A stretch of DNA of 64,000 nt. Origin: Gemmatimonadaceae bacterium (lineage in GTDB: Bacteria > Gemmatimonadota > Gemmatimonadetes > Gemmatimonadales > Gemmatimonadaceae). The translations under genes were made by a program, and so were the position numbers. Location of the stretch: NCBI GenBank assembly GCA_019186945.1, contig JABAQJ010000001.1:1-64000 (forward strand). The letters run 5' to 3'. The first letter of the stretch is position 1. Each line of letters opens with the position of its first letter. Positions 1 through 64,000 of this stretch are shown here, piece by piece. Under the pieces are notes generated by a model. That model did no database searches. It was not told where the DNA came from and saw nothing but the letters and a program-made list of their open reading frames with translations.

Positions 1-1049
1 CCATCGCCACCGCCGAACCGGAACAGATCCGACCCTTCGACGAAGAACGGACGCTTCTCCTGGAAGCGGGTCTCGAACGCCGTGAGATTGATTACCGCGG
101 GATCCACCTCAACCTGACCGAAGTCCGGGTTAACGGTCGCGTTGATGGTAACGTTCGAAGTGGGGAGATACTTCAGGTCAACGCCGAATCCCGCGTTGTG
201 GAGAGAGCCGTCCCGATAGGGATTGGCGAACCCGACGGAGGTGTCCTGGGACGGCGTCCTGTAGTCCGCCCTCCCCAGCGTGTATGGCACGATTTCCAGC
301 TTCTGACTCGCTGCCGTGATCCCCTCGATTCCGTCCAGGTGGCCATAGCGAGGAACGCCGCCGCGCTCCAGTCGAGGAGTGAACGCGAAGAACACCTGCT
401 CGTTCTTGCGCGCAATCCGACGATCGATCTGTAAGCCCCATTCCTGCTTCCCTTCTCGACTGAAGCGAAGCTGAGAGAGCGGGATCCGCATTTCGACCGT
501 CCAGCCAGCCGAATCGACGGAGACCTTGTGCTCCCATACCGGATCCCAAGTGTCGTCGCCCCCGAACGTATTGCTCCCGGTCATGATCTCGTCGCCCACA
601 ACACCCGCCGGATTGACGGAAAAACGCGACGCAGTTTGGTGATCGTGGTAGCCGTCGAACGCGATCGAGAACCAGTCGGAATCGAAGAGTTCCGAGTCTC
701 GGCGGCCGAGTCGAGCGCGGATCTCTCCTCGGTCATGCAGCCTGGCACCGACGTAGATCGCTCTATCGTCGTACAGGATGCGAACTTCAGTGGCTTCCGA
801 TGCCGGTTGCCCCTCTTCCGGATCCATCTGCGTAAAGCGCGTGATGGGCGGCGCTGACTGCCAGACAGCTTCGCTGAGGTGCCCGTCGATGGCAACCGGA
901 GAGTCCGTCCGGATGGCGACCGCACGTGTTGCCGAATCGTGTGCGGCAGCACGTGGTGGAACGCTCAGCTTGGCAGACTGCCCATTTTGGGCCAGCAGGC
1001 CACTTGGGAGAAATGCGACAGCAACGGTAGAAATGACGAAAACGCGCAC
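1..1049 (-). CDS. DUF5916 family outer-membrane protein with CBM9-like N-terminus (partial)
   Basis: The 5' part (about 349 codons) of a minus-strand gene that runs off the left edge. A GTG start at 1049 gives a clear signal peptide (starts MRVFVISTVAVAFLP, ends near LLAQ), with AAGGA about 11 bases upstream. The mature part first resembles the carbohydrate-binding-9-like beta-sandwich (IDGHLSEAVWQ, ILYDDRAIYVGARLHD, WTVEMRIPLSQLRFS) and then enters the DUF5916 region (NPDFGQVEVDPAVINLTAFE, EKRPFFVEG), which in this family leads into a C-terminal beta-barrel, here outside the window. Members are predicted outer-membrane proteins; no reaction is established. The start codon is inferred from the signal peptide because no ATG lies in frame nearby. 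Confidence 0.85.
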   Translation of the reverse strand, partial: MRVFVISTVAVAFLPSGLLAQNGQSAKLSVPPRAAAHDSATRAVAIRTDSPVAIDGHLSEAVWQSAPPITRFTQMDPEEGQPASEATEVRILYDDRAIYVGARLHDRGEIRARLGRRDSELFDSDWFSIAFDGYHDHQTASRFSVNPAGVVGDEIMTGSNTFGGDDTWDPVWEHKVSVDSAGWTVEMRIPLSQLRFSREGKQEWGLQIDRRIARKNEQVFFAFTPRLERGGVPRYGHLDGIEGITAASQKLEIVPYTLGRADYRTPSQDTSVGFANPYRDGSLHNAGFGVDLKYLPTSNVTINATVNPDFGQVEVDPAVINLTAFETRFQEKRPFFVEGSDLFRFGGGD

Positions 1050-1449
1050 GACGGCCTGATTCCTTGGTCGGAGTGCCGCTTGAGCCGGACTGGTACAGCC
1101 TGGCTGCTGGCGGCAACGGTAATACTAATCGCACAACCCCCCACTTCCGTTGACTCGCCAATGCTGGACTTGCGTGTCGTTAGTCCGTGGAAGTCCTGCG
1201 CGGTCACGAAAGGTGGGCTCCTCGACCAGGTTTGCCGGTCAATCGTACCACGAACGACGCGCCGCAGCGCGTTTGACGTCTCGACGGCCCGAATGTTCAG
1301 GGTGTCGACAGAAGGACTCTGAAGTTCGCGCATGGCCGGCCACGCAAAGCCCCGCTCGCGCCTCGCGAGCAGAGACCCTCGTGAGCAGGGACGGAGCCGA
1401 GCGCCGAACCGCGGCCGCGTCCATCGCAGCCGCGCCGGAAGCAGGATGT
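1050..1449. other. Intergenic region upstream of the DUF5916 gene
   Basis: About 400 bases between the start of the DUF5916 gene and the end of the next minus-strand gene. I see no convincing coding frame, RNA gene or strong hairpin. It should contain the promoter of the DUF5916 gene, but no clear -35/-10 pair stands out. Confidence 0.4.
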
Positions 1450-2100
1450 CTACTTCATCCAGGTCTCGCCAAGAGCAAGAAACCCTCCGCCAGGAATGGA
1501 AACGCCGGGAGCAGGCTTCCCATTGACGAGCACCTGTGACCTCCCGGCAGGAATCTGAACGAAGGTAAGCCCGAACGGATTGGGTGGGCGCGTGCCCGGC
1601 ATGAAGTCAACGAGAGACGGAGTTCCCAGATCCTGCCACACCAACTCGACAGTGTACTTGTCCGATTTACAGGTCTCCCTGCGTTCGGCTGTTCCGTCAC
1701 CAGCTGTCGTCACCGTCGCACCGGAGACCGGCGTAAACGGCCGTTCGACGTACGACTTGTTGTACGTGCCAAGTACGTCCCTGGTGAGATAGTCGAACAA
1801 TTTCTGGTTGTCGAAGATCGCGATCCGTAGCGCGCCGGGCGTCTTCTCGTCTCCGGTAGTGACGTAGCACACGTGGCCCGGACCGACCGGGCTCCAGTGA
1901 ATTCGCCAGAAGCTGATCTGCGTGACGGTCGTGCCGCCCGGCTTGTCCAACAGACGTATGCCGGGGTTTTCTCCCGTAAGCATCACCTTCCCTGGTCGTG
2001 TGGGTGCCGGACTTGGCGGAGCAGTCGGTGTCTGGGCTCCGGACCGTGCAGAGACCGCGACGATAAGCGCCGCAGCAACGATAGATCGACGGACGATCAT
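1450..2100 (-). CDS. Secreted protein of unknown function
   Basis: A 216-residue protein that I do not recognise. ATG 2100 is preceded by a good GGAGG ribosome-binding site and begins a classical signal peptide (MIVRRSIVAAALIVAV, cleavage near SGAQ), so it was preferred over a longer upstream frame. The mature protein opens with a Pro/Thr-rich linker and then a compact beta-rich region with only two cysteines (HVCYVTTGDE and RRETCKSDKY), which could form a disulfide. There is no membrane segment after the signal. It stands alone between a divergently placed cupin gene and the DUF5916 gene. Function unknown. Confidence 0.65.
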   Translation of the reverse strand: MIVRRSIVAAALIVAVSARSGAQTPTAPPSPAPTRPGKVMLTGENPGIRLLDKPGGTTVTQISFWRIHWSPVGPGHVCYVTTGDEKTPGALRIAIFDNQKLFDYLTRDVLGTYNKSYVERPFTPVSGATVTTAGDGTAERRETCKSDKYTVELVWQDLGTPSLVDFMPGTRPPNPFGLTFVQIPAGRSQVLVNGKPAPGVSIPGGGFLALGETWMK

Positions 2101-2465
2101 CGAACCTCCAGTGTGGGGGGATGTTTCCTGTGAGGCGGAACGTGCTTTCGACGCGCTGCCTGGCAGAGGTTCTGTTCCGAACCTCGACTGGCGGCACGAC
2201 GGTTTGGGACTGACTCGACGCATCGCGGCGAACATAGCACCGATTCCAGGTATTCGCAGTCATCCGGTTCGGCTCGCGCTGGACTCGCTTTCGCGATCCT
2301 GCGTTTCTCCGATGCGAGAGAGGCATCGTTCGAGCGTAGCACACGCGCGCCAGCTGCAACGCCGGCGCGGTCGCGAAATGCGCCACGGCACTACCCCGCG
2401 GATCGCCAGCGGCCTACGTTCGAGGAATCCCGGTTCTCGCTATCCTTCCACCCTTGGAGGCCCAG
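2101..2465. other. Divergent intergenic region
   Basis: About 365 bases between the divergent secreted-protein and cupin genes. It must hold both promoters. No tRNA, strong palindrome or convincing short gene was seen. Confidence 0.4.
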
Positions 2466-2870
2466 GTGTCAGACACCCCGCGGCTGCGCACCCATCCCAA
2501 GGACCGCTTGGCGGCTCCCGTTCAGCACATCGATCTCCCTGCCACGATTGCCACGCTACGCAAGGAGCCGCATGCCGCCGTGGCCGGACATCGGCAGATC
2601 GCCGTTTTTCGCTCGGGACCAGTTACGGTCCTGGCCTTTGCCTTCGAGCCTGGAGGCGTACTGAAGGAACACCAGGCGGACGGCGTCGTGACGATTCAGA
2701 CCCTGTCCGGGCATCTCCACGTGACCGCCGAGAATGCCGGATTTGATGTTCCGGCGGGACATGTGATTGCCTTGGCCCCCAGCGTACAGCACTCGGTGTC
2801 AGCAGCGGTTGAAAGCACCATGCTGCTCACGGTTTGCCTGGAATCCGGTAGCACTGGCAGGGCCGACTGA
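2466..2870 (+). CDS. Small cupin-domain protein
   Basis: A 134-residue single-domain cupin. The GTG at 2466 was chosen because GGAGG lies five bases before it; an in-frame TTG at 2454 overlaps that Shine-Dalgarno sequence. The two cupin motifs are recognisable: FAFEPGGVLKEHQADGVVTI (motif 1; the usual HxH is reduced to one His, with Glu before it) and later VPAGHVIALAPSVQHSV (motif 2, with His). Cupins of this size act as small-molecule binding or sensing proteins or as simple metal enzymes. The weakened metal site makes a specific reaction impossible to name. A small gene follows 51 bases downstream on the same strand and may be cotranscribed. Confidence 0.8.
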   Translation: MSDTPRLRTHPKDRLAAPVQHIDLPATIATLRKEPHAAVAGHRQIAVFRSGPVTVLAFAFEPGGVLKEHQADGVVTIQTLSGHLHVTAENAGFDVPAGHVIALAPSVQHSVSAAVESTMLLTVCLESGSTGRAD

Positions 2871-2921
2871 CCGAAAGCGGCTGGGCAAGAAACCCACTTC
2901 CGAGACCGGAGGAGCGGACGT

Positions 2922-3152
2922 ATGACGGATACATGGCTCACCACACTCATCACCGACACGCCACAAGCCGGCTTCGAGCTCGCGATCACGTTGAGCCGAC
3001 GCGGCGTCAAGTACACACAGCCGGATACCGACGTACTCAAGCGGCTGCGCCCGGAATATGCTGAGGACGCACACGCGCTGACGGCGGCATCCCAGGTGAT
3101 CGCCATCAACTTCCAAACCGTTGCGGCCGCCAACAACTACTGGCGGAAGTAA
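2922..3152 (+). CDS. Small cytoplasmic protein of unknown function
   Basis: A 76-residue protein with a good ribosome-binding site (CGGAGGAG, eight bases before the ATG). There is no signal peptide or membrane segment; it looks helical (EYAEDAHALTAASQVIAINF) and ends in Lys. I do not recognise the family. It follows the cupin gene by 51 bases on the same strand, suggesting a two-gene operon, and converges on the decarboxylase gene at 3234. Confidence 0.6.
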   Translation: MTDTWLTTLITDTPQAGFELAITLSRRGVKYTQPDTDVLKRLRPEYAEDAHALTAASQVIAINFQTVAAANNYWRK

Positions 3153-3233
3153 GCGTTCGGCTCTCGAACGGAACGACAAGGGAGGACTCGCGCGATCCCA
3201 AGGCGATCGTGTGCGGTTTCGTGCTGGCCATCA

Positions 3234-4697
3234 TCACAAAGGCGATCCTGTCGTGGCAAACCTTCCCGCGTCGGCGTCGGTCAGCAGTTCGGCAGTGACA
3301 CTCGTAAGATCCTCCACGCATGCTTCCGCTGCTGCCCGGCGCGTCCGGAAACTCAGGACGCACACCCGACCGAGGTAACGTTCGCCAACGGCGGCCCCAG
3401 TCATCATCACCCGACCGCGCTGGGTGACACGAGTCATCAGTGCCCGCGTTGCCGCGTTCTGCGCTTCCAGCGTGTCCAGCGCCGGGCTTTCCAGGTGAAA
3501 CGCGAACAGGGATAGCTGTGGCAATGCGTCCATTACGATGCCGGGGATTCGAGCCACTTGCTCCGCTGCCCATAGAGCCAGTTCGCGTTTTTCCGCCAGC
3601 GCTGCCCGGTAGCGTACGGCGCCGAACAGCTTCAGCGTAAGCCAGACGCGCAACCCCGGGAATCCTCGCGACAAGTCCGGACCGTACTGCGCCGGGTCGT
3701 AGAACTCGTCCTGGTTCTTGGGGAGATAGCCGGCAGTCGTCGAGTGCAGCGCCCGTAAAGCCTCGCCATCTCGCACCAGCAACGCACCGATCCCGTAGGG
3801 CATGAACATGCCCTTGTGCGGATCGAGCGTGAGTGAATCGGCACGTGGCAGGCCGCGGAGCAGCGGGCGCAACTCTGGTACCATGTGAAAGAACGCACCG
3901 TAAGCGCCGTCCACGTGGTGCCACAGGCCCTCGCTCGCGGACAGGTCAGCGATATCGTCGATCGGGTCAACTGCGCCGGTGTTGGTCGTACCCGCGGTGG
4001 AGAACACCATGAAGGGTTTCAGACCGGCCGAGCGGTCACTCGCGATTGCGCGCTCCAGATCGTGCACGCGCATGCGGAACTCGGCGTCGACGTCGATCGT
4101 CCTCACGCGATCGTGAGCAATCCCAGCCAGTCGAGCTGCCTTCGCGATGCTGTGGTGCGATTGCGACGACACATACAGCGTGCCCGACCGGATTTCGTTG
4201 CCCAGGTGCAGTTCTCGAGCGCAAGCGATGGCATTGAACATCGCCATCGAGCCGCCTGTGGTGAACAGTCCCCGCGCCTCGGAGGGGAACTCCATCCAGT
4301 CACGGAGCCAGTCGAGCGCGTTCGACTCGAGCTGAACCAGTGCTGGCGCGGCGCGCCAGACGCCCGTATACCGATTCGTCGAACTTGCGATGAAGTCCGC
4401 CAAGGCTGCGGGGAAGATGCCGCCTCCCGGGATGTAGGCTAAGTAGCCGGGCCCTGGTGTGGTGAACGAGCGAGGGATCCACTCGTCGAACAGCGGGTCG
4501 AGCAACGCATCGAGCGGCGTACCGTGTTCCGGCGCCGGCTCCCGCAGCGACCGGCAAAAGGCCTCGATGTCCGTGTAGTCCCCGCAGGACGCCATCGTGT
4601 TCAGATCGGCGAGATGCGCCACCGAGCGCGCCACGACAGTATTGCCCAGCGCCAGCATGTCCTCTGGCGACAAGTCCAGGTCTGCGAGATCCGGCAT
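3234..4697 (-). CDS. PLP-dependent group II amino-acid decarboxylase
   Basis: A 487-residue fold-type I PLP enzyme of the aromatic-L-amino-acid/glutamate/histidine decarboxylase group. The PLP lysine is in LDPHKGMFMP (Lys295). The aspartate that contacts the pyridine nitrogen is in HVDGAYG (Asp263), and TTGGSMAMFNAI (about 146-157) supplies the phosphate-binding loop. It removes the carboxyl group of an L-amino acid to give an amine and CO2; the substrate cannot be told from the sequence. ATG 4697 is the start that matches the family's usual N-terminus. The gene lies 64 bases downstream of a DHA2-type exporter on the same strand, so a decarboxylase/exporter pair is plausible. Confidence 0.88.
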   Translation of the reverse strand: MPDLADLDLSPEDMLALGNTVVARSVAHLADLNTMASCGDYTDIEAFCRSLREPAPEHGTPLDALLDPLFDEWIPRSFTTPGPGYLAYIPGGGIFPAALADFIASSTNRYTGVWRAAPALVQLESNALDWLRDWMEFPSEARGLFTTGGSMAMFNAIACARELHLGNEIRSGTLYVSSQSHHSIAKAARLAGIAHDRVRTIDVDAEFRMRVHDLERAIASDRSAGLKPFMVFSTAGTTNTGAVDPIDDIADLSASEGLWHHVDGAYGAFFHMVPELRPLLRGLPRADSLTLDPHKGMFMPYGIGALLVRDGEALRALHSTTAGYLPKNQDEFYDPAQYGPDLSRGFPGLRVWLTLKLFGAVRYRAALAEKRELALWAAEQVARIPGIVMDALPQLSLFAFHLESPALDTLEAQNAATRALMTRVTQRGRVMMTGAAVGERYLGRVCVLSFRTRRAAAEACVEDLTSVTAELLTDADAGRFATTGSPL

Positions 4698-4761
4698 TGC
4701 GTGATCGTTCACCTGCGTGTGCTCCAAGTTGTGGTTCGTGCATAACGAGAAACCGGCGATC

Positions 4762-6297
4762 TCACGACTGCCATTCCGCGTCGCGGCCGCTTCCGGGCGT
4801 GTCCGCGTCGCGCACCGCGAAATCCCGGCGGACGCCAACAATGGTAAGCAATACCAGCAGGGCGACCAACGTCAGTCCCTGATAAACGTGCACGGTGGCA
4901 GTCGTCATCGCGGCTCGCAGGAACGCCGCCAGCGTTCCGGGAATGGCGCCATCGTGCAGTGCACGAATTACCGCATCCATGTCCTTCGGCATCGTCACGC
5001 CCGGCGCCAGCGGCGCGGCCTCCAGGGCGCTCCGTATCGAGTGATTGAAGATCGCTCCAACCAGCACTGCTCCGAGGCTCATGCCAAGGTAACGAGAGAA
5101 CATGTTTGCGCCGGTCACCACACCGCGTCTGCGCCAGTCGACGTCCGATTGCAGCGCCACCAGCAGCGGTGTCGCGATCAAACCGAAACCGGCTCCAAGC
5201 ACCGCATGGATCAGGACGAGCCCGAGGACCGGCTGCGGTTGATGGGCGAGCGAGAACCGCAAGGTCGCCAGGAGCGCCAGCGAAGCACCGATCAGGGCCG
5301 TGTTGCGAAAACCGATACGCAGGTACAGTCGCCCGGATGCGCCGGAGGCGAGCGGCCAGCCTAACGAGGTAGACGCGAGCACCAGGCCGGCGGAAACAGC
5401 TCCCAGGCCGAGCACCGATTGACCGAACGTGGGCAGATAGGTATTCGGCCCCATCAGTACGATGCCCAGGCCCGCCGTGGCCAGGTTGCTCAGGGCCACA
5501 TTGCGGCGGCGCCAGAGCCACCCAGGCATCGTCGGTTCGGTCGCGTACCGCTCCACACGCCAGGCAGCCGCCAGTAACAACACCGCCAGCCCGAAGGAGG
5601 CCACGATCTGCCAGGAGGCCCACGGCCATGCCTGTCCGCCTTCCAGCAGACCGAAGAACAGCGATGCCGAACCCAGCAGGATCAGAAGAGCCCCCGTGAA
5701 GTCGATCTGATGCTCCTGCGGCTCGACCCTCTCGCGCAGGAAGCGCACCAGCAACAACAGAGCCACTGCGCCAAGCGGCAGGTTGATGAGGAAGATCCAG
5801 TGCCATGTCGCGTACTCGACGAAAGCGCCGCCGAGCGTGGGCCCAAGAATGGCCGCCACACCCCAGACGCTGGAAAGCCAACCCTGTATCGCCGCACGCT
5901 CCCGCACCGTGTACAGGTCGCCCACCAGCGTGGCGACCGTTGCCATGATGCCGCCGGCGCCCAGTCCCTGCAGACCGCGGAAGGCGATAAGGCTGGACAT
6001 GTTCCATGCCAGCGCACAGCAGGTGGAGCCAATCAGGAACGTCACCGTCCCGAACAGGAGGACCGGCCTGCGACCGTGCAGGTCAGCAAGCTTTCCATAA
6101 ATCGGGATGCAGACGGTTTGAAACAGCAGGTAGATGGAAAACACCCATCCGATCAGGGCGAAACCACCGAGATCGGCTGCAATATGAGGTACGGCGGTGG
6201 CGATGATCGTGCTGTCCATCGCTGCCAGCATCATGGTGAGCATCAGGGCGGCCAGAATCCAGCGCCGCTCGCCGCGGCCAATTGTCTGCTCCCTCAT
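4762..6297 (-). CDS. DHA2-family MFS transporter (EmrB/QacA type)
   Basis: A 511-residue major facilitator protein with about 14 hydrophobic segments, the size and layout of drug:H+ antiporter family 2. Diagnostic motifs are MDSTIIATAVPHIAADLGG in the first helix (the D1 motif of DHA2), YGKLADLHGRRPVLLFG (motif A, about 67-83) and VWGVAAILGPTLGGAF (motif C-like). It exports a substrate across the inner membrane in exchange for protons. It precedes the PLP decarboxylase by 64 bases and may export its product or precursor, which is inference only. The ribosome-binding site is weak. The gene diverges from the urea transporter. Confidence 0.9.
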   Translation of the reverse strand: MREQTIGRGERRWILAALMLTMMLAAMDSTIIATAVPHIAADLGGFALIGWVFSIYLLFQTVCIPIYGKLADLHGRRPVLLFGTVTFLIGSTCCALAWNMSSLIAFRGLQGLGAGGIMATVATLVGDLYTVRERAAIQGWLSSVWGVAAILGPTLGGAFVEYATWHWIFLINLPLGAVALLLLVRFLRERVEPQEHQIDFTGALLILLGSASLFFGLLEGGQAWPWASWQIVASFGLAVLLLAAAWRVERYATEPTMPGWLWRRRNVALSNLATAGLGIVLMGPNTYLPTFGQSVLGLGAVSAGLVLASTSLGWPLASGASGRLYLRIGFRNTALIGASLALLATLRFSLAHQPQPVLGLVLIHAVLGAGFGLIATPLLVALQSDVDWRRRGVVTGANMFSRYLGMSLGAVLVGAIFNHSIRSALEAAPLAPGVTMPKDMDAVIRALHDGAIPGTLAAFLRAAMTTATVHVYQGLTLVALLVLLTIVGVRRDFAVRDADTPGSGRDAEWQS

Positions 6298-6494
6298 GAT
6301 GCGCCGCCATGTGCCGCGCGGGCATTCCCGACCATGGTCATGCTGCTATTCTAACCGGACGCCCGACATCGGAGTGGCAACAGCTCCGGTACCGGTGGGC
6401 CAGATCCGCGTCGTGCGGCGTTAGGCAAAGCGTATGCGACCCTAACATCGCCAATGCCCGCCAACACCGTTCGAACAAGTTTTGGAGGAAATCG

Positions 6495-7391
6495 ATGACG
6501 AAGCGCTACCGGGGCAACCCTCTCGCGTCGCTCCTTCGTGGATTCGGCCAGATCATGCTCCAACAGAACGCCGTGGCCGGCGCACTTTTCCTTGCCGGAA
6601 TCGGAGTTGCATCCAGACCAATGGCCGTCGCCGGAATCGTTGGCGTGGTCGCCGGCATGACGACGGCTTGGATCCTTCGATTCGAGGCAAGTGACATTTC
6701 CCGGGGAATGTACGGCTTCAACGGTGCGCTGGTGGGAATCGGGATGGTCGCCTTTTTCGAGCCTGGAGTCGTGATCTTCCTGCTGATCGTGCTGGGCGGC
6801 GCCCTGTCTTCCATTCTGATGCACGCGATGCTCCGACGAGCAGATGTGCTTCCAGCGTACACAGCGCCATTCGTTCTCACGACGTGGGCGACGCTGGCCA
6901 TCGCCCACACTGCGCAGTTGCCGGGAGCTGTCGTCGAGGTGGCGCCGAACGGGCACGGCGACCTCTTCATCATGCTTCGCGGAATCGGTCAGGTCATGTT
7001 CCAGGATTCCTGGATTGCGGGAGCGATCTTCGTATTGGGTCTGCTCCTTTCGTCACGGCATTCAGCAGCGTGGGCTTTGATCGGTTCGACGGCCGGGCTC
7101 GTCGCTTCGCGTGGCCTGGGGTTTCCTGACCCACTGGCAACGGCTGGCCTCTTCGGGTTCAACGGCGCCCTGACAGGAATCGCGCTGGGGGACAAGTATC
7201 GGGCTGACGCAATGGCACCACTCTTGGGCATCCTCCTGTCGACCGTGTTGATTCGAGCATTTCAGGTGCTCGGGATTCCGGCTCTGACGGCGCCGTTCGT
7301 GCTATCGACCTGGATAGTCATCCTGATGCACCGTGCGGTGCATCGCGAGTCATCCCTTCCGCGCACTCAGCTTCGCGGCGACGCGACGTAG
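6495..7391 (+). CDS. Urea transporter (UT family)
   Basis: A 298-residue membrane protein with the internal duplication typical of urea channels. The two halves repeat the same three motifs: GFGQIMLQQN (17-26) with GIGQVMFQDS (163-172), GFNGALVG (74-81) with GFNGALTG (221-228), and TAPFVLTTW (123-131) with TAPFVLSTW (265-273). UT proteins let urea pass the inner membrane down its gradient. ATG 6495 is preceded by TTTGGAGGAAA, an ideal ribosome-binding site; the frame upstream is open but has no signal or homologous features. No urease genes lie in the window. An agmatinase-like gene at 61.5 kb could produce urea, but a link is speculative. Confidence 0.93.
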   Translation: MTKRYRGNPLASLLRGFGQIMLQQNAVAGALFLAGIGVASRPMAVAGIVGVVAGMTTAWILRFEASDISRGMYGFNGALVGIGMVAFFEPGVVIFLLIVLGGALSSILMHAMLRRADVLPAYTAPFVLTTWATLAIAHTAQLPGAVVEVAPNGHGDLFIMLRGIGQVMFQDSWIAGAIFVLGLLLSSRHSAAWALIGSTAGLVASRGLGFPDPLATAGLFGFNGALTGIALGDKYRADAMAPLLGILLSTVLIRAFQVLGIPALTAPFVLSTWIVILMHRAVHRESSLPRTQLRGDAT

Positions 7392-7504
7392 GCCCGGATG
7401 CAACCGGTCTTCGGTCTCGGCGCCAAGGCATCGAAGGCGCACCCGACCGAGGCTCGGCTGAAGCGCGTCCACACGCAGCGCATCCACGAAGTCAGGCAGT
7501 TCCA

Positions 7505-8101
7505 TCAGGCATGCGAACGCCTGTGTGAACCGTCGACGTCAACGTGCCCCCACATCAGCTTCCAGGCCAGCAGCAGGCTCATCGCAGCGCCGATCGCCAG
7601 GAGAGCATTCCCAGCGAGTTGCTGGTCGCCCAGCAGATAGTTGCTGCACAGTCTTTGCGGGGACACCAGGTACAGCCAGCCCAGACGGAACGCGGTGGCC
7701 GTCGCTTCCACGAGGAACACTCCGCGGACCACGAAACCGGCGCGCGGCCAGCTTACGGCGAGCGGCAAACCGAGCAGGACCGGCACGCTGGTGAACTTCG
7801 CCAGCTCCACCCACGGCACGTTCAGCGCCGAGTCCATCGTGCGCGGCAGCATCCAGATCATCGCCGCGAACGAGGCCAGCAGAAGCCCGCTGATGCCGCC
7901 GCGATTCCAGGCGTTCAGCACCTTGACCGCGCGGTCTGGCAGGAATGGACGCAGCCACCAGCCAACCAGCGCGAGCAACGGTATCTGGACCAGCATCTGC
8001 AACGTCAGCGTGGACTCGAGCGCGTGGCGCACAGGCGGGAGGGCGAGCGTCAACCACAGAATCGGCCCGGCCCATCTGACCACGGTCTGCAGCCGCGTCA
8101 T
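7505..8101 (-). CDS. Membrane protein of the heme-copper oxidase operon
   Basis: A 198-residue protein with about five or six hydrophobic segments and no soluble domain. Several membrane His and Trp residues are present (PVRHALEST, WKLMWGHVDVD). Its ATG overlaps the stop of the SCO gene (ATGA, 8098-8101), so it is the last gene of the oxidase operon. The position suggests a role in assembly or copper delivery, like CtaG-type membrane proteins, but I cannot confirm homology. The His-rich C-terminus (GHVDVDGSHRRSHA) may bind metal. Confidence 0.75.
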   Translation of the reverse strand: MTRLQTVVRWAGPILWLTLALPPVRHALESTLTLQMLVQIPLLALVGWWLRPFLPDRAVKVLNAWNRGGISGLLLASFAAMIWMLPRTMDSALNVPWVELAKFTSVPVLLGLPLAVSWPRAGFVVRGVFLVEATATAFRLGWLYLVSPQRLCSNYLLGDQQLAGNALLAIGAAMSLLLAWKLMWGHVDVDGSHRRSHA

Positions 8102-8715
8102 CGCGCCAGTCCCCGCAAGACGACCTGCTCGGCCTCTTGCGGCGAGTCCCAGTCCGCGATCGCGACCAGCCTCCCACGCGGATCGACGACGTTGATCGCA
8201 GCGTTATGCACGTATCCACCCAGCCCATCGGAGATCGCGGTTACGCCGAACCCTCGCATCAATGCCTCGAGTCCCGCTGTGTCCGTCGGGCGAGCCGCGA
8301 TCCATCCGGCTCCGCGATCCTTCGAGCGGCTCTGGTAGTCCGCCAGCTGCACCGGCCCGTCATGCGTCGGATCGAAGCTGATGCTCAACAGCAGAACCTT
8401 GCCGTCCGCGATCGGTCCGGCGAGCCGGTCCTGGAGCCGCGCGAATTCGTTGCCCTGGACGGAGCAGTACGTCAGGCAGCGCGTGTAGATGAAGTCCACC
8501 AGCAGCCAGCGACCACGAAGACTGGCAAGATCCACGGTCCGGCCCTGCGCAGTCTGCAGGAGCACGGGAGGCAGATCGCGCGGGTGCTCGCGCACTGCGA
8601 CTCGGCGCGCGGTCTCGGAAGTGAAGGCCCTGAACCCGTCGGTACTCGCGCTGAGTGCGGTGACACCCGCCGCGAGCACCAACAGACTAGCCAGCAGCGT
8701 CCGCAGTACTGACAC
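8098..8715 (-). CDS. SCO1/SenC-family copper chaperone
   Basis: A 205-residue thioredoxin-fold protein with an N-terminal membrane anchor (about residues 5-22). The copper-binding signature is intact: YTRCLTYC (Cys80, Cys84; CxxxC) and a distal His in YVHNAA (His170). SCO proteins carry copper to, or keep reduced, the CuA cysteines of oxidase subunit II; subunit II here does have a CuA site. The GTG start at 8715 lies inside the last 29 bases of subunit I, and the stop overlaps the next gene, so translation of the operon is tightly linked. Confidence 0.92.
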   Translation of the reverse strand: MSVLRTLLASLLVLAAGVTALSASTDGFRAFTSETARRVAVREHPRDLPPVLLQTAQGRTVDLASLRGRWLLVDFIYTRCLTYCSVQGNEFARLQDRLAGPIADGKVLLLSISFDPTHDGPVQLADYQSRSKDRGAGWIAARPTDTAGLEALMRGFGVTAISDGLGGYVHNAAINVVDPRGRLVAIADWDSPQEAEQVVLRGLAR

Positions 8716-10186
8716 CAGCCGCTCCGGCCGACGGCTGTTTCAACAGGCCTGCGCTGATCCTGATCGCGAAATACAGCATTGCCAGTACGACCAGGATCGC
8801 GCCAATCGAACCGACCTTGTCTGTGAACGTCCACGAGTCCAGATGCTCGGCCATACGCCTTGGCACGCTCAGGCGGCCGGCATCCAGGAATGCATAGGTG
8901 AATATCAGACCGCCAGCCAGGTAAAGAGGGAAGCCAAGCTTGTCTGCACTGGAGTTCGGCGGAGCGGACACACGGCTTCCGATGACGTGGTACATCAGCG
9001 CCATCGCCATCGCCAGCACTCCAAGGAGCAGATAGAAGTGGAAATGCCCCGGAACCCACTGGGTGTTGTGCATGACGAGGTTGTTGCGAATAGTGCCATC
9101 GAGAATCGCCGGTACGATGCCGGCTGCCCAGCCGAACATCGACAGGATCAGCAGCCTGGATGGCATCGTCCAGCGAATGCCGGAGCGGTGGAGGTTCGTG
9201 AGCGCCCCAAAGACGGTAACGAGAAATACCGGGAAGCCCGCTCCCCACGACACCATCTGACCGATGACCGCTAGCCACCGCGGCTGCGCGAAGTCCATCA
9301 GCAGATGGTGGGGATACACGACGATCACGAACAGGGTGCTGGCCGCCCACGACCACAGGAATGGCCGTGAAATCGGATAGGGCTTGCCGGTATACCGCGG
9401 GAGCAGTTCGTATACCGCGATCACGCCCATATAAATCGTCGCGTTGATGTACTGGTGCCCGAACCAGTAGATCAGGTTCTTGGCAAGCAACGCGTTGAGC
9501 ACGACCGTCGGGAAGAAGATGTTGACCAGGCTCATCACGAGCACAACGGCGCCAGCGAGAATGCCCAGCGAGTTCGAGATGATGACCTGCGTGCTTGCCA
9601 CAACGGCTTTGGGATGATCCGGGTCGATCTTTCCGCCAAACAGCCATTGCAGCCCCAACGCCCGACCCAGATTGCCGTGAACCTTGATGATGCCGGCGGC
9701 CGCGTCGAGGTAGAACAGCAACGAGCCGACACCGATGAGGAGATACCCAACCATGAACAGCGCCGATGTATTCGACGTCCATAGCCCGAATCCGCGCACG
9801 GGCAGCGGATACAGGAACGTCCACAGCGCACCGTAGCGTCCAACGAAGATCGAAGCGATGATGCAGAGCGCTCCGAGCATGAACAGGACGTAGTTGGCGA
9901 CGAACGCCCACAGGTGCAACTGAACGTACTTGCGCAGGAAGAACCACATGACGGCAGTGGTCACCAGCGCCATCGTACCGACCATGCCGGCGCCGTGCAT
10001 GGACAGCAGTTGGTAGAAGAGCGGAGACTGCACCGTCAGCCACTTGGCCTGCGTCATCCGCATGGTCAGGCCCAACAGCATCATCAGCACGAAAAGGGCA
10101 ACCGCCGTGACGATATACAGGTTGAACGCGATTCGCTCGCCGCCTGCGAGACGCTCGTCGTCCGGGTACATGGTTAGGGAGGCCAT
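8687..10186 (-). CDS. Heme-copper oxidase-type catalytic subunit I lacking the canonical active-site tyrosine
   Basis: A 499-residue membrane protein with about 12-13 helices. Expected ligands are present: low-spin heme His64 (MHGAG) and His383, high-spin heme His381 (HNTQWVPGHFHF), and CuB His244, His293 and His294 (YWFGH; YPHHLLMD). The HNTxWVPGHFH signature resembles B-type (ba3) enzymes. In oxygen-reducing A and B types the first CuB His is cross-linked to a Tyr four residues later (HPxxY). Here the segment reads HQYIN, so position +4 is Asn248, with a Tyr at +2. Some heme-copper families with altered tyrosine positions have been proposed as NO reductases. The enzyme should take electrons through CuA in subunit II and reduce O2 or NO. 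ATG 10186 lies two bases after subunit II. Confidence 0.88.
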   Translation of the reverse strand: MASLTMYPDDERLAGGERIAFNLYIVTAVALFVLMMLLGLTMRMTQAKWLTVQSPLFYQLLSMHGAGMVGTMALVTTAVMWFFLRKYVQLHLWAFVANYVLFMLGALCIIASIFVGRYGALWTFLYPLPVRGFGLWTSNTSALFMVGYLLIGVGSLLFYLDAAAGIIKVHGNLGRALGLQWLFGGKIDPDHPKAVVASTQVIISNSLGILAGAVVLVMSLVNIFFPTVVLNALLAKNLIYWFGHQYINATIYMGVIAVYELLPRYTGKPYPISRPFLWSWAASTLFVIVVYPHHLLMDFAQPRWLAVIGQMVSWGAGFPVFLVTVFGALTNLHRSGIRWTMPSRLLILSMFGWAAGIVPAILDGTIRNNLVMHNTQWVPGHFHFYLLLGVLAMAMALMYHVIGSRVSAPPNSSADKLGFPLYLAGGLIFTYAFLDAGRLSVPRRMAEHLDSWTFTDKVGSIGAILVVLAMLYFAIRISAGLLKQPSAGAAGVSTADAAG

Positions 10187-10188
10187 AG

Positions 10189-10734
10189 TTACTCCGCTAT
10201 CGCCGCGACCACCCGCAGCGTGGTCTTCATCGGTCCGTGCCCCACACCGCAAAACTCCAGACATTGCAGCGTGTACACGCCCGGCTGATCGAAGGTGTAC
10301 AGCAACTTGTTGGTGTATCCGGGCATTGCCTGGGTCTGAATCAGGATGTGGCCCTCAGGCGAGTAGATGGCGAGCCCGTGATTGACGTCGGTGCTCGTGA
10401 CCCGGAACTCCACCGTGCTGCCGGATCGTACCGATGGTGGTGTGACCTGCCAGAACCACTGCGATGCCACCACGTCGACCACCTGGCCGGCATCGAGCGC
10501 ACGGTTCTGCGGCGGAATCGGAAAACGACGCAGCGTGGCCCAGCTGCCGGCCACGAAAATCACCAGAAGGGCCGCGAACAGCCATTTCCGCAGCACTCCG
10601 GAAGTGCGAGCTGACTCGATGCTCGCCGCCTCGTCGACGGTTCTGCCTGCCTGGCTGATGACGTAGATGAACCCCAACGCAATCAACCCCATCCCCACCA
10701 GTGCGATGGTCCAGACAATGTTCTGAAGGATCAT
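10189..10734 (-). CDS. Heme-copper oxidase subunit II with CuA site
   Basis: A 181-residue subunit with two N-terminal membrane helices (about 7-27 and 50-67) and a periplasmic cupredoxin domain. The binuclear CuA ligands are complete: His119 (DVNHGLAIYS), Cys158 and Cys162 (CLEFCGVGHGPM), His166 and Met169. QWFWQ (about 92-96) supplies the aromatic path for electron entry from cytochrome c. It is the first gene of the operon and is separated from subunit I by two bases. The complete CuA site shows that the enzyme is fed by a soluble c-type cytochrome or similar donor, not by quinol. Confidence 0.93.
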   Translation of the reverse strand: MILQNIVWTIALVGMGLIALGFIYVISQAGRTVDEAASIESARTSGVLRKWLFAALLVIFVAGSWATLRRFPIPPQNRALDAGQVVDVVASQWFWQVTPPSVRSGSTVEFRVTSTDVNHGLAIYSPEGHILIQTQAMPGYTNKLLYTFDQPGVYTLQCLEFCGVGHGPMKTTLRVVAAIAE

Positions 10735-11118
10735 GTCGTCCTCGTAATCCGCTCCGCTGCACGCGGCGATGGAGACTGCAGCACTTTTTCAACTCGAAAG
10801 ACCTGCGCGTATTCTGCGCCGCGTGGCACTTGTGAGCAAGGACACGCTACAACTGAACACATGCGTGAAAACACTGTGCGCTCAGGCAGCCTTTTCGGTT
10901 GTGCAACGCTTCTCATCGAGGAGCCGGACACGTTTCCGTGAATTCGTTAGGCTTCGAAGCGAAGCAGCGACGATCCACTGCGCCCAGGCTGCGCCCATTC
11001 AACGCTGGTGCAGCGCTCAACGTTGACGCGACACGCTTGCGGCCGCGGCAATCCGCTGGCAGGATCAGTGGCCGGATCGATCTTCCGATCTGTTTCCGGG
11101 CACGCTCTAGTGCACGTT
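10735..11118. other. Divergent intergenic region upstream of the oxidase operon
   Basis: About 384 bases between oxidase subunit II (minus) and a small membrane protein (plus). It should contain the operon promoter. I looked for a TTGAT-N4-ATCAA Fnr/Nnr-type box and found no good match. One CGTTAGGC octamer lies at 10945-10952. No coding frame is convincing. Confidence 0.35.
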
Positions 11119-11466
11119 ATGGTCCTCTCGCCCGTTACAGCTCTCAGGGCCATTCGACTGCTTCACACAGTCGTGTGGGCGTTTTTCGTCGCTGCAATAC
11201 TCGCGATTCCGGTTGCTGTCTTGTACCGGCGCTTCGATTTGTTCGCGCTCTTTGCCTGCATAGTGCTGCTGGAGGTCATCGTGCTCGCGGTCAACGAACT
11301 GCGCTGTCCACTGACCGGCGTGGCAGCGCGCTACACGGAGGACCGGCGCGCCAATTTCGATATCTACCTGCCACTCTGGGTCGCTCATTACAACAAGCAA
11401 CTCTTCGGGACGCTCTACCTGTTGGGCGTCGCCTTCGGATTGTGGCGGCTGTCAGTCGGCCGATAG
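11119..11466 (+). CDS. Small membrane protein, DUF2784-like
   Basis: A 115-residue protein with three or four hydrophobic segments (for example LHTVVWAFFVAAILAIPV). Its conserved-looking core ELRCPLTGVA followed by a polar loop and a C-terminal helix resembles DUF2784-type proteins, where Cys-Pro-Leu-Thr is a hallmark. The function of that family is unknown. ATG 11119 starts directly before the first membrane helix, with no good Shine-Dalgarno sequence. The last 52 bases overlap the 3' end of the convergent gene at 11415. Confidence 0.6.
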   Translation: MVLSPVTALRAIRLLHTVVWAFFVAAILAIPVAVLYRRFDLFALFACIVLLEVIVLAVNELRCPLTGVAARYTEDRRANFDIYLPLWVAHYNKQLFGTLYLLGVAFGLWRLSVGR

Positions 11467-12017
11467 GCCGAGTCTCGGCTGGACGATCCAGCCGTAGGCG
11501 GGTGCACAGCCGCCCGTTCAGTGTCCAACTCACCAACCGCCGCGGAGCCATTGGGCAGTCCGTGAACTTCCGCCCGCCTGGCCAGCAGCAGTGAGACTGC
11601 TGCCGACGCCGCGCTGAGCAACGTCAGAGGCACGGCGATGACGCCGGTCAGCCACCACGGGCCTGGCGACGACGGGGAGATATGCGCGAGACCTACAGCT
11701 ACCATCGCCGCTGGCACCAGACTCAGGAGTAGTCCGCCAAGTGCACCCCAAGCGACGAACCGCGGAAGCGATAGCTCATCGAACCGACGATGGCGGCCCG
11801 CCGTCGCGAGGACGACGGAGAACAGTGCGCCGCCGACGAAGCCGGGCCACGCCATTGCCGGTAGCGGCGCATCGAACACGTCGAAGAAGTAATGCCACGG
11901 GAGTTGGGGCAGGAGCTTGCTGGCAACTCCAATCGTCAGGCCGACAAGTACCCAGAGGATGGCCCACGAAAGTCCCATCCCCACGGCGCCACGGATGCGC
12001 CTTTGCCATTTCTTCAT
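11415..12017 (-). CDS. Membrane protein of unknown function
   Basis: A 200-residue protein with four predicted membrane segments (about 11-33, 55-72, 88-110, 122-146) and a hydrophilic, Ser/Pro/Arg-rich C-terminal tail of about 50 residues. GGGAGCTGAC before ATG 12017 supplies a ribosome-binding site. I do not recognise the family. The tail-encoding end overlaps the convergent gene by 52 bases, so the tail may be poorly conserved. Confidence 0.6.
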   Translation of the reverse strand: MKKWQRRIRGAVGMGLSWAILWVLVGLTIGVASKLLPQLPWHYFFDVFDAPLPAMAWPGFVGGALFSVVLATAGRHRRFDELSLPRFVAWGALGGLLLSLVPAAMVAVGLAHISPSSPGPWWLTGVIAVPLTLLSAASAAVSLLLARRAEVHGLPNGSAAVGELDTERAAVHPPTAGSSSRDSAYRPTDSRHNPKATPNR

Positions 12018-12183
12018 GTCAGCTCCCGCTGCCGCCCGCTTCGCTCACGCACGAGGCGGCAAGCAGCATAGTACTTTGTGCCATAAAGTACACGCCTTTG
12101 GGGCCATAGACAATACCCGGATCGGTCGGCCGAATGTGCGTTGGCGCAACGGACGGCTTCCTCATAGCGTATGCGAGGATGTC

Positions 12184-12822
12184 ATGAGGAATAATCCCGC
12201 TCTGAATGGCCGTCTTATGTCTCTCGCTGCCAGTCGTCTCACTGCCCTTGCTGCGTGTGTCGCAGTGGGGCTCACGATTCCTGACCTCGCAGCCGCGCAG
12301 CACTCGATGGCAGGATCACGCCACATCACGATTCCCGATGGCGCGATCTATACCGTCGCGGACGTGGAGTTCATGCAGGGAATGATCGCCCACCACGCCC
12401 AAGCCATCCACATGTCGCGCATGGCCGAGGCGCACGGAGCCAGCCCCCGCCTTCTCAGGCTCGCGACGAAGATCGATCAGTCACAGGTGGCGGAGATCCG
12501 CATCATGCAGCAATGGCTCCGGCACAACGAGCAGTTCGCGCCGGACACTTCATCGTGGCGGACCATGATGATGCCGGGGATGCTTTCCGAGGAGCAGCTC
12601 AGGTCGCTGGACGCCGCAAACGGGGTCAAGTTCGACCGCGCGTTCCTTACACTTATGATCCAGCACCACGAAGGCGCTCTCCAGATGGTGAAGGATCTGT
12701 TCGCCTCCCCCCGTGCCGGGCAGGAAGTAGACGTCAACGTCTTCGCGAACGACGTCGTCTCGGTCCAGACCGCCGAGATTGGCGCGATGCGCCAGATGCT
12801 CTCGCAGCTTCCAGAGAAGTAG
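12184..12822 (+). CDS. DUF305-family secreted protein, ferritin-like four-helix fold
   Basis: A 212-residue exported protein with a signal peptide (cleavage near LAAAQH, residue 39). It contains the two DUF305 half-repeats: DVEFMQGMIAHHAQAIHMS (His70, His71) and FDRAFLTLMIQHHEGALQM (His161, His162), each with the HH pair and Met residues that mark the family. DUF305 proteins are predicted periplasmic metal (copper) binding proteins; the function is not firmly established. GAGGA precedes ATG 12184, and an alternative ATG lies at 12217. The LVIVD-repeat gene follows after 30 bases, a pairing that suggests a shared role. Confidence 0.9.
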   Translation: MRNNPALNGRLMSLAASRLTALAACVAVGLTIPDLAAAQHSMAGSRHITIPDGAIYTVADVEFMQGMIAHHAQAIHMSRMAEAHGASPRLLRLATKIDQSQVAEIRIMQQWLRHNEQFAPDTSSWRTMMMPGMLSEEQLRSLDAANGVKFDRAFLTLMIQHHEGALQMVKDLFASPRAGQEVDVNVFANDVVSVQTAEIGAMRQMLSQLPEK

Positions 12823-12852
12823 CCCTACCGCCAAGAAACGGAGTTCATAGAC

Positions 12853-14649
12853 ATGCAGCTTGCCCACAGGGCGATCGCGCTGGCCGCGACGCTGGTCATT
12901 CCAGTGTTCCTGCACGCCCAGACGTATCCCTCGAAGGACGACCCGCGCAGCAAACTCAAGCCGGGCCGACTCGATGCCGACACGGCGTCGCGCAACATGC
13001 GCCTGGTATCGTTTTCGCCCAAGCCAGCGGAGTTCGACACGGCGCGTGGCCTGACCTTCATCAACTCTGACCTCGCCTTCGGCGACAAGTACGTCTACCA
13101 GGGAAACTTCTCCGGTTTCGTGATCTGGGACGTCAGCGATCCAACCAAGCCGAAGATGGTCTCGGCGGTCTCGTGCGTCACGTCGCAGGGCGATCCGTCG
13201 ATCTATGGGAATCTGCTCTTCATCTCCGCGGAAGGTGGCGGCAACCGCAACGACTGCGCGAAGGGAGGCGTCAAGGATCCCAAGGACCACATGGCGGGCG
13301 TTCGAATCTACGATGTGTCTGACCCAGCCACTCCCCGTCTGGTGAAGAACGTGCAGACGTGCAAGGGCTCGCACACACACACGATCGTCCCGAGCAGGAA
13401 GGACAAGGGAATAATCTACATCTACGTCTCCGGCTTCCAGGGTGCGCGATCGGAAGCGGACCTCCCCGGTTGTAAAGAGGGATCGGACCCTGCCGACGTG
13501 ACGAACTCACTGTATCGGCTCGACGTGATCAGGGTACCGCTGGCAGCTCCAGAAAAGTCGGAAGTGGTGACAGGGGCGCGGGTTTTCACTGGAATCGATG
13601 CAGCCCCAGTCGCCGCGAGCAGGTCGGCTGGCCGTCCGGGCGCATCCGAAGAGTTCCCGACGGGACCACGGAACTGCCACGACGTCACGGCCTACCCCGC
13701 TGCCAATCTCCTCGCCGGCGCATGCGGGAGCCACGGCCTGCTGGTTGACATCTCCAATCCGGAGAAGCCGGTCCGGCTCGACGCGAAGGCAGACACGAAC
13801 TTTTCGCTGTGGCATACCGCCGTCTTCAGCAACGACGGCAAGAAAGTGGTGTTCACCGACGAGTGGGGTGGTGGGACGTCGCCGATGTGCCAGGCCAACT
13901 CGATGATGGAGATGGGCGGCAACACGATCCTGACAATCGATGCCAAGCGAAAGTACAAGCAGCACGCCTACTTCAAGATCAACACTGCACAGACTGCCGA
14001 GGAGAACTGCGTATCGCACAATGGCGGACTGATCCCGGTTCCCGGCCGCGACATCATGGTGCAGGGGTGGTACCAGGGCGGCGTGAGTGTCATGGAGTTC
14101 ACGGATCCAGATCATCCGAAGGAACTGGCGTACTTCGATCGTGGTCCGATCGATCCGCCGCCGGGTGTGGATGTGCCCGTGACTCCTTCTGCGTCGGGAA
14201 GCCGAGGAGGCAGATACGCGATTGGCGGATCGTGGGGTGCGTATTGGTGGAATGGTCTGATCTACTCATCCGAGCTCGATCGCGGATTCGACATTTACGA
14301 ACTCACGGTGAGCGACCAGATCTCGAAGAACGAGCTGGAGGCAGCGAAACTGGTCAGGTTCGCGCAGTACAATCCGCAGAGTCAGCCGAAGATCGAGTGG
14401 CCGGCGGCGTTCCCGGTGGTGCGATCCTATCTCGACCAGTTGGTGCGCGGGAACGGGCTGGCGACTGCTCGGACTACGGCGATCGCCGGTGCGCTCGACG
14501 CCGCTGAGAGTGCACAGGGTCGGGCGCGGCGTACAGCGCTGGAATCACTGGCGAGGCAGGTGGACAGGGACGTTGCCGGCGCGAAGGATCCCGAGCGCGT
14601 GAAAGCGATGTCGGCGGCGATCAAGAACCTGGCGGAGGCAACGAACTAG
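12853..14649 (+). CDS. Secreted LVIVD-repeat beta-propeller protein
   Basis: A 598-residue exported protein (signal peptide ending near FLHAQ). The body is built from LVIVD-type blades, each with a hydrophobic beta-strand followed by D(V/I)S(D/N)P-x-x-P: VIWDVSDPTKPKMV, RIYDVSDPATPRLV, LLVDISNPEKPVRL and VMEFTDPDHPKELA. These motifs are typical of extracellular propellers of unknown ligand. Several Cys residues near the blades could form disulfides. The C-terminal 100 residues are helical and Ala-rich. It is the second gene of an operon with the DUF305 protein. No catalytic motif was found. Confidence 0.88.
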   Translation: MQLAHRAIALAATLVIPVFLHAQTYPSKDDPRSKLKPGRLDADTASRNMRLVSFSPKPAEFDTARGLTFINSDLAFGDKYVYQGNFSGFVIWDVSDPTKPKMVSAVSCVTSQGDPSIYGNLLFISAEGGGNRNDCAKGGVKDPKDHMAGVRIYDVSDPATPRLVKNVQTCKGSHTHTIVPSRKDKGIIYIYVSGFQGARSEADLPGCKEGSDPADVTNSLYRLDVIRVPLAAPEKSEVVTGARVFTGIDAAPVAASRSAGRPGASEEFPTGPRNCHDVTAYPAANLLAGACGSHGLLVDISNPEKPVRLDAKADTNFSLWHTAVFSNDGKKVVFTDEWGGGTSPMCQANSMMEMGGNTILTIDAKRKYKQHAYFKINTAQTAEENCVSHNGGLIPVPGRDIMVQGWYQGGVSVMEFTDPDHPKELAYFDRGPIDPPPGVDVPVTPSASGSRGGRYAIGGSWGAYWWNGLIYSSELDRGFDIYELTVSDQISKNELEAAKLVRFAQYNPQSQPKIEWPAAFPVVRSYLDQLVRGNGLATARTTAIAGALDAAESAQGRARRTALESLARQVDRDVAGAKDPERVKAMSAAIKNLAEATN

Positions 14650-14794
14650 GATCGGGGCGGCGCAGGGCGTGGAATCGAGCAACTCCCGGGGACGCAACAG
14701 CCCGCGTCGCCGGTGCTACGGGGCCGCGCAGTCGACATCGGGTACGTAGCGCGCAGGAGGATGCGACCGACCGAGGCGCGCCGTCGTGTACGAG

Positions 14795-14826
14795 AAGGCC
14801 GGAGCACCTCGTGGTGCTCCGGCCTT
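14795..14826. terminator. Bidirectional terminator-like hairpin
   Basis: A perfect 14-base inverted repeat (AAGGCCGGAGCACC and its complement) around a TCGT loop. It sits between the convergent LVIVD gene and beta-barrel gene, the expected place for a shared terminator. There is no strong T-run on either side. Confidence 0.7.
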
Positions 14827-14848
14827 CGTGTTGCTGCTGGCGGTCGCG

Positions 14849-15448
14849 CTAGAAGTGGTAGCCAAGCAACAGCGGAATGGTGTCAAATCCGTTGATCGAC
14901 TTGTACTGGCCTTCGGCTGACCAGCGCTTGGCGAAACGAATACCGCCACCGAAGCCGAAGCCGAGGTTGGTGTCCGACCCGCTGGCCTCGAACCCGATCG
15001 TGTTGTTGCTGACGCTCGACTTCCCGTAATAGAGACCGAGACCGCCGAGCACGTACGGCTCCACGTTCGACTCGGAGTTCTTGAAGGCGTACTCCACGTT
15101 GCCGGCGGCGCCTATCATTGTGAGGGAGATATCGGTGCCATTGCCACTGTAGCTGAAGCTCCCGCTGTGGCGCGCGAGGTATGGGTCGATCCGGATGGCT
15201 ACCGGCCACTTCGCGTTCGCCAGCTTGAAGGATCCCTGCACTGCAGGGCCGATGTCGTATCCGCCTTCACCCGTAGCGACGCCTGCGAAGAGAGTGAAGT
15301 TGCTGCTGCCACCAGCCTCGCCTCCCTGTGCGGCCCCCGCCCGCGTCGCCATCGCAGCCGCGGGGCGACGCTGCGCCTCAGCCGTCGACACGTGCACAAC
15401 CGAAAGCAGTGTCGCAGCGACTGCGATTCGGGTCATCATTGCTCGCAT
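14849..15448 (-). CDS. Outer-membrane beta-barrel protein (OmpA/porin-like small barrel)
   Basis: A 199-residue exported protein. ATG 15448 has an excellent Shine-Dalgarno sequence (AGGAGG). The signal peptide (MRAMMTRIAVAATLLSVV) is cleaved near STAEAQ. The mature part alternates polar and hydrophobic residues in strands rich in Gly and aromatic residues (FTLFAGVATGEGGYDIGPA, YVLGGLGLYYG, GFGFGGGIRFAKRW) and ends with a terminal aromatic (LLLGYHF), the signature recognised by the BAM machinery. It probably forms an eight-stranded barrel in the outer membrane. Its role is unknown. Confidence 0.85.
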   Translation of the reverse strand: MRAMMTRIAVAATLLSVVHVSTAEAQRRPAAAMATRAGAAQGGEAGGSSNFTLFAGVATGEGGYDIGPAVQGSFKLANAKWPVAIRIDPYLARHSGSFSYSGNGTDISLTMIGAAGNVEYAFKNSESNVEPYVLGGLGLYYGKSSVSNNTIGFEASGSDTNLGFGFGGGIRFAKRWSAEGQYKSINGFDTIPLLLGYHF

Positions 15449-15612
15449 GTGTAACCTCCTTGTGAATGTCGTGCTATTCGCGCTCGTGCGCTGCACTGCG
15501 TCCCTGGCCGCGCCACCACGAGGCGCGATTGGCGTTGAACATTAAGCATGAGCGCAGCGCATTGCCACGAGGTAAATGGCGCAGTCACCGCTCCCGCGGT
15601 GGTCGGCGTCGT

Positions 15613-17043
15613 TCACTCGGCGACAATGCGCTTGACGAGCGTGGCCGCCGGGATCGTCTGCGTTTCCTCTACGCCGTTGATGATCGCCAGAAGGGTCACC
15701 GGAATTGCCGATGGATAGGCATCGTTGAATTCCACGATTGTCATGGCGCGCGGCAGCTGAACGAGTCGCACGCGATTCGGTTTCACGTCCAGGATGCTCG
15801 CGTCGGTTTCCTCGCGGAACGAGAGGATCGCGGTGCGAAACGTACTCTGCCAGGTCGCTGCGGACGCGGAGGGAGTGTATCCTAGGATCCGGTAGGTTGC
15901 GCCGTTGTGGCTGACGAATGCGACGACTCCGGCCAGCGCTCCCTCCTGCGTTTGCGCAACGAACTCCCCCATTGCCGCGGGTCTGCCGTTGATCGGCTGC
16001 GCGGTCGTACGTCCGGGAATGATCCCCTGCTGCCCCAGGAACTGCGACAGTTGTTGCGATGGCGTGCCGTTCTTCGCAAGAGACAGAACCATGATCGCGT
16101 CCTTACGGGAGCTCACTCCTACGACCTGCGTCGTCTGGTTTTGCGTCTGCCATCCGCTGGGGAAATCGATGCGAAAGCGCAAGTCGGGATGGTGGAAAAC
16201 ACCGTTCCGGAAGAAACCGTCACGCGGGTTCTCTCCGAATACCAGTCCTTCGATGTGGCGGAGGAAGTCTTCGCGTCCAACGCGAAGACCGGAGAGTGAA
16301 CGGTTCAAGGCGGCGATTCGGTTCTCCGTGTTGGCTACGCGGTTGTCCGGGTTCGGATGCGTCGACTGCCACTCCGGAATGCGACCGCCCTCATCGCCGG
16401 AAACTCTGTCCAGGGTACGGAACATGCTGGCCATCTCGCGGACGTCGTAGTTGTTGTTGAGCGTGTACTTGAAGCCCAGTTCATCGGCCTGCAACTCGTC
16501 GCCACGACTGAACCTGAGGAAGAGCAACTGCAGACCGGTCTGCGCGAGGTCGCCGAACTGCGCGATTCGCGGTGACACGATCGCGCCCGCGACCAGGCCA
16601 ACCTGCGCGAGCTGGGCGTTGGTCATCTGGCGCACCGAATGCCGAGCGGTCACATGGCCGATTTCGTGGCCCAGAACGGATACCAGTTCTGCCTCGGACG
16701 TCATGTGGGTCAGGATGCCACGGGTGAAGAAGATCGGTCCGCCCGGCAGCGCGAACGCGTTCACCACGGGATCGTCGAGGACGACGAAGGACCACGGCAC
16801 GTTCGGCCGCTCGGTGGTCCGGGCTATCGACATTCCGAGCCCCGAGACGTAACGCTGAAGGGCCGAATCGGGAACGACCGCCGATTCCCTGAGGACGGAC
16901 TGCGCGCCCTCCTGGCCCATGGCGATCTCCTGGCTTTCGGAAACGAGGGTGAACTCGCGTTTTCCCGTCGCGGGATTTGTGGCGCAGGACATAGCGACGA
17001 GTGTTGCCGCAGTCAGCTGGAGGCGTTGTAGTGGGGTCGACAT
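15613..17043 (-). CDS. M48-family metalloprotease lipoprotein
   Basis: A 476-residue periplasmic protease. The N-terminus ends in a lipobox (LVAMSC, Cys20), so it is a lipoprotein. The M48 zinc site is intact: GHEIGHVTARH (His126, Glu127, His130) and SRGDELQADELG (third ligand Glu183). The domain matches Oma1/BepA/LoiP-type proteases that degrade misfolded envelope proteins. After about residue 260 a second domain (PSGWQ, SASAATWQSTFRTAI) resembles the C-terminal extension found in many bacterial M48 lipoproteins. ATG 17043 was preferred to the longer upstream frame because it starts just before the lipoprotein signal. It diverges from the DUF1080 gene. Confidence 0.9.
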   Translation of the reverse strand: MSTPLQRLQLTAATLVAMSCATNPATGKREFTLVSESQEIAMGQEGAQSVLRESAVVPDSALQRYVSGLGMSIARTTERPNVPWSFVVLDDPVVNAFALPGGPIFFTRGILTHMTSEAELVSVLGHEIGHVTARHSVRQMTNAQLAQVGLVAGAIVSPRIAQFGDLAQTGLQLLFLRFSRGDELQADELGFKYTLNNNYDVREMASMFRTLDRVSGDEGGRIPEWQSTHPNPDNRVANTENRIAALNRSLSGLRVGREDFLRHIEGLVFGENPRDGFFRNGVFHHPDLRFRIDFPSGWQTQNQTTQVVGVSSRKDAIMVLSLAKNGTPSQQLSQFLGQQGIIPGRTTAQPINGRPAAMGEFVAQTQEGALAGVVAFVSHNGATYRILGYTPSASAATWQSTFRTAILSFREETDASILDVKPNRVRLVQLPRAMTIVEFNDAYPSAIPVTLLAIINGVEETQTIPAATLVKRIVAE

Positions 17044-17232
17044 CGTGTGCTCGTTAGGGAGGTCTGGCGCTCTGCCCGATCCGGCGAATGCGCCGAAAGA
17101 TGCATTGTCGGTGCGCCGGTTCAAATCGACCGTCGCCTCCGACGCGCGCGTCGCCCTTTCGCTTACGGTAGCTGGCGAGTACGTTCGCGTCCGTGGCACT
17201 CTGGATTGACCTCTGCATTACGAGGGTGCGAG

Positions 17233-17955
17233 ATGCGTACTCTGCCATTGTTCGGTGTGGTGCTCCTGACGGCGGGCCTTTCCGCGAGGGAGCGGGCGGC
17301 GGTGCCGGCACTGCCGCCCGCGGTCACGGTGGCGGCCGTGGATGGCGCGGCGCAGTCGGAATGGCGTTCGCTGTTCGACGGCAGGACGCTGACGGGATGG
17401 CGCGGGTACCAGATGTTTCGCCCGCCGGTGGGATGGAGCGCTGAGGGAGGGGTGCTGACCAAGACATCCCCGACGGAAGACTTGATCAGCGAAGGCGTCT
17501 ATGGGGACTTCGAGTTGGAGCTGGAGTGGAAGCTCGGGGGCGGAGGAAACGCGGGGATCTTCTATCGCGGGACGGAGGAATACGAGCACGTTTACTGGAG
17601 CGCACCCGAGTTTCAGCTGCTGGACGATGCGTCGGCGCCGGATGCGAAGGACCGACTGACGGCCGCCGGCGCCGCCTACGGGCTCTATCCGGCTCCAGCC
17701 GGCGTGGTCAGACCAGCCGGCCAGTGGAACACGGCGCGGATCGTTTGCCGCGGGGGCCATGTCGAACACTGGATGAACGGTCAGAAGGTCGTGACATACG
17801 AACTCTGGAGTCCGGACTGGGAGGCCAAGGTCAAGGCCAGCAAGTTCGGGGAGTGGCCGAACTACGGCCGTGCCAGAGTCGGACACATTGCCTTTCAGGG
17901 CGACCACGACGGCGACCTGGCATTCCGGAACATCCGCATCAGGGATCTGCGCTAG
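17233..17955 (+). CDS. DUF1080 (3-keto-disaccharide hydrolase-like) secreted protein
   Basis: A 240-residue exported protein with a signal peptide ending near GLSARE. It shows the DUF1080 fold: [57 protein letters not shown], then the late [23 protein letters not shown]1080 members have lectin-like jelly-roll folds and some cleave 3-keto-glycosides. The genes that follow (an MFS permease 44 bases on, then a Gfo/Idh/MocA oxidoreductase) fit a small glycoside-use operon in which an oxidoreductase makes or reduces 3-keto sugars. The substrate is unknown. Confidence 0.88.
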
Positions 17956-17999
17956 GCGTGCCGGTCGGCGCCGACGAACCTCACACTCCGCTCCACGCC

Positions 18000-19205
18000 A
18001 TGTCCACACGCATCAGGCTGTCGGCGATGATGTTCCTGCAGTACTTCGTCTGGGGCAGCTGGTTCGTCACGATGGGGACGTACCTGGGCCAGACGTTGCG
18101 TTTCTCCGATCGGCAGATCGGGCTTGCGTTCGGGGCCACGGCAATCGCGGCGCTGGTGTCGCCGTTCTTCGTGGGGATGATCGCCGACCGGTTCTTCGCA
18201 TCCGAGCGATTGCTGGCTGTGTTGCATCTGGTGGGCGCGGCCCTGATGTGGTTCCTGTCCCTGCAGACGTCGTTCGGCAGCTTCTATCCGGTGCTGCTGG
18301 CATACGCGCTTTGCTACATGCCCACGTTGAGCCTGACGAACTCGATCTCGTTCCATCACGTGCGGGAACCGTCGCGCGACTTCCCTTTCATCCGCGTCCT
18401 GGGAACGATCGGCTGGATCGCGGCCGGCATCCTCGTCGGGAAGATCCTCCGGGCGGACGCCCTGAACGTGCCCATGCAGGTGTCGGCAATCGGTTCGCTG
18501 GTGCTCGGCGTCTACTCGCTGGCCCTTCCCCATACGCCACCCAAGGCGGCCGGGACGCCTTTCAACATCCGGGATGCGCTCGGTCTGGATGCATTGCAAC
18601 TGCTCAGGGACCGGGACTTCCTCATGTTCGTGGCGGGGTCGTTTCTGCTCTGCATCCCCCTGCAGTTCTACTACACGTTCGCGAATCCATTCCTGAACGA
18701 AATCGGGGCACCCGAGCCGGCGTTCATCCAGACCTTCGGACAGATGTCGGAAATCGGGTTCATGCTTCTGCTGCCGCTGGCGCTTCGGCGTTTCGGGATC
18801 AAGACGATCATGGTCGGCGGCATGCTGGCATGGGCGCTGCGCTACCTGGCGTTCAGCTACGGCGATGCCGCGAGCGGCATGTGGCTGATCTATACCGGTA
18901 TCCTCCTGCACGGCGTCTGTTACGACTTCTTCTTCGTCGCCGGCCAGATCTACACCGACGAGAAGGCTGGCCCGAGGATCCGTGCCGCCGCGCAGGGATT
19001 CATCAACTTCGTCACCAACGGCGTCGGCTACTTCATCGGCGCCTTTGTCTCCGGCGCCGTCGTTGACCGGTTCGCGACGACCGAAGGCACTGTAGTCACA
19101 CACGACTGGCACGCGATCTGGCTGCAGCCGGCAGCCATGGCGGCAGTGGTGACCATCTTCTTCCTCCTGCTCTTCCGGCCATCCGTTCGGAGTGCCACCA
19201 CGTAG
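18000..19205 (+). CDS. MFS transporter, nucleoside:H+ symporter (NupG) type
   Basis: A 401-residue, 12-helix transporter. The start [20 protein letters not shown] and the segment [13 protein letters not shown] resemble NupG/XapB-type nucleoside permeases and their many homologues in sugar-degrading bacteria. [19 protein letters not shown] and [20 protein letters not shown] fit the C-terminal half. It probably imports a sugar or nucleoside-like compound with protons. Its place between the DUF1080 hydrolase and the Gfo/Idh/MocA oxidoreductase suggests it carries the glycoside that they process; the actual substrate is unknown. Confidence 0.88.
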
Positions 19206-19225
19206 ATCCCCTCGCTCTTCCTCTC

Positions 19226-20560
19226 ATGTCCGACACTCTCTCCCGACGCGACGCAGTGCGCGAACTGGCCACGGCCGCGGCCGCGTTCACCATCGTCCCG
19301 CGACATGTGCTGGGCCGAGGCTATCGCGCACCATCGGATACGCTCAACGTGGCATGCATTGGCGTGGGCGGGATGGGCTACAACGACGTCAAGGGAATGG
19401 CGTTCGAGAATATCGCCATATTGTGCGACGTCGACGACCGGAGCGCAGAGCGCGCGTATCGCGAGTGGCCATCGGCGCGACGGTACCGCGACTTTCGCGT
19501 GATGCTGGAGAGAGAACGCGGTATCGATGCCGTGACGATCACTACGCCGGACCACGTGCATGCCGCAGCGGCGATGATGGCACTCAAGCTGGGCAAACAC
19601 GTCTACTGTCAGAAACCGTTGGCGCGAACCGTGGGCGAGGTACGCGCGCTCAAGGCAGAGGCGGCAGCCCGCCCGAAGCAGGCGACGCAGATGGGGAACC
19701 AGGGACACGCCGGCGAAGGCGTCCGTCAGCTGCGCGAGTGGATCGAAGCAGGAGTGATCGGGACGGTCCGGCGCGTCGAATGCTGGACCAATCGCCCAAT
19801 CTGGCCACAGGGGATCAACCGACCCACCGAGATGCATAACGTTCCTCCCACACTCTCGTGGGACCTCTGGCTCGGACCGGCGGCGGAGCGACCGTACCAT
19901 CCGGGCTATGCCCCGTTCAACTGGCGGGGCTGGTGGGATTTCGGAACGGGAGCGATGGGAGACATGGCCTGCCACATCATGGACGGCGCCTTCTGGATCC
20001 TCGATCTCAAGTATCCGTCACAGGTCATTCCCGAATCGACGACGCTGTTCGCCGAAACCGCGCCGAAGGCATCACGCATCACCTATGAGTTCCCGGCGCG
20101 AAACGGACGACCGGCGCTCACGGTCGTCTGGCGTGACGGCGGCATCTACCCGCCGCGACCCGAGGAGTATGGCGCCGAGCGCGCTTGGCCACCGGACATC
20201 GAGGGCGGACAACTCTGGATCGGCGACAAGGGAACGCTGATCGCAGGCACCTATGGCGCCGATCCGCAGCTGTGCGATGCGGCGCGCCATGCCGCGTTGA
20301 AGTCGAATCCGCCCGCCGTCAAGTATCCGCGCACCGAAGGCGTATTCAAGGAATGGGTCGCTGCAATCAAGAACGGAACCCAGCCCGGCTCCAACTTCGC
20401 CGGCCATGCCGGCCCGCTGACAGAAATGATCGTACTCGGCAATCTCGCCGTTCGAGCTGGCCGGACGGTCGATCTGGATCCGAACACCGGGGCCATCCGG
20501 ACGACGGGCATTCCTGGCGACTGGCTCCAGCCCACCTATCGCACGGGCTGGAACCTCTAG
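19226..20560 (+). CDS. Tat-exported Gfo/Idh/MocA-family oxidoreductase
   Basis: A 444-residue NAD(P)-dependent sugar oxidoreductase with a twin-arginine start (SRRDAVRELATAAAAFTIV). The Rossmann motif is ACIGVGGMGY (about 43-52) and the family lysine lies in YCQKPLARTVGE. WWDFGTGAMGDMACHIMDG is the conserved C-terminal-domain segment carrying His, shared with many secreted members. The cofactor of exported members is thought to be bound before export through Tat. It probably oxidises or reduces a sugar hydroxyl, often at C3. It ends a three-gene operon with DUF1080 and the MFS permease (20 bases between MFS stop and this start). Confidence 0.9.
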   Translation: MSDTLSRRDAVRELATAAAAFTIVPRHVLGRGYRAPSDTLNVACIGVGGMGYNDVKGMAFENIAILCDVDDRSAERAYREWPSARRYRDFRVMLERERGIDAVTITTPDHVHAAAAMMALKLGKHVYCQKPLARTVGEVRALKAEAAARPKQATQMGNQGHAGEGVRQLREWIEAGVIGTVRRVECWTNRPIWPQGINRPTEMHNVPPTLSWDLWLGPAAERPYHPGYAPFNWRGWWDFGTGAMGDMACHIMDGAFWILDLKYPSQVIPESTTLFAETAPKASRITYEFPARNGRPALTVVWRDGGIYPPRPEEYGAERAWPPDIEGGQLWIGDKGTLIAGTYGADPQLCDAARHAALKSNPPAVKYPRTEGVFKEWVAAIKNGTQPGSNFAGHAGPLTEMIVLGNLAVRAGRTVDLDPNTGAIRTTGIPGDWLQPTYRTGWNL

Positions 20561-20898
20561 CGCCCGTCGCAGTACGTGCCCTGGCTAGCTGCGGACGGGA
20601 AGGGCCCTACCCCCCTCCCGAAAACCTTCGACGCAGTTCGAGGACGCCAGCGACTCGCGCTGGCCGCATGGCGGAGTCTGACCCCGAATACGCAGCCGGG
20701 CCAAGGCTCTGGTGCAACCATCCACCCCTGAGCGATCGCTCCAGGCGTGGTGACACGGTTCGGCCCAGGAGGCGAGCTATCCTCAGCCGCCCGTGAAATA
20801 TTCGCATCGCACCATCCCGCCGGAGTTCGCTTGCACGTGTCCTGGTATTCTCTCCGCGCTGCATGGTTGCAGTGGTCGACCCTTCACACGAAGTCATC
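20561..20898. other. Intergenic region
   Basis: About 338 bases between the Gfo/Idh/MocA gene and the aspartyl-protease-like gene, both on plus. No hairpin with a T-run, RNA gene or supported coding frame was seen. Confidence 0.35.
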
Positions 20899-21933
20899 AT
20901 GCCATTCCTCACTCTGACTCTGCTCGCTACCCTGCCACTTGGCCAAGCCCTCGATCGATGCGTCGCGCCACCGCCGTCAGCATCCGAATCCGTGCCGGTC
21001 GAGTTCGCCGATGGGAGATTCTTCGCCAGCTGGGCACCCCACGGCGCAGCGAAGCTGCGCTTCTACCTCGATACCGGAGGCCCTCGCGATCAGCTCTTCT
21101 CGGCCACGGTCCTCCGCCTGGGATTGGCGAGGCAGGTGGAAGCGGTCGATGGTGACAGCGTGTCGTGGGTACGCCTTCCGGCACCACTAGCCACACAGCT
21201 CGTTCCCGGACTCCGGAGCAACACATGGATGGAGCCCCCGCACACCGATGATGGATCCGTGCGTCTGATGGCTTCCTTTCCGGGCGGCCAGCTGGAACAA
21301 ATGGCCTCGGAGGGACCCGGCGGTGCACAAGTGGACGGCATCCTCGGTCCAGATTGGTTCGGTGGCCGAGTGTGGCTGCTCGACTATGCCGCCGGCAGTA
21401 TTGGCTACCGAGAGAGCGGCGAGATCGATTCGCTGCCAGCGAAATGCTGGGTGCCGTTAGGGTTTCAGACCTCGAAGGCAGGCGAGCGAACATCGAATTT
21501 CCCGCGGATCGTCGCTGAGGTCGACGGAGACTCGGTGGATTTCCTGGTCGATACCGGCGCCATGACAACGCTCACGGACCACGCCTTGGCTGTGGTAGCC
21601 CCAGGTGGACATCGTACCATCGCAACGAGTTTCATCGTCCGCAGCCGATTCGATCGGTGGCAATCCAGGCATCCCGACTGGCCCGTCGTAAGCGAGGCCG
21701 ATGAGAACTATCACAATCGAATGATTCGCGTTCCGGCGATCGTAGTCGGTGGCCAGCGCCTCGGCCCAGTGTGGTTTTCCGAGCGACCCGATCGCGCCTT
21801 TCACGAGTTCATGTCCCAGTGGATGGATCGACGAATCGATGGTGCCCTTGGCGGATCCGCTTGGCAGCAGGCGGTGCTCGTGCTCGACTACCCCAATGCC
21901 CAAGCCGCTGTGTTGGAGCATGGCGGCAAGTGA
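20899..21933 (+). CDS. Secreted retropepsin-like aspartyl protease
   Basis: A 344-residue exported protein with two aspartyl-protease signatures, RFYLDTGGPRDQ (about 56-67) and DFLVDTGAMTTL (about 214-225). Each carries the D-T-G motif in a hydrophobic-hydrophobic-D-T-G setting, as in bacterial retropepsin-like and pepsin-like families. Two lobes in one chain suggest an internal duplication, so it need not dimerise as single-lobe retropepsins do. The signal peptide starts at ATG 20899 (MPFLTLTLLATLPLGQA). The family is commonly annotated as hypothetical; catalytic activity is likely but untested. Confidence 0.75.
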   Translation: MPFLTLTLLATLPLGQALDRCVAPPPSASESVPVEFADGRFFASWAPHGAAKLRFYLDTGGPRDQLFSATVLRLGLARQVEAVDGDSVSWVRLPAPLATQLVPGLRSNTWMEPPHTDDGSVRLMASFPGGQLEQMASEGPGGAQVDGILGPDWFGGRVWLLDYAAGSIGYRESGEIDSLPAKCWVPLGFQTSKAGERTSNFPRIVAEVDGDSVDFLVDTGAMTTLTDHALAVVAPGGHRTIATSFIVRSRFDRWQSRHPDWPVVSEADENYHNRMIRVPAIVVGGQRLGPVWFSERPDRAFHEFMSQWMDRRIDGALGGSAWQQAVLVLDYPNAQAAVLEHGGK

Positions 21934-22068
21934 CGGCCGGAGATGGTTTCGATGCTGGCGTGATCGAGAGCTGGCAATCACCGCCGCACCGGGAGTTCCC
22001 CATCGCCTGCCAGCGACACTCCCGGCACACGCGGACCAACTCCGCTAACGAGGGATGGCCGTTCGGAT

Positions 22069-23313
22069 CTACTGGATCCGCCACGTTCCGGTGGCCACCG
22101 CAGGCCTGAAGCGCTCAATTCCGCGTGGCGGAAACGGAAGCGTCTTTCCCTGCTCCGCACTCTGGTACGCGGTCATCAGCATCTTCACGACTTCGACGCC
22201 GTCGGCGAACGTCAGTCGCGCCGTCTCCTTCCCCTGGAAGACACGAACGAAGTGCCGGTCCTCGTTGGTGTACCCGTAGGCAGCGTACTCCTCGGGCACT
22301 ACGGGCATCACTCCGACCTCGGCGTTCTGCTTCTCCACCAGGTCCTCGCCGGCGCTCCCGCGGACCTCGCGCGAGAAGAACAGCTGCAACCCGCTGTCCA
22401 GCGAGTTCCACTTGAGCGAATACTCGGGCCCGAGCAGTTCGGCCGACAGCCGCAGCCCCGCACCCACGAAGCTCCACGACGTAGTCGCCTCACCGATCGC
22501 ACGCTCACCGCTGTCGGTGGCAAACTCGATCGTCATGCTGGCAAAGTCCTCAGTCGGCGTCTTCAGGTAGTCGACGGCGCTTCCCATCATCTTCCTGAGT
22601 CGCGTCGCGTATGCCGGACGCGTCCACTTGAGCGACGCGATGTGTCCGGTGATCTGCACGGGGCGCACGGTCGACAACGGATCGCCCGGTCGCGTAAGCA
22701 GGTATCGCACCATGAGCGCCGAATGGCACATCATGTCGTTGAGGACGCCCCCGCCCTGCAGTTGCCCCTGCCAGAACCACGGCATGTGCGGGCCGCTGTG
22801 CTCCTCGGCGGCTCGTGCCAGGTACGGACGCCCGGTCGTCGCTGCGCCCCTCGCCCAGAGCAGAGCCTTCCCCGCTTCGACGTGCGGGGCAAAGAGCTGG
22901 TTCTCCAGGTACCCGGTCGCCACTCCAACCGACTGGGCGAGCCGTTGCACCTGTTGCGCCTCGGCGACGTTCCGCGCCAGCGGCTTCTCGCAAGCTATGC
23001 CGCGAAGCTCCCCGCGTCCCTGCCGAATCGTGTCGACGATCTCCTCGACGTTTGCGACACGCGCATGATTCGGTCCGCAAAGCCAGATCGCGTCGATTGT
23101 GGGATCGGCAACCATGTCGGCGATACGTTTGTACGGCTTGCAGCTGCCAATGTCCAGGTCGGCGCAGAGCCGGGCCGCCGACGCGGCGTGCTTGGCCGTC
23201 GGACTCCAGACGCCAAGGACGTCAGCGTCGCGCACGCCCCGCCATCCCATCATGTGGAACCTGGTGTTGAAGCCCGAGCCGATGAAACCGACGCCGAATC
23301 GTCTGGATGTCAT
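22069..23313 (-). CDS. Cytoplasmic Gfo/Idh/MocA-family oxidoreductase
   Basis: A 414-residue NAD(P)-binding oxidoreductase. The nucleotide motif is VGFIGSGFNTRFH near the N-terminus and the catalytic-type lysine is in IACEKPLARNVAEAQ. There is no Tat motif or signal peptide, unlike the paralogue at 19226, so it acts in the cytoplasm. It may handle the sugar derivative made or imported by the neighbouring operon, which is inference from proximity. The start is uncertain: ATG 23313 best matches the family N-terminus, with an in-frame ATG at 23352 as alternative. Confidence 0.88.
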   Translation of the reverse strand: MTSRRFGVGFIGSGFNTRFHMMGWRGVRDADVLGVWSPTAKHAASAARLCADLDIGSCKPYKRIADMVADPTIDAIWLCGPNHARVANVEEIVDTIRQGRGELRGIACEKPLARNVAEAQQVQRLAQSVGVATGYLENQLFAPHVEAGKALLWARGAATTGRPYLARAAEEHSGPHMPWFWQGQLQGGGVLNDMMCHSALMVRYLLTRPGDPLSTVRPVQITGHIASLKWTRPAYATRLRKMMGSAVDYLKTPTEDFASMTIEFATDSGERAIGEATTSWSFVGAGLRLSAELLGPEYSLKWNSLDSGLQLFFSREVRGSAGEDLVEKQNAEVGVMPVVPEEYAAYGYTNEDRHFVRVFQGKETARLTFADGVEVVKMLMTAYQSAEQGKTLPFPPRGIERFRPAVATGTWRIQ

Positions 23314-23461
23314 GGGGGTGCGTGCCCGTAAAGGTGAGTTCACTGCTGCCATACGATGCCACTCGGGACGGCGTCCGTCACCCCTTCGGTTAACGGGTCG
23401 ATGCGGCAACCGTCCAATGGTCGCTCGATTTCATTCCCCCAACAATTGCAGGTGGAGTCTC

Positions 23462-24175
23462 ATGAAGTACGGACGAGTGCTCATCGCGGGACTACTGACG
23501 GCAACCGGCGCGGTCCAGGCCCAACGTTTCGACCGGGGACGGCTGCCAATGACGGGTGCGCCGGTCGCGGGCGGGCTTGCCAGCAGATTGATCGAGGCGA
23601 GACGCGAACTGAACCTGACGCCGCGCCAGCTCGTAGCACTGGATTCGATCGAACGCGCCGAGTTCGCGCAGCGGCGCGACATGGCTGAGCGCATGAGGGC
23701 GAGACGCGACTCTCTCTGCCGCAACCGCCAGCCGTGTGAGCTGACGAGGGAAGAGCGACAGCAGCTCATGGGCGGTCCCACGGCAGTGCAGGAACGCATT
23801 GGCGATCGCCTGCGTGCGGATTCGGTACGACGAACGCAGATCATGGGGATGCTCGACTCGACTCAGCGGCGGCTGGCCGACCGTATCGATTCCCGGAGCC
23901 GGCGGCCGATGCGAATCGAGCGACGGGTCGATGGGCCAACCCGCCGATTCATGCGCGATGGCGGGTCGCGGCGCGACCTCCGGAGATCAGATCGCTTCCG
24001 TGACCGGACCGGCCCCAGCGGGATTGACCGACGGATGCGTCCTGACGATCGACCCGGCGGCACTTTCGCACGGCCACTATTCGGACCTGACGGCATGGCA
24101 AGTCCTCAGGCCAGGCGCAGACTCCGGTCAGAGAATCCGGCGCCACCGGACACCCTGGACGAGACTCGCCCGTAA
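23462..24175 (+). CDS. Exported Arg-rich LTxxQ-motif protein (Spy/CpxP-like)
   Basis: A 237-residue exported protein. ATG 23462 follows GGTGGAG and starts a signal peptide cleaved near AVQAQ. The region LNLTPRQLVALDSIERAEFA carries the LTxxQ-type motif of Spy/CpxP periplasmic chaperones, and the rest of that segment is helical and charged. The C-terminal half is unusually rich in Arg and Asp/Pro, low in complexity and likely disordered. A periplasmic chaperone or metal/stress-response role is plausible but the match is weak. Confidence 0.65.
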   Translation: MKYGRVLIAGLLTATGAVQAQRFDRGRLPMTGAPVAGGLASRLIEARRELNLTPRQLVALDSIERAEFAQRRDMAERMRARRDSLCRNRQPCELTREERQQLMGGPTAVQERIGDRLRADSVRRTQIMGMLDSTQRRLADRIDSRSRRPMRIERRVDGPTRRFMRDGGSRRDLRRSDRFRDRTGPSGIDRRMRPDDRPGGTFARPLFGPDGMASPQARRRLRSENPAPPDTLDETRP

Positions 24176-24181
24176 CGAATT

Positions 24182-24209
24182 GGACGGCGCGGCGAGAGCC
24201 GCGCCGTCC
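24182..24209. terminator. Bidirectional terminator-like hairpin
   Basis: A perfect 12-base inverted repeat (GGACGGCGCGGC and its complement) with a GAGA loop, placed in the 37-base gap between convergent genes. There is no T-run. Confidence 0.65.
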
Positions 24210-24212
24210 TCG

Positions 24213-24566
24213 TCAGGATCGCCTCGGCGACGAGCGCTCCAGGAGCACCGGTCGCATCGCGAATTCCGGACAGATAGTTCGATCGAATTCGTACGGACCG
24301 CCTGTCTCAGCATCGATCCAGGGAAAACCACGACAGACTGCTGGAAAGAAGGACTCGCGATGGATCGAGCACGCGTTGTTCGCGAGAAGCACGCAGCGTC
24401 GCGCCTTCACACGCGTCCGCCACTCGCCCCAATGCGTCCGGTAGACGGGCGATTGCCCGAATCGATCGCGAATGGCCGCGGCTTCATCGTCGCTGAGCGT
24501 GACCCCGTAGGTGCAGCACGCTGATGCGTGCGGGCACGGGTGGCACGGGAGCGCTGGCAGGCTCAC
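24213..24566 (-). CDS. YkgJ-family cysteine-cluster protein
   Basis: A 117-residue cytoplasmic protein with the metal-binding Cys pattern of the YkgJ/UPF0153 family: PCHPCPHASACC near the N-terminus, then RRCVLLANNACSIHRESFFP and VCRGFPW, and a last Cys in TICPEF. These proteins are predicted Fe/Zn cluster proteins of unclear role. GTG 24566 overlaps the stop of the FAD oxidoreductase gene (GTGA), so it is translationally coupled to it and ends the nine-gene cluster. Two other Cys-bearing partners (cytochrome c, oxidase-like flavoprotein) precede it. Confidence 0.82.
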   Translation of the reverse strand: MSLPALPCHPCPHASACCTYGVTLSDDEAAAIRDRFGQSPVYRTHWGEWRTRVKARRCVLLANNACSIHRESFFPAVCRGFPWIDAETGGPYEFDRTICPEFAMRPVLLERSSPRRS

Positions 24567-25867
24567 GTCTTGGGTTGTTCCTTCGGCAGCTTGAACGTCT
24601 GATCCAGTTTGGGATCGCCGGCATCGCCCTTGACTCGCTTCGCGATGTAGTCGCCGAGTACGGGGCCAAACTTGAACGCTTCGGCCGAGCCGCCGCCGGT
24701 GATCCAGACGTTGCTCAAACCCGGATGCACGTCGATGATGAAGTTGCGCGTGCTCGAGAATTCGTAGTGGCAGGCGCGAGTCTCGTTGATCGGCGCGTCG
24801 GCGAGGATCGGGAAGTGATCTCGCACGAAGGTCCGCGTCTCCTTGAGAGCTTTTTCGGGAACCCAGCGGGTGCTGTAATCGGGATCGTACAGCCGATCGC
24901 CGCTCGTGCGAACTCGAAAGCCCCGATTGTCCGGAAGAAGCGAGGCCCATCCGGTGACACCCGGGTAGTTCCAGCTCGGGCAGTTGGGAAAGGTGAAGCG
25001 AGCATCAGCGGGCGGCGTGGCGAAATAGAAGACGTGACCGAGCGGCGTGCGAATGACTCTGCCTAACAAATCCGGGAAGATCTTGGGGAGCCACGGGCCG
25101 CATGCGAAGACGTAGGTTCCGGCGCTGACGGTCTCGTTGCTCGAGAGGACGAGGTGATCCAGCTTTCCTCCGGTCTGCGCTCCCGGCCAGGCATGCGCGA
25201 TCCTGATGTCGCCGCCTCGCGACCGGAATACTTCGGCGACCGCCTCGCAGGCGCGACGGGCGCGGACGACGCCGGCATCCGGCTCGTAGAGCACGACGTT
25301 GACATCATCGGTGTTGAAGATCTGCCAGCGCTTCCGAAGCTCGTCGACGTTCAGGGCTTCGTGGGCGACCCCCAGTTTCTGCCACAGTTCGCGCGTGCGC
25401 TTGGTGAAGTTCTCCTCCTCCTTGCGCATGATCACGTCGCCGGTGGGATAGAACAGCTGGGTCTTTAGCTGCTTCTGCCATTCGGCGTCCCACTCCAACC
25501 AGCGTTGCATGGCCAGGCGCGCCCATCGCATCCACTGCTCGGCCTGGGCTCCCGTCCGGTCGCCGTAGGAGCTGCGAACGCCGCGAGTCTCGTCGCCCGA
25601 TGTCGACCGAGAGTTCCCGGGGCCGTAGGCGTCCACCAGCATGACCTTCAGGCCAAGCGCCTGGAGGTGGTACGCCGTCCAGCCGCCGAACGCACCAGCT
25701 CCAACCACGATGACGTCAGCGGTGGATCCGCGTCGTGTGGGCCTGGGCTCCGGCATCGGTGGCAGGGGCCCGGGCGGGATGAACGCTGGTGGCGCCGATC
25801 GGCAGGCGGCCAGCATGCCGACCTGCAGGCCGGCTAGCTTGAGGAAGTCGCGACGCTTGATGCTCAT
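24563..25867 (-). CDS. Exported FAD-dependent oxidoreductase, DAO/sarcosine-oxidase type
   Basis: A 434-residue flavoenzyme. The N-terminus carries a twin-arginine-like start (KRRDFLKLAG) followed by a lipobox-like MLAAC (Cys22), so export, possibly as a lipoprotein, is likely. The FAD motif is VIVVGAGAFGGWTA, followed by the acidic end of strand 2 (MLVDAYGPGNSRSTSGDETR) as in sarcosine oxidase and D-amino-acid oxidase relatives. WITGGGSAEAFKFGP is the C-terminal FAD motif. It should oxidise an amine or amino acid. The adjacent cytochrome c (ATGA overlap) suggests that electrons go to the respiratory chain and not directly to O2. Confidence 0.9.
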   Translation of the reverse strand: MSIKRRDFLKLAGLQVGMLAACRSAPPAFIPPGPLPPMPEPRPTRRGSTADVIVVGAGAFGGWTAYHLQALGLKVMLVDAYGPGNSRSTSGDETRGVRSSYGDRTGAQAEQWMRWARLAMQRWLEWDAEWQKQLKTQLFYPTGDVIMRKEEENFTKRTRELWQKLGVAHEALNVDELRKRWQIFNTDDVNVVLYEPDAGVVRARRACEAVAEVFRSRGGDIRIAHAWPGAQTGGKLDHLVLSSNETVSAGTYVFACGPWLPKIFPDLLGRVIRTPLGHVFYFATPPADARFTFPNCPSWNYPGVTGWASLLPDNRGFRVRTSGDRLYDPDYSTRWVPEKALKETRTFVRDHFPILADAPINETRACHYEFSSTRNFIIDVHPGLSNVWITGGGSAEAFKFGPVLGDYIAKRVKGDAGDPKLDQTFKLPKEQPKT

Positions 25868-26367
25868 CGATTCGTCCCGGACGCGTGGGGGAAGCAGGCG
25901 CATCGCGTGAGCACCGTGCCACGCCGCGCCAGTGAGACTCCCGAATCCGGCTTGGGCAGTCGTTCGATCAGGAACCCGCGCATCTTTTCGGCATCGTTAG
26001 GCAGGGCTGCTGCCCCTGACGGATAGCCGGTGAGCTTCAGCATATAGGCGACAATGTCCGTATACTCCTGGTCCTTGAGCGCTCCGGGCTCGTCGTCCGG
26101 CATGGTCGTCTTGATCTTGACGAAGAACTCGTAGACCGGCCGGCCGGCCCACGCGTCCTCGAACACGGCCCCTGCATGCTCCGTTGCATCATGGCAGGAC
26201 AGACAGAACTTGCCGTACGTCGATTCGCCCTTCCTGGCCTGGTCGTCCGTGTAGATGCCCTTGAGCACTGAGATCACGCCGGTCGTTGCGGAATCCTGTG
26301 CCTCGAGCGAGTGAGCGTTTACGGTCAGCAGCGAACAGGCACAGAACAGAAGGAATCGGCCGGCCAT
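25864..26367 (-). CDS. Exported c-type cytochrome
   Basis: A 167-residue monoheme cytochrome with a signal peptide ending near LEAQD. The heme site is KFCLSCHD (Cys55, Cys58, His59); Met89 in TTMPDDEPG is the likely axial ligand. EYTDIVAYMLKLTGYPSG is the typical C-terminal helix. An unusual extra tail after about residue 130 contains a second Cys pair (TRCACFPH). Its stop overlaps the start of the FAD oxidoreductase (ATGA), so it is probably that enzyme's electron acceptor. Confidence 0.92.
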   Translation of the reverse strand: MAGRFLLFCACSLLTVNAHSLEAQDSATTGVISVLKGIYTDDQARKGESTYGKFCLSCHDATEHAGAVFEDAWAGRPVYEFFVKIKTTMPDDEPGALKDQEYTDIVAYMLKLTGYPSGAAALPNDAEKMRGFLIERLPKPDSGVSLARRGTVLTRCACFPHASGTNR

Positions 26368-26507
26368 CGGGTTGGGAATCGAGTCAGGAGTCGCGGCGTG
26401 CAAGGCTGCTGCCGCCAGGGGCGGAAGAAAGAGGTGGATTTGCTGGGGTGAGGTCAAGGGTGGCGTGGTGCCAGGACGATTGCCTTCACGCCGCCGCGTG
26501 AGCGCGC

Positions 26508-27437
26508 TCAGAATCGATCGAGATCGCTGGCGATCACGACGCGACCGCGGTAGCCCCCTCGCCGCACGCCTGCCATCAGTTCCTCTGGCGTGTACGGACC
26601 AACGATGTGATACAGCACGAGCAGCTTGACCTTGGCCCGAGCCGCGACGCGTCCAACCTCTTCGTCCGATGTGTGGAACGACTTCATGTATTTTGGCCAT
26701 GCGTCGCCACCGGGACGGTTTTCCGGTTTCACACGTGCGGACGCGTAGGCCTCGTGGATGAGGATGTCCGCGCCCGACGCCGCGCGCGCAAGCTCCGGGC
26801 TGTAGCGCGTATCACCCGAGATCACCACCGACTTCCTCGGACCATCGACGCGATACGCCAGCGCCTGCTTCCAACTGCCGTGAGGCACCGCGATCGCCGT
26901 GATCCTGACTCCGGCGCTGTCGTACAGGACGCCGGGCATCACGTCCCGCGCGTCAACGCGCTGCCCACCGGGGCGACCACGCTCCAGACCGTTGGTGCGG
27001 ATATCCACGTCCTCGGCCCACGCGGCTGCCAGGTGATCGGTCATGGCCCTGGTGCCGCGCGGCCCGAAAATGCGCATCGGTCTGCTCCTGCCCATCACCC
27101 ACGATGTGAAGATGATGTCCGGAAGACCTAACGTATGGTCAGTGTGCAGGTGCGTCAGAAACAACGCCGCCGGTCCATCGATCGGCAGGCGAGCGGCAGC
27201 GAGGCGTCGCATCACGCCCGGTCCGGCATCGAAAACGAAGACACGCGTCCCTGCGACCACGGCCGTCGCCGGACCGGATCGTTCGGGATTGGGAGCCGGC
27301 ATACCCGTACCGAGCATGACGACCGTCATCGTGTCGCCCAGTCCGGTCCACGGCTCGCCGCCGATCGTGCGTTGCCCATCGACATGTCGCGCCGGCGCCA
27401 ATAGCGCCAGCATCATCAGGAGCGTGCGGGACCTCAC
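26508..27437 (-). CDS. Exported MBL-fold metallohydrolase
   Basis: A 309-residue metallo-beta-lactamase-fold enzyme. The metal motif THLHTDHTLG (His96, His98, Asp100, His101) is of the RNase Z/ElaC and arylsulfatase type, with later SGDTRYSPEL and LYHIVGP supplying further ligands. A signal peptide (ARHVDGQ cleavage) indicates export, so it is not a tRNA-processing enzyme. GTG 27437 overlaps the stop of the amidohydrolase gene (GTGA). The substrate is unknown; ester or lactone bonds are typical for this group. Confidence 0.87.
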   Translation of the reverse strand: MRSRTLLMMLALLAPARHVDGQRTIGGEPWTGLGDTMTVVMLGTGMPAPNPERSGPATAVVAGTRVFVFDAGPGVMRRLAAARLPIDGPAALFLTHLHTDHTLGLPDIIFTSWVMGRSRPMRIFGPRGTRAMTDHLAAAWAEDVDIRTNGLERGRPGGQRVDARDVMPGVLYDSAGVRITAIAVPHGSWKQALAYRVDGPRKSVVISGDTRYSPELARAASGADILIHEAYASARVKPENRPGGDAWPKYMKSFHTSDEEVGRVAARAKVKLLVLYHIVGPYTPEELMAGVRRGGYRGRVVIASDLDRF

Positions 27438-29158
27438 GCGCTCTTCGGATGTACCACGCGGCCGCCCGCAACCGTTCGCACGACCTCGATGTCCTTGATC
27501 GTATTCGGGTCCACGGCGTGCGGATCTTTCGCGAGGACGACAAAGTCGGCCCACTTCCCGGGCGTGATCGAGCCCTTGGTTCGCTCCTCGTATGACGCAT
27601 AGGCACCGTTGATCGTGGCGATCCGAAGCGCTTCGTCCACCGTCACTTTCTGGTTCGGACCCCATTCACGACCGCGATAATCCCGCCGAGTCACCATCGA
27701 CTGAATTGCCATCAACGGCTCGAACGGTCCAGGGTTGTAGTCGGACGCTCCAGGCACGCGGATGCCGTAATCGAGGAACGATCGGTGCGCGAACATCCAG
27801 CGCATCTTCTCGTCTCCATACTGCGACCACTTCTCGCCGTGGTAGTAGACGTACGTCCAGAATGGCGTAGGGATCGTGCCCGTCGCCTTGATGCGCGCCA
27901 GCAGGCCTGGGTTCACTAGCGAGCAGTGTTCGATGCGATGGCGACGATCCGGGTGCGGCCACTGCTTCAGTGCACGCTCGTACGCCTTGAGCACCATGTC
28001 GATCGTGACGTCGCCATTGGCGTGGATCCCCACCTGCCAGTTGTTGCGATGCGCATCGTCCACCGCACTGTGGATGTCGTCCTGCGACATCGTCAGGATC
28101 CCGTAATCGTTCGTACCTACGTACGGCGTGCTCATGCGCATCGTGCGCTCGGAGGCAGAACCATCGGCGGCGTACTTGACCGCACCGACACGTACCCATT
28201 CGTCGCCGAAGCCGCTGTAGACACCGGCGTCACGCAGCTGTCGGTATGCGCCGCGAATCATCATGTAGGCACGATGGCGCAGTTCGCCATTCCGATATAC
28301 GTCCTCGTAGGCTCGGATCTTGTCCGGACCTGCGCCGGCGTCATGCACCGTCGTGAGACCGACGGAGGCGAACCACTCCGACATGAAGCGCATGCCATTG
28401 CGGTTGCGCTCACGCTCCTGTTCCGGTGTGTACGTCGGCTCCGTCCCGACCTTGTCGAATACCTGTCGCGCTCGCTCGGCCACGCGCCCGGTGAGGTCGC
28501 CGTTCTCGCGGAAGAAGCGCCCGTGCTCCGGATCCGGCGTCTGGCCGGTTATCCCCGCCAGATCCAGCGCCCTGGTGTTGTACCACGATGTGTGACCGCC
28601 GCGATGATGGACACCGATCGGATGGCTCGTCGACACGGCATCCAGATGACGGCGATTCAGCACTGTGTCGAACTTGGTGTCGTCGAACATGAAACCGTTG
28701 ACCCACTGCCCCGGCGGCGACTCGGCAGCCTTCTTGCGCAGGTTGCTCTGCAACTCGGCCAGCGTGCGAACGTTGGCGTTCGCCTCGTACAGTTCTCCTA
28801 CGCCGCTCGGGTGGCAATGGCAATCCGTGAACCCCGGAAGAACCGTCATTTGCTGCGCGTCGAAGACCTGCGTGCGCGCCGATGCCATGTTACGGATGTC
28901 CGCACTCCGACCTACCGCCTGGAAGCGTCCATCCTTGATGGCGAACGCATCGACGTCAGGCGCAGCCGCGTCCATGGTGTGCGCACGTGCATTCACCACG
29001 ATCGCGTCCGGCTCCATGCCGGAGCCGCGACTCTGCGGCAAGTCCGGGAGAACCGCATCGAACCCCGTTCTCCGACCCCATGCCATCCGGGGAATCGACA
29101 TCGCGCCAGCAAGAAGCGCCGAATACGAAAGAAACGCCTTACGAGTCAGCTTGGCCAT
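27434..29158 (-). CDS. Tat-exported YtcJ-type amidohydrolase
   Basis: A 574-residue metal-dependent amidohydrolase. The metal motif HCH is in FTDCHCHPSGV (His114, His116). Later signatures are HHRGGHTSWYNT, NWQVGIHANGDV and RRHRIEHCSLVNP, and the late Asp is in RVPGASDYNPGPFE; all fit the YtcJ/amidohydrolase-3 group. A Tat-like start (TRKAFLSYSALLAGAM) suggests export. ATG 29158 follows CGGAGGATCGC. The bond cleaved (amide, carbamate or ester) is not known. It is followed with GTGA overlap by the MBL hydrolase and preceded by the M24 peptidase. Confidence 0.9.
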   Translation of the reverse strand: MAKLTRKAFLSYSALLAGAMSIPRMAWGRRTGFDAVLPDLPQSRGSGMEPDAIVVNARAHTMDAAAPDVDAFAIKDGRFQAVGRSADIRNMASARTQVFDAQQMTVLPGFTDCHCHPSGVGELYEANANVRTLAELQSNLRKKAAESPPGQWVNGFMFDDTKFDTVLNRRHLDAVSTSHPIGVHHRGGHTSWYNTRALDLAGITGQTPDPEHGRFFRENGDLTGRVAERARQVFDKVGTEPTYTPEQERERNRNGMRFMSEWFASVGLTTVHDAGAGPDKIRAYEDVYRNGELRHRAYMMIRGAYRQLRDAGVYSGFGDEWVRVGAVKYAADGSASERTMRMSTPYVGTNDYGILTMSQDDIHSAVDDAHRNNWQVGIHANGDVTIDMVLKAYERALKQWPHPDRRHRIEHCSLVNPGLLARIKATGTIPTPFWTYVYYHGEKWSQYGDEKMRWMFAHRSFLDYGIRVPGASDYNPGPFEPLMAIQSMVTRRDYRGREWGPNQKVTVDEALRIATINGAYASYEERTKGSITPGKWADFVVLAKDPHAVDPNTIKDIEVVRTVAGGRVVHPKSA

Positions 29159-29315
29159 ATGCGATCCTCCGTTCGCGGCTCCTGCAACGAGTGTAATCGC
29201 CCATCGCCCATCTTCGTCCTTTCCTCAGGACATCCGCGCGACCAGAACGTGCTGCGATCCACTGCAGGGATCGCCCTCGCCGCTGGCAGCGAGCCGAAAG
29301 ACACCGATTGGAAGC

Positions 29316-30668
29316 TCACGGCACGGGTGACGCCCGGATGACCCACAGCTCCTGCTGCGGACCGGACAGGTATTCCACCGTTCCATCCTTCTTCACCCAG
29401 ATGTCTTCCTCGCGCATCATGCGCACCTTCTGATTCCCCCATTCGGGGACCGCCGTCGTCGTCGAGAACTCGAGCGAGACCCACTCGCCGCCGAACAGCT
29501 TCGTGCGCGGGTGCGCGCCATATCGTTCCGGCCAGTCCTGGTTGGTCCACATGCCTGCGTCATGGACCCAGTATCCCTGCACGTGCGAGTACACGTCGCT
29601 CTCCATTCCCGCGGCCTTCAAACGCTCTTGCGCTGCTTGACGGATCTCGATGCCCGTACGTCCGGGCTTCATCTCTTCGTTGATGATCTCGGCCGCGCGC
29701 GCGGAATGGGCGAATGCTTGAGTAAGGCCTGCCGGTGGCGCTGTTTCACCCGGTTTAAGGACGTACGCCATCTTCTGCTGATCCGTGACGACGCCGGCAA
29801 GGCGAACGCCGAAGTCGACATGCAGCACGTCGCCCGGCTCGATCACCGCGTTGTCTTCGTCATCGAACCGCACGTTGCCGATTCGCTGGATATCCAGCGA
29901 CGCCGGAAAGATGAACTCCAGCCCCTGCCGCTTTCGTTCGGCCGTGATCCAGTAGTAGACGTCCATGAGCCGCGTCTTTCCGGGAACGATGACTTCGTTC
30001 GAGAATGCGCGCCGCAGGATATCGAAAGTAGCCATGCTCGCCTCTCGCTCTACCTCCGTCTCGCCCTCGATGTGCGTGGATGCATACTCGACGAGGAGTG
30101 GCTCTACGGAAGTCATGCGCCTCGCGTAGCGCTGCCCCAGCGCTTCCACCAGGTAGGTCTTGAGCGACGACGTCAGCCCGGCCGCCATGCTGATGCTGAA
30201 CGACTCGTTGATCGCAATGCGCTTGGGATCCCGCGCGAATACCCATCGCTGCAGGTGCGGCCGCAGTCCCTCGTCCCGATAGGAAACGAGCGTGTCGTAA
30301 AACGCCTTGAGGTGACCGCTCAGATGCGTACCGATCGCGGCGCTCTGCAACGGGCTGGCATCGCCGGGATCGAAGAAGATGTAGGCGTTTCGGTGCCCGT
30401 ACCATCCGGTGATGCCGTTCCCGCCGAAAAGCTCCAATGCCGGGTCCGGCCCGTTCTCGCGCGACATGATGATCCACATGTCGATCCCATGTTTCCGCAT
30501 CAGCGGCTGCAACACGGTGTGCAGCTTCCTTGCCTTGAGCGACCACTCGCGCTCCGTGTCGCGCCGCACCAGGTCCGCGTCGATCGTGCGCTGCTGCGCG
30601 CCGACCGAGGACAGCGGCAGGACAGCGAGCATTACCGCGAACGACGAACGCCGGCCGATCGCCTCCAT
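29316..30668 (-). CDS. Exported M24-family metallopeptidase (Xaa-Pro aminopeptidase-like)
   Basis: A 450-residue pita-bread peptidase with a creatinase-type N-terminal domain. AGGAGG precedes ATG 30668 and the signal peptide ends near VGAQQ. Likely metal ligands are Asp285 (HVDFGVR), Asp296 (VTDQ), His362 (SHVQGYWVHD), Glu400 (VSLEFSTT) and Glu420 or Glu421. The usual GHG motif is changed to HVQGY, so the enzyme may have shifted specificity. Members remove N-terminal residues, often before proline. It lies 84 bases downstream of the SSS symporter, in the same cluster. Confidence 0.88.
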   Translation of the reverse strand: MEAIGRRSSFAVMLAVLPLSSVGAQQRTIDADLVRRDTEREWSLKARKLHTVLQPLMRKHGIDMWIIMSRENGPDPALELFGGNGITGWYGHRNAYIFFDPGDASPLQSAAIGTHLSGHLKAFYDTLVSYRDEGLRPHLQRWVFARDPKRIAINESFSISMAAGLTSSLKTYLVEALGQRYARRMTSVEPLLVEYASTHIEGETEVEREASMATFDILRRAFSNEVIVPGKTRLMDVYYWITAERKRQGLEFIFPASLDIQRIGNVRFDDEDNAVIEPGDVLHVDFGVRLAGVVTDQQKMAYVLKPGETAPPAGLTQAFAHSARAAEIINEEMKPGRTGIEIRQAAQERLKAAGMESDVYSHVQGYWVHDAGMWTNQDWPERYGAHPRTKLFGGEWVSLEFSTTTAVPEWGNQKVRMMREEDIWVKKDGTVEYLSGPQQELWVIRASPVP

Positions 30669-30752
30669 CGTCAAGCCTCCTGGGGAACCGTGCACGCTCA
30701 ATCTCCGGAATTGCGGCTCGCGCCGTAAGGGCCGCGGCCGGCCCGTGATCGC

Positions 30753-32180
30753 CTATCCGAAGAACTTCTCGATCGTTGCGGGAGAGGCCGGCGCTGTCGC
30801 CCTGCTGACTGCCCACATGAGGAGCGCGCTGGCCAGCACACCGGCCTCCGCCGGGTCGAGACCGAGGAAGTAAGGGGAACCCAGCCGGGACCACACCAGG
30901 CAGGCTGCCATTCCGCCCAGCATCGACGCCACAGCGCCATGTCGAGTGGCTCGCTTCCAGTTCAGTCCCGCGACCACCGGGACGAAGAGGAAGCTGACGA
31001 GCAGTTTTCCCGCATAGATCACGATGAAGTTGACCATGTCGAACTTTCTGAAGGCCAACGCGACCGGAATGGCGCTGAACGTCAGCACGGCGAGGCGGCC
31101 CGCCCGCACCCGTGCCCGTTCGCTCGCCGACGGCTTCAACAGCTCGGCGTAGATATCGTGGGATACTGCCGACGCCACGGTAAGGAGTATCGCACCGCCG
31201 GTCCTCGTGAACGTGACCACCGCTGCCAGCAGAACCAGGAGTCCGATAGCGGGCGGGAGCACGCTCATGCCGAGCACGGGCGTTGCCAGGTCCGCCGCCG
31301 GCAATGCCGGCATCGCCACCCGCATGGAGAGGCCGAACAGCAGCACACCGATGCCGATGCATGCCTGAAACAGGAACGAATAGCCGATGGCCAAACGCGT
31401 CGCCCGGCGGCTCTGGATGGAGTAGATCGCCGAGATCTCGTAAGGCGAGGCCGCCAGCCCCAACCCGAGCGCCATCGAGATCGCAAGGAGCTGCCGCCAG
31501 CCGAACCAGTTCCCCGTCAAACGCGGGTCGATCGCGGTCAGCGCCTGCCCGATCTCCCGGACGTCGCCGACGTGCGTCATGAGATACGGCACGGCGAGCG
31601 CATAGCTGCCTAACAGAAGCACTGCCTTCAGCATGCCGACATAGGCGTTGCTGTACATGCCTCCCAGGGCCGTGTAGGCCGTAGTGATTCCCGCCACGAT
31701 GAGCACGGCGGTGCCGTACGGCATCCCGCCCACGACGCCGAACAGGAGTCCGCCAGCCTGGTACTGCGCCGACAGCATCATCGCATACACCGTCAGAATG
31801 AACACGGCGGCAATGGCGCGGGCCATCCGGCTCTCGAAACGTGCGGCGAAGTAGTCGGGGAGTGTGAGGCCGGCGATGCGCCGGATGCGTGGGGCCACGA
31901 ATAGCGCTGCCACAACCCACCCGACCCAGACGAGAGGCCATGTCCACGCGTAGCTGATGCCCGAGAAGTAGTGGAACCCGACCATGCCGATCGTCGCGCC
32001 GGCGCTGACCTGATTCGCCATCAGCGTGGCGCCACCCAGTATCGGCCCGAGGCTCCGCCCGGCCGCAAGGAATCCTTCCTCGGTCGAGGCACGACGGTAG
32101 TTGTAGAGGCCGATCCCGCAAACGAGCGTCAGGTACGCGGCGACTGCCAGGTAGAACGCCGTCAGTTGTGACCCGGTCAC
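30753..32180 (-). CDS. SSS-family sodium:solute symporter
   Basis: A 475-residue transporter with about 13 helices, the size and pattern of the sodium:solute symporter family. Characteristic segments are FLAAGRSLGPILGGATLMAN (near 27-46, a sodium-site region) and TAYTALGGMYSNAYVGMLKA (sodium-motif segment). The GTG start at 32180 overlaps the stop of the preceding gene (GTGA), indicating coupling. It imports a solute with sodium; an amino acid, peptide or N-acyl compound fits the neighbouring hydrolases. This is inference, as the family spans sugars, amino acids and ions. Confidence 0.9.
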   Translation of the reverse strand: MTGSQLTAFYLAVAAYLTLVCGIGLYNYRRASTEEGFLAAGRSLGPILGGATLMANQVSAGATIGMVGFHYFSGISYAWTWPLVWVGWVVAALFVAPRIRRIAGLTLPDYFAARFESRMARAIAAVFILTVYAMMLSAQYQAGGLLFGVVGGMPYGTAVLIVAGITTAYTALGGMYSNAYVGMLKAVLLLGSYALAVPYLMTHVGDVREIGQALTAIDPRLTGNWFGWRQLLAISMALGLGLAASPYEISAIYSIQSRRATRLAIGYSFLFQACIGIGVLLFGLSMRVAMPALPAADLATPVLGMSVLPPAIGLLVLLAAVVTFTRTGGAILLTVASAVSHDIYAELLKPSASERARVRAGRLAVLTFSAIPVALAFRKFDMVNFIVIYAGKLLVSFLFVPVVAGLNWKRATRHGAVASMLGGMAACLVWSRLGSPYFLGLDPAEAGVLASALLMWAVSRATAPASPATIEKFFG

Positions 32181-32911
32181 TCGTTCGATCCGTCGGACCC
32201 GCGACGGGCCCATGCCAGGTACAACGGCACCCACACCGCCATGATCCCCACCAGAGTCCAGAGGCGCCACGTCAGTCCGCCGTCGCTCGCATCGATGGCA
32301 ACCTCCGGACAGGGGCCGGCTGGTGCTCGTACCGCGGGTTCCCACTCGACCCGTACGAAGCTGGGAACCGCAACGAACCGGCCAGTCCACGTGCCGCCCA
32401 CTCCCTCTCGCACGAGTCGAGGGAAGGTCGGTTCGCCCGGTGTCGCCACCCGCAGGACAACGCCTCCCTCGCGATCGTCGTCGCCACGCGGCACTGCCTC
32501 ACGTGGGTGCACCAGAGGAATGTCCACCGATCGACCACGCCCGGTAACCGTGTACCGCAACTCCAGCCCGGATGCGTCGACGATGGCGCTGTCGCTCAGG
32601 AGCGTCCACGGTCCGTCTGCACGGGCCGCGAGCGTCACGCCTGCGCTTCCGGCGAGTGGCGCTCGGAGCGAAGAGGCGAAAGCCACGACCGGGCCCACGA
32701 TCGCGCAAGGACGCTGCAGGAGTTGTAGCTGCAGGCCCGCGGCATCCGACACCAGACGAAAACGCTCGGTGACCATCGCCTGTGAGTCGTCGGTCGCCAC
32801 CACCTCGATCGACACCGGCGCTGTCCGATCGGCAGCGCGACTCTGTGCGTCGGCGTCGAACGCCTGAAACACGAGCCAGAACGCACTCGTGAACCGCGTG
32901 ACGACCGTCAT
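32177..32911 (-). CDS. Exported, C-terminally anchored protein of unknown function
   Basis: A 244-residue protein with a probable signal peptide (MTVVTRFTSAFWLVFQAF, end near ADAQSR), a beta-rich extracytoplasmic domain and a C-terminal membrane helix (LWTLVGIMAVWVPLYLAW) followed by positive residues (ARRGSDG). Two Cys residues (RPCAIVGP, PCPEVAI) may pair. I do not recognise the family. The gene sits between the M14-type deacylase (8-base gap; an upstream TTG overlaps its stop) and the symporter (GTGA overlap), so it should act with them, perhaps as a substrate-handling surface protein. Confidence 0.6.
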   Translation of the reverse strand: MTVVTRFTSAFWLVFQAFDADAQSRAADRTAPVSIEVVATDDSQAMVTERFRLVSDAAGLQLQLLQRPCAIVGPVVAFASSLRAPLAGSAGVTLAARADGPWTLLSDSAIVDASGLELRYTVTGRGRSVDIPLVHPREAVPRGDDDREGGVVLRVATPGEPTFPRLVREGVGGTWTGRFVAVPSFVRVEWEPAVRAPAGPCPEVAIDASDGGLTWRLWTLVGIMAVWVPLYLAWARRGSDGSNE

Positions 32912-32919
32912 GCGCACGG

Positions 32920-33891
32920 TCAATCCGGGCAGATCGTGGCGGTGGCCGCGTTCCCGATCATGAAACCGTAATCCCCGGGGTGGATTCGTGTGGCGTAGTT
33001 ACGGCATAGCACGACGATGTTCTGCTCGTAGGGAGTGACCATCGTTTCCAGGACATCGAGCGTGTATGGGTTGACTATGTCCGCCAGCGGCGTCGCCGCC
33101 GGGAGCACTTCGCCGGGCGCCAGCATCCGGCGCGGCAGGCAGATGCCGCCATGTCGAGGGCGCATCACCTTCATTTCGTGCATCAGCACCTGTCCCGCAC
33201 GACGCTCCACCTCTCCATCGAGCGCGCCTGCGTACCGCAACTGGTTGAGCACGCCGCGAACCCCGGCTGCGACATGCCTGTCCTGTTCGCGATACCCGCC
33301 GCCGATCTCCACCACCATGCATCGGACGCCCCGCTGTTCCGCGTACGTGGCCGTCGTACCCGGATAACCTGCCGCCGGCTTGTAGAGCAGTGCCGGGAGA
33401 AATGCTCGCGACAGACCATCGTCGTTGACGACGTAGCAGTAGTCCACCCAAGGAAACGTCCCGCCGGCGTGGATGTCGATCAGATACTCGATGCGATCGA
33501 TGAACTCATGGGCCATCGCGTTCGCCTGCTGCTCGCTCAACCAGCCGTCCGGAGCTCCGGGGAACAGTCGGTTCATGTCGAGCATGTCGATCGGCGTGTT
33601 GCGGCTGTTGCCCTCCATGGCAAGCGGATTGGCGACACCGAGAATCCAGACGCTGCCTTTCAGCGACGCAGTGTCGAGCGTCCTTTGCAGCTCGCGGGCG
33701 ATCAGGAAGCCGTCCAGTTCGTCGCCGTGCACCATCGCGGAAACGCCGACGGTCGGACCCGGCCGCTGGCCCTGAATCACATGGATCGTAAGCGCCAGCT
33801 CGAAGCCGCTGGCCATCGTGGCGATCGGCACGACGCGGCGCGACCGACCCGAGCCAAGGTCGATCGAGCTGACGGAATGGAACGGTGTCAT
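32920..33891 (-). CDS. M14/AstE-type zinc deacylase (succinylglutamate desuccinylase/aspartoacylase family)
   Basis: A 323-residue cytoplasmic-looking zinc hydrolase. MVHGDELDGFL supplies the H-x-x-E pair (His55, Glu58), DIHAGG supplies His141, and MVVEIGGGY the general base Glu195, the order seen in M14 carboxypeptidase-like deacylases of the AstE/aspartoacylase group. These enzymes free an amino acid from an N-acyl or N-succinyl derivative. ATG 33891 lacks a clear ribosome-binding site but matches the family N-terminus. It is the first gene of the nine-gene cluster, upstream of the symporter and peptidases. Confidence 0.88.
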   Translation of the reverse strand: MTPFHSVSSIDLGSGRSRRVVPIATMASGFELALTIHVIQGQRPGPTVGVSAMVHGDELDGFLIARELQRTLDTASLKGSVWILGVANPLAMEGNSRNTPIDMLDMNRLFPGAPDGWLSEQQANAMAHEFIDRIEYLIDIHAGGTFPWVDYCYVVNDDGLSRAFLPALLYKPAAGYPGTTATYAEQRGVRCMVVEIGGGYREQDRHVAAGVRGVLNQLRYAGALDGEVERRAGQVLMHEMKVMRPRHGGICLPRRMLAPGEVLPAATPLADIVNPYTLDVLETMVTPYEQNIVVLCRNYATRIHPGDYGFMIGNAATATICPD

Positions 33892-34305
33892 GACGCGAGA
33901 GAGGGCTGGGGTTGTCGCATGCGATCCCAAGGTACGGCGATCGGCGACCCTCCGCACCGTGGTCGATCCGCGTCTCGGGGAGTCCTCCGGCGCTGGTCCC
34001 GTCCGGACGCCTTCCTGGACCGACCACGCCACGATTTCGGTTGCAGCCCAGGCGGCTCCGGGGCCGGCATGCGTGTCCAGCCGACGGGGTCGATTTCGTA
34101 AGGCACGAGATTGACGGTCTCAGGACGAAGGGCGTAGCTTCGGTCGACAACACGCTGAAGACGAATGGCTTCAACGATCGAGTCGCGCCATGGCGTCTGA
34201 CCGCTCTGGCGCCTGGTTTCGACACTCCCTCGCGGGAATCGCGCCGGCATCGCTGCGATTCCATGTGCCTTCCATCACGCCGCTCTCTCCAAGGTGCACT
34301 CACTG
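33892..34305. other. Divergent intergenic region upstream of the nine-gene cluster
   Basis: About 414 bases between the M14-type gene (minus) and the zinc-ribbon gene (plus). It must hold the promoter of the minus-strand cluster. I found no palindrome strong enough to call an operator, and no convincing coding frame. Confidence 0.35.
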
Positions 34306-34536
34306 ATGACACAGCGACTCGAATGCCCCAGATGCCGCACGCAGATGGAACCCGGGTTTCTCATCGACCACGCCCACGCTAACATGGGCACCGAACAGGA
34401 ATGGGTGGAGGGGGACCTCGAGAAGAGGTTCTGGTCAGGGATACGGACAAAGGGACGCGAGCGTTTCGGCGTGCGGACGTTTCGCTGCACGCGATGCGGG
34501 TACCTGGAGTCCTACGCCCTGACGCCGCTGACCTGA
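34306..34536 (+). CDS. Small zinc-ribbon protein
   Basis: A 76-residue protein with two CxxC pairs, RLECPRCRTQM and FRCTRCGYLES, which make a treble-clef zinc ribbon. Between them is a hydrophilic stretch with several Glu/Trp residues. Its size and shape match small zinc-ribbon families of unknown function (the DUF6487-like group, which I cite from memory). ATG 34306 has an AAGG upstream. No link to its neighbours is clear. Confidence 0.75.
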   Translation: MTQRLECPRCRTQMEPGFLIDHAHANMGTEQEWVEGDLEKRFWSGIRTKGRERFGVRTFRCTRCGYLESYALTPLT

Positions 34537-34698
34537 ACCCTCGCAGCAGTGTCGCCGAGCGCCGCTTGCTTGCGCACGCTTCCCTCGCGAGCGATCATGA
34601 CTGCACCCGCTGGACAGGATTCAACCGAATCTCCCCCCCGCAGCTCGCGCGGCAAGCGCCGGACAAGGCCTCGTGAGCTGGACAGGAGTCTCGTTCTC

Positions 34699-36708
34699 AT
34701 GAACGCCTTGCACCGTCTTCGCTCGTCGTGCCTCGTTCTCTCGCTCCTCGCGGGATCGTTAGGCGCTCAGGACGTCACTGTCGCCAGGCTTGTCGCCGAA
34801 CCGGCGAAACTCACGTTGAAGGCCGGCGAAACGGTCCCGTTCAAGGTCCGCGCCTACGATGCACAGGGGAAGGAGATCCCGGATCCGCTGTTGCGCGTGA
34901 CCGGCCCGCGCACCGCTGTTCAAGTCGGCGAAGAACGCCTGACGGGACTGCGGGCCGGTTCGTTTACCGTGGTCGCGTCTGCCTTCGACGCCAATCGCGG
35001 GGAAAGCGCGACGATCGAGATACCGGTCCTCGTCACCTGGCCGGCCCTTGCCAGAATCGAGATCAGCGCCGAATCCGGCCGGCTCGTCCCCGGTGTCGTG
35101 ATCGCGCACACCGCGAAGGGATCCCATGCCGACGGGAGTCTCCGCTATCCGCTGACCGTGACGTGGCGTAGTTCCGCACCATCGGTTGCATCGATCGATC
35201 GCTTCGGTAATGTCACCGGTATCAGACCCGGCGCAGTGACGATTTCGGCGGAGGCAGAAGGAGTCGTGGCGCAGCGCCAGTATACGCTGACGGCAAACCC
35301 CGTGGCATCGATCGAACTTGGCATCAAGGAGTCGTCGATCAATACCGGCGACGTGGTGCGCCTGATAGCGACCGCGAAGCGGGCAAACGGCACGCCGGTA
35401 CCCGATGCCAGGATCTCGTGGAGCTACCAGTATACGCCAGACGATACGATCGCCGCACCCGGAGGCCCCGGTATCATCGACCACGGCCTGTTTGCGCCGA
35501 ATGCGCCGGGTCGGTTCACCCTGATCGCGCAATCCGGCGCCGCCATCGCGCGGACGGTCCTCGACGTCAAGCCGCGCGACGTGCGGCGTCGCATCACCGT
35601 GACGGGGCGCGGGAACATCAACACGACTCACACGTCCGACCTCTGGCCGTGGACGGGCAAGGACGGCCGTGACTACTGCCTCGTCGGCACGTGGGGAGGC
35701 GACGGGTACGGGATGGTGTTCGACATCACCGACTTGAACAACATCGTCAAGACCGATTCCATCAAGGTGGATGCCCGCACGATCAACGACGTGACTGTAT
35801 CACCTGACGGACGGTACGGCGTCCTGTCGCGCGAGGGCGCCTCCAACCGGGTGAACGGCGTCGTCATCCTGGATCTCGCCAACCCCGCACACCCGAAGAT
35901 CGCATCGACCTTCGATCAGGATCTCACCGGTGGCGTGCACAACGTCTTCGCCACGAACGACTACCTGTTCGCGATCTCCGGCGGCCAGAAATACATCATC
36001 ATCGACGTTCGTGACATCTACAAGCCGAAGTACGTCAGCGAGTACAAGCACCCTGACGCAAGAATCCATGACCTCTGGGTCCGGGATGGCATCGCCTACT
36101 CGGCGCAGGGCGGAGTCGGTACCGTCGTCGTCGACGTCGGCAACGGTAAGTACGGCGGCTCGATCGAACACCCCAAGCTCATCACCGTTTTCCCCATCAA
36201 CTCGGGACACGAGATATATCCTTACTTCCAGAAGTCGACCGGAAAGACCTATCTGTTCATCGGCGACGAAGAGATGGACCGTTCGGGACGTGTGTGGGAG
36301 GGGACGAATTACTTCGGCCAGATGTTCAACTCCGGCGGCGTGGCGCAGACATCCGGCGGCTACACCCACATCATCGACTTCACGGACCCGATGAATCCGA
36401 AAAACGTCGCCAAGTATCACCTCGAGGACTACGGGACACACGATATCATCGTCGAGGATGACATGCTCTACCAGGCATACTACGACGGCGGCGTGCGCGT
36501 CGTGGACGTGTCGGGCGAGCTGTTAGGCAACCTGGCGGATCAGCGTCGCGAGATCGCGGTATTCAAACCCTACGATCCGAAGGGCTTCACGGCCAACGCG
36601 CCCTTCGTCATGAACGCCATGCCGTGGAAGGGTCAGGTACTGTTCACGGACTTCAATTCCGGCTTGTGGGCGGCCAGGCTCGAACCGAAACGTCCCGTCA
36701 CTCCCTAG
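34699..36708 (+). CDS. Secreted Ig-like (Big_2) and LVIVD-repeat protein
   Basis: A 669-residue exported protein. ATG 34699 follows an AGGAG and starts a signal peptide ending SLGAQ. Residues about 25-290 form three or four Ig-like repeats of the Big_2 type (RSSAPSVASIDRFGNVTG is a classic Big_2 segment). The C-terminal half is an LVIVD-type propeller (VVILDLANPAHPKIAS, IIIDVRDIYKPKYV, HIIDFTDPMNPKNVA, VRVVDVSGELL). It is a relative of the LVIVD gene at 12853 but with added Ig domains. It may bind cells, surfaces or proteins outside the cell; no catalytic motif is visible. Confidence 0.85.
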   Translation: MNALHRLRSSCLVLSLLAGSLGAQDVTVARLVAEPAKLTLKAGETVPFKVRAYDAQGKEIPDPLLRVTGPRTAVQVGEERLTGLRAGSFTVVASAFDANRGESATIEIPVLVTWPALARIEISAESGRLVPGVVIAHTAKGSHADGSLRYPLTVTWRSSAPSVASIDRFGNVTGIRPGAVTISAEAEGVVAQRQYTLTANPVASIELGIKESSINTGDVVRLIATAKRANGTPVPDARISWSYQYTPDDTIAAPGGPGIIDHGLFAPNAPGRFTLIAQSGAAIARTVLDVKPRDVRRRITVTGRGNINTTHTSDLWPWTGKDGRDYCLVGTWGGDGYGMVFDITDLNNIVKTDSIKVDARTINDVTVSPDGRYGVLSREGASNRVNGVVILDLANPAHPKIASTFDQDLTGGVHNVFATNDYLFAISGGQKYIIIDVRDIYKPKYVSEYKHPDARIHDLWVRDGIAYSAQGGVGTVVVDVGNGKYGGSIEHPKLITVFPINSGHEIYPYFQKSTGKTYLFIGDEEMDRSGRVWEGTNYFGQMFNSGGVAQTSGGYTHIIDFTDPMNPKNVAKYHLEDYGTHDIIVEDDMLYQAYYDGGVRVVDVSGELLGNLADQRREIAVFKPYDPKGFTANAPFVMNAMPWKGQVLFTDFNSGLWAARLEPKRPVTP

Positions 36709-36738
36709 GACTGGCGGGAACTGGCGACGCGAGACGCC

Positions 36739-37362
36739 TTACGCTCTCTTGTAGCTGACGCCAAGCTTCCGGAGCACAGCCGGCGGACATCCGGGCCACG
36801 CGGCCAACGCCGTATTCCCCATATACCGCAGATCGCGCACGCCCATTCGGCTCGTCCAGAATCCCGAAGCACTCAGGTCGCGGAAGCGGGAAAAGAACGC
36901 CACGCCGTCCTTGAACTCGTCAGGCGCCAGCTTCGGCCACGCGATGTCATCCAGGATCGCCGTCTGTTGCGCTCGTGAAGTCGCGGCGAATCTCTTCGTG
37001 AATCGGCGATTCGACTCGGCGTCGAGCCACGCCAGTCCGTCACGCATCCACGTCTGCATCGCGTCGTACTCGCGCAGGATGAAGTCCATGAACTCCGGCA
37101 CGCCCGCGTCACTCGCGCTGCCCGAGCGTTCGTCGCGCGGAATCACCAGGTCAGCGAGTACCCGTACCGTTCTCCACTCGTCGGCGTTGAAGAATCGCGG
37201 TCTGAACTGACCGCTCTTGACCAGTTCCTCGTGCACCGCTGCAGTCGCTCGCTCGATGTCCGCCGGGAAAATGGCGAATGGCGCCAGGGGAGCCGCCAGC
37301 AGCAGCTTCAGCACGTCGCGGCGCACGACATCCACATCGTCTGACGAATCGGCGCTCCTCAT
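36739..37362 (-). CDS. Gluconate 2-dehydrogenase subunit 3-like protein with Tat signal
   Basis: A 207-residue small subunit. The N-terminus carries a twin-arginine motif (VVRRDVLKLLLAAPLAPFAIF), while the partner GMC catalytic subunit has no signal, so the complex is probably exported through Tat on this subunit, as in known gluconate dehydrogenases. FFNADEWRTVRVLADLVIPRD and ASDAGVPEFMDFILREYD are typical of the family. ATG 37362 overlaps the stop of the GMC gene (ATGA). No cytochrome c subunit gene is adjacent, unlike the three-subunit gluconate enzyme. Confidence 0.88.
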   Translation of the reverse strand: MRSADSSDDVDVVRRDVLKLLLAAPLAPFAIFPADIERATAAVHEELVKSGQFRPRFFNADEWRTVRVLADLVIPRDERSGSASDAGVPEFMDFILREYDAMQTWMRDGLAWLDAESNRRFTKRFAATSRAQQTAILDDIAWPKLAPDEFKDGVAFFSRFRDLSASGFWTSRMGVRDLRYMGNTALAAWPGCPPAVLRKLGVSYKRA

Positions 37363-39047
37363 AGCTGCCCTGCCTTCCGCTTCGCGGCAATCGTCTCGCC
37401 GGTGCGCATCGCCAGGGCAAGGATCGTCCACGTCGGGTTCTTGTCTGCCTGGCTCACGAACGGACCGCCATCGGCCACGAACAGATTCCGGCAGTCCCAC
37501 GCCTGACAGTCGGCGTTCAGAACGGACGTCCGCGGATCGCTCCCCATGCGTACGGTTCCAAGCTCGTGAATGATCGACCCGCCATTCGAGATGCCGTACC
37601 CACGCTCTCGCGAGGGCATCTCCGACCACACCTCGCCCCCCATTTCGGCGATCAGTGCGCGGAAGGTCTCGTGCATGTGCTTCACCTGACGTGTCTCGTG
37701 GTCCGTCCACTTCCAGTGGAACCGCAGCACCGGAATCCCCCATTTGTCCTTGATCGTCGGATCCAGTTCGCAGTAGCAGTTCTCGTTAGGTATCTGCTCG
37801 CCACGCCCCGAGAATCCGACGGTCGATCCGTAGTATCGACGATAATCCGCCTTGAGAGCCTTGCCGTACCCGCCGCCCGACGGGTAGCGGTCGATACCAC
37901 CCATGAAGCCGTACGACGGTACGCCCAACCCGCCCCACATCTCGATGTGGTATCCGCGAGGGAAGTCGAGCGTCTTGTTGTCCAGCCACCAAGGCATGTA
38001 AAGGTGCGCACCCCCAACGCCGTCGCAGTTGTGAGGGATGTGGTCGACCAGCTTCGGGATGAATCCCGCCACATCCGTCCCTGTCGTGTCCGTGAGGTAC
38101 TTCCCCACGGTGCCGCTGGAATTGGCGAGCCCGTTGGGAAACCGTGACGACGTCGAGTTGAGCAGGATCCGCGCCGACTCGCACGCGCTCGCCGCCAATA
38201 CGACCACACGCGCGCGCACGTGTGCGTCGCGGTCCGTCCTCTTGTCGATGTACGACACGCCGGTCGCCAAGCCTCGTTCGTCCACCGTTACTTCGCGCGC
38301 CATCGCATTGGTCAGGATCCTGAGGCGGCCGGTCTGCAGAGCAGGAAACAGCAGAACGTTTGGCGACGTGAAGTTCGAATTGGTCATGCAACCGCGATTG
38401 CACTGCCCGCAGTAATGACACGGCGCCCGGTTGCCCGATGGCTTCGTCAGGATCGACAATCGAGAGGGAATGCACCAGATGCCTAGTCGATCCGACGCGT
38501 CTTTCACCATCAGTTCCCAGCAACGCGGCCTCGGCGGCGGATGGAAAACACCATCGGGATGATTCCGCAGCCCCTCCACGCTCCCGAAGATCCCCACCAG
38601 TCGATCGAGTCGGTCGTAATACGGCTTCAGTTCATCGTACGTGATCGGCCAGTTCTCGCCGAGTCCGTCAATACTCCGACGCTGGAAATCGTCAGGCCCG
38701 AATCTGAGCGATATTCGCCCCCAATGATTGGTCCTGCCGCCCAACATCCGCGCCCGCCACCAATCGAACTTCTCCCCCTCGGCGACAGTGTACGGCTCTC
38801 CCTCGACCTGCCAGCCGCCGATGCAGGCGTCGAACTCGCCGAACGGACGCTCCTTGGTCGATGCGCCACGTCGCGGCGATTGGTACGGCCACGTGAGCAT
38901 CTTCGAGTCCCTGGTGTTGTCCCACCACCCACCGGCCTCCAGCAGCACGACACGCGCGCCAGCTTTCGTGAGCGTATGCGCGGCCATGCCGCCACCGGCA
39001 CCGGATCCCACGATGCACACGTCGTACGTCTGGGTCTGTCCTGGCAT
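37359..39047 (-). CDS. GMC-family oxidoreductase (gluconate 2-dehydrogenase catalytic subunit type)
   Basis: A 562-residue GMC flavoprotein. The FAD-binding motif is CIVGSGAGGGMAAHTL near the N-terminus. PTWTILALAMRTGETIA near the C-terminus fits the C-terminal FAD segment of the family, and SIIHELGTVRMGSDPRTS carries the conserved His of the active site. It oxidises a hydroxyl group of a sugar or other alcohol in the periplasm once exported with its small subunit. Its electron acceptor is unknown. It opens the two-gene operon. Confidence 0.9.
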   Translation of the reverse strand: MPGQTQTYDVCIVGSGAGGGMAAHTLTKAGARVVLLEAGGWWDNTRDSKMLTWPYQSPRRGASTKERPFGEFDACIGGWQVEGEPYTVAEGEKFDWWRARMLGGRTNHWGRISLRFGPDDFQRRSIDGLGENWPITYDELKPYYDRLDRLVGIFGSVEGLRNHPDGVFHPPPRPRCWELMVKDASDRLGIWCIPSRLSILTKPSGNRAPCHYCGQCNRGCMTNSNFTSPNVLLFPALQTGRLRILTNAMAREVTVDERGLATGVSYIDKRTDRDAHVRARVVVLAASACESARILLNSTSSRFPNGLANSSGTVGKYLTDTTGTDVAGFIPKLVDHIPHNCDGVGGAHLYMPWWLDNKTLDFPRGYHIEMWGGLGVPSYGFMGGIDRYPSGGGYGKALKADYRRYYGSTVGFSGRGEQIPNENCYCELDPTIKDKWGIPVLRFHWKWTDHETRQVKHMHETFRALIAEMGGEVWSEMPSRERGYGISNGGSIIHELGTVRMGSDPRTSVLNADCQAWDCRNLFVADGGPFVSQADKNPTWTILALAMRTGETIAAKRKAGQL

Positions 39048-39297
39048 CCGATGCAATACTCCGTGGTATCCAGATCCCGGTCCGCAGCCTCAACTCCGCC
39101 GCGCCAACCGCGATAATATCCGGGCGCCGATTCCCGCGCGAGGGACGTGATACCGACAGACCGGGGGTGTCGCTCGGAGCTGCGTCGGCCGCCCGCTGTT
39201 CTGGCGGCCTGGCTGGCCGCTGTGCTCGCAAGGCCGCTGGGACCGACCGTCCCTCTACTACCTGGCGAATCCGGCTCAACAGCTTGGAGCGCTCGTA

Positions 39298-40287
39298 CTA
39301 CCTCCCGACAGGAATGAGGACTCCAATGCGCCCCGGCGCAAGGAGTGGCTGTATCGTTGCGCCGCCGGATGTCGGTGTGCCGCCCGTCGCCCGTCCGTCG
39401 CGGACTGCGACTCCAGCCACGGTTCGCCCGAGAGCGACCGCCAGTGGATAGTCGCTGGCCCAGTGCACGCCATTGTTGATCATCGCGAACGACAGGATCG
39501 CGAGAAGTGAGTAACCCACCGGCCTGACGAACTTCCGCTCCGGATAGTTCATGGCAATAACTTCCACTGTCGCCGTCGCGACAGCGAGATGGCCAGAGGG
39601 GAAAGCATCGTGACCGGGTACATTGTCGTTGTATTCGGCCAAGCTCGGGAACCAGTTCCATCGCCCCCGTGGCTCGCTTGCTTCCGACGGTGTTTGCCGT
39701 CCCGTCACGTGCTTGATCACCTGCGTGAACGTCCCGGCGGCCAGGAGCGACTCGGTGATCTGGCTGGCCGTGCGGAAAGCGCGATTATCGGCTTTGGCCA
39801 CGCCAAACGCGAAGAAGCCGCCGGCAATCCCCAGGCTCATCGCACCGTCGCCAAGGAAATAGGCGGCCGACCCGAGTGTCGTTGGGAGCGGCAGGATCTT
39901 GAGCGGACCCAGACGCACATCCACGCTCGGATGATTGGGCGGCAGCCCGATCGCGCGCGCCGCTTCGCGCGTTCGATCCACCAGCCATTCGTCAGCCGCG
40001 ATTGCAGCCGCGGTGCCACCCACCAGCACCAGCCAGTCCGTCAGGCGCTCGCGCCGGACCGCGAATGTCACCGTCCCGACGATCGTGCCCGGCGCATTGC
40101 GCACGGACTGGAGGAACCCGGGACGGGAATACGCGAAGCGGCCATGCACGCCGAGGTCGTACCACTGCAGTGCCGGCCGTGATGCCGGGACAGGGGAAGC
40201 ATCCCCGTTGACGTCCTGCGCGCCAAGGTGCCCGAGACCCGCCGTCAGCAGCGCCGTCATGCCCGCCAACCGTCTCAGATGCAACAC
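39298..40287 (-). CDS. PAP2-like protein with altered active site
   Basis: A 329-residue membrane protein of the PAP2 acid-phosphatase superfamily with a GTG start at 40287. The PSGH motif (230-233, FPSGHLAVA) and the His/Asp of motif 3 (His275, Asp279) are present, but the two phosphate-binding arginines are missing. Motif 1 reads KHVTGRQTP, with Thr199 where the family has Arg. Motif 3 reads AMINNGVHWASD, with Met269 where the family has Arg. The upstream paralogue at 40298 keeps both. It is probably catalytically altered or inactive. The start lies 10 bases after the paralogue's stop. Confidence 0.8.
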   Translation of the reverse strand: MLHLRRLAGMTALLTAGLGHLGAQDVNGDASPVPASRPALQWYDLGVHGRFAYSRPGFLQSVRNAPGTIVGTVTFAVRRERLTDWLVLVGGTAAAIAADEWLVDRTREAARAIGLPPNHPSVDVRLGPLKILPLPTTLGSAAYFLGDGAMSLGIAGGFFAFGVAKADNRAFRTASQITESLLAAGTFTQVIKHVTGRQTPSEASEPRGRWNWFPSLAEYNDNVPGHDAFPSGHLAVATATVEVIAMNYPERKFVRPVGYSLLAILSFAMINNGVHWASDYPLAVALGRTVAGVAVRDGRATGGTPTSGGATIQPLLAPGRIGVLIPVGR

Positions 40288-40297
40288 CGTGCCACCG

Positions 40298-41041
40298 TCA
40301 GGGGTGCGCGACCGCCCTCTGTCGCACGACGTGCATGCCACTGAGCGTCCCGATAGCCGCGCCGGCGAAGACATCGCTCGCCCAATGTGCGTTCTCGTAC
40401 ATCCGCGACAGTCCGACGGCCGCGGCAGCGCCGTACAATCCCAGACGGATCCACCGCGAATGACGAGGCTGCGCCTTCGAGAGCCCTGCGGCCAGCACCG
40501 TTGCCGCCGCGAACGCGGAACTCGTGTGACCAGACGGGAACGACGCGAAATCGTTGTTGAAGAAGCCCTTGCCTGGCTGGTACGCCTCGATGTCGTTCAC
40601 GAGTGCGCGCGGGCGCACCCGGCCGACACCGCCCTTGATCAGCGAAGTCAACAACCCGGCAGTCACAACGCTCCTCACCGCATCCACGCCGAGCGTCCGC
40701 GTGAACTCGTGGTTCGACGCCCAACCGGCTGCCGCGAGCGTTCCGCCGATGGCCAGCGGAAGGAAACCGCCTATGGAACTGGTCTGCGAAGAAACCCGCT
40801 GCATTCGCTCACCAGATCGATCGCGGAGCTTGCGCGTCTCGTAAGCCAGATGGCTGTCGAAGAACGAAACCGCCGCTGTCGCGGCTGCAACGCCGGTGGA
40901 CGTCACGATCCGCGGATGGCGGGACGGAAAATCGCGCCACCGGACACGGCCAGCCGAATCGAGCGGTGCCTGCGCCGTCGCGACTCCCGACAGCAGCGTG
41001 CACAGGATGAAGTGCCTGCAGATCCTGCTGTCAGCGATCAC
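40298..41041 (-). CDS. PAP2-family phosphatase (membrane)
   Basis: A 247-residue membrane protein with all three PAP2 motifs: KGGVGRVRP (K-x6-RP), SFPSGHTSSAF (PSGH) and SRMYENAHWASD (SR-x5-H-x3-D). It should hydrolyse a lipid phosphate or pyrophosphate such as undecaprenyl pyrophosphate or phosphatidic acid at the periplasmic face. GTG 41041 is chosen because GGCGAGG lies four bases before it and a signal-like hydrophobic segment (CRHFILCTLLSGVATAQ) follows. It precedes the altered paralogue. Confidence 0.9.
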   Translation of the reverse strand: MIADSRICRHFILCTLLSGVATAQAPLDSAGRVRWRDFPSRHPRIVTSTGVAAATAAVSFFDSHLAYETRKLRDRSGERMQRVSSQTSSIGGFLPLAIGGTLAAAGWASNHEFTRTLGVDAVRSVVTAGLLTSLIKGGVGRVRPRALVNDIEAYQPGKGFFNNDFASFPSGHTSSAFAAATVLAAGLSKAQPRHSRWIRLGLYGAAAAVGLSRMYENAHWASDVFAGAAIGTLSGMHVVRQRAVAHP

Positions 41042-41162
41042 AAGGCCTCGCCGAAGATGATGGTGTCCATCGAAACACCGCGGCCATACGCGCCACAGCA
41101 TGCCAGAACCCGGCATCGGCGTCAAGAAGCCCTCGTGCACGAGGAGTGCCCCGCCGATTCGG

Positions 41163-43472
41163 CTACCACTTCATGACGCTCCACACATCCGAGTAGTCAT
41201 CCGTCCACACGGGGGCCGTCGAGTATGGGGGAAAGACGTTCCAGCCCTTCTGGCGTACCAGCCCGCTCAGCGTCTGGACTCTCGGCGCCAGGACGCCCCA
41301 ACGCGATCCGTAGTACATCTTGAGTCGCTGCTCCTTGTCGACGTCGCCCTCCCCAGCCGCCCCGGCAATCCCTGCATCGATCGCCAGGGAAAAGAGCACC
41401 GGGCGAAGCTCCAGGTAGCGGTTGCTGATGTGGAACGCGATCGCTCCTGTCGGCTTGATCTTTCGCAGGTACATCGCCAGCGCTTCCCGCGTCATCAGGT
41501 GGACCGGGATGGCGTCCGAGCTGAAGGCATCCAGCACGATCAGATCGAACGTGCCGTCAGGCTCCCGGGCCAGCGACAGCCGCGCGTCCCCCAGCTTGAC
41601 GTCGGCTCTCGGCGGACAGTCGTCCAGGTAGGAGAACAGCCGCGGATTTCGTGCGATCCGCAGCACCAGCGGGTCGATTTCGTAGTACGTCCACGATTCC
41701 TCCGGACGACCAAAGCACGCCGTCGCTCCGCTCCCCAGGCCCACGACCGCCACTCGGCGGAACCGTACATCGGGGAAGAGCGTGGCCATCATCTGGCCGA
41801 ACGGTCCCTCCTTGTGGTAGTAGGTCAGCGGATCCAGTCGATGCTCCTTGAGCCAGTTCTGGCCGCCGTGAGTCGTCGTTCCGTGCTGCAGGATGTGGTA
41901 CTGGTAGAGCTGGCGGACCTTGTACACGCCGAAGAACGACCGCGCCTGCATCAGCACATCGGGATCGCCGGCATCCGCCATGCGCACACCGCCATAGATC
42001 GCCAGCGCGCAGAGCGCCAGTCGCAGCGGTCGTGCGAACGCCAGCCCGGCGACGATCGCCGCGGCACCCAGGAAGATGTTCAGGCCGTACGATCCCCACT
42101 CGTTCGGAGGAGTCGGCAGCTTCATCGCCCCCAGCACCACCGCGAACAGGAGCGCCGGAACCGCCAGATCCAACATCTGCGAACGCCGAGTGCCTGACGA
42201 TTGCGCTCGGTGCGGCCTGAGGCCGAGCGCGATGATCAGGGCAAACGGATACTCGACGACCGTGCGATACAGCACAGGCGCGACAAGAACGTTGAATGCG
42301 CCACCGAGCACCCCTCCCACCGACATCCAGAGATAGAACTCCGTCAGGTGCTCCGGGCGCGGCCGCGAATCGGCCAGTTCGCGATGGCAGACCATCGTCG
42401 TCACGAAGAAGGTCACCAGATGCATCAACGCCGTCACGGAAATTCGCCGGCTCGATCCCATCGTGATCAGCACGATCAGCGCCAGCGACAGGATTAGCTG
42501 CAACGACAGCATCACCTGCCGGTTCGCCGGCGGTCGGCTGGCGAACACCAGCACGAACGTCAGGAGATACAGTGCCAGCGGCACCACCCACAGGAACGGC
42601 ACGGCCGCGATATCGGTGCTCAGGTACGTCGTCACCCCCACGAGCAGGCTCGACGGCGCAAACGACAACAGGAGCCAGCGCAGTCGCCAGGAGCGGTTTG
42701 GGACCACTCCTGCCGGGCGCGAGCGTTCGTTGTCCGCCGTGCCGCTCGTCGTCAGCTGCGCTCCAACCGGGTCAGCAGGATACTTCCACGCCACCAGGGC
42801 GCAGGCCGCCAGGAGCGCCATCAGCATCCAGTAAAGGATCAGCCAGATCTGCGTCTGCTGACCCAGCCGCATGTTGGGCTCGATTAACGTCGGATACGCA
42901 ATCAGCGCCGCGAAGCTGCCCAGGTTGCTTGCCGCATACAGGACGTACGGGTTCGCTGCCGTCGGATGGCGAATCCCGGCAAACCACCGCTGAAGCATCG
43001 GCGCGCCAGCAGCAAGAAGAAGGAACGGGAGACCCAACGATGCGGTGAAAAGCCCGAGCAGGTACGGAATCGGCAGGCTGGTTGCCGGTGGAATCCGCCA
43101 TGCGGCCGCAACTTGGAGCGGCAGAAAGCTCAGGGCCGCGGCAAGCAGGATCAGATGAACGACGCCTTGGCGCGAACTGCTGAACCAACGCGAACTGACG
43201 TACGCATACAGGTACCCTCCGAGCAGCGCGGTCTGGAAGAACAGCAGCGCTGTGTTCCACACGGCGGGAGTCCCGCCGAGAAGGGGGAGCACCATCTTCG
43301 TGAACATCGGCTGCACCGAGAACACAAGGGCCGCGTTCACGAAAATTGCAGCTGAGAAGAGAAACAGCACGCCCCACTCCGACAGCCGAGCCCGGCTGGT
43401 CGCTGAAGCGGCCACGCTGCTGCCTTCCGGCGCAAGCGTGCTATTTTCGTAAGCTGATTCGATATCGGACAT
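41163..43472 (-). CDS. Fused MFS-like membrane domain and spermidine synthase-like protein
   Basis: A 769-residue protein. The first about 500 residues contain 12 or more hydrophobic segments that resemble MFS-type membrane domains. The C-terminal about 250 residues are a Rossmann-type domain of the spermidine synthase/SAM-methyltransferase fold: VAVVGLGSGATACFG (cofactor loop), YYEIDP (acidic end of strand 2), DVKLGDARLSL and DLIVLDAFSSDAIPVHL (catalytic-type Asp). This fusion is widespread in bacteria, and its function (polyamine synthesis at the membrane or other aminopropyl transfer) is not settled. The start at ATG 43472 follows domain architecture. Confidence 0.87.
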   Translation of the reverse strand: MSDIESAYENSTLAPEGSSVAASATSRARLSEWGVLFLFSAAIFVNAALVFSVQPMFTKMVLPLLGGTPAVWNTALLFFQTALLGGYLYAYVSSRWFSSSRQGVVHLILLAAALSFLPLQVAAAWRIPPATSLPIPYLLGLFTASLGLPFLLLAAGAPMLQRWFAGIRHPTAANPYVLYAASNLGSFAALIAYPTLIEPNMRLGQQTQIWLILYWMLMALLAACALVAWKYPADPVGAQLTTSGTADNERSRPAGVVPNRSWRLRWLLLSFAPSSLLVGVTTYLSTDIAAVPFLWVVPLALYLLTFVLVFASRPPANRQVMLSLQLILSLALIVLITMGSSRRISVTALMHLVTFFVTTMVCHRELADSRPRPEHLTEFYLWMSVGGVLGGAFNVLVAPVLYRTVVEYPFALIIALGLRPHRAQSSGTRRSQMLDLAVPALLFAVVLGAMKLPTPPNEWGSYGLNIFLGAAAIVAGLAFARPLRLALCALAIYGGVRMADAGDPDVLMQARSFFGVYKVRQLYQYHILQHGTTTHGGQNWLKEHRLDPLTYYHKEGPFGQMMATLFPDVRFRRVAVVGLGSGATACFGRPEESWTYYEIDPLVLRIARNPRLFSYLDDCPPRADVKLGDARLSLAREPDGTFDLIVLDAFSSDAIPVHLMTREALAMYLRKIKPTGAIAFHISNRYLELRPVLFSLAIDAGIAGAAGEGDVDKEQRLKMYYGSRWGVLAPRVQTLSGLVRQKGWNVFPPYSTAPVWTDDYSDVWSVMKW

Positions 43473-43689
43473 CTGGCGAATGTGTCGCTTGGTGCAGTAG
43501 TCGTCCATGTCGGCCGCACCACGTTTCGTCACCCGTGTTCGCGCATCGGCCCTGAGCCGATCCGTCGGAATCCCAACGCCTGTACCGAATGCGAACGTCT
43601 GCGTGTCCAACCATGGCTGTTGACACAATCGCTGCCAGGTGGCCGTAGGCAGCCTCACTCGCCATCCGTTTCCTCCTAACCACGTCGTT

Positions 43690-45324
43690 ATGGCTTCTCG
43701 AAGAGACTTCGTCCGCACCGGCGGGACCGCCCTGGGCGCGGTTGCGATAGGCGGCGCATTGAACCGTGCAGGCGCGCAAATGCCGATCGACGGCCCAGCG
43801 GTGCGATCGCATGCGAGCGACGAAATGGATGCGTCCGTGAAGGACTTGCTCCTGGAATCGCTCAACGCTGCCAAGCTGGCTGGTGCGTCGTTTGCCGACG
43901 CTCGCATCGGCAGATACCTGCAGAACTTCGTCTTCACGCGTGAGAAGCAGATCATCAACGTGGTCGATACCGATTCGATCGGTATCGGCGTCCGCGCGCT
44001 GGTGGATGGCACCTGGGGATTCGGGGCATCCCGGTCGCTCTCCAAGGACGGTGTGGTAGCCGCGGCACGGGAAGCGGTTGCCATCGCCAAGGCAAACCGC
44101 GTGGCTCGAGATCGCGCGGTCGAGCTCGCGCCCGCGCCGGTGTATCCGTCGGCAACATGGAAGAGTGCTTACGAGATCGATCCCTGGAGCATCCCGGTCG
44201 AGCAAAAAGCCGACCTGCTTATCCAGGCGAATTCGGAGGGAATGAAAGCCGCCAACGTGAAGTTCGTTTTCAGCGGCTTCTTCTTTCGGAAAATGGAGCG
44301 GAACTACGCCAATACGGATGGATCCGTCATCAGCCAGACGATCGTGCAAAGCGCCCTGCAGCAGCAGTTCACCGCCGTGTCCTCCGATTTCACGGACTTC
44401 CAGAATCGCGGCAACACCTTGCCTCCGGTGGCCCGCGGCTGGGAGTGGGTACTGCAGCAGAACCTGTTGGAGAACTCGCGCAAGTGGGGCGAGGAAGCGA
44501 GCGAGAAACTGAAGGCGAAGCCGGTCGAAGTCGGACGGTACGATCTCGTGTTGCACCCGTCGCACCTCTGGCTGACGATCCATGAGTCCGTGGCGCATCC
44601 CACCGAACTTGATCGCGCCATGGGTTACGAAGCGAACTACGCCGGGACCAGTTTCGTCGCCCCGCCGGATCGGTTCCTCGGGAAGTTCAGGTATGGTTCC
44701 GAGCTCATGAACGTCGTCGGCGACCGATCGCAGGTTGGCGCGCTCGCGACGGTGGGCTACGACGACGAAGGCGTAGCGCCTGACGAGTTCACGATAATCA
44801 GAAACGGTATCGTGAACGACTACCAGACCACACGCGAGCAGGCCACATGGTTGCGCTGGTGGTACGATCGCGAGAAACGACCGACGCGTTCGCACGGCTG
44901 CTCGTACGCCGACAGTTGGTCCAGCGTCCAGTTCCAGCGGATGCCGAACGTGTCGTTGCAGCCGGGAGCGAAGGACCTGACGTGGGAAGACCTGATTGCC
45001 GCCACCGACAAAGGCATCGCGCTCGTGGGCGATGCCTCGTTCTCGATCGACCAGCAGCGGTACAATGCGCAGTTCAGCGGCCAGATGGCCTACGAGATAA
45101 AGAGCGGCAAGATCGTGGGGCTCCTGAAGGATGTGGCCTACCAGATCCGCACTCCGGACTTCTGGGGATCCATGGACATGATCGGCGGCAAGCGAAGCTA
45201 TGAGGTGTGGGGCAGCTTCTTCGACGGCAAAGGGCAACCGGGGCAGGTGAATGCCGTGAGTCACGGGTCAGTCCCAGCCCGTTTCCGCAACGTCAACGTC
45301 ATCAACACCGGCCGGAAGGCCTAG
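43690..45324 (+). CDS. tldD: Tat-exported TldD-family metalloprotease subunit
   Basis: A 544-residue TldD homologue. The zinc motif HExxxH is present in LWLTIHESVAHPTEL (His298, Glu299, His303). An unusual feature is an N-terminal twin-arginine signal (ASRRDFVRTGGTALGAVAIG), since classical TldD is cytoplasmic. TldD pairs with TldE; the next gene, four bases downstream, is a TldE homologue without a signal, so export of the heterodimer via this subunit is likely. Known TldD/E cleave leader peptides or antitoxin-type substrates. The peptide substrate here is unknown. Confidence 0.9.
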   Translation: MASRRDFVRTGGTALGAVAIGGALNRAGAQMPIDGPAVRSHASDEMDASVKDLLLESLNAAKLAGASFADARIGRYLQNFVFTREKQIINVVDTDSIGIGVRALVDGTWGFGASRSLSKDGVVAAAREAVAIAKANRVARDRAVELAPAPVYPSATWKSAYEIDPWSIPVEQKADLLIQANSEGMKAANVKFVFSGFFFRKMERNYANTDGSVISQTIVQSALQQQFTAVSSDFTDFQNRGNTLPPVARGWEWVLQQNLLENSRKWGEEASEKLKAKPVEVGRYDLVLHPSHLWLTIHESVAHPTELDRAMGYEANYAGTSFVAPPDRFLGKFRYGSELMNVVGDRSQVGALATVGYDDEGVAPDEFTIIRNGIVNDYQTTREQATWLRWWYDREKRPTRSHGCSYADSWSSVQFQRMPNVSLQPGAKDLTWEDLIAATDKGIALVGDASFSIDQQRYNAQFSGQMAYEIKSGKIVGLLKDVAYQIRTPDFWGSMDMIGGKRSYEVWGSFFDGKGQPGQVNAVSHGSVPARFRNVNVINTGRKA

Positions 45325-45328
45325 CGTC

Positions 45329-46744
45329 ATGACCCGTTTACACTCGGACGACGTCCTCTACGCTCCGCGCCGGCTCATGACGCGCGACGGTGCCGCCCTG
45401 CCTGACGGCACGATCCTCTCGCGCGACGAGGCACAGAACCTGGTCGAGCGGATCCGCAAGATGTCGAAGGCGGATGGCATCGATGTCCAGGTCGGCGGCG
45501 GCTACTCTGCCAACGTGCGATTCGCAGATAACCAGATGTCGACCGCAGGGGCGGTGACCGACTTCCAGGTTGGCATCCAGAGCTGGTTCGGACCAAAGCA
45601 TGCCGTAGTCGTCACCAACGAAACCAGCGAAGAAGCGCTGCGCGCAGCCGTCGACAAATCGGAGCGCCTTGCCCGCCTCGCGCCCGACGACCCCGAGGCC
45701 ATGCCCCTGCTGGGCCCACAAGCGTACCAGCCAGTCGAGGCTTGGTTTCCCTCAGTCGCCGACATGGACGCTGGCGAACGCGCGCGGATTGCGCTTACCG
45801 CACTCGAACCCACCCGCACGTCCGGTGACCTCGCCGCCGCCGGTTTCCTGGTCACCAATGCCCAGGCAACTGCATTGGGCAACAGCAAAGGAATGTTCGC
45901 CTACCATCGCGGCACTAACGTCAACTACACGCTGACGGTCCGCACGCAGGACGGTTCCGGATCCGGGTGGGCCGGAGCCGAACATAACGACGCTGCCCAG
46001 CTCGACTTCCGTGCCGTGAGCCAGCGCGCCATCGAGAAAGCCCGCCTGTCGCGGAACCCCGTTGCCGTCGAGCCTGGCCGTTATACCGTGATCCTCGAAC
46101 CGCAGGCTGTTGGCGATCTCTGCCAGCTGATCGGCGGCTACACCGACGCGCGTGCGACCGACGAGGGACGTTCGCCGTTCGTCAAGGCAGGCGGCGGAAC
46201 CAGGATCGGCGAGAAGATCGTGGACTCGCGCATCACGCTGTACGCCGATCCGTTTGATCCGATGGTCCGAACCCAGCCGTTCGACGGAGATGGGCTCCCG
46301 TTAGGCCGACAGGTCTTCATCGAGAATGGCGTACTCAAGACGCTATACTACTCGCGTTTCTGGGCCAGGAAGAAGGGCGTCGCTCCCACAGGCGCCCCCA
46401 CTTCGTTCCTCATGTCCGGAGGAGGCGCAAGCGTCGAGGACATGATCCGCGACACCGAGCGCGGCATCCTGGTCACCAGGCTCTGGTACCTGCGCGAGGT
46501 CGATCCACGCACAATTCTCTACACGGGACTGACCCGGGACGGCACCTTTCTTATCGAGAACGGCAAGATCAGCAAGTCGATCAAGAACTTCAGATTCAAC
46601 GACTCCCCGCTTTTCCTCCTCAACAACGTTGAGGCCATCGGGCGTCCTGTTCGCCTTGCCGGGACCGAGGCGGGAGGTGCCGTGGTCGTTCCACCGATCA
46701 AGGCCCGGGACTTCAACTTCACGAGTCTGAGCGACGCGGTCTGA
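45329..46744 (+). CDS. TldE/PmbA-family protein
   Basis: A 471-residue partner of the preceding TldD. It shares the fold (GIDVQVGGGYSANVRFADNQ at the N-terminus, AYHRGTNVNYTLTVRTQDGS mid-chain) but lacks the HExxxH zinc motif, as expected for TldE. There is no signal peptide or Tat motif, so if it works outside the cytoplasm it must travel with TldD. The four-base spacing implies strong coupling. A strong hairpin follows the gene at 46760. Confidence 0.9.
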   Translation: MTRLHSDDVLYAPRRLMTRDGAALPDGTILSRDEAQNLVERIRKMSKADGIDVQVGGGYSANVRFADNQMSTAGAVTDFQVGIQSWFGPKHAVVVTNETSEEALRAAVDKSERLARLAPDDPEAMPLLGPQAYQPVEAWFPSVADMDAGERARIALTALEPTRTSGDLAAAGFLVTNAQATALGNSKGMFAYHRGTNVNYTLTVRTQDGSGSGWAGAEHNDAAQLDFRAVSQRAIEKARLSRNPVAVEPGRYTVILEPQAVGDLCQLIGGYTDARATDEGRSPFVKAGGGTRIGEKIVDSRITLYADPFDPMVRTQPFDGDGLPLGRQVFIENGVLKTLYYSRFWARKKGVAPTGAPTSFLMSGGGASVEDMIRDTERGILVTRLWYLREVDPRTILYTGLTRDGTFLIENGKISKSIKNFRFNDSPLFLLNNVEAIGRPVRLAGTEAGGAVVVPPIKARDFNFTSLSDAV

Positions 46745-46759
46745 ATCTCCCCGGTTTTC

Positions 46760-46789
46760 GAGAGCGCCGGACTGGAATCCGGCGCTCTC
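46760..46789 (+). terminator. Terminator hairpin after the TldD/TldE operon
   Basis: A perfect 12-base inverted repeat (GAGAGCGCCGGA and its complement) with a six-base loop, starting 16 bases after the TldE stop. A short T-rich stretch (CCGTTTCCC) follows. Confidence 0.75.
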
Positions 46790-46848
46790 GCCGTTTCCCT
46801 GAGCCCGTGCGCCACGCACCTCGACGTCTCCCGGAGTATTCTCCCAGA

Positions 46849-47634
46849 GTGCCGAATCTACATCCGGTTTGCTTCGCCCTCCTCGTCGTCGTCTCACTCA
46901 CCTGCCTGCCGGGCTGCAAGGCGCAAGTGACGCTGCCCGGACTCGTCGACTCCATTCAGACTCTGACAGAGCGCGGGTTCGCCACCCTAGATGTCGAACC
47001 AGTCGACGATGCGATCCGCCTCATCGATCGCGCCCTGGCAGTCGCACCGACCGACTCGGTCCTGCTTCATTACCGCGGGTATGCGCTATATCGGAAAGGA
47101 TCACTGCTCAGTGCTGCACGTCGCACCAGGGAGGCGAAGGCCGTGCTGGACTCTGCTGCAGCCAGTCTGACGCAGGCCGGCAAGACGTTGGACTGGCCGG
47201 AGAATCCCGCCCTGCTCGCTGCCACGCTCGGCCAGCAGATCTCGCTCGGTGGCGGGCCATTCTCGGCCATGCGGCTGGGCACGCGCGCCAACGGTCTGCT
47301 GGACGACGCCACCCGGCGCGGGCCGCACAACCCCCGCGTTTTCCTCGTCCGCGGCATCAGCGCGATGTTCAAACCTCGCCTCTTTGGCGGCGGTGTGGAC
47401 AAGGCAGGAGCCGACCTGGAACACGCGGCCTCGCTATTCCAGGACGATTCCGCGCGCGCACCGCATCCTGCCTGGGGAAAGAGCGAGGTCTTTCAGTGGC
47501 TCGGCTGGGTGCGTGCGCGGCAGGGACGCATTCCCGACGCGCGCAGCGCCTATGCTCGTGCGCTGCAGCTCGATCCCGACAATCGGTTCGTTCGTGACTC
47601 TCTGCTGCCGGCGCTGTCAAAAACGAACCGTTAG
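46849..47634 (+). CDS. TPR-like lipoprotein
   Basis: A 261-residue exported protein with a lipobox (LTCLPGCKAQ) and so probably a lipoprotein. Helical repeats resembling TPRs follow: DDAIRLIDRALAVAPTDSVL, then later EVFQWLGWVRARQGRIPDAR and RALQLDPDN, the last two giving a clear TPR unit. It may be a scaffolding or partner-binding periplasmic protein. The GTG start at 46849 is inferred from the signal sequence. It overlaps the end of the convergent methyltransferase gene by four bases. Confidence 0.72.
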   Translation: MPNLHPVCFALLVVVSLTCLPGCKAQVTLPGLVDSIQTLTERGFATLDVEPVDDAIRLIDRALAVAPTDSVLLHYRGYALYRKGSLLSAARRTREAKAVLDSAAASLTQAGKTLDWPENPALLAATLGQQISLGGGPFSAMRLGTRANGLLDDATRRGPHNPRVFLVRGISAMFKPRLFGGGVDKAGADLEHAASLFQDDSARAPHPAWGKSEVFQWLGWVRARQGRIPDARSAYARALQLDPDNRFVRDSLLPALSKTNR

Positions 47635-48239
47635 AGACTGCCGCGTTCCAGTGTCGCTGCACGATCTGCCAGTTCGGAGGGCAGGTACAGATGCATGCCG
47701 CAGGCAACGAATCCAGCGTTCTTGAACTGACGCCGCCACCAGCGGGCCGGACGCATCTCGCTTCGATTGAAATCGCCGGTCGCGTCGTCTTCGGACGTGA
47801 AGACCTCGAAGTAACAGACACCGCGCGCTCGGGCCCGGATCGCCTGCAGTCCGCCCGGCAGCTCCTCCGGCGCAACATACATCAGGACGCCGCAACACAG
47901 AACGAGGTCCACCTCGTCCGGCAACTGCAATCCGCCCAGCGATCCGAATGTCCCAAGCTGGATATTGCGCCGCTTTCCCCAGCGACGTACGGCATATTCG
48001 CTCGCATCCACTCCCCAGTAGCGCACCCGCGGCAGCAGATGACGCAGCGGCGGCAACCAGTTCCCCTCCCCGCAGCCCACGTCCAGAACCCGCCGGACCG
48101 GCTGCTCGAGCAGATATTCGGCAGCCCCAACGATGAACCGCAATTGCCTGGCAATGTCAACTGCCGACTTCACCCGGTACTTCTTCTGCCGATACCACTT
48201 GTCGAAGTACGCCTTGTCGTAGAAAGTCGGGCTGCGCAT
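47631..48239 (-). CDS. Class I SAM-dependent methyltransferase
   Basis: A 202-residue enzyme with the SAM-binding motif VLDVGCGEGNWLP and the acidic end of strand 2 YWGVDASEYAV. DLVLCCGVLMYV is motif IV. It transfers methyl from S-adenosylmethionine; the substrate is not predictable. Its ATG overlaps the stop of the large upstream gene by one base (TGATG), so the two are coupled. A link to the surface protein upstream is possible but not shown. Confidence 0.85.
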   Translation of the reverse strand: MRSPTFYDKAYFDKWYRQKKYRVKSAVDIARQLRFIVGAAEYLLEQPVRRVLDVGCGEGNWLPPLRHLLPRVRYWGVDASEYAVRRWGKRRNIQLGTFGSLGGLQLPDEVDLVLCCGVLMYVAPEELPGGLQAIRARARGVCYFEVFTSEDDATGDFNRSEMRPARWWRRQFKNAGFVACGMHLYLPSELADRAATLERGSL

Positions 48240-51100
48240 CAGAACGGAAGAGAAAGGAGGAAGTCACTGCGCATCCGCGGCAGTTCGTCCATCCGATAAC
48301 TGAATCGCAGTCCGGTTCGCAACGGTGACCGGAGCTGGATCGGCGCCACGTCCGTGGTCACCTCCACACCGGAGGATCGCAGCAGCACATGCGCCGAGTT
48401 GTCGCGGCGCGCTGCATAGCCGTAGTCGAAAAAAACGTTGCCCTGCACGCGTCGGACATAGGCAACCGGTCCGAGCGCGTAGTCCGGATACAGGAGCGGG
48501 AACGCATAGGTAACGCCAACGCGCCTGAACCTCTCGGCGGTGAAGCCGTCATACCCCCGGGAGATGGCGTACCGTGACGAGAAGAGGTAGTTCGTGCGCC
48601 GCTGCTCCTCACGCTCGACTTCAAGCATCAGGCCATGGTCTCTTGCAATCCCCGGCAGGAACAACATCGCCGACGCTGATAGCTGGTGCCCTTCGTAGTC
48701 GCCTGCGAATGGCGTGTGCCGATAGGTCAGCGAGGCGACGCCACCGCGCGGCAGGATGGCTCGCGACCCGGACCCCAGAATGCGACTGGCGGTCACGCTG
48801 TACGTCGCAGGCAGGAAGTTCCCGTTGTTGTTCGAGAACCTCGTGTCCATTGGCCGGCCTTCTACGCGCGTCATCCCCAATGAGGCCGACGCTACCAGCC
48901 TGTCGGTCGTCAGGCCGCGAAGCCACACCAGCGGCACGCGAAGCCCAAGCTGCGCGGACCGTTCCGACCACTTGAACCGCACGCGCCCGGAGTCCAGCGC
49001 TGCCGCGGAAGCGCGATCCCCGATGCGGAGCGCGCCGTCGATTATCGGAAAACGCGCGGCGTAGCTGGCTCCCAGTTCCAGCGAGGCGGTACGCTCGGCG
49101 GTGTTGAAGAGCGCTCCCACGGATGTGGCGAACGTGTTGAGCACGTTCCGCGACTGAAGGACCAGCCCCGCATTGTGCGCATCGCCGGTTGGCGCGACGC
49201 TGAGCGAGTGCAGGTTGAACAACCGACCGGGCCCCTCGTACGCTACCGTGCGCCGTTCGAGTGTGTCGAGCGGACCCGTCGCCGCGGTAACCGGCTCCTG
49301 CTGCAGCAGTGGCGCGTAATAGTCGATCCTCCGTGGCTCGACTGTCTCCAGCGGGCGCCAGGCCGCGGTATCCATCGGCATTTCCGCAATTTCGTAGCCG
49401 AGCGCCGAGTAGTCCTGGAAGACCATGCGGCGTCCATCGGGCGAAATCGACGGATTGCGACCGCCGTATCGGCGACTGGTCACCAGGAATCGCTGCCTTG
49501 TTTCCAGATGCAACGCCTCGATGTTGTCGATCCCGGAAGCCGGTGAGCCGTAGAACACCCAGCGGTCGTGCACAACCGGCCGCACTATCGCGTCCGTCCG
49601 GAATGGCTGGATGGTGTCTGCCTGCTGCGTCGCCACGGACAGTCGGACGAGTGCGTTGCCGCGTCCGCGATCACGGTCCACCGCGACGACGTACACGCTC
49701 GTTCCATCCGGAGACCAGGCGGGAGTGACGAGGAAATGGCCGGATGCGTTGGGAAAGGTGCTCAGTCGCCGCCCAGTCTCCGCATCCACGATATCCAGGG
49801 ACGAAGCGCCTTGCTCGGTGAACCTGATGGCCGCAATCGAGCGCGCGTCAGGCGACAGCGCGGCACCGAAATACCGGGTTCCGCTGGTGAGGCGTCGTAC
49901 CCGCCCGGTGGACAGATCCAGGAGTCGGAGCGTCAGGTAGCTGCGCTGTGTGAAGCGAGGGTCGACCTCCAGCTCGGACCAGACTACGCGGTCGCCGGAT
50001 ACGTGAAACGACTGCTCGCCGCGCGTTGCGAAGCGCTTCACGAGCACTTCGCGGGTGCCATCCTTCAGGCGCACCAACGACGGTGCCGACGACAAATCGG
50101 AATACTCGGCGACGATGCTTCCGTCTCTTGTCCATTGAGGCAGTCGCCACCCGTGGTACTCGCTCACGGGCGGCGAGACGCGTGTTGCCGGTGTCGTGTC
50201 CAGCCCCGCGACCTGCATACGCCACAACGAATCGAGTTCGTGGACGGCGTCACGGTGGATCTCCGTCAGCGAGCGGCCGGTCACGCGCTTGAGGCCGCGT
50301 GACAGTGCATAAGGAGGAAGCGGCCATCGCGATGCTGTGTGCAGGACCTGCCGCCAGGCGTCGGCGCCGTACGCACGCTTCACGTGCGTAGTCAACAGAT
50401 AGCCGAGCTGGTACCAGTCGGGATAGAACGTCCGGTAGGATCCCTGCCAAGCCTGATAGAAGTCGTACGGTTCGCCGTTCAACCGCATCGTGCGCACCCG
50501 GTTCGCGAACGATGGCTGACGACCGCGGCCAGCCGTGGTCAGGACCGTTTCGGTGCCGACCGCATCGCCTTCCCAGAACCAGGCCGGGAAGTACAGCGAT
50601 CCGCCGACGAAGGCCGTCGTCTCTTCGCCGAATACCCTGCCTAACGCACCGACCCATCCGTCACGGATTGCCCGTTCCTGCACGATGTGGCGCCCCTCGT
50701 GGATCGCGAGCAGCGAGAACCAGTCCACAGGCCCGAACTCGTCGACGCCGGCGGGAGGAATCGCGTGCCACTCGGAACGACGGGGCCCCCAGGAGACGAA
50801 AGCGTTCGCAATGGCGGACTGGTTGTTCAGAATCACCGGGATCCGGTCGGGCTGGCGGTTCAGCGTCTTCGTCAACGGATCGTAGGCGCGCTCCAGGATC
50901 GCCGCCGCACGCTGCGCTTCGGACTCCATCGAATCCGGGAAGATCACCTGGAAATGCGGCGTTTCGATCCGGTACCACCGCACTGACGGTGGGAACTGCG
51001 CGCCGGACAGACGCACGAAGAGCGGCACCTGCGCTCGGCACGGGATCGCCGGCATGCAGATGCTGGCGAGGGCGACGACGCACGATGCCATACGCCGCAT
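48239..51100 (-). CDS. Exported gluzincin peptidase/propeller/outer-membrane barrel fusion
   Basis: A 953-residue exported protein of three parts. Residues about 40-270 form a peptidase-MA-like domain with a gluzincin site: AIHEGRHIVQE (His134, Glu135, His138) and PAWFWEGDAV (third ligand Glu177). The middle about 300 residues carry TolB/WD40-like propeller motifs (LSPDARSIAAIRF, WSPDGTSVYVVAVD, SISPDGRRMVFQD). The last about 300 residues look like a beta-barrel (RVGVTYAFPLLYPDYALGPV) ending in a terminal aromatic (LLSLPF). The signal peptide ends near PCRAQ. An alternative start is ATG 51091. It may cleave and bind proteins at the outer membrane. It follows the D-aminoacylase gene by two bases. 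Confidence 0.8.
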   Translation of the reverse strand: MRRMASCVVALASICMPAIPCRAQVPLFVRLSGAQFPPSVRWYRIETPHFQVIFPDSMESEAQRAAAILERAYDPLTKTLNRQPDRIPVILNNQSAIANAFVSWGPRRSEWHAIPPAGVDEFGPVDWFSLLAIHEGRHIVQERAIRDGWVGALGRVFGEETTAFVGGSLYFPAWFWEGDAVGTETVLTTAGRGRQPSFANRVRTMRLNGEPYDFYQAWQGSYRTFYPDWYQLGYLLTTHVKRAYGADAWRQVLHTASRWPLPPYALSRGLKRVTGRSLTEIHRDAVHELDSLWRMQVAGLDTTPATRVSPPVSEYHGWRLPQWTRDGSIVAEYSDLSSAPSLVRLKDGTREVLVKRFATRGEQSFHVSGDRVVWSELEVDPRFTQRSYLTLRLLDLSTGRVRRLTSGTRYFGAALSPDARSIAAIRFTEQGASSLDIVDAETGRRLSTFPNASGHFLVTPAWSPDGTSVYVVAVDRDRGRGNALVRLSVATQQADTIQPFRTDAIVRPVVHDRWVFYGSPASGIDNIEALHLETRQRFLVTSRRYGGRNPSISPDGRRMVFQDYSALGYEIAEMPMDTAAWRPLETVEPRRIDYYAPLLQQEPVTAATGPLDTLERRTVAYEGPGRLFNLHSLSVAPTGDAHNAGLVLQSRNVLNTFATSVGALFNTAERTASLELGASYAARFPIIDGALRIGDRASAAALDSGRVRFKWSERSAQLGLRVPLVWLRGLTTDRLVASASLGMTRVEGRPMDTRFSNNNGNFLPATYSVTASRILGSGSRAILPRGGVASLTYRHTPFAGDYEGHQLSASAMLFLPGIARDHGLMLEVEREEQRRTNYLFSSRYAISRGYDGFTAERFRRVGVTYAFPLLYPDYALGPVAYVRRVQGNVFFDYGYAARRDNSAHVLLRSSGVEVTTDVAPIQLRSPLRTGLRFSYRMDELPRMRSDFLLSLPF

Positions 51101-51102
51101 CT

Positions 51103-52671
51103 TCAGTCCCGCTCGCGCCGCAAGGCACGGCCGGCCAGAATGCCGCTCACCCGACCCTCGTCGATCGACATCTGCCCGTTCACCAGCAGGTAGCGCACGC
51201 CGGTCGCCAGGCGCTCCGGCGCGTCATACGTCGCTCGATCGGCGAACGTCGCGGGATCGAACACCACCACGTCTGCGAACATTCCTTTAGCCAGCACGCC
51301 ACGGTCCTTCAGTCCGAACGCCACGGCTGCCATCTGGCTGCTGCGATGCACGAACTCCGCAAGCGACAGCACGGGCCGCTCCTTCACATACAGACGGTAC
51401 TTGCGAGGGAACGTGCCGAACTTGCGCGGATGTCCGTCGGATCCGTCGGAGCCCGTCATCGTGAACTCCGCCCGCATGAAACGAACGATATCGTCATCCT
51501 GCATATTGAAGCTGACGACGCCAAGATCGCCGCTCAGCACGATGTCGATGGCGACTTCGACCGCATCTGCATGCCGCGCGGCTGCTATCTCGCTCAGCCG
51601 CTTGCCGGCCAATCCGCGACTGTCGCGCTCCGTGATCAGCAGGGACTCCGCACCACCGCGCCGACGCAGATTCTCCGCCATCTCGGACATGATTCGCGCC
51701 CTGATCGACCCGTCGCGCAGTCGGGCCCGCAGCGAGTCTCGGCCGCCGGCTTCCGCCCACCGTGGCAGCAGGGACGCCCCCACACTGGTGCCACTCGCCG
51801 TGTACGGATACTGGTCGGCAGTAACGCGCTGGCCGCGCTCACGCGCAGCACGGATGGTAGCGATTGCCGAATCGCTCGCCCCCCAGACGTCGGTGCCCAA
51901 CGCCTTGATGTGGGAAACGTTGACCGCAACCCCGGATTCGCGTCCTATCTGCAGCGCCTCCGCGATCGCGCCGAGTAGCCCGACCGTGTAAGAACTCTCG
52001 TCACGCAAGTGCGTGTCATAGACACCGTCGTAGGGTGCAACCGCCCGTGCAACGCCGATCACTTCTTCCGTCGACACGAAGCTCTGCGGGGCGTAGTACA
52101 AACCCGCGCTCATTCCCACCGCTCCCTGTTCCATCGCGCGCCGCACCATGCTCGACATCTGCGCTACCTGTGCCGGGGTAGCCGCCGCTCCTGACATTCC
52201 CAGTACCGCGGAACGTACGCTGCCGAACCCCACGAACAGCGCCGCGTTCGTACCGATCCCGTCTCTGGCAAACTTCGTTAGGCGCGCACCGACGTCGACG
52301 GGGCCGCCACCGTCATTCCCGGTCAGAACCGTCGTCACCCCCTGCGCAAGGTAGGCCACGTTCCGCCGCAGGTTGGCGTCATCGCTCGACAAGTCCCCCA
52401 GCGTGTGCGTATGTGTATCGATGAACCCTGGCGCGACGATCAGCCCCCGTGCGTCTACCGTCCGGCGACCTTCGATCCGGAATGCCGTCGCGTCGCCCAC
52501 GAAAACGATCCGGTCGCCCGCGATCGCGACGTCCGCCGCCCGTGGCGCCGAACCACTCCCGTCTACCACCATGCCGCCCCGGATGAGCAAATCGGCTCGA
52601 TCCTGCGCCTTGGCAATACCCCCCATGACCAGAACGCCGAAGATACCCGGCAGGCATCGCCGGATAGCCAT
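51103..52671 (-). CDS. Exported N-acyl-D-amino-acid deacylase (D-aminoacylase) family protein
   Basis: A 522-residue amidohydrolase with a signal peptide ending near AKAQDR. The metal motif HTHTLGD lies in APGFIDTHTHT. GLYYAPQSFVSTEEVIGVAR and VSHIKALGT are typical of the family, and DGHPRKFGTFPRKYRLYV is the classic D-aminoacylase segment. The enzyme frees D-amino acids from N-acyl derivatives; related exported members may instead cleave peptides. ATG 52671 was preferred to 52695 because it directly starts the signal peptide. It is the first gene of a three-gene minus-strand operon. Confidence 0.88.
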   Translation of the reverse strand: MAIRRCLPGIFGVLVMGGIAKAQDRADLLIRGGMVVDGSGSAPRAADVAIAGDRIVFVGDATAFRIEGRRTVDARGLIVAPGFIDTHTHTLGDLSSDDANLRRNVAYLAQGVTTVLTGNDGGGPVDVGARLTKFARDGIGTNAALFVGFGSVRSAVLGMSGAAATPAQVAQMSSMVRRAMEQGAVGMSAGLYYAPQSFVSTEEVIGVARAVAPYDGVYDTHLRDESSYTVGLLGAIAEALQIGRESGVAVNVSHIKALGTDVWGASDSAIATIRAARERGQRVTADQYPYTASGTSVGASLLPRWAEAGGRDSLRARLRDGSIRARIMSEMAENLRRRGGAESLLITERDSRGLAGKRLSEIAAARHADAVEVAIDIVLSGDLGVVSFNMQDDDIVRFMRAEFTMTGSDGSDGHPRKFGTFPRKYRLYVKERPVLSLAEFVHRSSQMAAVAFGLKDRGVLAKGMFADVVVFDPATFADRATYDAPERLATGVRYLLVNGQMSIDEGRVSGILAGRALRRERD

Positions 52672-52874
52672 CGCTATGCTTCGCGTGTCGCGCATGCTTG
52701 GTAAGGTTGAGGAGCGTGCCCAAGCTATGTGCCGACGGCTCGCGATGCACCCCCACGGTCAACCAGGGGCCCACGCCGCTTGCCGGGAATCTTCATCTGA
52801 GACATCGTAGCTTCATTACGGTACGACGCCATCGCCCGACGCGATGGCATCCCCTCTCTTCCCTTCAGGTTCCC

Positions 52875-55118
52875 ATGGTCTGCACCCCCACCCTCCGCGT
52901 CGCCCTCGCCACCGGCCTCATCGCCGGTACGTTAGGCGCCCAGGACGCCCAACGCCCGATGACGTTCCTCGACGTCCAGTTGATGCGGAATGCCCAGGGC
53001 CTCGACATCTCGCGCGATGGAAAATGGGCGCTGTACGCACTCTCCGTCCCGAACTGGAAGGAGGCGAAGCGCTACACGGACATCTTCGTCGTGTCTACCG
53101 AACAGGGACTCCCGTCGACACGACAGCTGACCTTCACGAAGGACAGGAACGAAAGTGGGCCACGTTGGTCGGAGGACGGCAAGTGGTTCGTCTTTTCCTC
53201 CAATCGGGACGCCCCCAATTCCGGCTCGACCATGCAGCTTTACCGCATGAGGCCCGATGGTGGCGAGGCCCTGAAAATCACGGACGCCAAGGATGGTGTG
53301 GGTGCATACGCTTTTTCGTCCGACGGCAAATGGCTCGTGTTTGCTGCCGGAAAGCAGGACGAACAGCAGTTGTGGGCGATCGATGCCACGAATGTCGACG
53401 GCGCCGTTCCGGTCCAGCTCACCAGGCACACGACGCCGGTCGGAACCTGGCAGCTCTCCCGCGACGGAGCTCGCATCTTCTTCCTCGCGCCAGACTCGAT
53501 CGATCACGACAACAAGGAACGAATCGAGAAGAAGTTCGACGCTCGCGTGCGTAATCAGGACATCCCGCTCAACCACCTGTGGGTGCTGGATGTCGCATCG
53601 CGGCAGGAGAAGCGCCTGACGTCGAGCCCCGACTACAGTGTCGAATCGCTGACGCTCTCGGACGACGGGAAGTGGGTGGGTTTCCGCGCCCTGCCAAACG
53701 ACCGATACGTGCGAACCATCAATGAAGCCGGCAACAGCAGCGAGTTGTACCTGCTGAACATCGACAGCGGCGCCATCGAGCGCCTCACGAACAACAGGGA
53801 CATCTCCGAAAGCCCCCTCTCGTTCTCGCCCGACGGCCGCACCATCGCGTTCGCCGCGTCGGATGACTTCGCGTACTTCCGAGCCGACCGCGTCTATACC
53901 CGGCCGATTGCGGCGGCTGGAGGAACCTGGACCAAGCTCGGTGCTTCGTACGACGGCGACGTCACCATCGGCTGGTGGTCGGATGACAGCAGGACGATTT
54001 ACTTCGGCGACGGCGTCAAGGCGACCAACCAGTTGCTTGCACTGGACGTCGAGAAGAATACCGTCTCCCAAGTGACCAACTTCCAGGCATCGCTCAACGC
54101 ACAACGGGATCGCGATAGCGGCAAGATCGTCATCACCTACAGCGATCCGACGACGCCGACGGTGCAGTTCCTCGTCAGCCAGGTGTCGGATGTCGCTAAC
54201 AGAAGCGCTTGGCGGCAACTCACGAATCCGAATCCTCAGGCAACGCAATTCGCGTTAGGCCATGAGGAGGAAATCTCGTGGAAGTCCCGGGACGGCAAAA
54301 CGGTTGGCGGCATCCTGATCAAGCCCGTCGGCTACACGCCGGGCAAGCGATACCCTTTGATCGTGGCCATACACGGCGGCCCGCAGAGCGCCGATGTCCT
54401 CGGGTTCAACGGCGGCTACGGAGCGCAGATTTACGCCGGAGACGGGTATGCCGTGCTCATGCCGAACTACAGAGGATCCACGAATTACGGAGAGAAGCAC
54501 AAGTGGGATATCGTCGGCAACTACTTCCAGAAAGGCTTCGAGGACATCATGGCCGGCGTCGACAAGCTCATCGCCGATGGGCTGGTCGATGGCGACAGGA
54601 TGGGTGCCCTCGGATGGAGTGCCGGCGGACACTGGTCTAACTGGATCCTCACCCACACCGATCGCTTCAAGGCCATCTCGTCCGGGGCCGGCACGGTGAA
54701 CTGGATCTCGATGTACGCGCAAAGTGACATGCAGTTCGTCCGCGCCAACTATCTCGGCGGCAAGCTCCCGTACGACGACTTCGAGGCCTATTGGAAGCAA
54801 TCCCCCATTCGCTACATCAAGAACGCCCGGACTCCCACGATGATCCATGTAGTCGATGGCGATCCTCGCGTTCCCCGTCCGCAGAGCGAGGAACTCCACA
54901 TGGCGCTCAAGAAGCTCGGCGTTCCAACCGAGTTCTTCGTTTACCCAGGCAACACCCACGGCATCCCGGACGCGCGAAACCAGCTCCTCAAGTCCGTCGC
55001 CGAGAAGTCCTGGATGGACAAGTGGATCCTCGGCAAGGGCGGGTTCCAGTGGAAAGACGTGCTCAAGACGCTCGATGAGAAAGCGACGGCCAACGTCACC
55101 TCCTCGCCTGGCTCATGA
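52875..55118 (+). CDS. Exported S9-family serine peptidase (prolyl oligopeptidase/DPP-type)
   Basis: A 747-residue exported peptidase with a signal peptide ending GTLGAQ. The N-terminal part is a propeller (RWSEDGKWFVFSSN, LSFSPDGRTIAFA). The C-terminal alpha/beta-hydrolase carries the catalytic triad: Ser582 (GWSAGGHWSN), Asp661 or Asp663 (HVVDGDPRVP) and His695 (GNTHGIPDARN). VAIHGGPQSADVLGFNGG is the oxyanion-side loop. It cleaves short peptides, often after proline or at dipeptides. ATG 52875 starts the signal peptide. The sulfatase-like gene follows after seven bases. Confidence 0.92.
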   Translation: MVCTPTLRVALATGLIAGTLGAQDAQRPMTFLDVQLMRNAQGLDISRDGKWALYALSVPNWKEAKRYTDIFVVSTEQGLPSTRQLTFTKDRNESGPRWSEDGKWFVFSSNRDAPNSGSTMQLYRMRPDGGEALKITDAKDGVGAYAFSSDGKWLVFAAGKQDEQQLWAIDATNVDGAVPVQLTRHTTPVGTWQLSRDGARIFFLAPDSIDHDNKERIEKKFDARVRNQDIPLNHLWVLDVASRQEKRLTSSPDYSVESLTLSDDGKWVGFRALPNDRYVRTINEAGNSSELYLLNIDSGAIERLTNNRDISESPLSFSPDGRTIAFAASDDFAYFRADRVYTRPIAAAGGTWTKLGASYDGDVTIGWWSDDSRTIYFGDGVKATNQLLALDVEKNTVSQVTNFQASLNAQRDRDSGKIVITYSDPTTPTVQFLVSQVSDVANRSAWRQLTNPNPQATQFALGHEEEISWKSRDGKTVGGILIKPVGYTPGKRYPLIVAIHGGPQSADVLGFNGGYGAQIYAGDGYAVLMPNYRGSTNYGEKHKWDIVGNYFQKGFEDIMAGVDKLIADGLVDGDRMGALGWSAGGHWSNWILTHTDRFKAISSGAGTVNWISMYAQSDMQFVRANYLGGKLPYDDFEAYWKQSPIRYIKNARTPTMIHVVDGDPRVPRPQSEELHMALKKLGVPTEFFVYPGNTHGIPDARNQLLKSVAEKSWMDKWILGKGGFQWKDVLKTLDEKATANVTSSPGS

Positions 55119-55125
55119 GACCGTC

Positions 55126-56928
55126 GTGACAATTGACTCCGAGCGCCCCCCACGACGCGGGGGCGCACTGGACGTGCTCGCGATTGCCGTAGCCGCAGGT
55201 GTCGTCGCTGGGCTGATCCACTGGGCCGAACTCCAGTTCGCTCGCCACGTGCTGCACCACCTGGTTTGGTTCAGCCGCGATTTCGTGTGGATGTCACCCA
55301 TCGTCTACACGCTCCTCCTCCTCCCTCTCGCGGGCATATTTGCCATCCTGGCCACCGTCGTGGCGCGGCCCTGGGTGGTGTCCCTTGCTGCCTTCTTTCT
55401 GTTCTGGGTCGCGACCTTCGGCGTGCTCCTCCCGTACTCGGAGGTCGCCCGCATCGCATCGCTGGTTCTGGCTGCCGGGATTGCAATTCAGCTCGCTCGC
55501 TGGCTGCATGCTGCCCCGGATCGGTGGCTGCCCCGGTACCGGCTATTTGCGTCGGCTGGCGCCATCCTTGTCGTCGCCATGGCGCTTGTCCTCCCACGAT
55601 GGCGCGCCCACACCGCCGATAGCGCGCTCAGCGCAATCCCCGTGTCAGCCGCGCCAGAACCACCGCCTAACGTCCTGTTGATCATCCTCGACACGGTGCG
55701 TGCGGCCAGCATGAGCCTCTACGGCGCATCTGTGCCGTCCACACCGCGCCTCGACGCGTGGGCTCGCGACGCCGTCGTCTTCGACGAAGCCTACTCCACA
55801 GCCCCCTGGACGCTTCCCTCGCACGCCTCGCTCTTCACGGGCCGTTACGCCGGCGAAGTCACGGCAGACTGGAAGACCCCACTGGATCGCGCTGACTCGA
55901 CACTGGCCGAGCAATTTCGTGCTCGTGGCTATGCCACGGGAGCTTTCATGGCCAACATGCACTATACGGCGTGGGACTCCGGCCTCGAGCGAGGCTTCAT
56001 CGCGTTCGACGACTATCGCCGCTCCTGGGCTCAGCTCGTTCGCAGTTCGTCATGGACGCAAACGCGCATGTACGACGAACTGCTCGGCGCCTCGTCCCTC
56101 CAGGATGTGCTGCAGGCACTCCTCCATCCCAACCTCTCGATCGACATGAAACACACATTCGATCGAAAGTATGCGCGTCAGGTCTCGCGACAGTTTCTCG
56201 ATTGGCAGGCTGGCCTGGGCCAGCGCCCGTTCTTTGCCGTCCTGAATTACTTCGACGCCCACCAGCCGTATTACTCTCCCCGTCAGTTCCAACAGCGCGT
56301 GCGCGACAACGAGGGGATGTCCGGGTACGCCGCCGCCATCGCCTACCTCGACACATCGATCGACTCGGTCCTGATCGAACTGCAACGCCGGAACACGCTC
56401 GACAACACGCTCGTCATCGTCACATCGGACCATGGGGAGTTGTTCGACGAGCACGGCCTCACCGGGCACGCCCACAATCTGTACCGCAACGTCCTTCGCG
56501 TTCCGCTGATGATTCGTTTCCCGCCCGCGGTCCCGCAGGGAACGCGCATCGCCAAGGCGATCTCGTTACGCGACGTCGCCGCCACCATCGTGGACCTCAC
56601 CGACCTGTCGCAGGCAGCCGTGCCCGGCACATCACTGCGCGTCACCTGGACGGATTCCGCGTCCCGCACCAGCCCCGTGCTCGCCGAGGTCAGTCGGGCA
56701 CCTAACGTGGATCTCTCGTACCCGACCGCCAAGGGCCCCATGAAGGCACTGCTCGACGACTCGACGCATTACATCCGGAATGGGGACGGCACGGAAGAGC
56801 TCTATCGATACCGGGAGGATGCGTTCGAGGCACGGAACCTCGAGTCCCATTCCAGCGGGTCGTCCCTGCCATGGCGCGCCCTCGTGGATTCCTTCCTCGC
56901 TGTGCGGCAGCGTCGCGATGGCCGCTAG
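55126..56928 (+). CDS. Membrane-anchored sulfatase/alkaline phosphatase-superfamily protein with Thr at the nucleophile position
   Basis: A 600-residue protein. Four or five hydrophobic segments form the first about 180 residues, followed by a sulfatase-fold periplasmic domain. Metal motifs are LIILDTVRAA (Asp189) and TSDHGELFDEHG. At the site where sulfatases carry Cys or Ser in C/S-x-P-x-R there is WTLPSHASLFTG, with Thr229 and His instead of Arg. Thr nucleophiles are typical of phospho- and phosphoethanolamine-type transferases of this superfamily, so it is unlikely to be a formylglycine sulfatase. GTG 55126 is the only suitable start after the S9 gene. Confidence 0.85.
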   Translation: MTIDSERPPRRGGALDVLAIAVAAGVVAGLIHWAELQFARHVLHHLVWFSRDFVWMSPIVYTLLLLPLAGIFAILATVVARPWVVSLAAFFLFWVATFGVLLPYSEVARIASLVLAAGIAIQLARWLHAAPDRWLPRYRLFASAGAILVVAMALVLPRWRAHTADSALSAIPVSAAPEPPPNVLLIILDTVRAASMSLYGASVPSTPRLDAWARDAVVFDEAYSTAPWTLPSHASLFTGRYAGEVTADWKTPLDRADSTLAEQFRARGYATGAFMANMHYTAWDSGLERGFIAFDDYRRSWAQLVRSSSWTQTRMYDELLGASSLQDVLQALLHPNLSIDMKHTFDRKYARQVSRQFLDWQAGLGQRPFFAVLNYFDAHQPYYSPRQFQQRVRDNEGMSGYAAAIAYLDTSIDSVLIELQRRNTLDNTLVIVTSDHGELFDEHGLTGHAHNLYRNVLRVPLMIRFPPAVPQGTRIAKAISLRDVAATIVDLTDLSQAAVPGTSLRVTWTDSASRTSPVLAEVSRAPNVDLSYPTAKGPMKALLDDSTHYIRNGDGTEELYRYREDAFEARNLESHSSGSSLPWRALVDSFLAVRQRRDGR

Positions 56929-56957
56929 CCTCCGACCGGCTCCACATACCCAACGCA

Positions 56958-56989
56958 GCGAGGGCGACGCCTCTCGGCATCGCCCTCGC
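56958..56989. terminator. Bidirectional terminator-like hairpin
   Basis: A 10-base inverted repeat (GCGAGGGCGA and its complement) with a 12-base loop lies in the gap between the convergent sulfatase-like gene and the small secreted protein gene at 57012. Confidence 0.6.
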
Positions 56990-57011
56990 TGACCTGCATC
57001 GAAAACCGCGA

Positions 57012-57383
57012 TCAGTACGGCGGAATCGTCAGCTCGATCACGTCCCCCCGACTGGCGAGAATCTCGTCAGACACGGAGTCGTTCCGCCCACCGATTCGGT
57101 GGACGACGAACTTGAACGAGTTGAGCCCGCCACTCAGGTGCGCCGGCAGCACAAACCTGGCTGTCGTGTTGCCGATCGCCGTGCCCAGGCGCTGGGCGTA
57201 ACCGCCGTCCCGAATCACGTAGACTACGGCATCGAGGAACCCCTGGTTCCGAACGTCGACGATCGTCTTCGTTGTGTCAGCAACCTTGCTGGAATCACGC
57301 TCCGGGCGAACCTCCGCCGCGCGTGCCGGCGCAACGATGGCCAGAAGCATCAATCCCGTGAGAAGTGAAAACGCCGTACGCAT
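57012..57383 (-). CDS. Small secreted protein of unknown function
   Basis: A 123-residue exported protein with a signal peptide (MRTAFSLLTGLMLLAIVA, cleavage near APARAAE). It has no cysteines and looks beta-rich (TIVDVRNQGFLDAVVYVIRD, ARFVLPAHLSGGLNSFKFVV). AGGGGG precedes ATG 57383. I do not recognise the family. It converges with the sulfatase-like gene and lies downstream of tyrA on the same strand with a 54-base gap. Confidence 0.65.
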   Translation of the reverse strand: MRTAFSLLTGLMLLAIVAPARAAEVRPERDSSKVADTTKTIVDVRNQGFLDAVVYVIRDGGYAQRLGTAIGNTTARFVLPAHLSGGLNSFKFVVHRIGGRNDSVSDEILASRGDVIELTIPPY

Positions 57384-57437
57384 ACACGCCCCCTGTGCTC
57401 TTGCTCTGTTTCCTGTCGAAGGAACCCGGTGCCCATG

Positions 57438-58358
57438 CTACACGGGCCTCTTCCCGGAGTTCGAAACGGTCGCAGGTGCGCCGGTCGGAGCGTCGGGGCT
57501 CGCGCACTCGGCCACGTCAAACCACTCGCGAACCTCGCAGAGATGAGCTGCCAACCCGGCTACGTCCGCCGCTTCCAGCAATTCCCGCGTGCGGCGCAGT
57601 TCGCCCTCGGCCAACCGGAGCCCATTCGCGACAGCGACGGCATTCTCCAGCAGGACAGGCGTCCACATGCCAGGCGAACTCCCGGCAAGACGCGTGACGT
57701 CGCGCCCTCCGGGCCCAAGATCAGCACGAGGAATGGCTGCGCGCTTGAGCGCCATCCCCAGTGCGACCGACACTACCTGCGGCAGGTGACTGGACCACGC
57801 GATCTGTCTGTCATGCCTGTCTGCCTCGATGTACTCGGGCTTCGCACCGAGCATCCGCCAGAAGGCGCATGCACGCTCGGCAGCTGACCGCGTCGTGTGC
57901 GGGGTGGGACACACAAACACCCTGCGCCCGTCCAACAGCCCGGCACGGGACGCCTGCCACCCGCTCTGGTGATCACCGGCCAACGGGTGCGAACCCACGA
58001 ACACTTCCCCCAAGCCACAGTCGGTCGCGGTCGCTACGACACCGCACTTGGTGCCCCCGACATCCATCACCACGCCAGCCCGGACGCCGAGTCCGGCGAT
58101 CATGCGAAGCACACCATGCGCTGCGTCGACGGGAGTCGCGACCACAACGACGTCCGCTAGTGCGACCTCACGCATGCCGGCGTCCATCGTGCCGGACACG
58201 ATGCCGCTAATCCGCGCACGCCGGAGCGCTTCTACATCGCGATCGTACGCAACCACACGAATGCCACGATGTACTAGGTCGCGCGCAATCGAACCGCCGA
58301 TCAGGCCAAGCCCGACTATTGCCACAACCTGCGGAATCGGGGAAGGTGTTTCCCTCAC
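57438..58358 (-). CDS. tyrA: Prephenate dehydrogenase
   Basis: A 306-residue enzyme that oxidises prephenate to 4-hydroxyphenylpyruvate with NAD+ in tyrosine synthesis. VVAIVGLGLIGGSIA (GLGLIG at about 16-21) is the NAD site. The catalytic-type His124 lies in VGSHPLAGDHQSG, and ASSHLPQVVSVALG and GGRDVTRLAGSSPGMW are family segments. The GTG start overlaps the stop of the chorismate mutase gene (GTGA), making a short tyrosine-pathway operon. Feedback control by tyrosine through an ACT domain is not seen; the protein is too short for one. Confidence 0.92.
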   Translation of the reverse strand: MRETPSPIPQVVAIVGLGLIGGSIARDLVHRGIRVVAYDRDVEALRRARISGIVSGTMDAGMREVALADVVVVATPVDAAHGVLRMIAGLGVRAGVVMDVGGTKCGVVATATDCGLGEVFVGSHPLAGDHQSGWQASRAGLLDGRRVFVCPTPHTTRSAAERACAFWRMLGAKPEYIEADRHDRQIAWSSHLPQVVSVALGMALKRAAIPRADLGPGGRDVTRLAGSSPGMWTPVLLENAVAVANGLRLAEGELRRTRELLEAADVAGLAAHLCEVREWFDVAECASPDAPTGAPATVSNSGKRPV

Positions 58359-58642
58359 GCTTCCTCCTCCTGCACGTGACGCGACAGCGCGACAATGTGC
58401 CGGAAGATCTCCCGAACAGGCTCCACCGAGAGCTGCGCCTCAGAAGCCATTCCCGCAACGGCCTTGATCACCTCCGCCTCGCGGCTCCTGTTGACGACAG
58501 GAATCCCCGCGGCGCGCTTTGTCGCACCAATCCGGCGCCCGATCGCCATGCGCTCGGCCAGAAGACACACGATCGCCCTGTCGATGCGCTCGATCTCGGA
58601 CCGGCCACGGGCCAGATCCTCCTCAAGCCCGGAATCGCTCAT
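58355..58642 (-). CDS. AroQ-type chorismate mutase
   Basis: A 95-residue all-helical chorismate mutase that rearranges chorismate to prephenate, the substrate of the next enzyme. Characteristic residues are in IERIDRAIVCLLAERMAIGR (about 16-35), RSREAEVIKAV and ALSRHVQEEEA. ATG 58642 follows CGGAGG. It is the first gene of the operon with tyrA and is linked by a GTGA overlap. It stands alone, not fused to a dehydratase or dehydrogenase. Confidence 0.9.
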   Translation of the reverse strand: MSDSGLEEDLARGRSEIERIDRAIVCLLAERMAIGRRIGATKRAAGIPVVNRSREAEVIKAVAGMASEAQLSVEPVREIFRHIVALSRHVQEEEA

Positions 58643-58821
58643 GCGGCCTCCGCCAACAACCGCCGGTCGCCGATGCAAAGGACAACCATTCGTGGCCAGT
58701 CGGTCGAAAGGTGCCACGTTCCCGCAGCTTCATCGCGCTGCCGCTGCAAGTCGAGTTCGCCGTCCATGATAGAAATCGCGTAGAGTCGGTTGTGCTGTTC
58801 GAACAGGGAAACGATTCAACT

Positions 58822-58857
58822 GAAAAAGAAGCGGCCCGTGGACATCCCCACGGGCCG
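58822..58857 (-). terminator. Rho-independent terminator (minus strand)
   Basis: Read on the minus strand, a perfect 10-base stem (CGGCCCGTGG and its complement) with a six-base loop is followed by CTTCTTTTTCAG, a good T-run. It lies about 170 bases after the tRNA-Cys gene on the same strand and probably ends its transcript. Confidence 0.8.
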
Positions 58858-58892
58858 TCGCGGTGCGCGCCTGTGCGCCTGAACCTCTGTCT

Positions 58893-58976
58893 CTAGGTGC
58901 GCCTGTGGCTCCGCTTCCGGCCCATGGTCTGGGTCGCGTAATAGCGATATCCGTAATAGCCGCGCGCGATCGTCAT
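58893..58976 (-). CDS. Possible 27-residue basic peptide
   Basis: A short frame between tRNA-Cys and its terminator that would encode a 27-residue peptide rich in Tyr, Gly and Arg (starts MTIARGYYGYRYY, ends KRSHRRT). There is no clear Shine-Dalgarno sequence, so it may be chance. The aromatic-then-basic composition is unusual. The only support is position in a transcribed stretch. Confidence 0.25.
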   Translation of the reverse strand: MTIARGYYGYRYYATQTMGRKRSHRRT

Positions 58977-59027
58977 GAAGCTACGCCAAGCTGTCCTGGG
59001 GCAAATCGATCAAGGCAGTACGAGAAG

Positions 59028-59099
59028 AGGCGCCGGCCGGAATCGAACCGGCGAATAGCGGTTTTGCAGACCGCTGCCTTACCACTTGGCTACGGCGCC
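59028..59099 (-). tRNA. tRNA-Cys (GCA)
   Basis: A 72-base cloverleaf. The acceptor stem GGCGCCG pairs perfectly with CGGCGCC. The anticodon arm is GCGGT-CTGCAAA-ACCGC, giving anticodon GCA, and the T-arm is GCCGG-TTCGATT-CCGGC. The discriminator is U, as expected for tRNA-Cys. The CCA end is not encoded. Confidence 0.95.
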
Positions 59100-59214
59100 A
59101 GTGCCAGCGGAACTTAGGCTCCAAGTCCGACACACTCAAGCGGCTTCTCGCACCTTGGCCTGAAACGTGTTACACTCGCTGCCCACGCGCTCGCGCCTGA
59201 GGCTACCCATCCCG

Positions 59215-59280
59215 ATGCTCGTCACCCTCTCGGAGATTGACGCTGCACGCCAAATCATCGGCGCTCGGCTCCGTCGGTGA
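59215..59280 (+). pseudogene. Truncated N-terminal fragment resembling threonine/serine dehydratase
   Basis: A 21-codon fragment (MLVTLSEIDAARQIIGARLR) matches the usual start of PLP-dependent threonine/serine dehydratases (V-T-L-x-x-I-x-x-A-R) and then stops. A GAGG lies upstream. The remainder of a typical about 320-residue enzyme is absent. The cut falls just before IS3-family remnants, consistent with insertion or deletion. Short matches like this can be coincidental. Confidence 0.35.
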
Positions 59281-59375
59281 GTGTCAAGGTAGTTGTCGCC
59301 TAACGCGTTATGCGACTGACATGACCCCCAATGCTGATCCGAGTTTATGTCAGTCCGCTTGGGCGAAGGGTGAAA

Positions 59376-59522
59376 CTGCGCCTCAAGCGCCTCGTGGCCG
59401 ACCAGGCGCTCAATCTCCAGATTCTGAAGGACGTCCTGGGAAATGGACGATGACCACGGCGATGCGCCGCAACGTGGTCCGCGAAGCCCAAGAGCGCGTT
59501 GCTTTCGGGACAGGACGTCTTT
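59376..59522 (+). mobile_element. IS3-family (IS407-like) OrfA/OrfB remnant
   Basis: The frame 59376-59453 reads LRLKRLVADQALNLQILKDV, then a few residues and a stop, which is the C-terminal coiled-coil end of IS3-family OrfA. It is followed by an ATGA overlap to a short frame (to 59522) that resembles the start of OrfB (MRRNVVREAQERVAF) before a premature stop. Only about 150 bases remain; the N-terminal helix-turn-helix part and the DDE domain are gone. The sequence TGACATGACCCCCAATGC at about 59317-59334 resembles an IS3-family end but is not proof. Confidence 0.55.
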
Positions 59523-59558
59523 GATCGCCGCATCCTCCTGCGCCAGGTCCGCGTACAA
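59502..59558 (-). mobile_element. Second, oppositely oriented IS3-family OrfA fragment
   Basis: On the minus strand, LYADLAQEDAAIKDVLSRK matches the C-terminal OrfA pattern of another IS3 subgroup (Y-A-D/E-L-A-x-E-x-A-A-I/L-K-D-V/L-L). It overlaps the tail of the plus-strand remnant, which suggests nested or rearranged elements. The rest is degenerate. Confidence 0.45.
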
Positions 59559-59614
59559 GACGTCAGGCTGGCGCGACACGGCTCCGGTCCCCATGATGTG
59601 AAACGCTTCCATTC

Positions 59615-60367
59615 GTGTCCGCGTACGTGGCTCTCTGCTGCCTCGTTGCATCTTCGGCTGCCCTGCAAGTGGCTCCATTCAGGTTCCTTATGCCTCCTCT
59701 TCCGGTCCGCTCGCAGTCGAGCCCGCAGGCTCCCGCCGCACGGGCTGTTGAGCAGAGCGTCACCCAGGGTACTCCAGCCAGTGCCTCGGACATGTACAAC
59801 GCCATGCGCGCGCAGCGCCGTGTTCTCCAATCCCAGCTCGAATCTCTGGAGGAAAAGCGCTCTGACCTCGTTCGTCAGACGAGAAGCAGTGACATCGGTT
59901 CGACCGAGCGCGCCGGCTTGGAAGCCCGCATCAAGGAAATCGATACGCGCATCGCATCGGTTGACCAGGAGATCGCGACGAGTGACGCAGCTGTCGCTCG
60001 GGCGGCAGCCGTGCCCGGTGCCGTGGTAGAGCCCACACCGATCCCCAGAAGCGGTCCGCCCGAAGAGGTCTACTTCCTGACCGGGCTCTTCATGTTCGTG
60101 GTTCTGCTGCCATTGTCGATTGCTTACGCGCGACGCCTCTGGCGCCGAGCACCTTCAGCTCCAATCCCGGTCTCCCCGGAAATGGGCGAGCGCTTCAACC
60201 GACTCGAGCAAGCCGTGGACGCCATCGCCGTCGAGGTCGAACGTGTTGGGGAGGGTCAGCGATTTCTCTCGCGCCAGTTCACCTCTCCCGCTGCGCTCGG
60301 AGCCGGCCCCGCCGAACCGATCGAGCTTCGTCAGCGCGAACCGCTACCCGCGGAGCAGCACCGCTAG
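59615..60367 (+). CDS. Coiled-coil protein with one membrane helix
   Basis: A 250-residue protein. A possible signal-like start (MSAYVALCCLVASSAALQV) is followed by a Pro/Ala-rich linker. A long coiled coil (about 60-125; AMRAQRRVLQSQLESLEEKR, LEARIKEIDTRIASVDQEIA) precedes a membrane helix (FLTGLFMFVVLLPLSIAYA) and a polar cytoplasmic tail with a second short helical segment (ERFNRLEQAVDAIAVEVERV). The start codon is GTG without a good Shine-Dalgarno sequence, so the N-terminus is uncertain. Function unknown. It ends four bases from the convergent M15-type gene. Confidence 0.6.
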   Translation: MSAYVALCCLVASSAALQVAPFRFLMPPLPVRSQSSPQAPAARAVEQSVTQGTPASASDMYNAMRAQRRVLQSQLESLEEKRSDLVRQTRSSDIGSTERAGLEARIKEIDTRIASVDQEIATSDAAVARAAAVPGAVVEPTPIPRSGPPEEVYFLTGLFMFVVLLPLSIAYARRLWRRAPSAPIPVSPEMGERFNRLEQAVDAIAVEVERVGEGQRFLSRQFTSPAALGAGPAEPIELRQREPLPAEQHR

Positions 60368-60371
60368 TCGG

Positions 60372-61382
60372 CTAGCCCTTTCCGCGCTTCCACCAGCCAC
60401 TCTCCCAGCGCGCGCTCGTTCCCCGGACGTCCACGTGGGCAAACGGGCCGCTCGGCCCCATGGCAGTGTATGTGCCGAGTCCGCCAACCAACGATGGATG
60501 CGCGCGCTCGACCTCGGCCACCGCCACGCTGATCAGGCCCACGTCCGCCAGATCGACACGTCCATCTCCGTTCAGATCGTCCATGCGACCGTCGCCGTCG
60601 TTGTCGATCAAAACGTCCGCCGCATCGCCGTACTGGTGACGGCTGGCACGCGCCATTCCCTCCGCGGTCCCACGGTCGTTGTAGTATGGCGCGCGAAACC
60701 CGGATAGAACGACTGCGCGATCGGCGCGATACCCTCGTCGTTGCAGGGCCTGCATAACGAGTTCGAGCTTGTCGATCAGCTTCGACTCCAGAACGACGTA
60801 TTTCGGCCACACGTCTTTCTGATCGTGTGTAACGAAGTCTCCGAGCACGAAATGCGCCGACAGCGGAAGCATCGCGTTGTCCGGCGTGACCTCGACGAAG
60901 CCATCCGGGTTGTAATAGTTGCGCGACATCAGCCAGCGTTCTGCTGGCCAGCGACCAAGCCGATAGGCTCCAATGCGCTCGCCCTGCTTGGCGCTGAACG
61001 GGCGAACCACGACCAGCGCGAACGGAATACTGTCCGGTCGCACGATCGTGTGGACCGCGGGTTGACGAATGGCAGCCTCACCATACGCCTTGAGAAAACC
61101 CGGCACTCGCAAGGCCTCTTCGCTGGTCAGGGTTGCGAACCGGAGTGCCCTGCTCTCACCAAGCAGAGAGTCGCGAATCTCGACGATGGGCGGAACGGCG
61201 CTCGTTTCGGACCCGGCCGACCCTGGCCCACCCGATGAGGTGGACGAAAGCGGATCCCCATCGGAGTATTTCCGCACTACCGCGAGCCCCATCGTAGCGA
61301 TGACCACGAGGGCAACGAACCCTAGAAGAGAGTAAGCCTTGCGGAACATACTGATCGATGCGGAATCCCGAACACTCGTCAT
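60372..61382 (-). CDS. M15-type peptidase with EF-hand-like calcium insert
   Basis: A 336-residue protein with an N-terminal membrane anchor and an M15A/DUF882-like D,D-peptidase domain. Zinc ligands fit His249 (SRHQYGDAAD), Asp256 and His316 (FAHVDVRGT). Between them a loop with two calcium-type repeats is inserted: DNDGDGRMDD (260-269) and LNGDGRVDLAD (270-280), each with a D/N-x-D-G pattern as in dockerin/EF-hand loops. The enzyme probably cleaves D-Ala-D-Ala-type bonds in peptidoglycan and may need calcium. The start may also be ATG 61349. Confidence 0.8.
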   Translation of the reverse strand: MTSVRDSASISMFRKAYSLLGFVALVVIATMGLAVVRKYSDGDPLSSTSSGGPGSAGSETSAVPPIVEIRDSLLGESRALRFATLTSEEALRVPGFLKAYGEAAIRQPAVHTIVRPDSIPFALVVVRPFSAKQGERIGAYRLGRWPAERWLMSRNYYNPDGFVEVTPDNAMLPLSAHFVLGDFVTHDQKDVWPKYVVLESKLIDKLELVMQALQRRGYRADRAVVLSGFRAPYYNDRGTAEGMARASRHQYGDAADVLIDNDGDGRMDDLNGDGRVDLADVGLISVAVAEVERAHPSLVGGLGTYTAMGPSGPFAHVDVRGTSARWESGWWKRGKG

Positions 61383-61498
61383 GGGAAGAAACTAAGCGTT
61401 CTCGACAGCTCGTGCGCCTCTGCCCCTGCAGCGAACCCGCGACGTACTCTCGGCTTACGGTCTGCGTTCCACCCTGACAATCCTTCGAGAAACCCCAC

Positions 61499-62302
61499 GT
61501 GCCCAGCGCAACACTCATCGGCGTTCCTTACGACGCGAAGTCCTCCTACGCCCGCGGACCCGCGCTCGCCCCGGATGCAATCCGAGCCGCGCTGTGGAGC
61601 CAATCCGGGAATCGGTTCTCCGAAGGACTTATCGAGGTCCTGAGCCCGGATCACCTCGGCGATTACGGAAACATCGCCATCGAGTCCGAGGACTACCCTC
61701 TGTTGGCCATCGAGAACGCCGTCTCGCTGGTGCTCAACAGAAGCTCGATCCCTCTGGTCCTCGGAGGGGACCACTCCATCACCTACGGCGTGGTGCGCAC
61801 CGTGGCGCGAGCGGTGCAGCCGTTCACCATCCTCCACCTGGATGCCCATAACGACCTCCACGATTCCTTCGCCGGGGACCGCTTGTCCCACGCCTCGCCC
61901 TTCGCCCGCATCATGGAGGAGCGACTGACAGCTCGGCTGGTCCAGGTAGGTATTCGGTGTCTGACCCCAAATCAGCGCGATCAGGCCAATCGCTTCGCCG
62001 TTCAGATGATCGACATGACGTCCTGGACGGCGGGACGACGCCCGGAGATCGAAGGCCCCTGCTACCTCTCACTGGACATGGACGTGCTGGATCCCGCGTT
62101 CGCACCTGGACTCTCGCACCGTGAGCCGGGCGGATTGTCACCCAGGGACGTTATCGGCCTCATTCAGAGCATTCCTGGGCCGCTGGTCGCCGCAGACATC
62201 GTAGAACTCAACCCGGTCCGCGACTGGGACGGGATAACCGCTCTCGTGGCGGCAAGGTTCGTGAAGGAAGTCGTTTCCAGGATCGCTTCTTCCGCTCGGT
62301 GA
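61499..62302 (+). CDS. Agmatinase/arginase-family ureohydrolase
   Basis: A 267-residue metal-dependent ureohydrolase. All binuclear Mn-binding residues are in place: GGDHS (His92), LDAHND (Asp115, His117, Asp119) and SLDMDVLDP (Asp193, Asp195). His131 in LSHASPF occupies the position of the catalytic-type His in agmatinases. It hydrolyses a guanidino compound such as agmatine, arginine or guanidinobutyrate to an amine and urea; the exact substrate is not determinable here. The GTG start lies in a 116-base divergent gap with the M15-type gene. Confidence 0.9.
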   Translation: MPSATLIGVPYDAKSSYARGPALAPDAIRAALWSQSGNRFSEGLIEVLSPDHLGDYGNIAIESEDYPLLAIENAVSLVLNRSSIPLVLGGDHSITYGVVRTVARAVQPFTILHLDAHNDLHDSFAGDRLSHASPFARIMEERLTARLVQVGIRCLTPNQRDQANRFAVQMIDMTSWTAGRRPEIEGPCYLSLDMDVLDPAFAPGLSHREPGGLSPRDVIGLIQSIPGPLVAADIVELNPVRDWDGITALVAARFVKEVVSRIASSAR

Positions 62303-62365
62303 TTTCTGTCGATTTTGCAATTGACATTGCGTTAACATGGTCAAAATCCTAGTATTCCTGCACCT

Positions 62366-62392
62366 TGCTGATACTTTCTTGCGAAATCAGCA
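62366..62392 (+). promoter_or_regulatory. Inverted repeat in the AT-rich glutamine synthetase leader
   Basis: A 7-base perfect inverted repeat, TGCTGAT-N13-ATCAGCA, in an AT-rich stretch (about 62303-62420) that is unlike its GC-rich surroundings and precedes glutamine synthetase III. A TTGACA hexamer at 62321 could be a -35 element, but no clear -10 was seen at 17 bases. The repeat may be an operator or a leader hairpin for nitrogen control. Confidence 0.3.
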
Positions 62393-62557
62393 GATTTTCA
62401 TGGTCATCCACAAACTCAGGCATACTCCTTGATGACGAAATGGTGCGCTCGACCTGGCGTCTGACCGGTTTCGCGCATTTCGGTAACGATCGCTGGCAAC
62501 CTGCCGCGTACCCGCCGGGATTCGCGGCTTCATTTTTTCCGTCTCGAACCCCGTCCC

Positions 62558-64000
62558 ATGACTAGTGTCACGACCGCTCGCAAAGCTGCGCTGCACGCAA
62601 TCATCAACCGCACTCCCGTGCCGGGCGTCCACAGCGCGAATGGTGACGCGCCGGGCCAGGTATCCGACTATTTCGGTATCAATACCTTTGGCGTTAGGCA
62701 GATGCGATCGAAGCTGCCGAAGGATGTCTACGCCAAGCTGGTCAGCGCCAACCGGCACGGAAAGAAGCTGGATGTGGATGTCGCGCCAACGGTCGCGCAA
62801 GCCATCAAGGAATGGGCGACTAGTCAGGGCGTAACGCACTTCACACACTGGTTTCTCCCGCAGACCGGCCTGACGGCGGAAAAGCATGATGCTTTCCTGA
62901 CCTTCGACGAGAACAAGCATCCCATCGAGCAGTTCTCCGGGGCCCAGCTCATTCAGTCCGAGCCTGACGCGTCGTCCTTCCCATCTGGCGGCTTGAGAGC
63001 CACCTGGGAAGCACGCGGCTATACGGCCTGGAATCCGGCCTCGCCGGTCTTCATCGTCGAGTCCGGAAACGCCCGCACTCTCTGCATCCCCTCCGTCTTC
63101 ATCGGCTACAACGGCGAAGCCCTCGACGAGATGACGCCGCTCCTTCGCTCCTCCGACATCCTGTCGGAAAGAGCCATCAGGCTCTTGGAGCTGATCGGCG
63201 ACAAAGGGGTTATTCGCGTCATCACCACCATGGGTCCGGAACAGGAGTACTTCCTCGTCGACCGCGGACAGTTTGCGCTGCGGCCTGACCTGGTCATGTC
63301 GGGCCGAACGCTCGTAGGCGCGCCGCCACCGCGTGGCCAGCAGCTCGAAGATCATTACTTCGGTGGGATACCCGAGCGCATTCAGGCGTGTATCGCCGAA
63401 GTCGAGCACGAACTCTACAAGCTCGGCGTCCCGATCGTCACTCGGCATAACGAGGTCGCACCCTCGCAGTTCGAGATGGCGCCGTTCTTCGAGGAGACCG
63501 ATATCGCCGTCGACCACAACCAACTGGTCATGTCCGTGTTGCGCCGCGTCGCCTTGCGGCACGGCCTCCAGGCGCTGCTGCATGAGAAGCCGTTCGATGG
63601 CGTCAACGGCTCGGGCAAGCACTGCAACTGGTCGATGTCCATCATCTCCGACAATGCCCTCGACGGCGTCAACCTCCTCAAGCCCGGCAAGACGCCCCAT
63701 CAGAACCTTCGCTTCCTGCTCTTTCTCGCCGCGGTCCTCAAAGGGGTCCACAAACACGCCGGCGTGCTTCGGGCCGGTATCGGGACATCAGGCAATGAAC
63801 ACCGCTTGGGCGCAAACGAAGCGCCGCCGGCGATCATATCCGTGTTCATGGGCTCGATGCTCACGCGCCTCATTGACGACATGGCCGCGGGGCGGAAGGC
63901 ATCTGGCGGCGCTGACGAGCAACTGATCCAGCTGGGAGTTGCCAAGCTCCCGGAGATCGAAAGGGACAACACTGATCGCAATCGTACGTCCCCCTTTGCC
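62558..64000 (+). CDS. glnN: Glutamine synthetase type III (partial)
   Basis: The first 481 codons of a type III glutamine synthetase, cut by the right edge (family length about 720). It condenses glutamate and ammonia with ATP to glutamine. Type III markers are visible: TFGVRQMRSKLPKDVY near the N-terminus, HFTHWFLPQTGLTAEKHDAF, GPEQEYFLVDR, HNEVAPSQFEMAPFFEE, HEKPFDGVNGSGKHCNWS (catalytic core) and GTSGNEHRLGANEAPPAI. The start ATG 62558 fits the family N-terminus; the AT-rich leader before it may be regulatory. Confidence 0.93.
   Translation, partial: MTSVTTARKAALHAIINRTPVPGVHSANGDAPGQVSDYFGINTFGVRQMRSKLPKDVYAKLVSANRHGKKLDVDVAPTVAQAIKEWATSQGVTHFTHWFLPQTGLTAEKHDAFLTFDENKHPIEQFSGAQLIQSEPDASSFPSGGLRATWEARGYTAWNPASPVFIVESGNARTLCIPSVFIGYNGEALDEMTPLLRSSDILSERAIRLLELIGDKGVIRVITTMGPEQEYFLVDRGQFALRPDLVMSGRTLVGAPPPRGQQLEDHYFGGIPERIQACIAEVEHELYKLGVPIVTRHNEVAPSQFEMAPFFEETDIAVDHNQLVMSVLRRVALRHGLQALLHEKPFDGVNGSGKHCNWSMSIISDNALDGVNLLKPGKTPHQNLRFLLFLAAVLKGVHKHAGVLRAGIGTSGNEHRLGANEAPPAIISVFMGSMLTRLIDDMAAGRKASGGADEQLIQLGVAKLPEIERDNTDRNRTSPFA

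Follow-up and report, generated by a model that had tools for sequence, protein, structure and literature searches.

Does a heme-copper enzyme that is fed by a CuA subunit and lacks the cross-linked tyrosine of the active site reduce nitric oxide or oxygen? In the characterized A, B, and C oxidases, this tyrosine gives both an electron and a proton for O-O cleavage. The question arises for genes in a 64,000-nucleotide stretch of DNA from a Gemmatimonadaceae bacterium (the window). A preliminary description of the window had proposed either an energy-conserving NO reductase from one of the families that lost this tyrosine or an unusual oxidase with another tyrosine (Tyr246) in its place.

The operon and its metal sites

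Four genes on the minus strand run from 10734 down to 7505 in the order norS-norY-SCO-orf1, which matches the published order for sNOR. norS (10189-10734) encodes a CuA-containing subunit II of 181 amino acids (Pfam COX2, 1.8e-9); its match to NCBIfam's CoxB, at 1.5e-21, is under the cut-off of that model. norY (8687-10189) encodes the heme-copper subunit I, with 12 predicted transmembrane helices (Pfam COX1, 3.5e-48); we place its start at the second ATG (MASLTMYPDD...), which gives 8687-10186 and a protein of 499 amino acids. The senC/SCO gene (8098-8715; Pfam SCO1-SenC, 4e-13) encodes a copper-delivery protein for the CuA site, with a YTRCLTYC motif. The last gene, orf1 (7505-8101), is the fourth gene of sNOR clusters, and its homologues follow SCO in relatives. 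It encodes a multi-helix membrane protein of 198 amino acids that has no match in Pfam and is possibly a third subunit or an assembly factor. The enzyme is CuA-fed and SCO-equipped, as the preliminary description had it. The coordinates given there, 8687-10734, are correct for norS and norY but stop short of the SCO gene and orf1, which run in the same direction. A urea transporter gene (6309-7391, plus strand; Pfam UT, 9.4e-66) is convergent to orf1. We searched the larger open reading frames of the 64-kb window against Pfam and found no other denitrification genes.

The sequence of NorS shows two hydrophobic segments at the N terminus and a cupredoxin domain for CuA. Its set of CuA ligands is complete (H119, C158-L-E160-F-C162-G, H166, and M169; the motif is H119 and CLEFCGVGHGPM). 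Each ligand is kept in at least 20 and at most all 22 of the sequences aligned (20-22 of 22), of which L025 is cut off before the motif.

NorY has ligands for the low-spin heme (His64 and His383), the high-spin heme (His381), and CuB (His244, His293, and His294). All six histidines are invariant across 30 aligned sequences, and the HNTxWVPGHFH segment that had been pointed out reads HNTQWVPGHFH. We infer that the metal at the active site is CuB rather than FeB. Helix VI reads FGH244-Q-Y246-I-N248, with Asn248 at H+4 from the CuB ligand His244. In a HMMER alignment, FGHQYIN aligns without gaps to FGHPIVY of the Thermus ba3 oxidase (PDB 4gp8) and FGHPEVY of aa3, so Asn248 does fall on the cross-link tyrosine of both. 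Asn248 is invariant (30/30), and because these relatives are deeply diverged, we can rule out a sequencing error or chance.

No other conserved tyrosine takes over this role. At position 246 (H+2), the 30 sequences have Y in 11, F in 7, L in 6, V in 3, M in 2, and I in 1; the residue is F in one ammonia oxidizer (G389), V in another (G149), and F in Ruegeria. Since Tyr246 is not conserved, we reject it as a substitute cross-link. In the cbb3 oxidases of the C family, the cross-link tyrosine lies six residues before the first histidine of the HH pair, a position that we also read off the host's own cbb3-type subunit. In NorY, this position (H293 minus 6) is Val287, and V is found in 27/30 sequences, so we reject a C-family-style tyrosine on helix VII. 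Given that H+2 varies and the C-family position is valine, there is no conserved alternative cross-link tyrosine.

An AlphaFold2 model of NorY, made from 28 sequences with two plasmid-borne sequences left out, has 12 long helices (pLDDT 83.3, pTM 0.87). According to this model, NorY has the heme-copper fold: Foldseek matches it to the ba3 oxidase 1ehk (E 3e-9) and VIA matches it to aa3 oxidases (Z 36). Both methods place A-type oxidases first, and the fold match is uninformative about the substrate.

The Thermus ba3 oxidase shares with NorY and its partner the fold, the heme-CuB ligands, the CuA subunit, and the HNTxWVPGHFH segment, but it has the cross-linked Tyr237 and lies outside the clade described below. 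Its K-channel is partly recognizable in NorY. All 30 sequences keep Y259, which aligns with Tyr248 of the ba3 K-channel, and nearly all keep T324, near the channel threonines, but V255 stands in the place of Y244. NorY thus retains part of what may be a K-like path for protons. Y252, one helical turn below Asn248, is found in 29/30. The literature predicts that sNOR has no proton channel. Of the proposal that the enzyme conserves energy, the entry of electrons through CuA stands; the rest is unsupported, given this prediction and a K-channel that is kept only in part.

Relatives and family assignment

A single scan of named genomes found 29 NorY loci. Copies with 56-86% identity to NorY are from Lysobacterales, Rhodanobacter, Dokdonella, Rubrivivax, Castellaniella, and a few others, and copies with 35-38% identity are from Acidobacteriota and others. 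In the order to which Castellaniella belongs, 9 of the 399 genomes searched are carriers. A plasmid collection added Ruegeria (Silicibacter) pomeroyi DSS-3, Parasedimentitalea, and Thermomicrobium roseum. Two carriers, G389 and G149, have amoA and hao (three copies of each in G389), so we consider them to be ammonia oxidizers.

The norS-norY-SCO-orf1 cluster is conserved across Pseudomonadota. Among the relatives in Pseudomonadota, the SCO gene is adjacent wherever the locus extends far enough to show it, and homologues of orf1 (37-74% identity) lie directly 3' of SCO, including in R. pomeroyi and in both ammonia oxidizers. The ammonia oxidizers' subunits I are 48-50% identical to NorY, and their sNOR shares with the window the full gene content and order, the CuA subunit, and the asparagine at the tyrosine position. 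Unlike these hosts, the host of the window is not an ammonia oxidizer, as it has neither amoA nor hao, and its NorY belongs to a subclade centered on Lysobacterales. On the R. pomeroyi megaplasmid, the subunit I gene (46% identity, Asn at H+4) lies between those for subunit II and SCO, followed by one for a hypothetical protein, as in the window. This copy is preceded by a divergent gene for an Rrf2 regulator and followed by a formate/nitrite transporter gene; the window's cluster has neither.

Several of these loci have features of their own. G409 has a second SCO and orf1 pair (L073, 3144-4300) upstream of its own norSY-SCO-orf1 cluster. On plasmid pW43B of Parasedimentitalea marina, the gene for sNOR subunit I (L049, 5956-7313) is unannotated, and the match shifts reading frame near 6927, which suggests a frameshift. 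A sister group at 35-38% identity (L020-L029 and L048, from Acidobacteriota, Bacteroidota, Acidimicrobiia, and Thermomicrobium) keeps the asparagine at H+4 and mostly has WVPAHFHT. Using tblastn, we did not detect relatives of SCO or orf1 beside most copies in this group. Next after the Thermomicrobium cluster is a formate/nitrite transporter gene.

In a bootstrapped tree, NorY from the window falls with the NorY of Ruegeria and of the ammonia oxidizers in a clade of 26 (support 98/100). The clustering holds among the references used, which do not include bNOR, gNOR, or nNOR. All of the proteins with the asparagine form one group (100/100), apart from an A-type outgroup and two ba3 oxidases, which were the only ba3 references and are both incomplete chains that we rebuilt from alignment output. 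Nesting within the ba3 oxidases had been named as the result that would argue for O2 reduction; NorY instead lies outside them. As it also has Asn248 rather than a tyrosine at H+4, we do not assign it to the B-family (ba3) oxygen reductases. In a quick tree, an eNOR-like protein from the same genome groups with the ba3 oxidases; its branch is very long, and its exact placement is not to be relied on.

The literature agrees with this placement. The sNOR operon of ammonia oxidizers is norSY-senC-orf1 (PMC4940428), and the active-site asparagine of sNOR is reported from Betaproteobacteria, Silicibacter, Deinococcus, and Geobacillus (PMC8756737, Table A4). The type II CuA-NOR of Bacillus (qCuANOR of B. 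azotoformans and Geobacillus), which we compared by its published description, resembles the window in having a 12-helix subunit I with Asn, a 2-helix CuA subunit II, SenC, and a protein with 4-5 helices (PMC3475470). Gene order, the 12-helix NorY, the 2-helix NorS, the active-site asparagine, and the tree all match sNOR. Of the two options in the preliminary description, the results thus favor a family of NO reductases without the tyrosine, and the tree, the asparagine, and the gene order give that family its name. The operon is a further copy of the described sNOR family and not a new enzyme.

Host genome, upstream regions, and transfer

The host assembly (3.95 Mb in 20 contigs) has four clear genes for subunit I: A-type (L041), cbb3-type (L042), eNOR-like (L043/L067), and sNOR. 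Among the complete PF00115 hits in this genome there is no cNOR or qNOR, and we saw no complete gene of the NorB type; there is a weak match to PF00115 at C7:150330 (36.6 bits, profile positions 4-124). The eNOR-like gene belongs to a second heme-copper operon without the tyrosine, on the minus strand of L067 (G000:C10:138000-157000). Its genes encode a CuA subunit II (14183-14788, with CNEFCGIGHHTM), a subunit I with GHSSQQ, which has Gln at the tyrosine position (12432-14186), and an SCO-containing protein (11538-12431).

The host has a clade II NosZ (914.9 bits, over the cut-off). Neither NirS nor a NirK over the cut-off is found in it, so the host has to obtain NO from another source. Other carriers have NirK, NirS, and NosZ in various combinations.

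Upstream of norS, a perfect FNR-type box (TTGATNNNNATCAA) is found 75-77 bp before the gene in L001, L003, and L005, which are close kin and count as one or two events. L073 has a perfect FNR-type box at -180 and an NsrR-like inverted repeat (AAGATGCAT). Shuffled sequences gave an expectation of 0.002 FNR-type boxes per set. In the window, the corresponding region (10735-11007, minus strand), which is the probable promoter, has neither an FNR box nor an NsrR box.

The nearest copies of NorY are from Lysobacterales and Rhodanobacter (L001, L002, and L070; 84-86% identity). NorY is 86% identical to the copy in the Lysobacterales carrier G059, 77% identical to the copy in G028, and 37% identical to the copy in G025; G028 is the only sampled genome of the host's own family with a close copy. 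A TldD/PmbA-like gene elsewhere in the window (45329-46744) has 75-79% identity to its counterparts in three genomes of the host's family (G005, G025, and G028), against only about 23% for the one in G059. As NorY is close to Lysobacterales while this neighbor is close to the host's own family, we conclude that the operon moved between distant bacteria. These identities imply a transfer of the sNOR operon across phyla, which could have gone in either direction.

Reduction of NO or O2

We propose that the product of norSY is the enzyme of an sNOR operon and that it probably acts as an NO reductase. Electrons would enter from a periplasmic cytochrome c or a cupredoxin, pass through CuA in NorS to the low-spin heme of NorY, and continue to the high-spin heme/CuB site, where 2 NO + 2 e- + 2 H+ would give N2O + H2O. 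Asn248 occupies the place of the redox-active, cross-linked tyrosine that is required for efficient O-O bond splitting, and with the tyrosine replaced, two-electron NO chemistry fits better than four-electron O2 chemistry. SCO is expected to load CuA, and Orf1 would be a membrane accessory. Related enzymes that lack the tyrosine (bNOR/CuANOR and eNOR) have been characterized as NO reductases (PMC11388526). In the papers that we consulted, no purified sNOR is shown to reduce NO, and the evidence of NO reduction that one of them cites, for Nitrococcus mobilis, is only indirect (PMC6967387).

The enzyme might instead be a member of sNOR that is mainly a high-affinity O2 reductase at low O2 and high NO, working without a cross-linked tyrosine. 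In Nitrosomonas europaea, limiting O2 induced sNOR by 2.7-10.8 fold, and the study favors a role as a high-affinity oxidase (PMC6967387). CuA together with a heme-CuB site is typical of oxidases, the retention of Y259 and T324 would suit a proton path, and a host without nirS or a confident nirK also fits this reading. However, the tyrosine that serves O-O cleavage in A, B, and C oxidases is gone with no conserved substitute, the host already has A-type and cbb3-type oxidases, and relatives' copies are flanked by FNR boxes and a gene for an Rrf2-type regulator. On balance we consider this explanation unlikely. A broader form of it, in which the whole sNOR clade reduces O2 with high affinity and cleaves it with no tyrosine radical, perhaps drawing a proton or electron from another invariant residue (Y252 or Y259, for example), seems to us more doubtful still.

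It is very improbable that the operon belongs to another family of CuA-type NO reductases without the tyrosine (bNOR/CuANOR of Bacillus, eNOR, gNOR, or nNOR) rather than to sNOR. The CuANOR of Bacillus does share the asparagine and the CuA subunit with NorSY (PMC8756737, PMC3475470). However, the biochemically described type I enzyme (bNOR) has 13 helices in subunit I and one in subunit II (PMC3475470), as compared to 12 and two here, which speaks against it. eNOR resembles the window's enzyme in having a CuA subunit, SCO, and a replaced tyrosine, but it has Gln at that position and gNOR has Asp (PMC8756737), so Asn248 speaks against both, and the host's own eNOR-like enzyme is far off in the quick tree. 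cNOR and qNOR, which have Glu at the active site, a heme c or quinol subunit, and FeB, do not match the active-site Asn and the CuA subunit found here.

A B-type (ba3-like) oxidase that uses Tyr246 in place of the cross-linked tyrosine is scarcely credible: the window and its closest relatives do have Tyr246, but the alignment refutes it as a family trait (Y in 11/30), H+2 and H+4 are on different faces of the helix, and NorY does not nest within the ba3 oxidases.

If sNOR does reduce NO, as we consider probable, then it may serve this bacterium in detoxifying NO, or in respiring it as a step ahead of the clade II NosZ.

The sNOR family was already known from ammonia oxidizers, Ruegeria (Silicibacter), and Bacillus, and what is new here is a further copy. 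Conservation across 30 sequences answers which of the families without the tyrosine it belongs to and whether a substitute tyrosine exists. Besides this sNOR, the genome encodes an eNOR-like enzyme and a clade II NosZ, with no recognized nirS or nirK and, among its complete heme-copper genes, no cNOR or qNOR. Because routine annotation labels such genes as cytochrome c oxidases, the potential for NO reduction among N2O reducers is counted too low. A host with such a gene set would be a useful place to decide the current dispute over NO or O2 as the substrate of sNOR.
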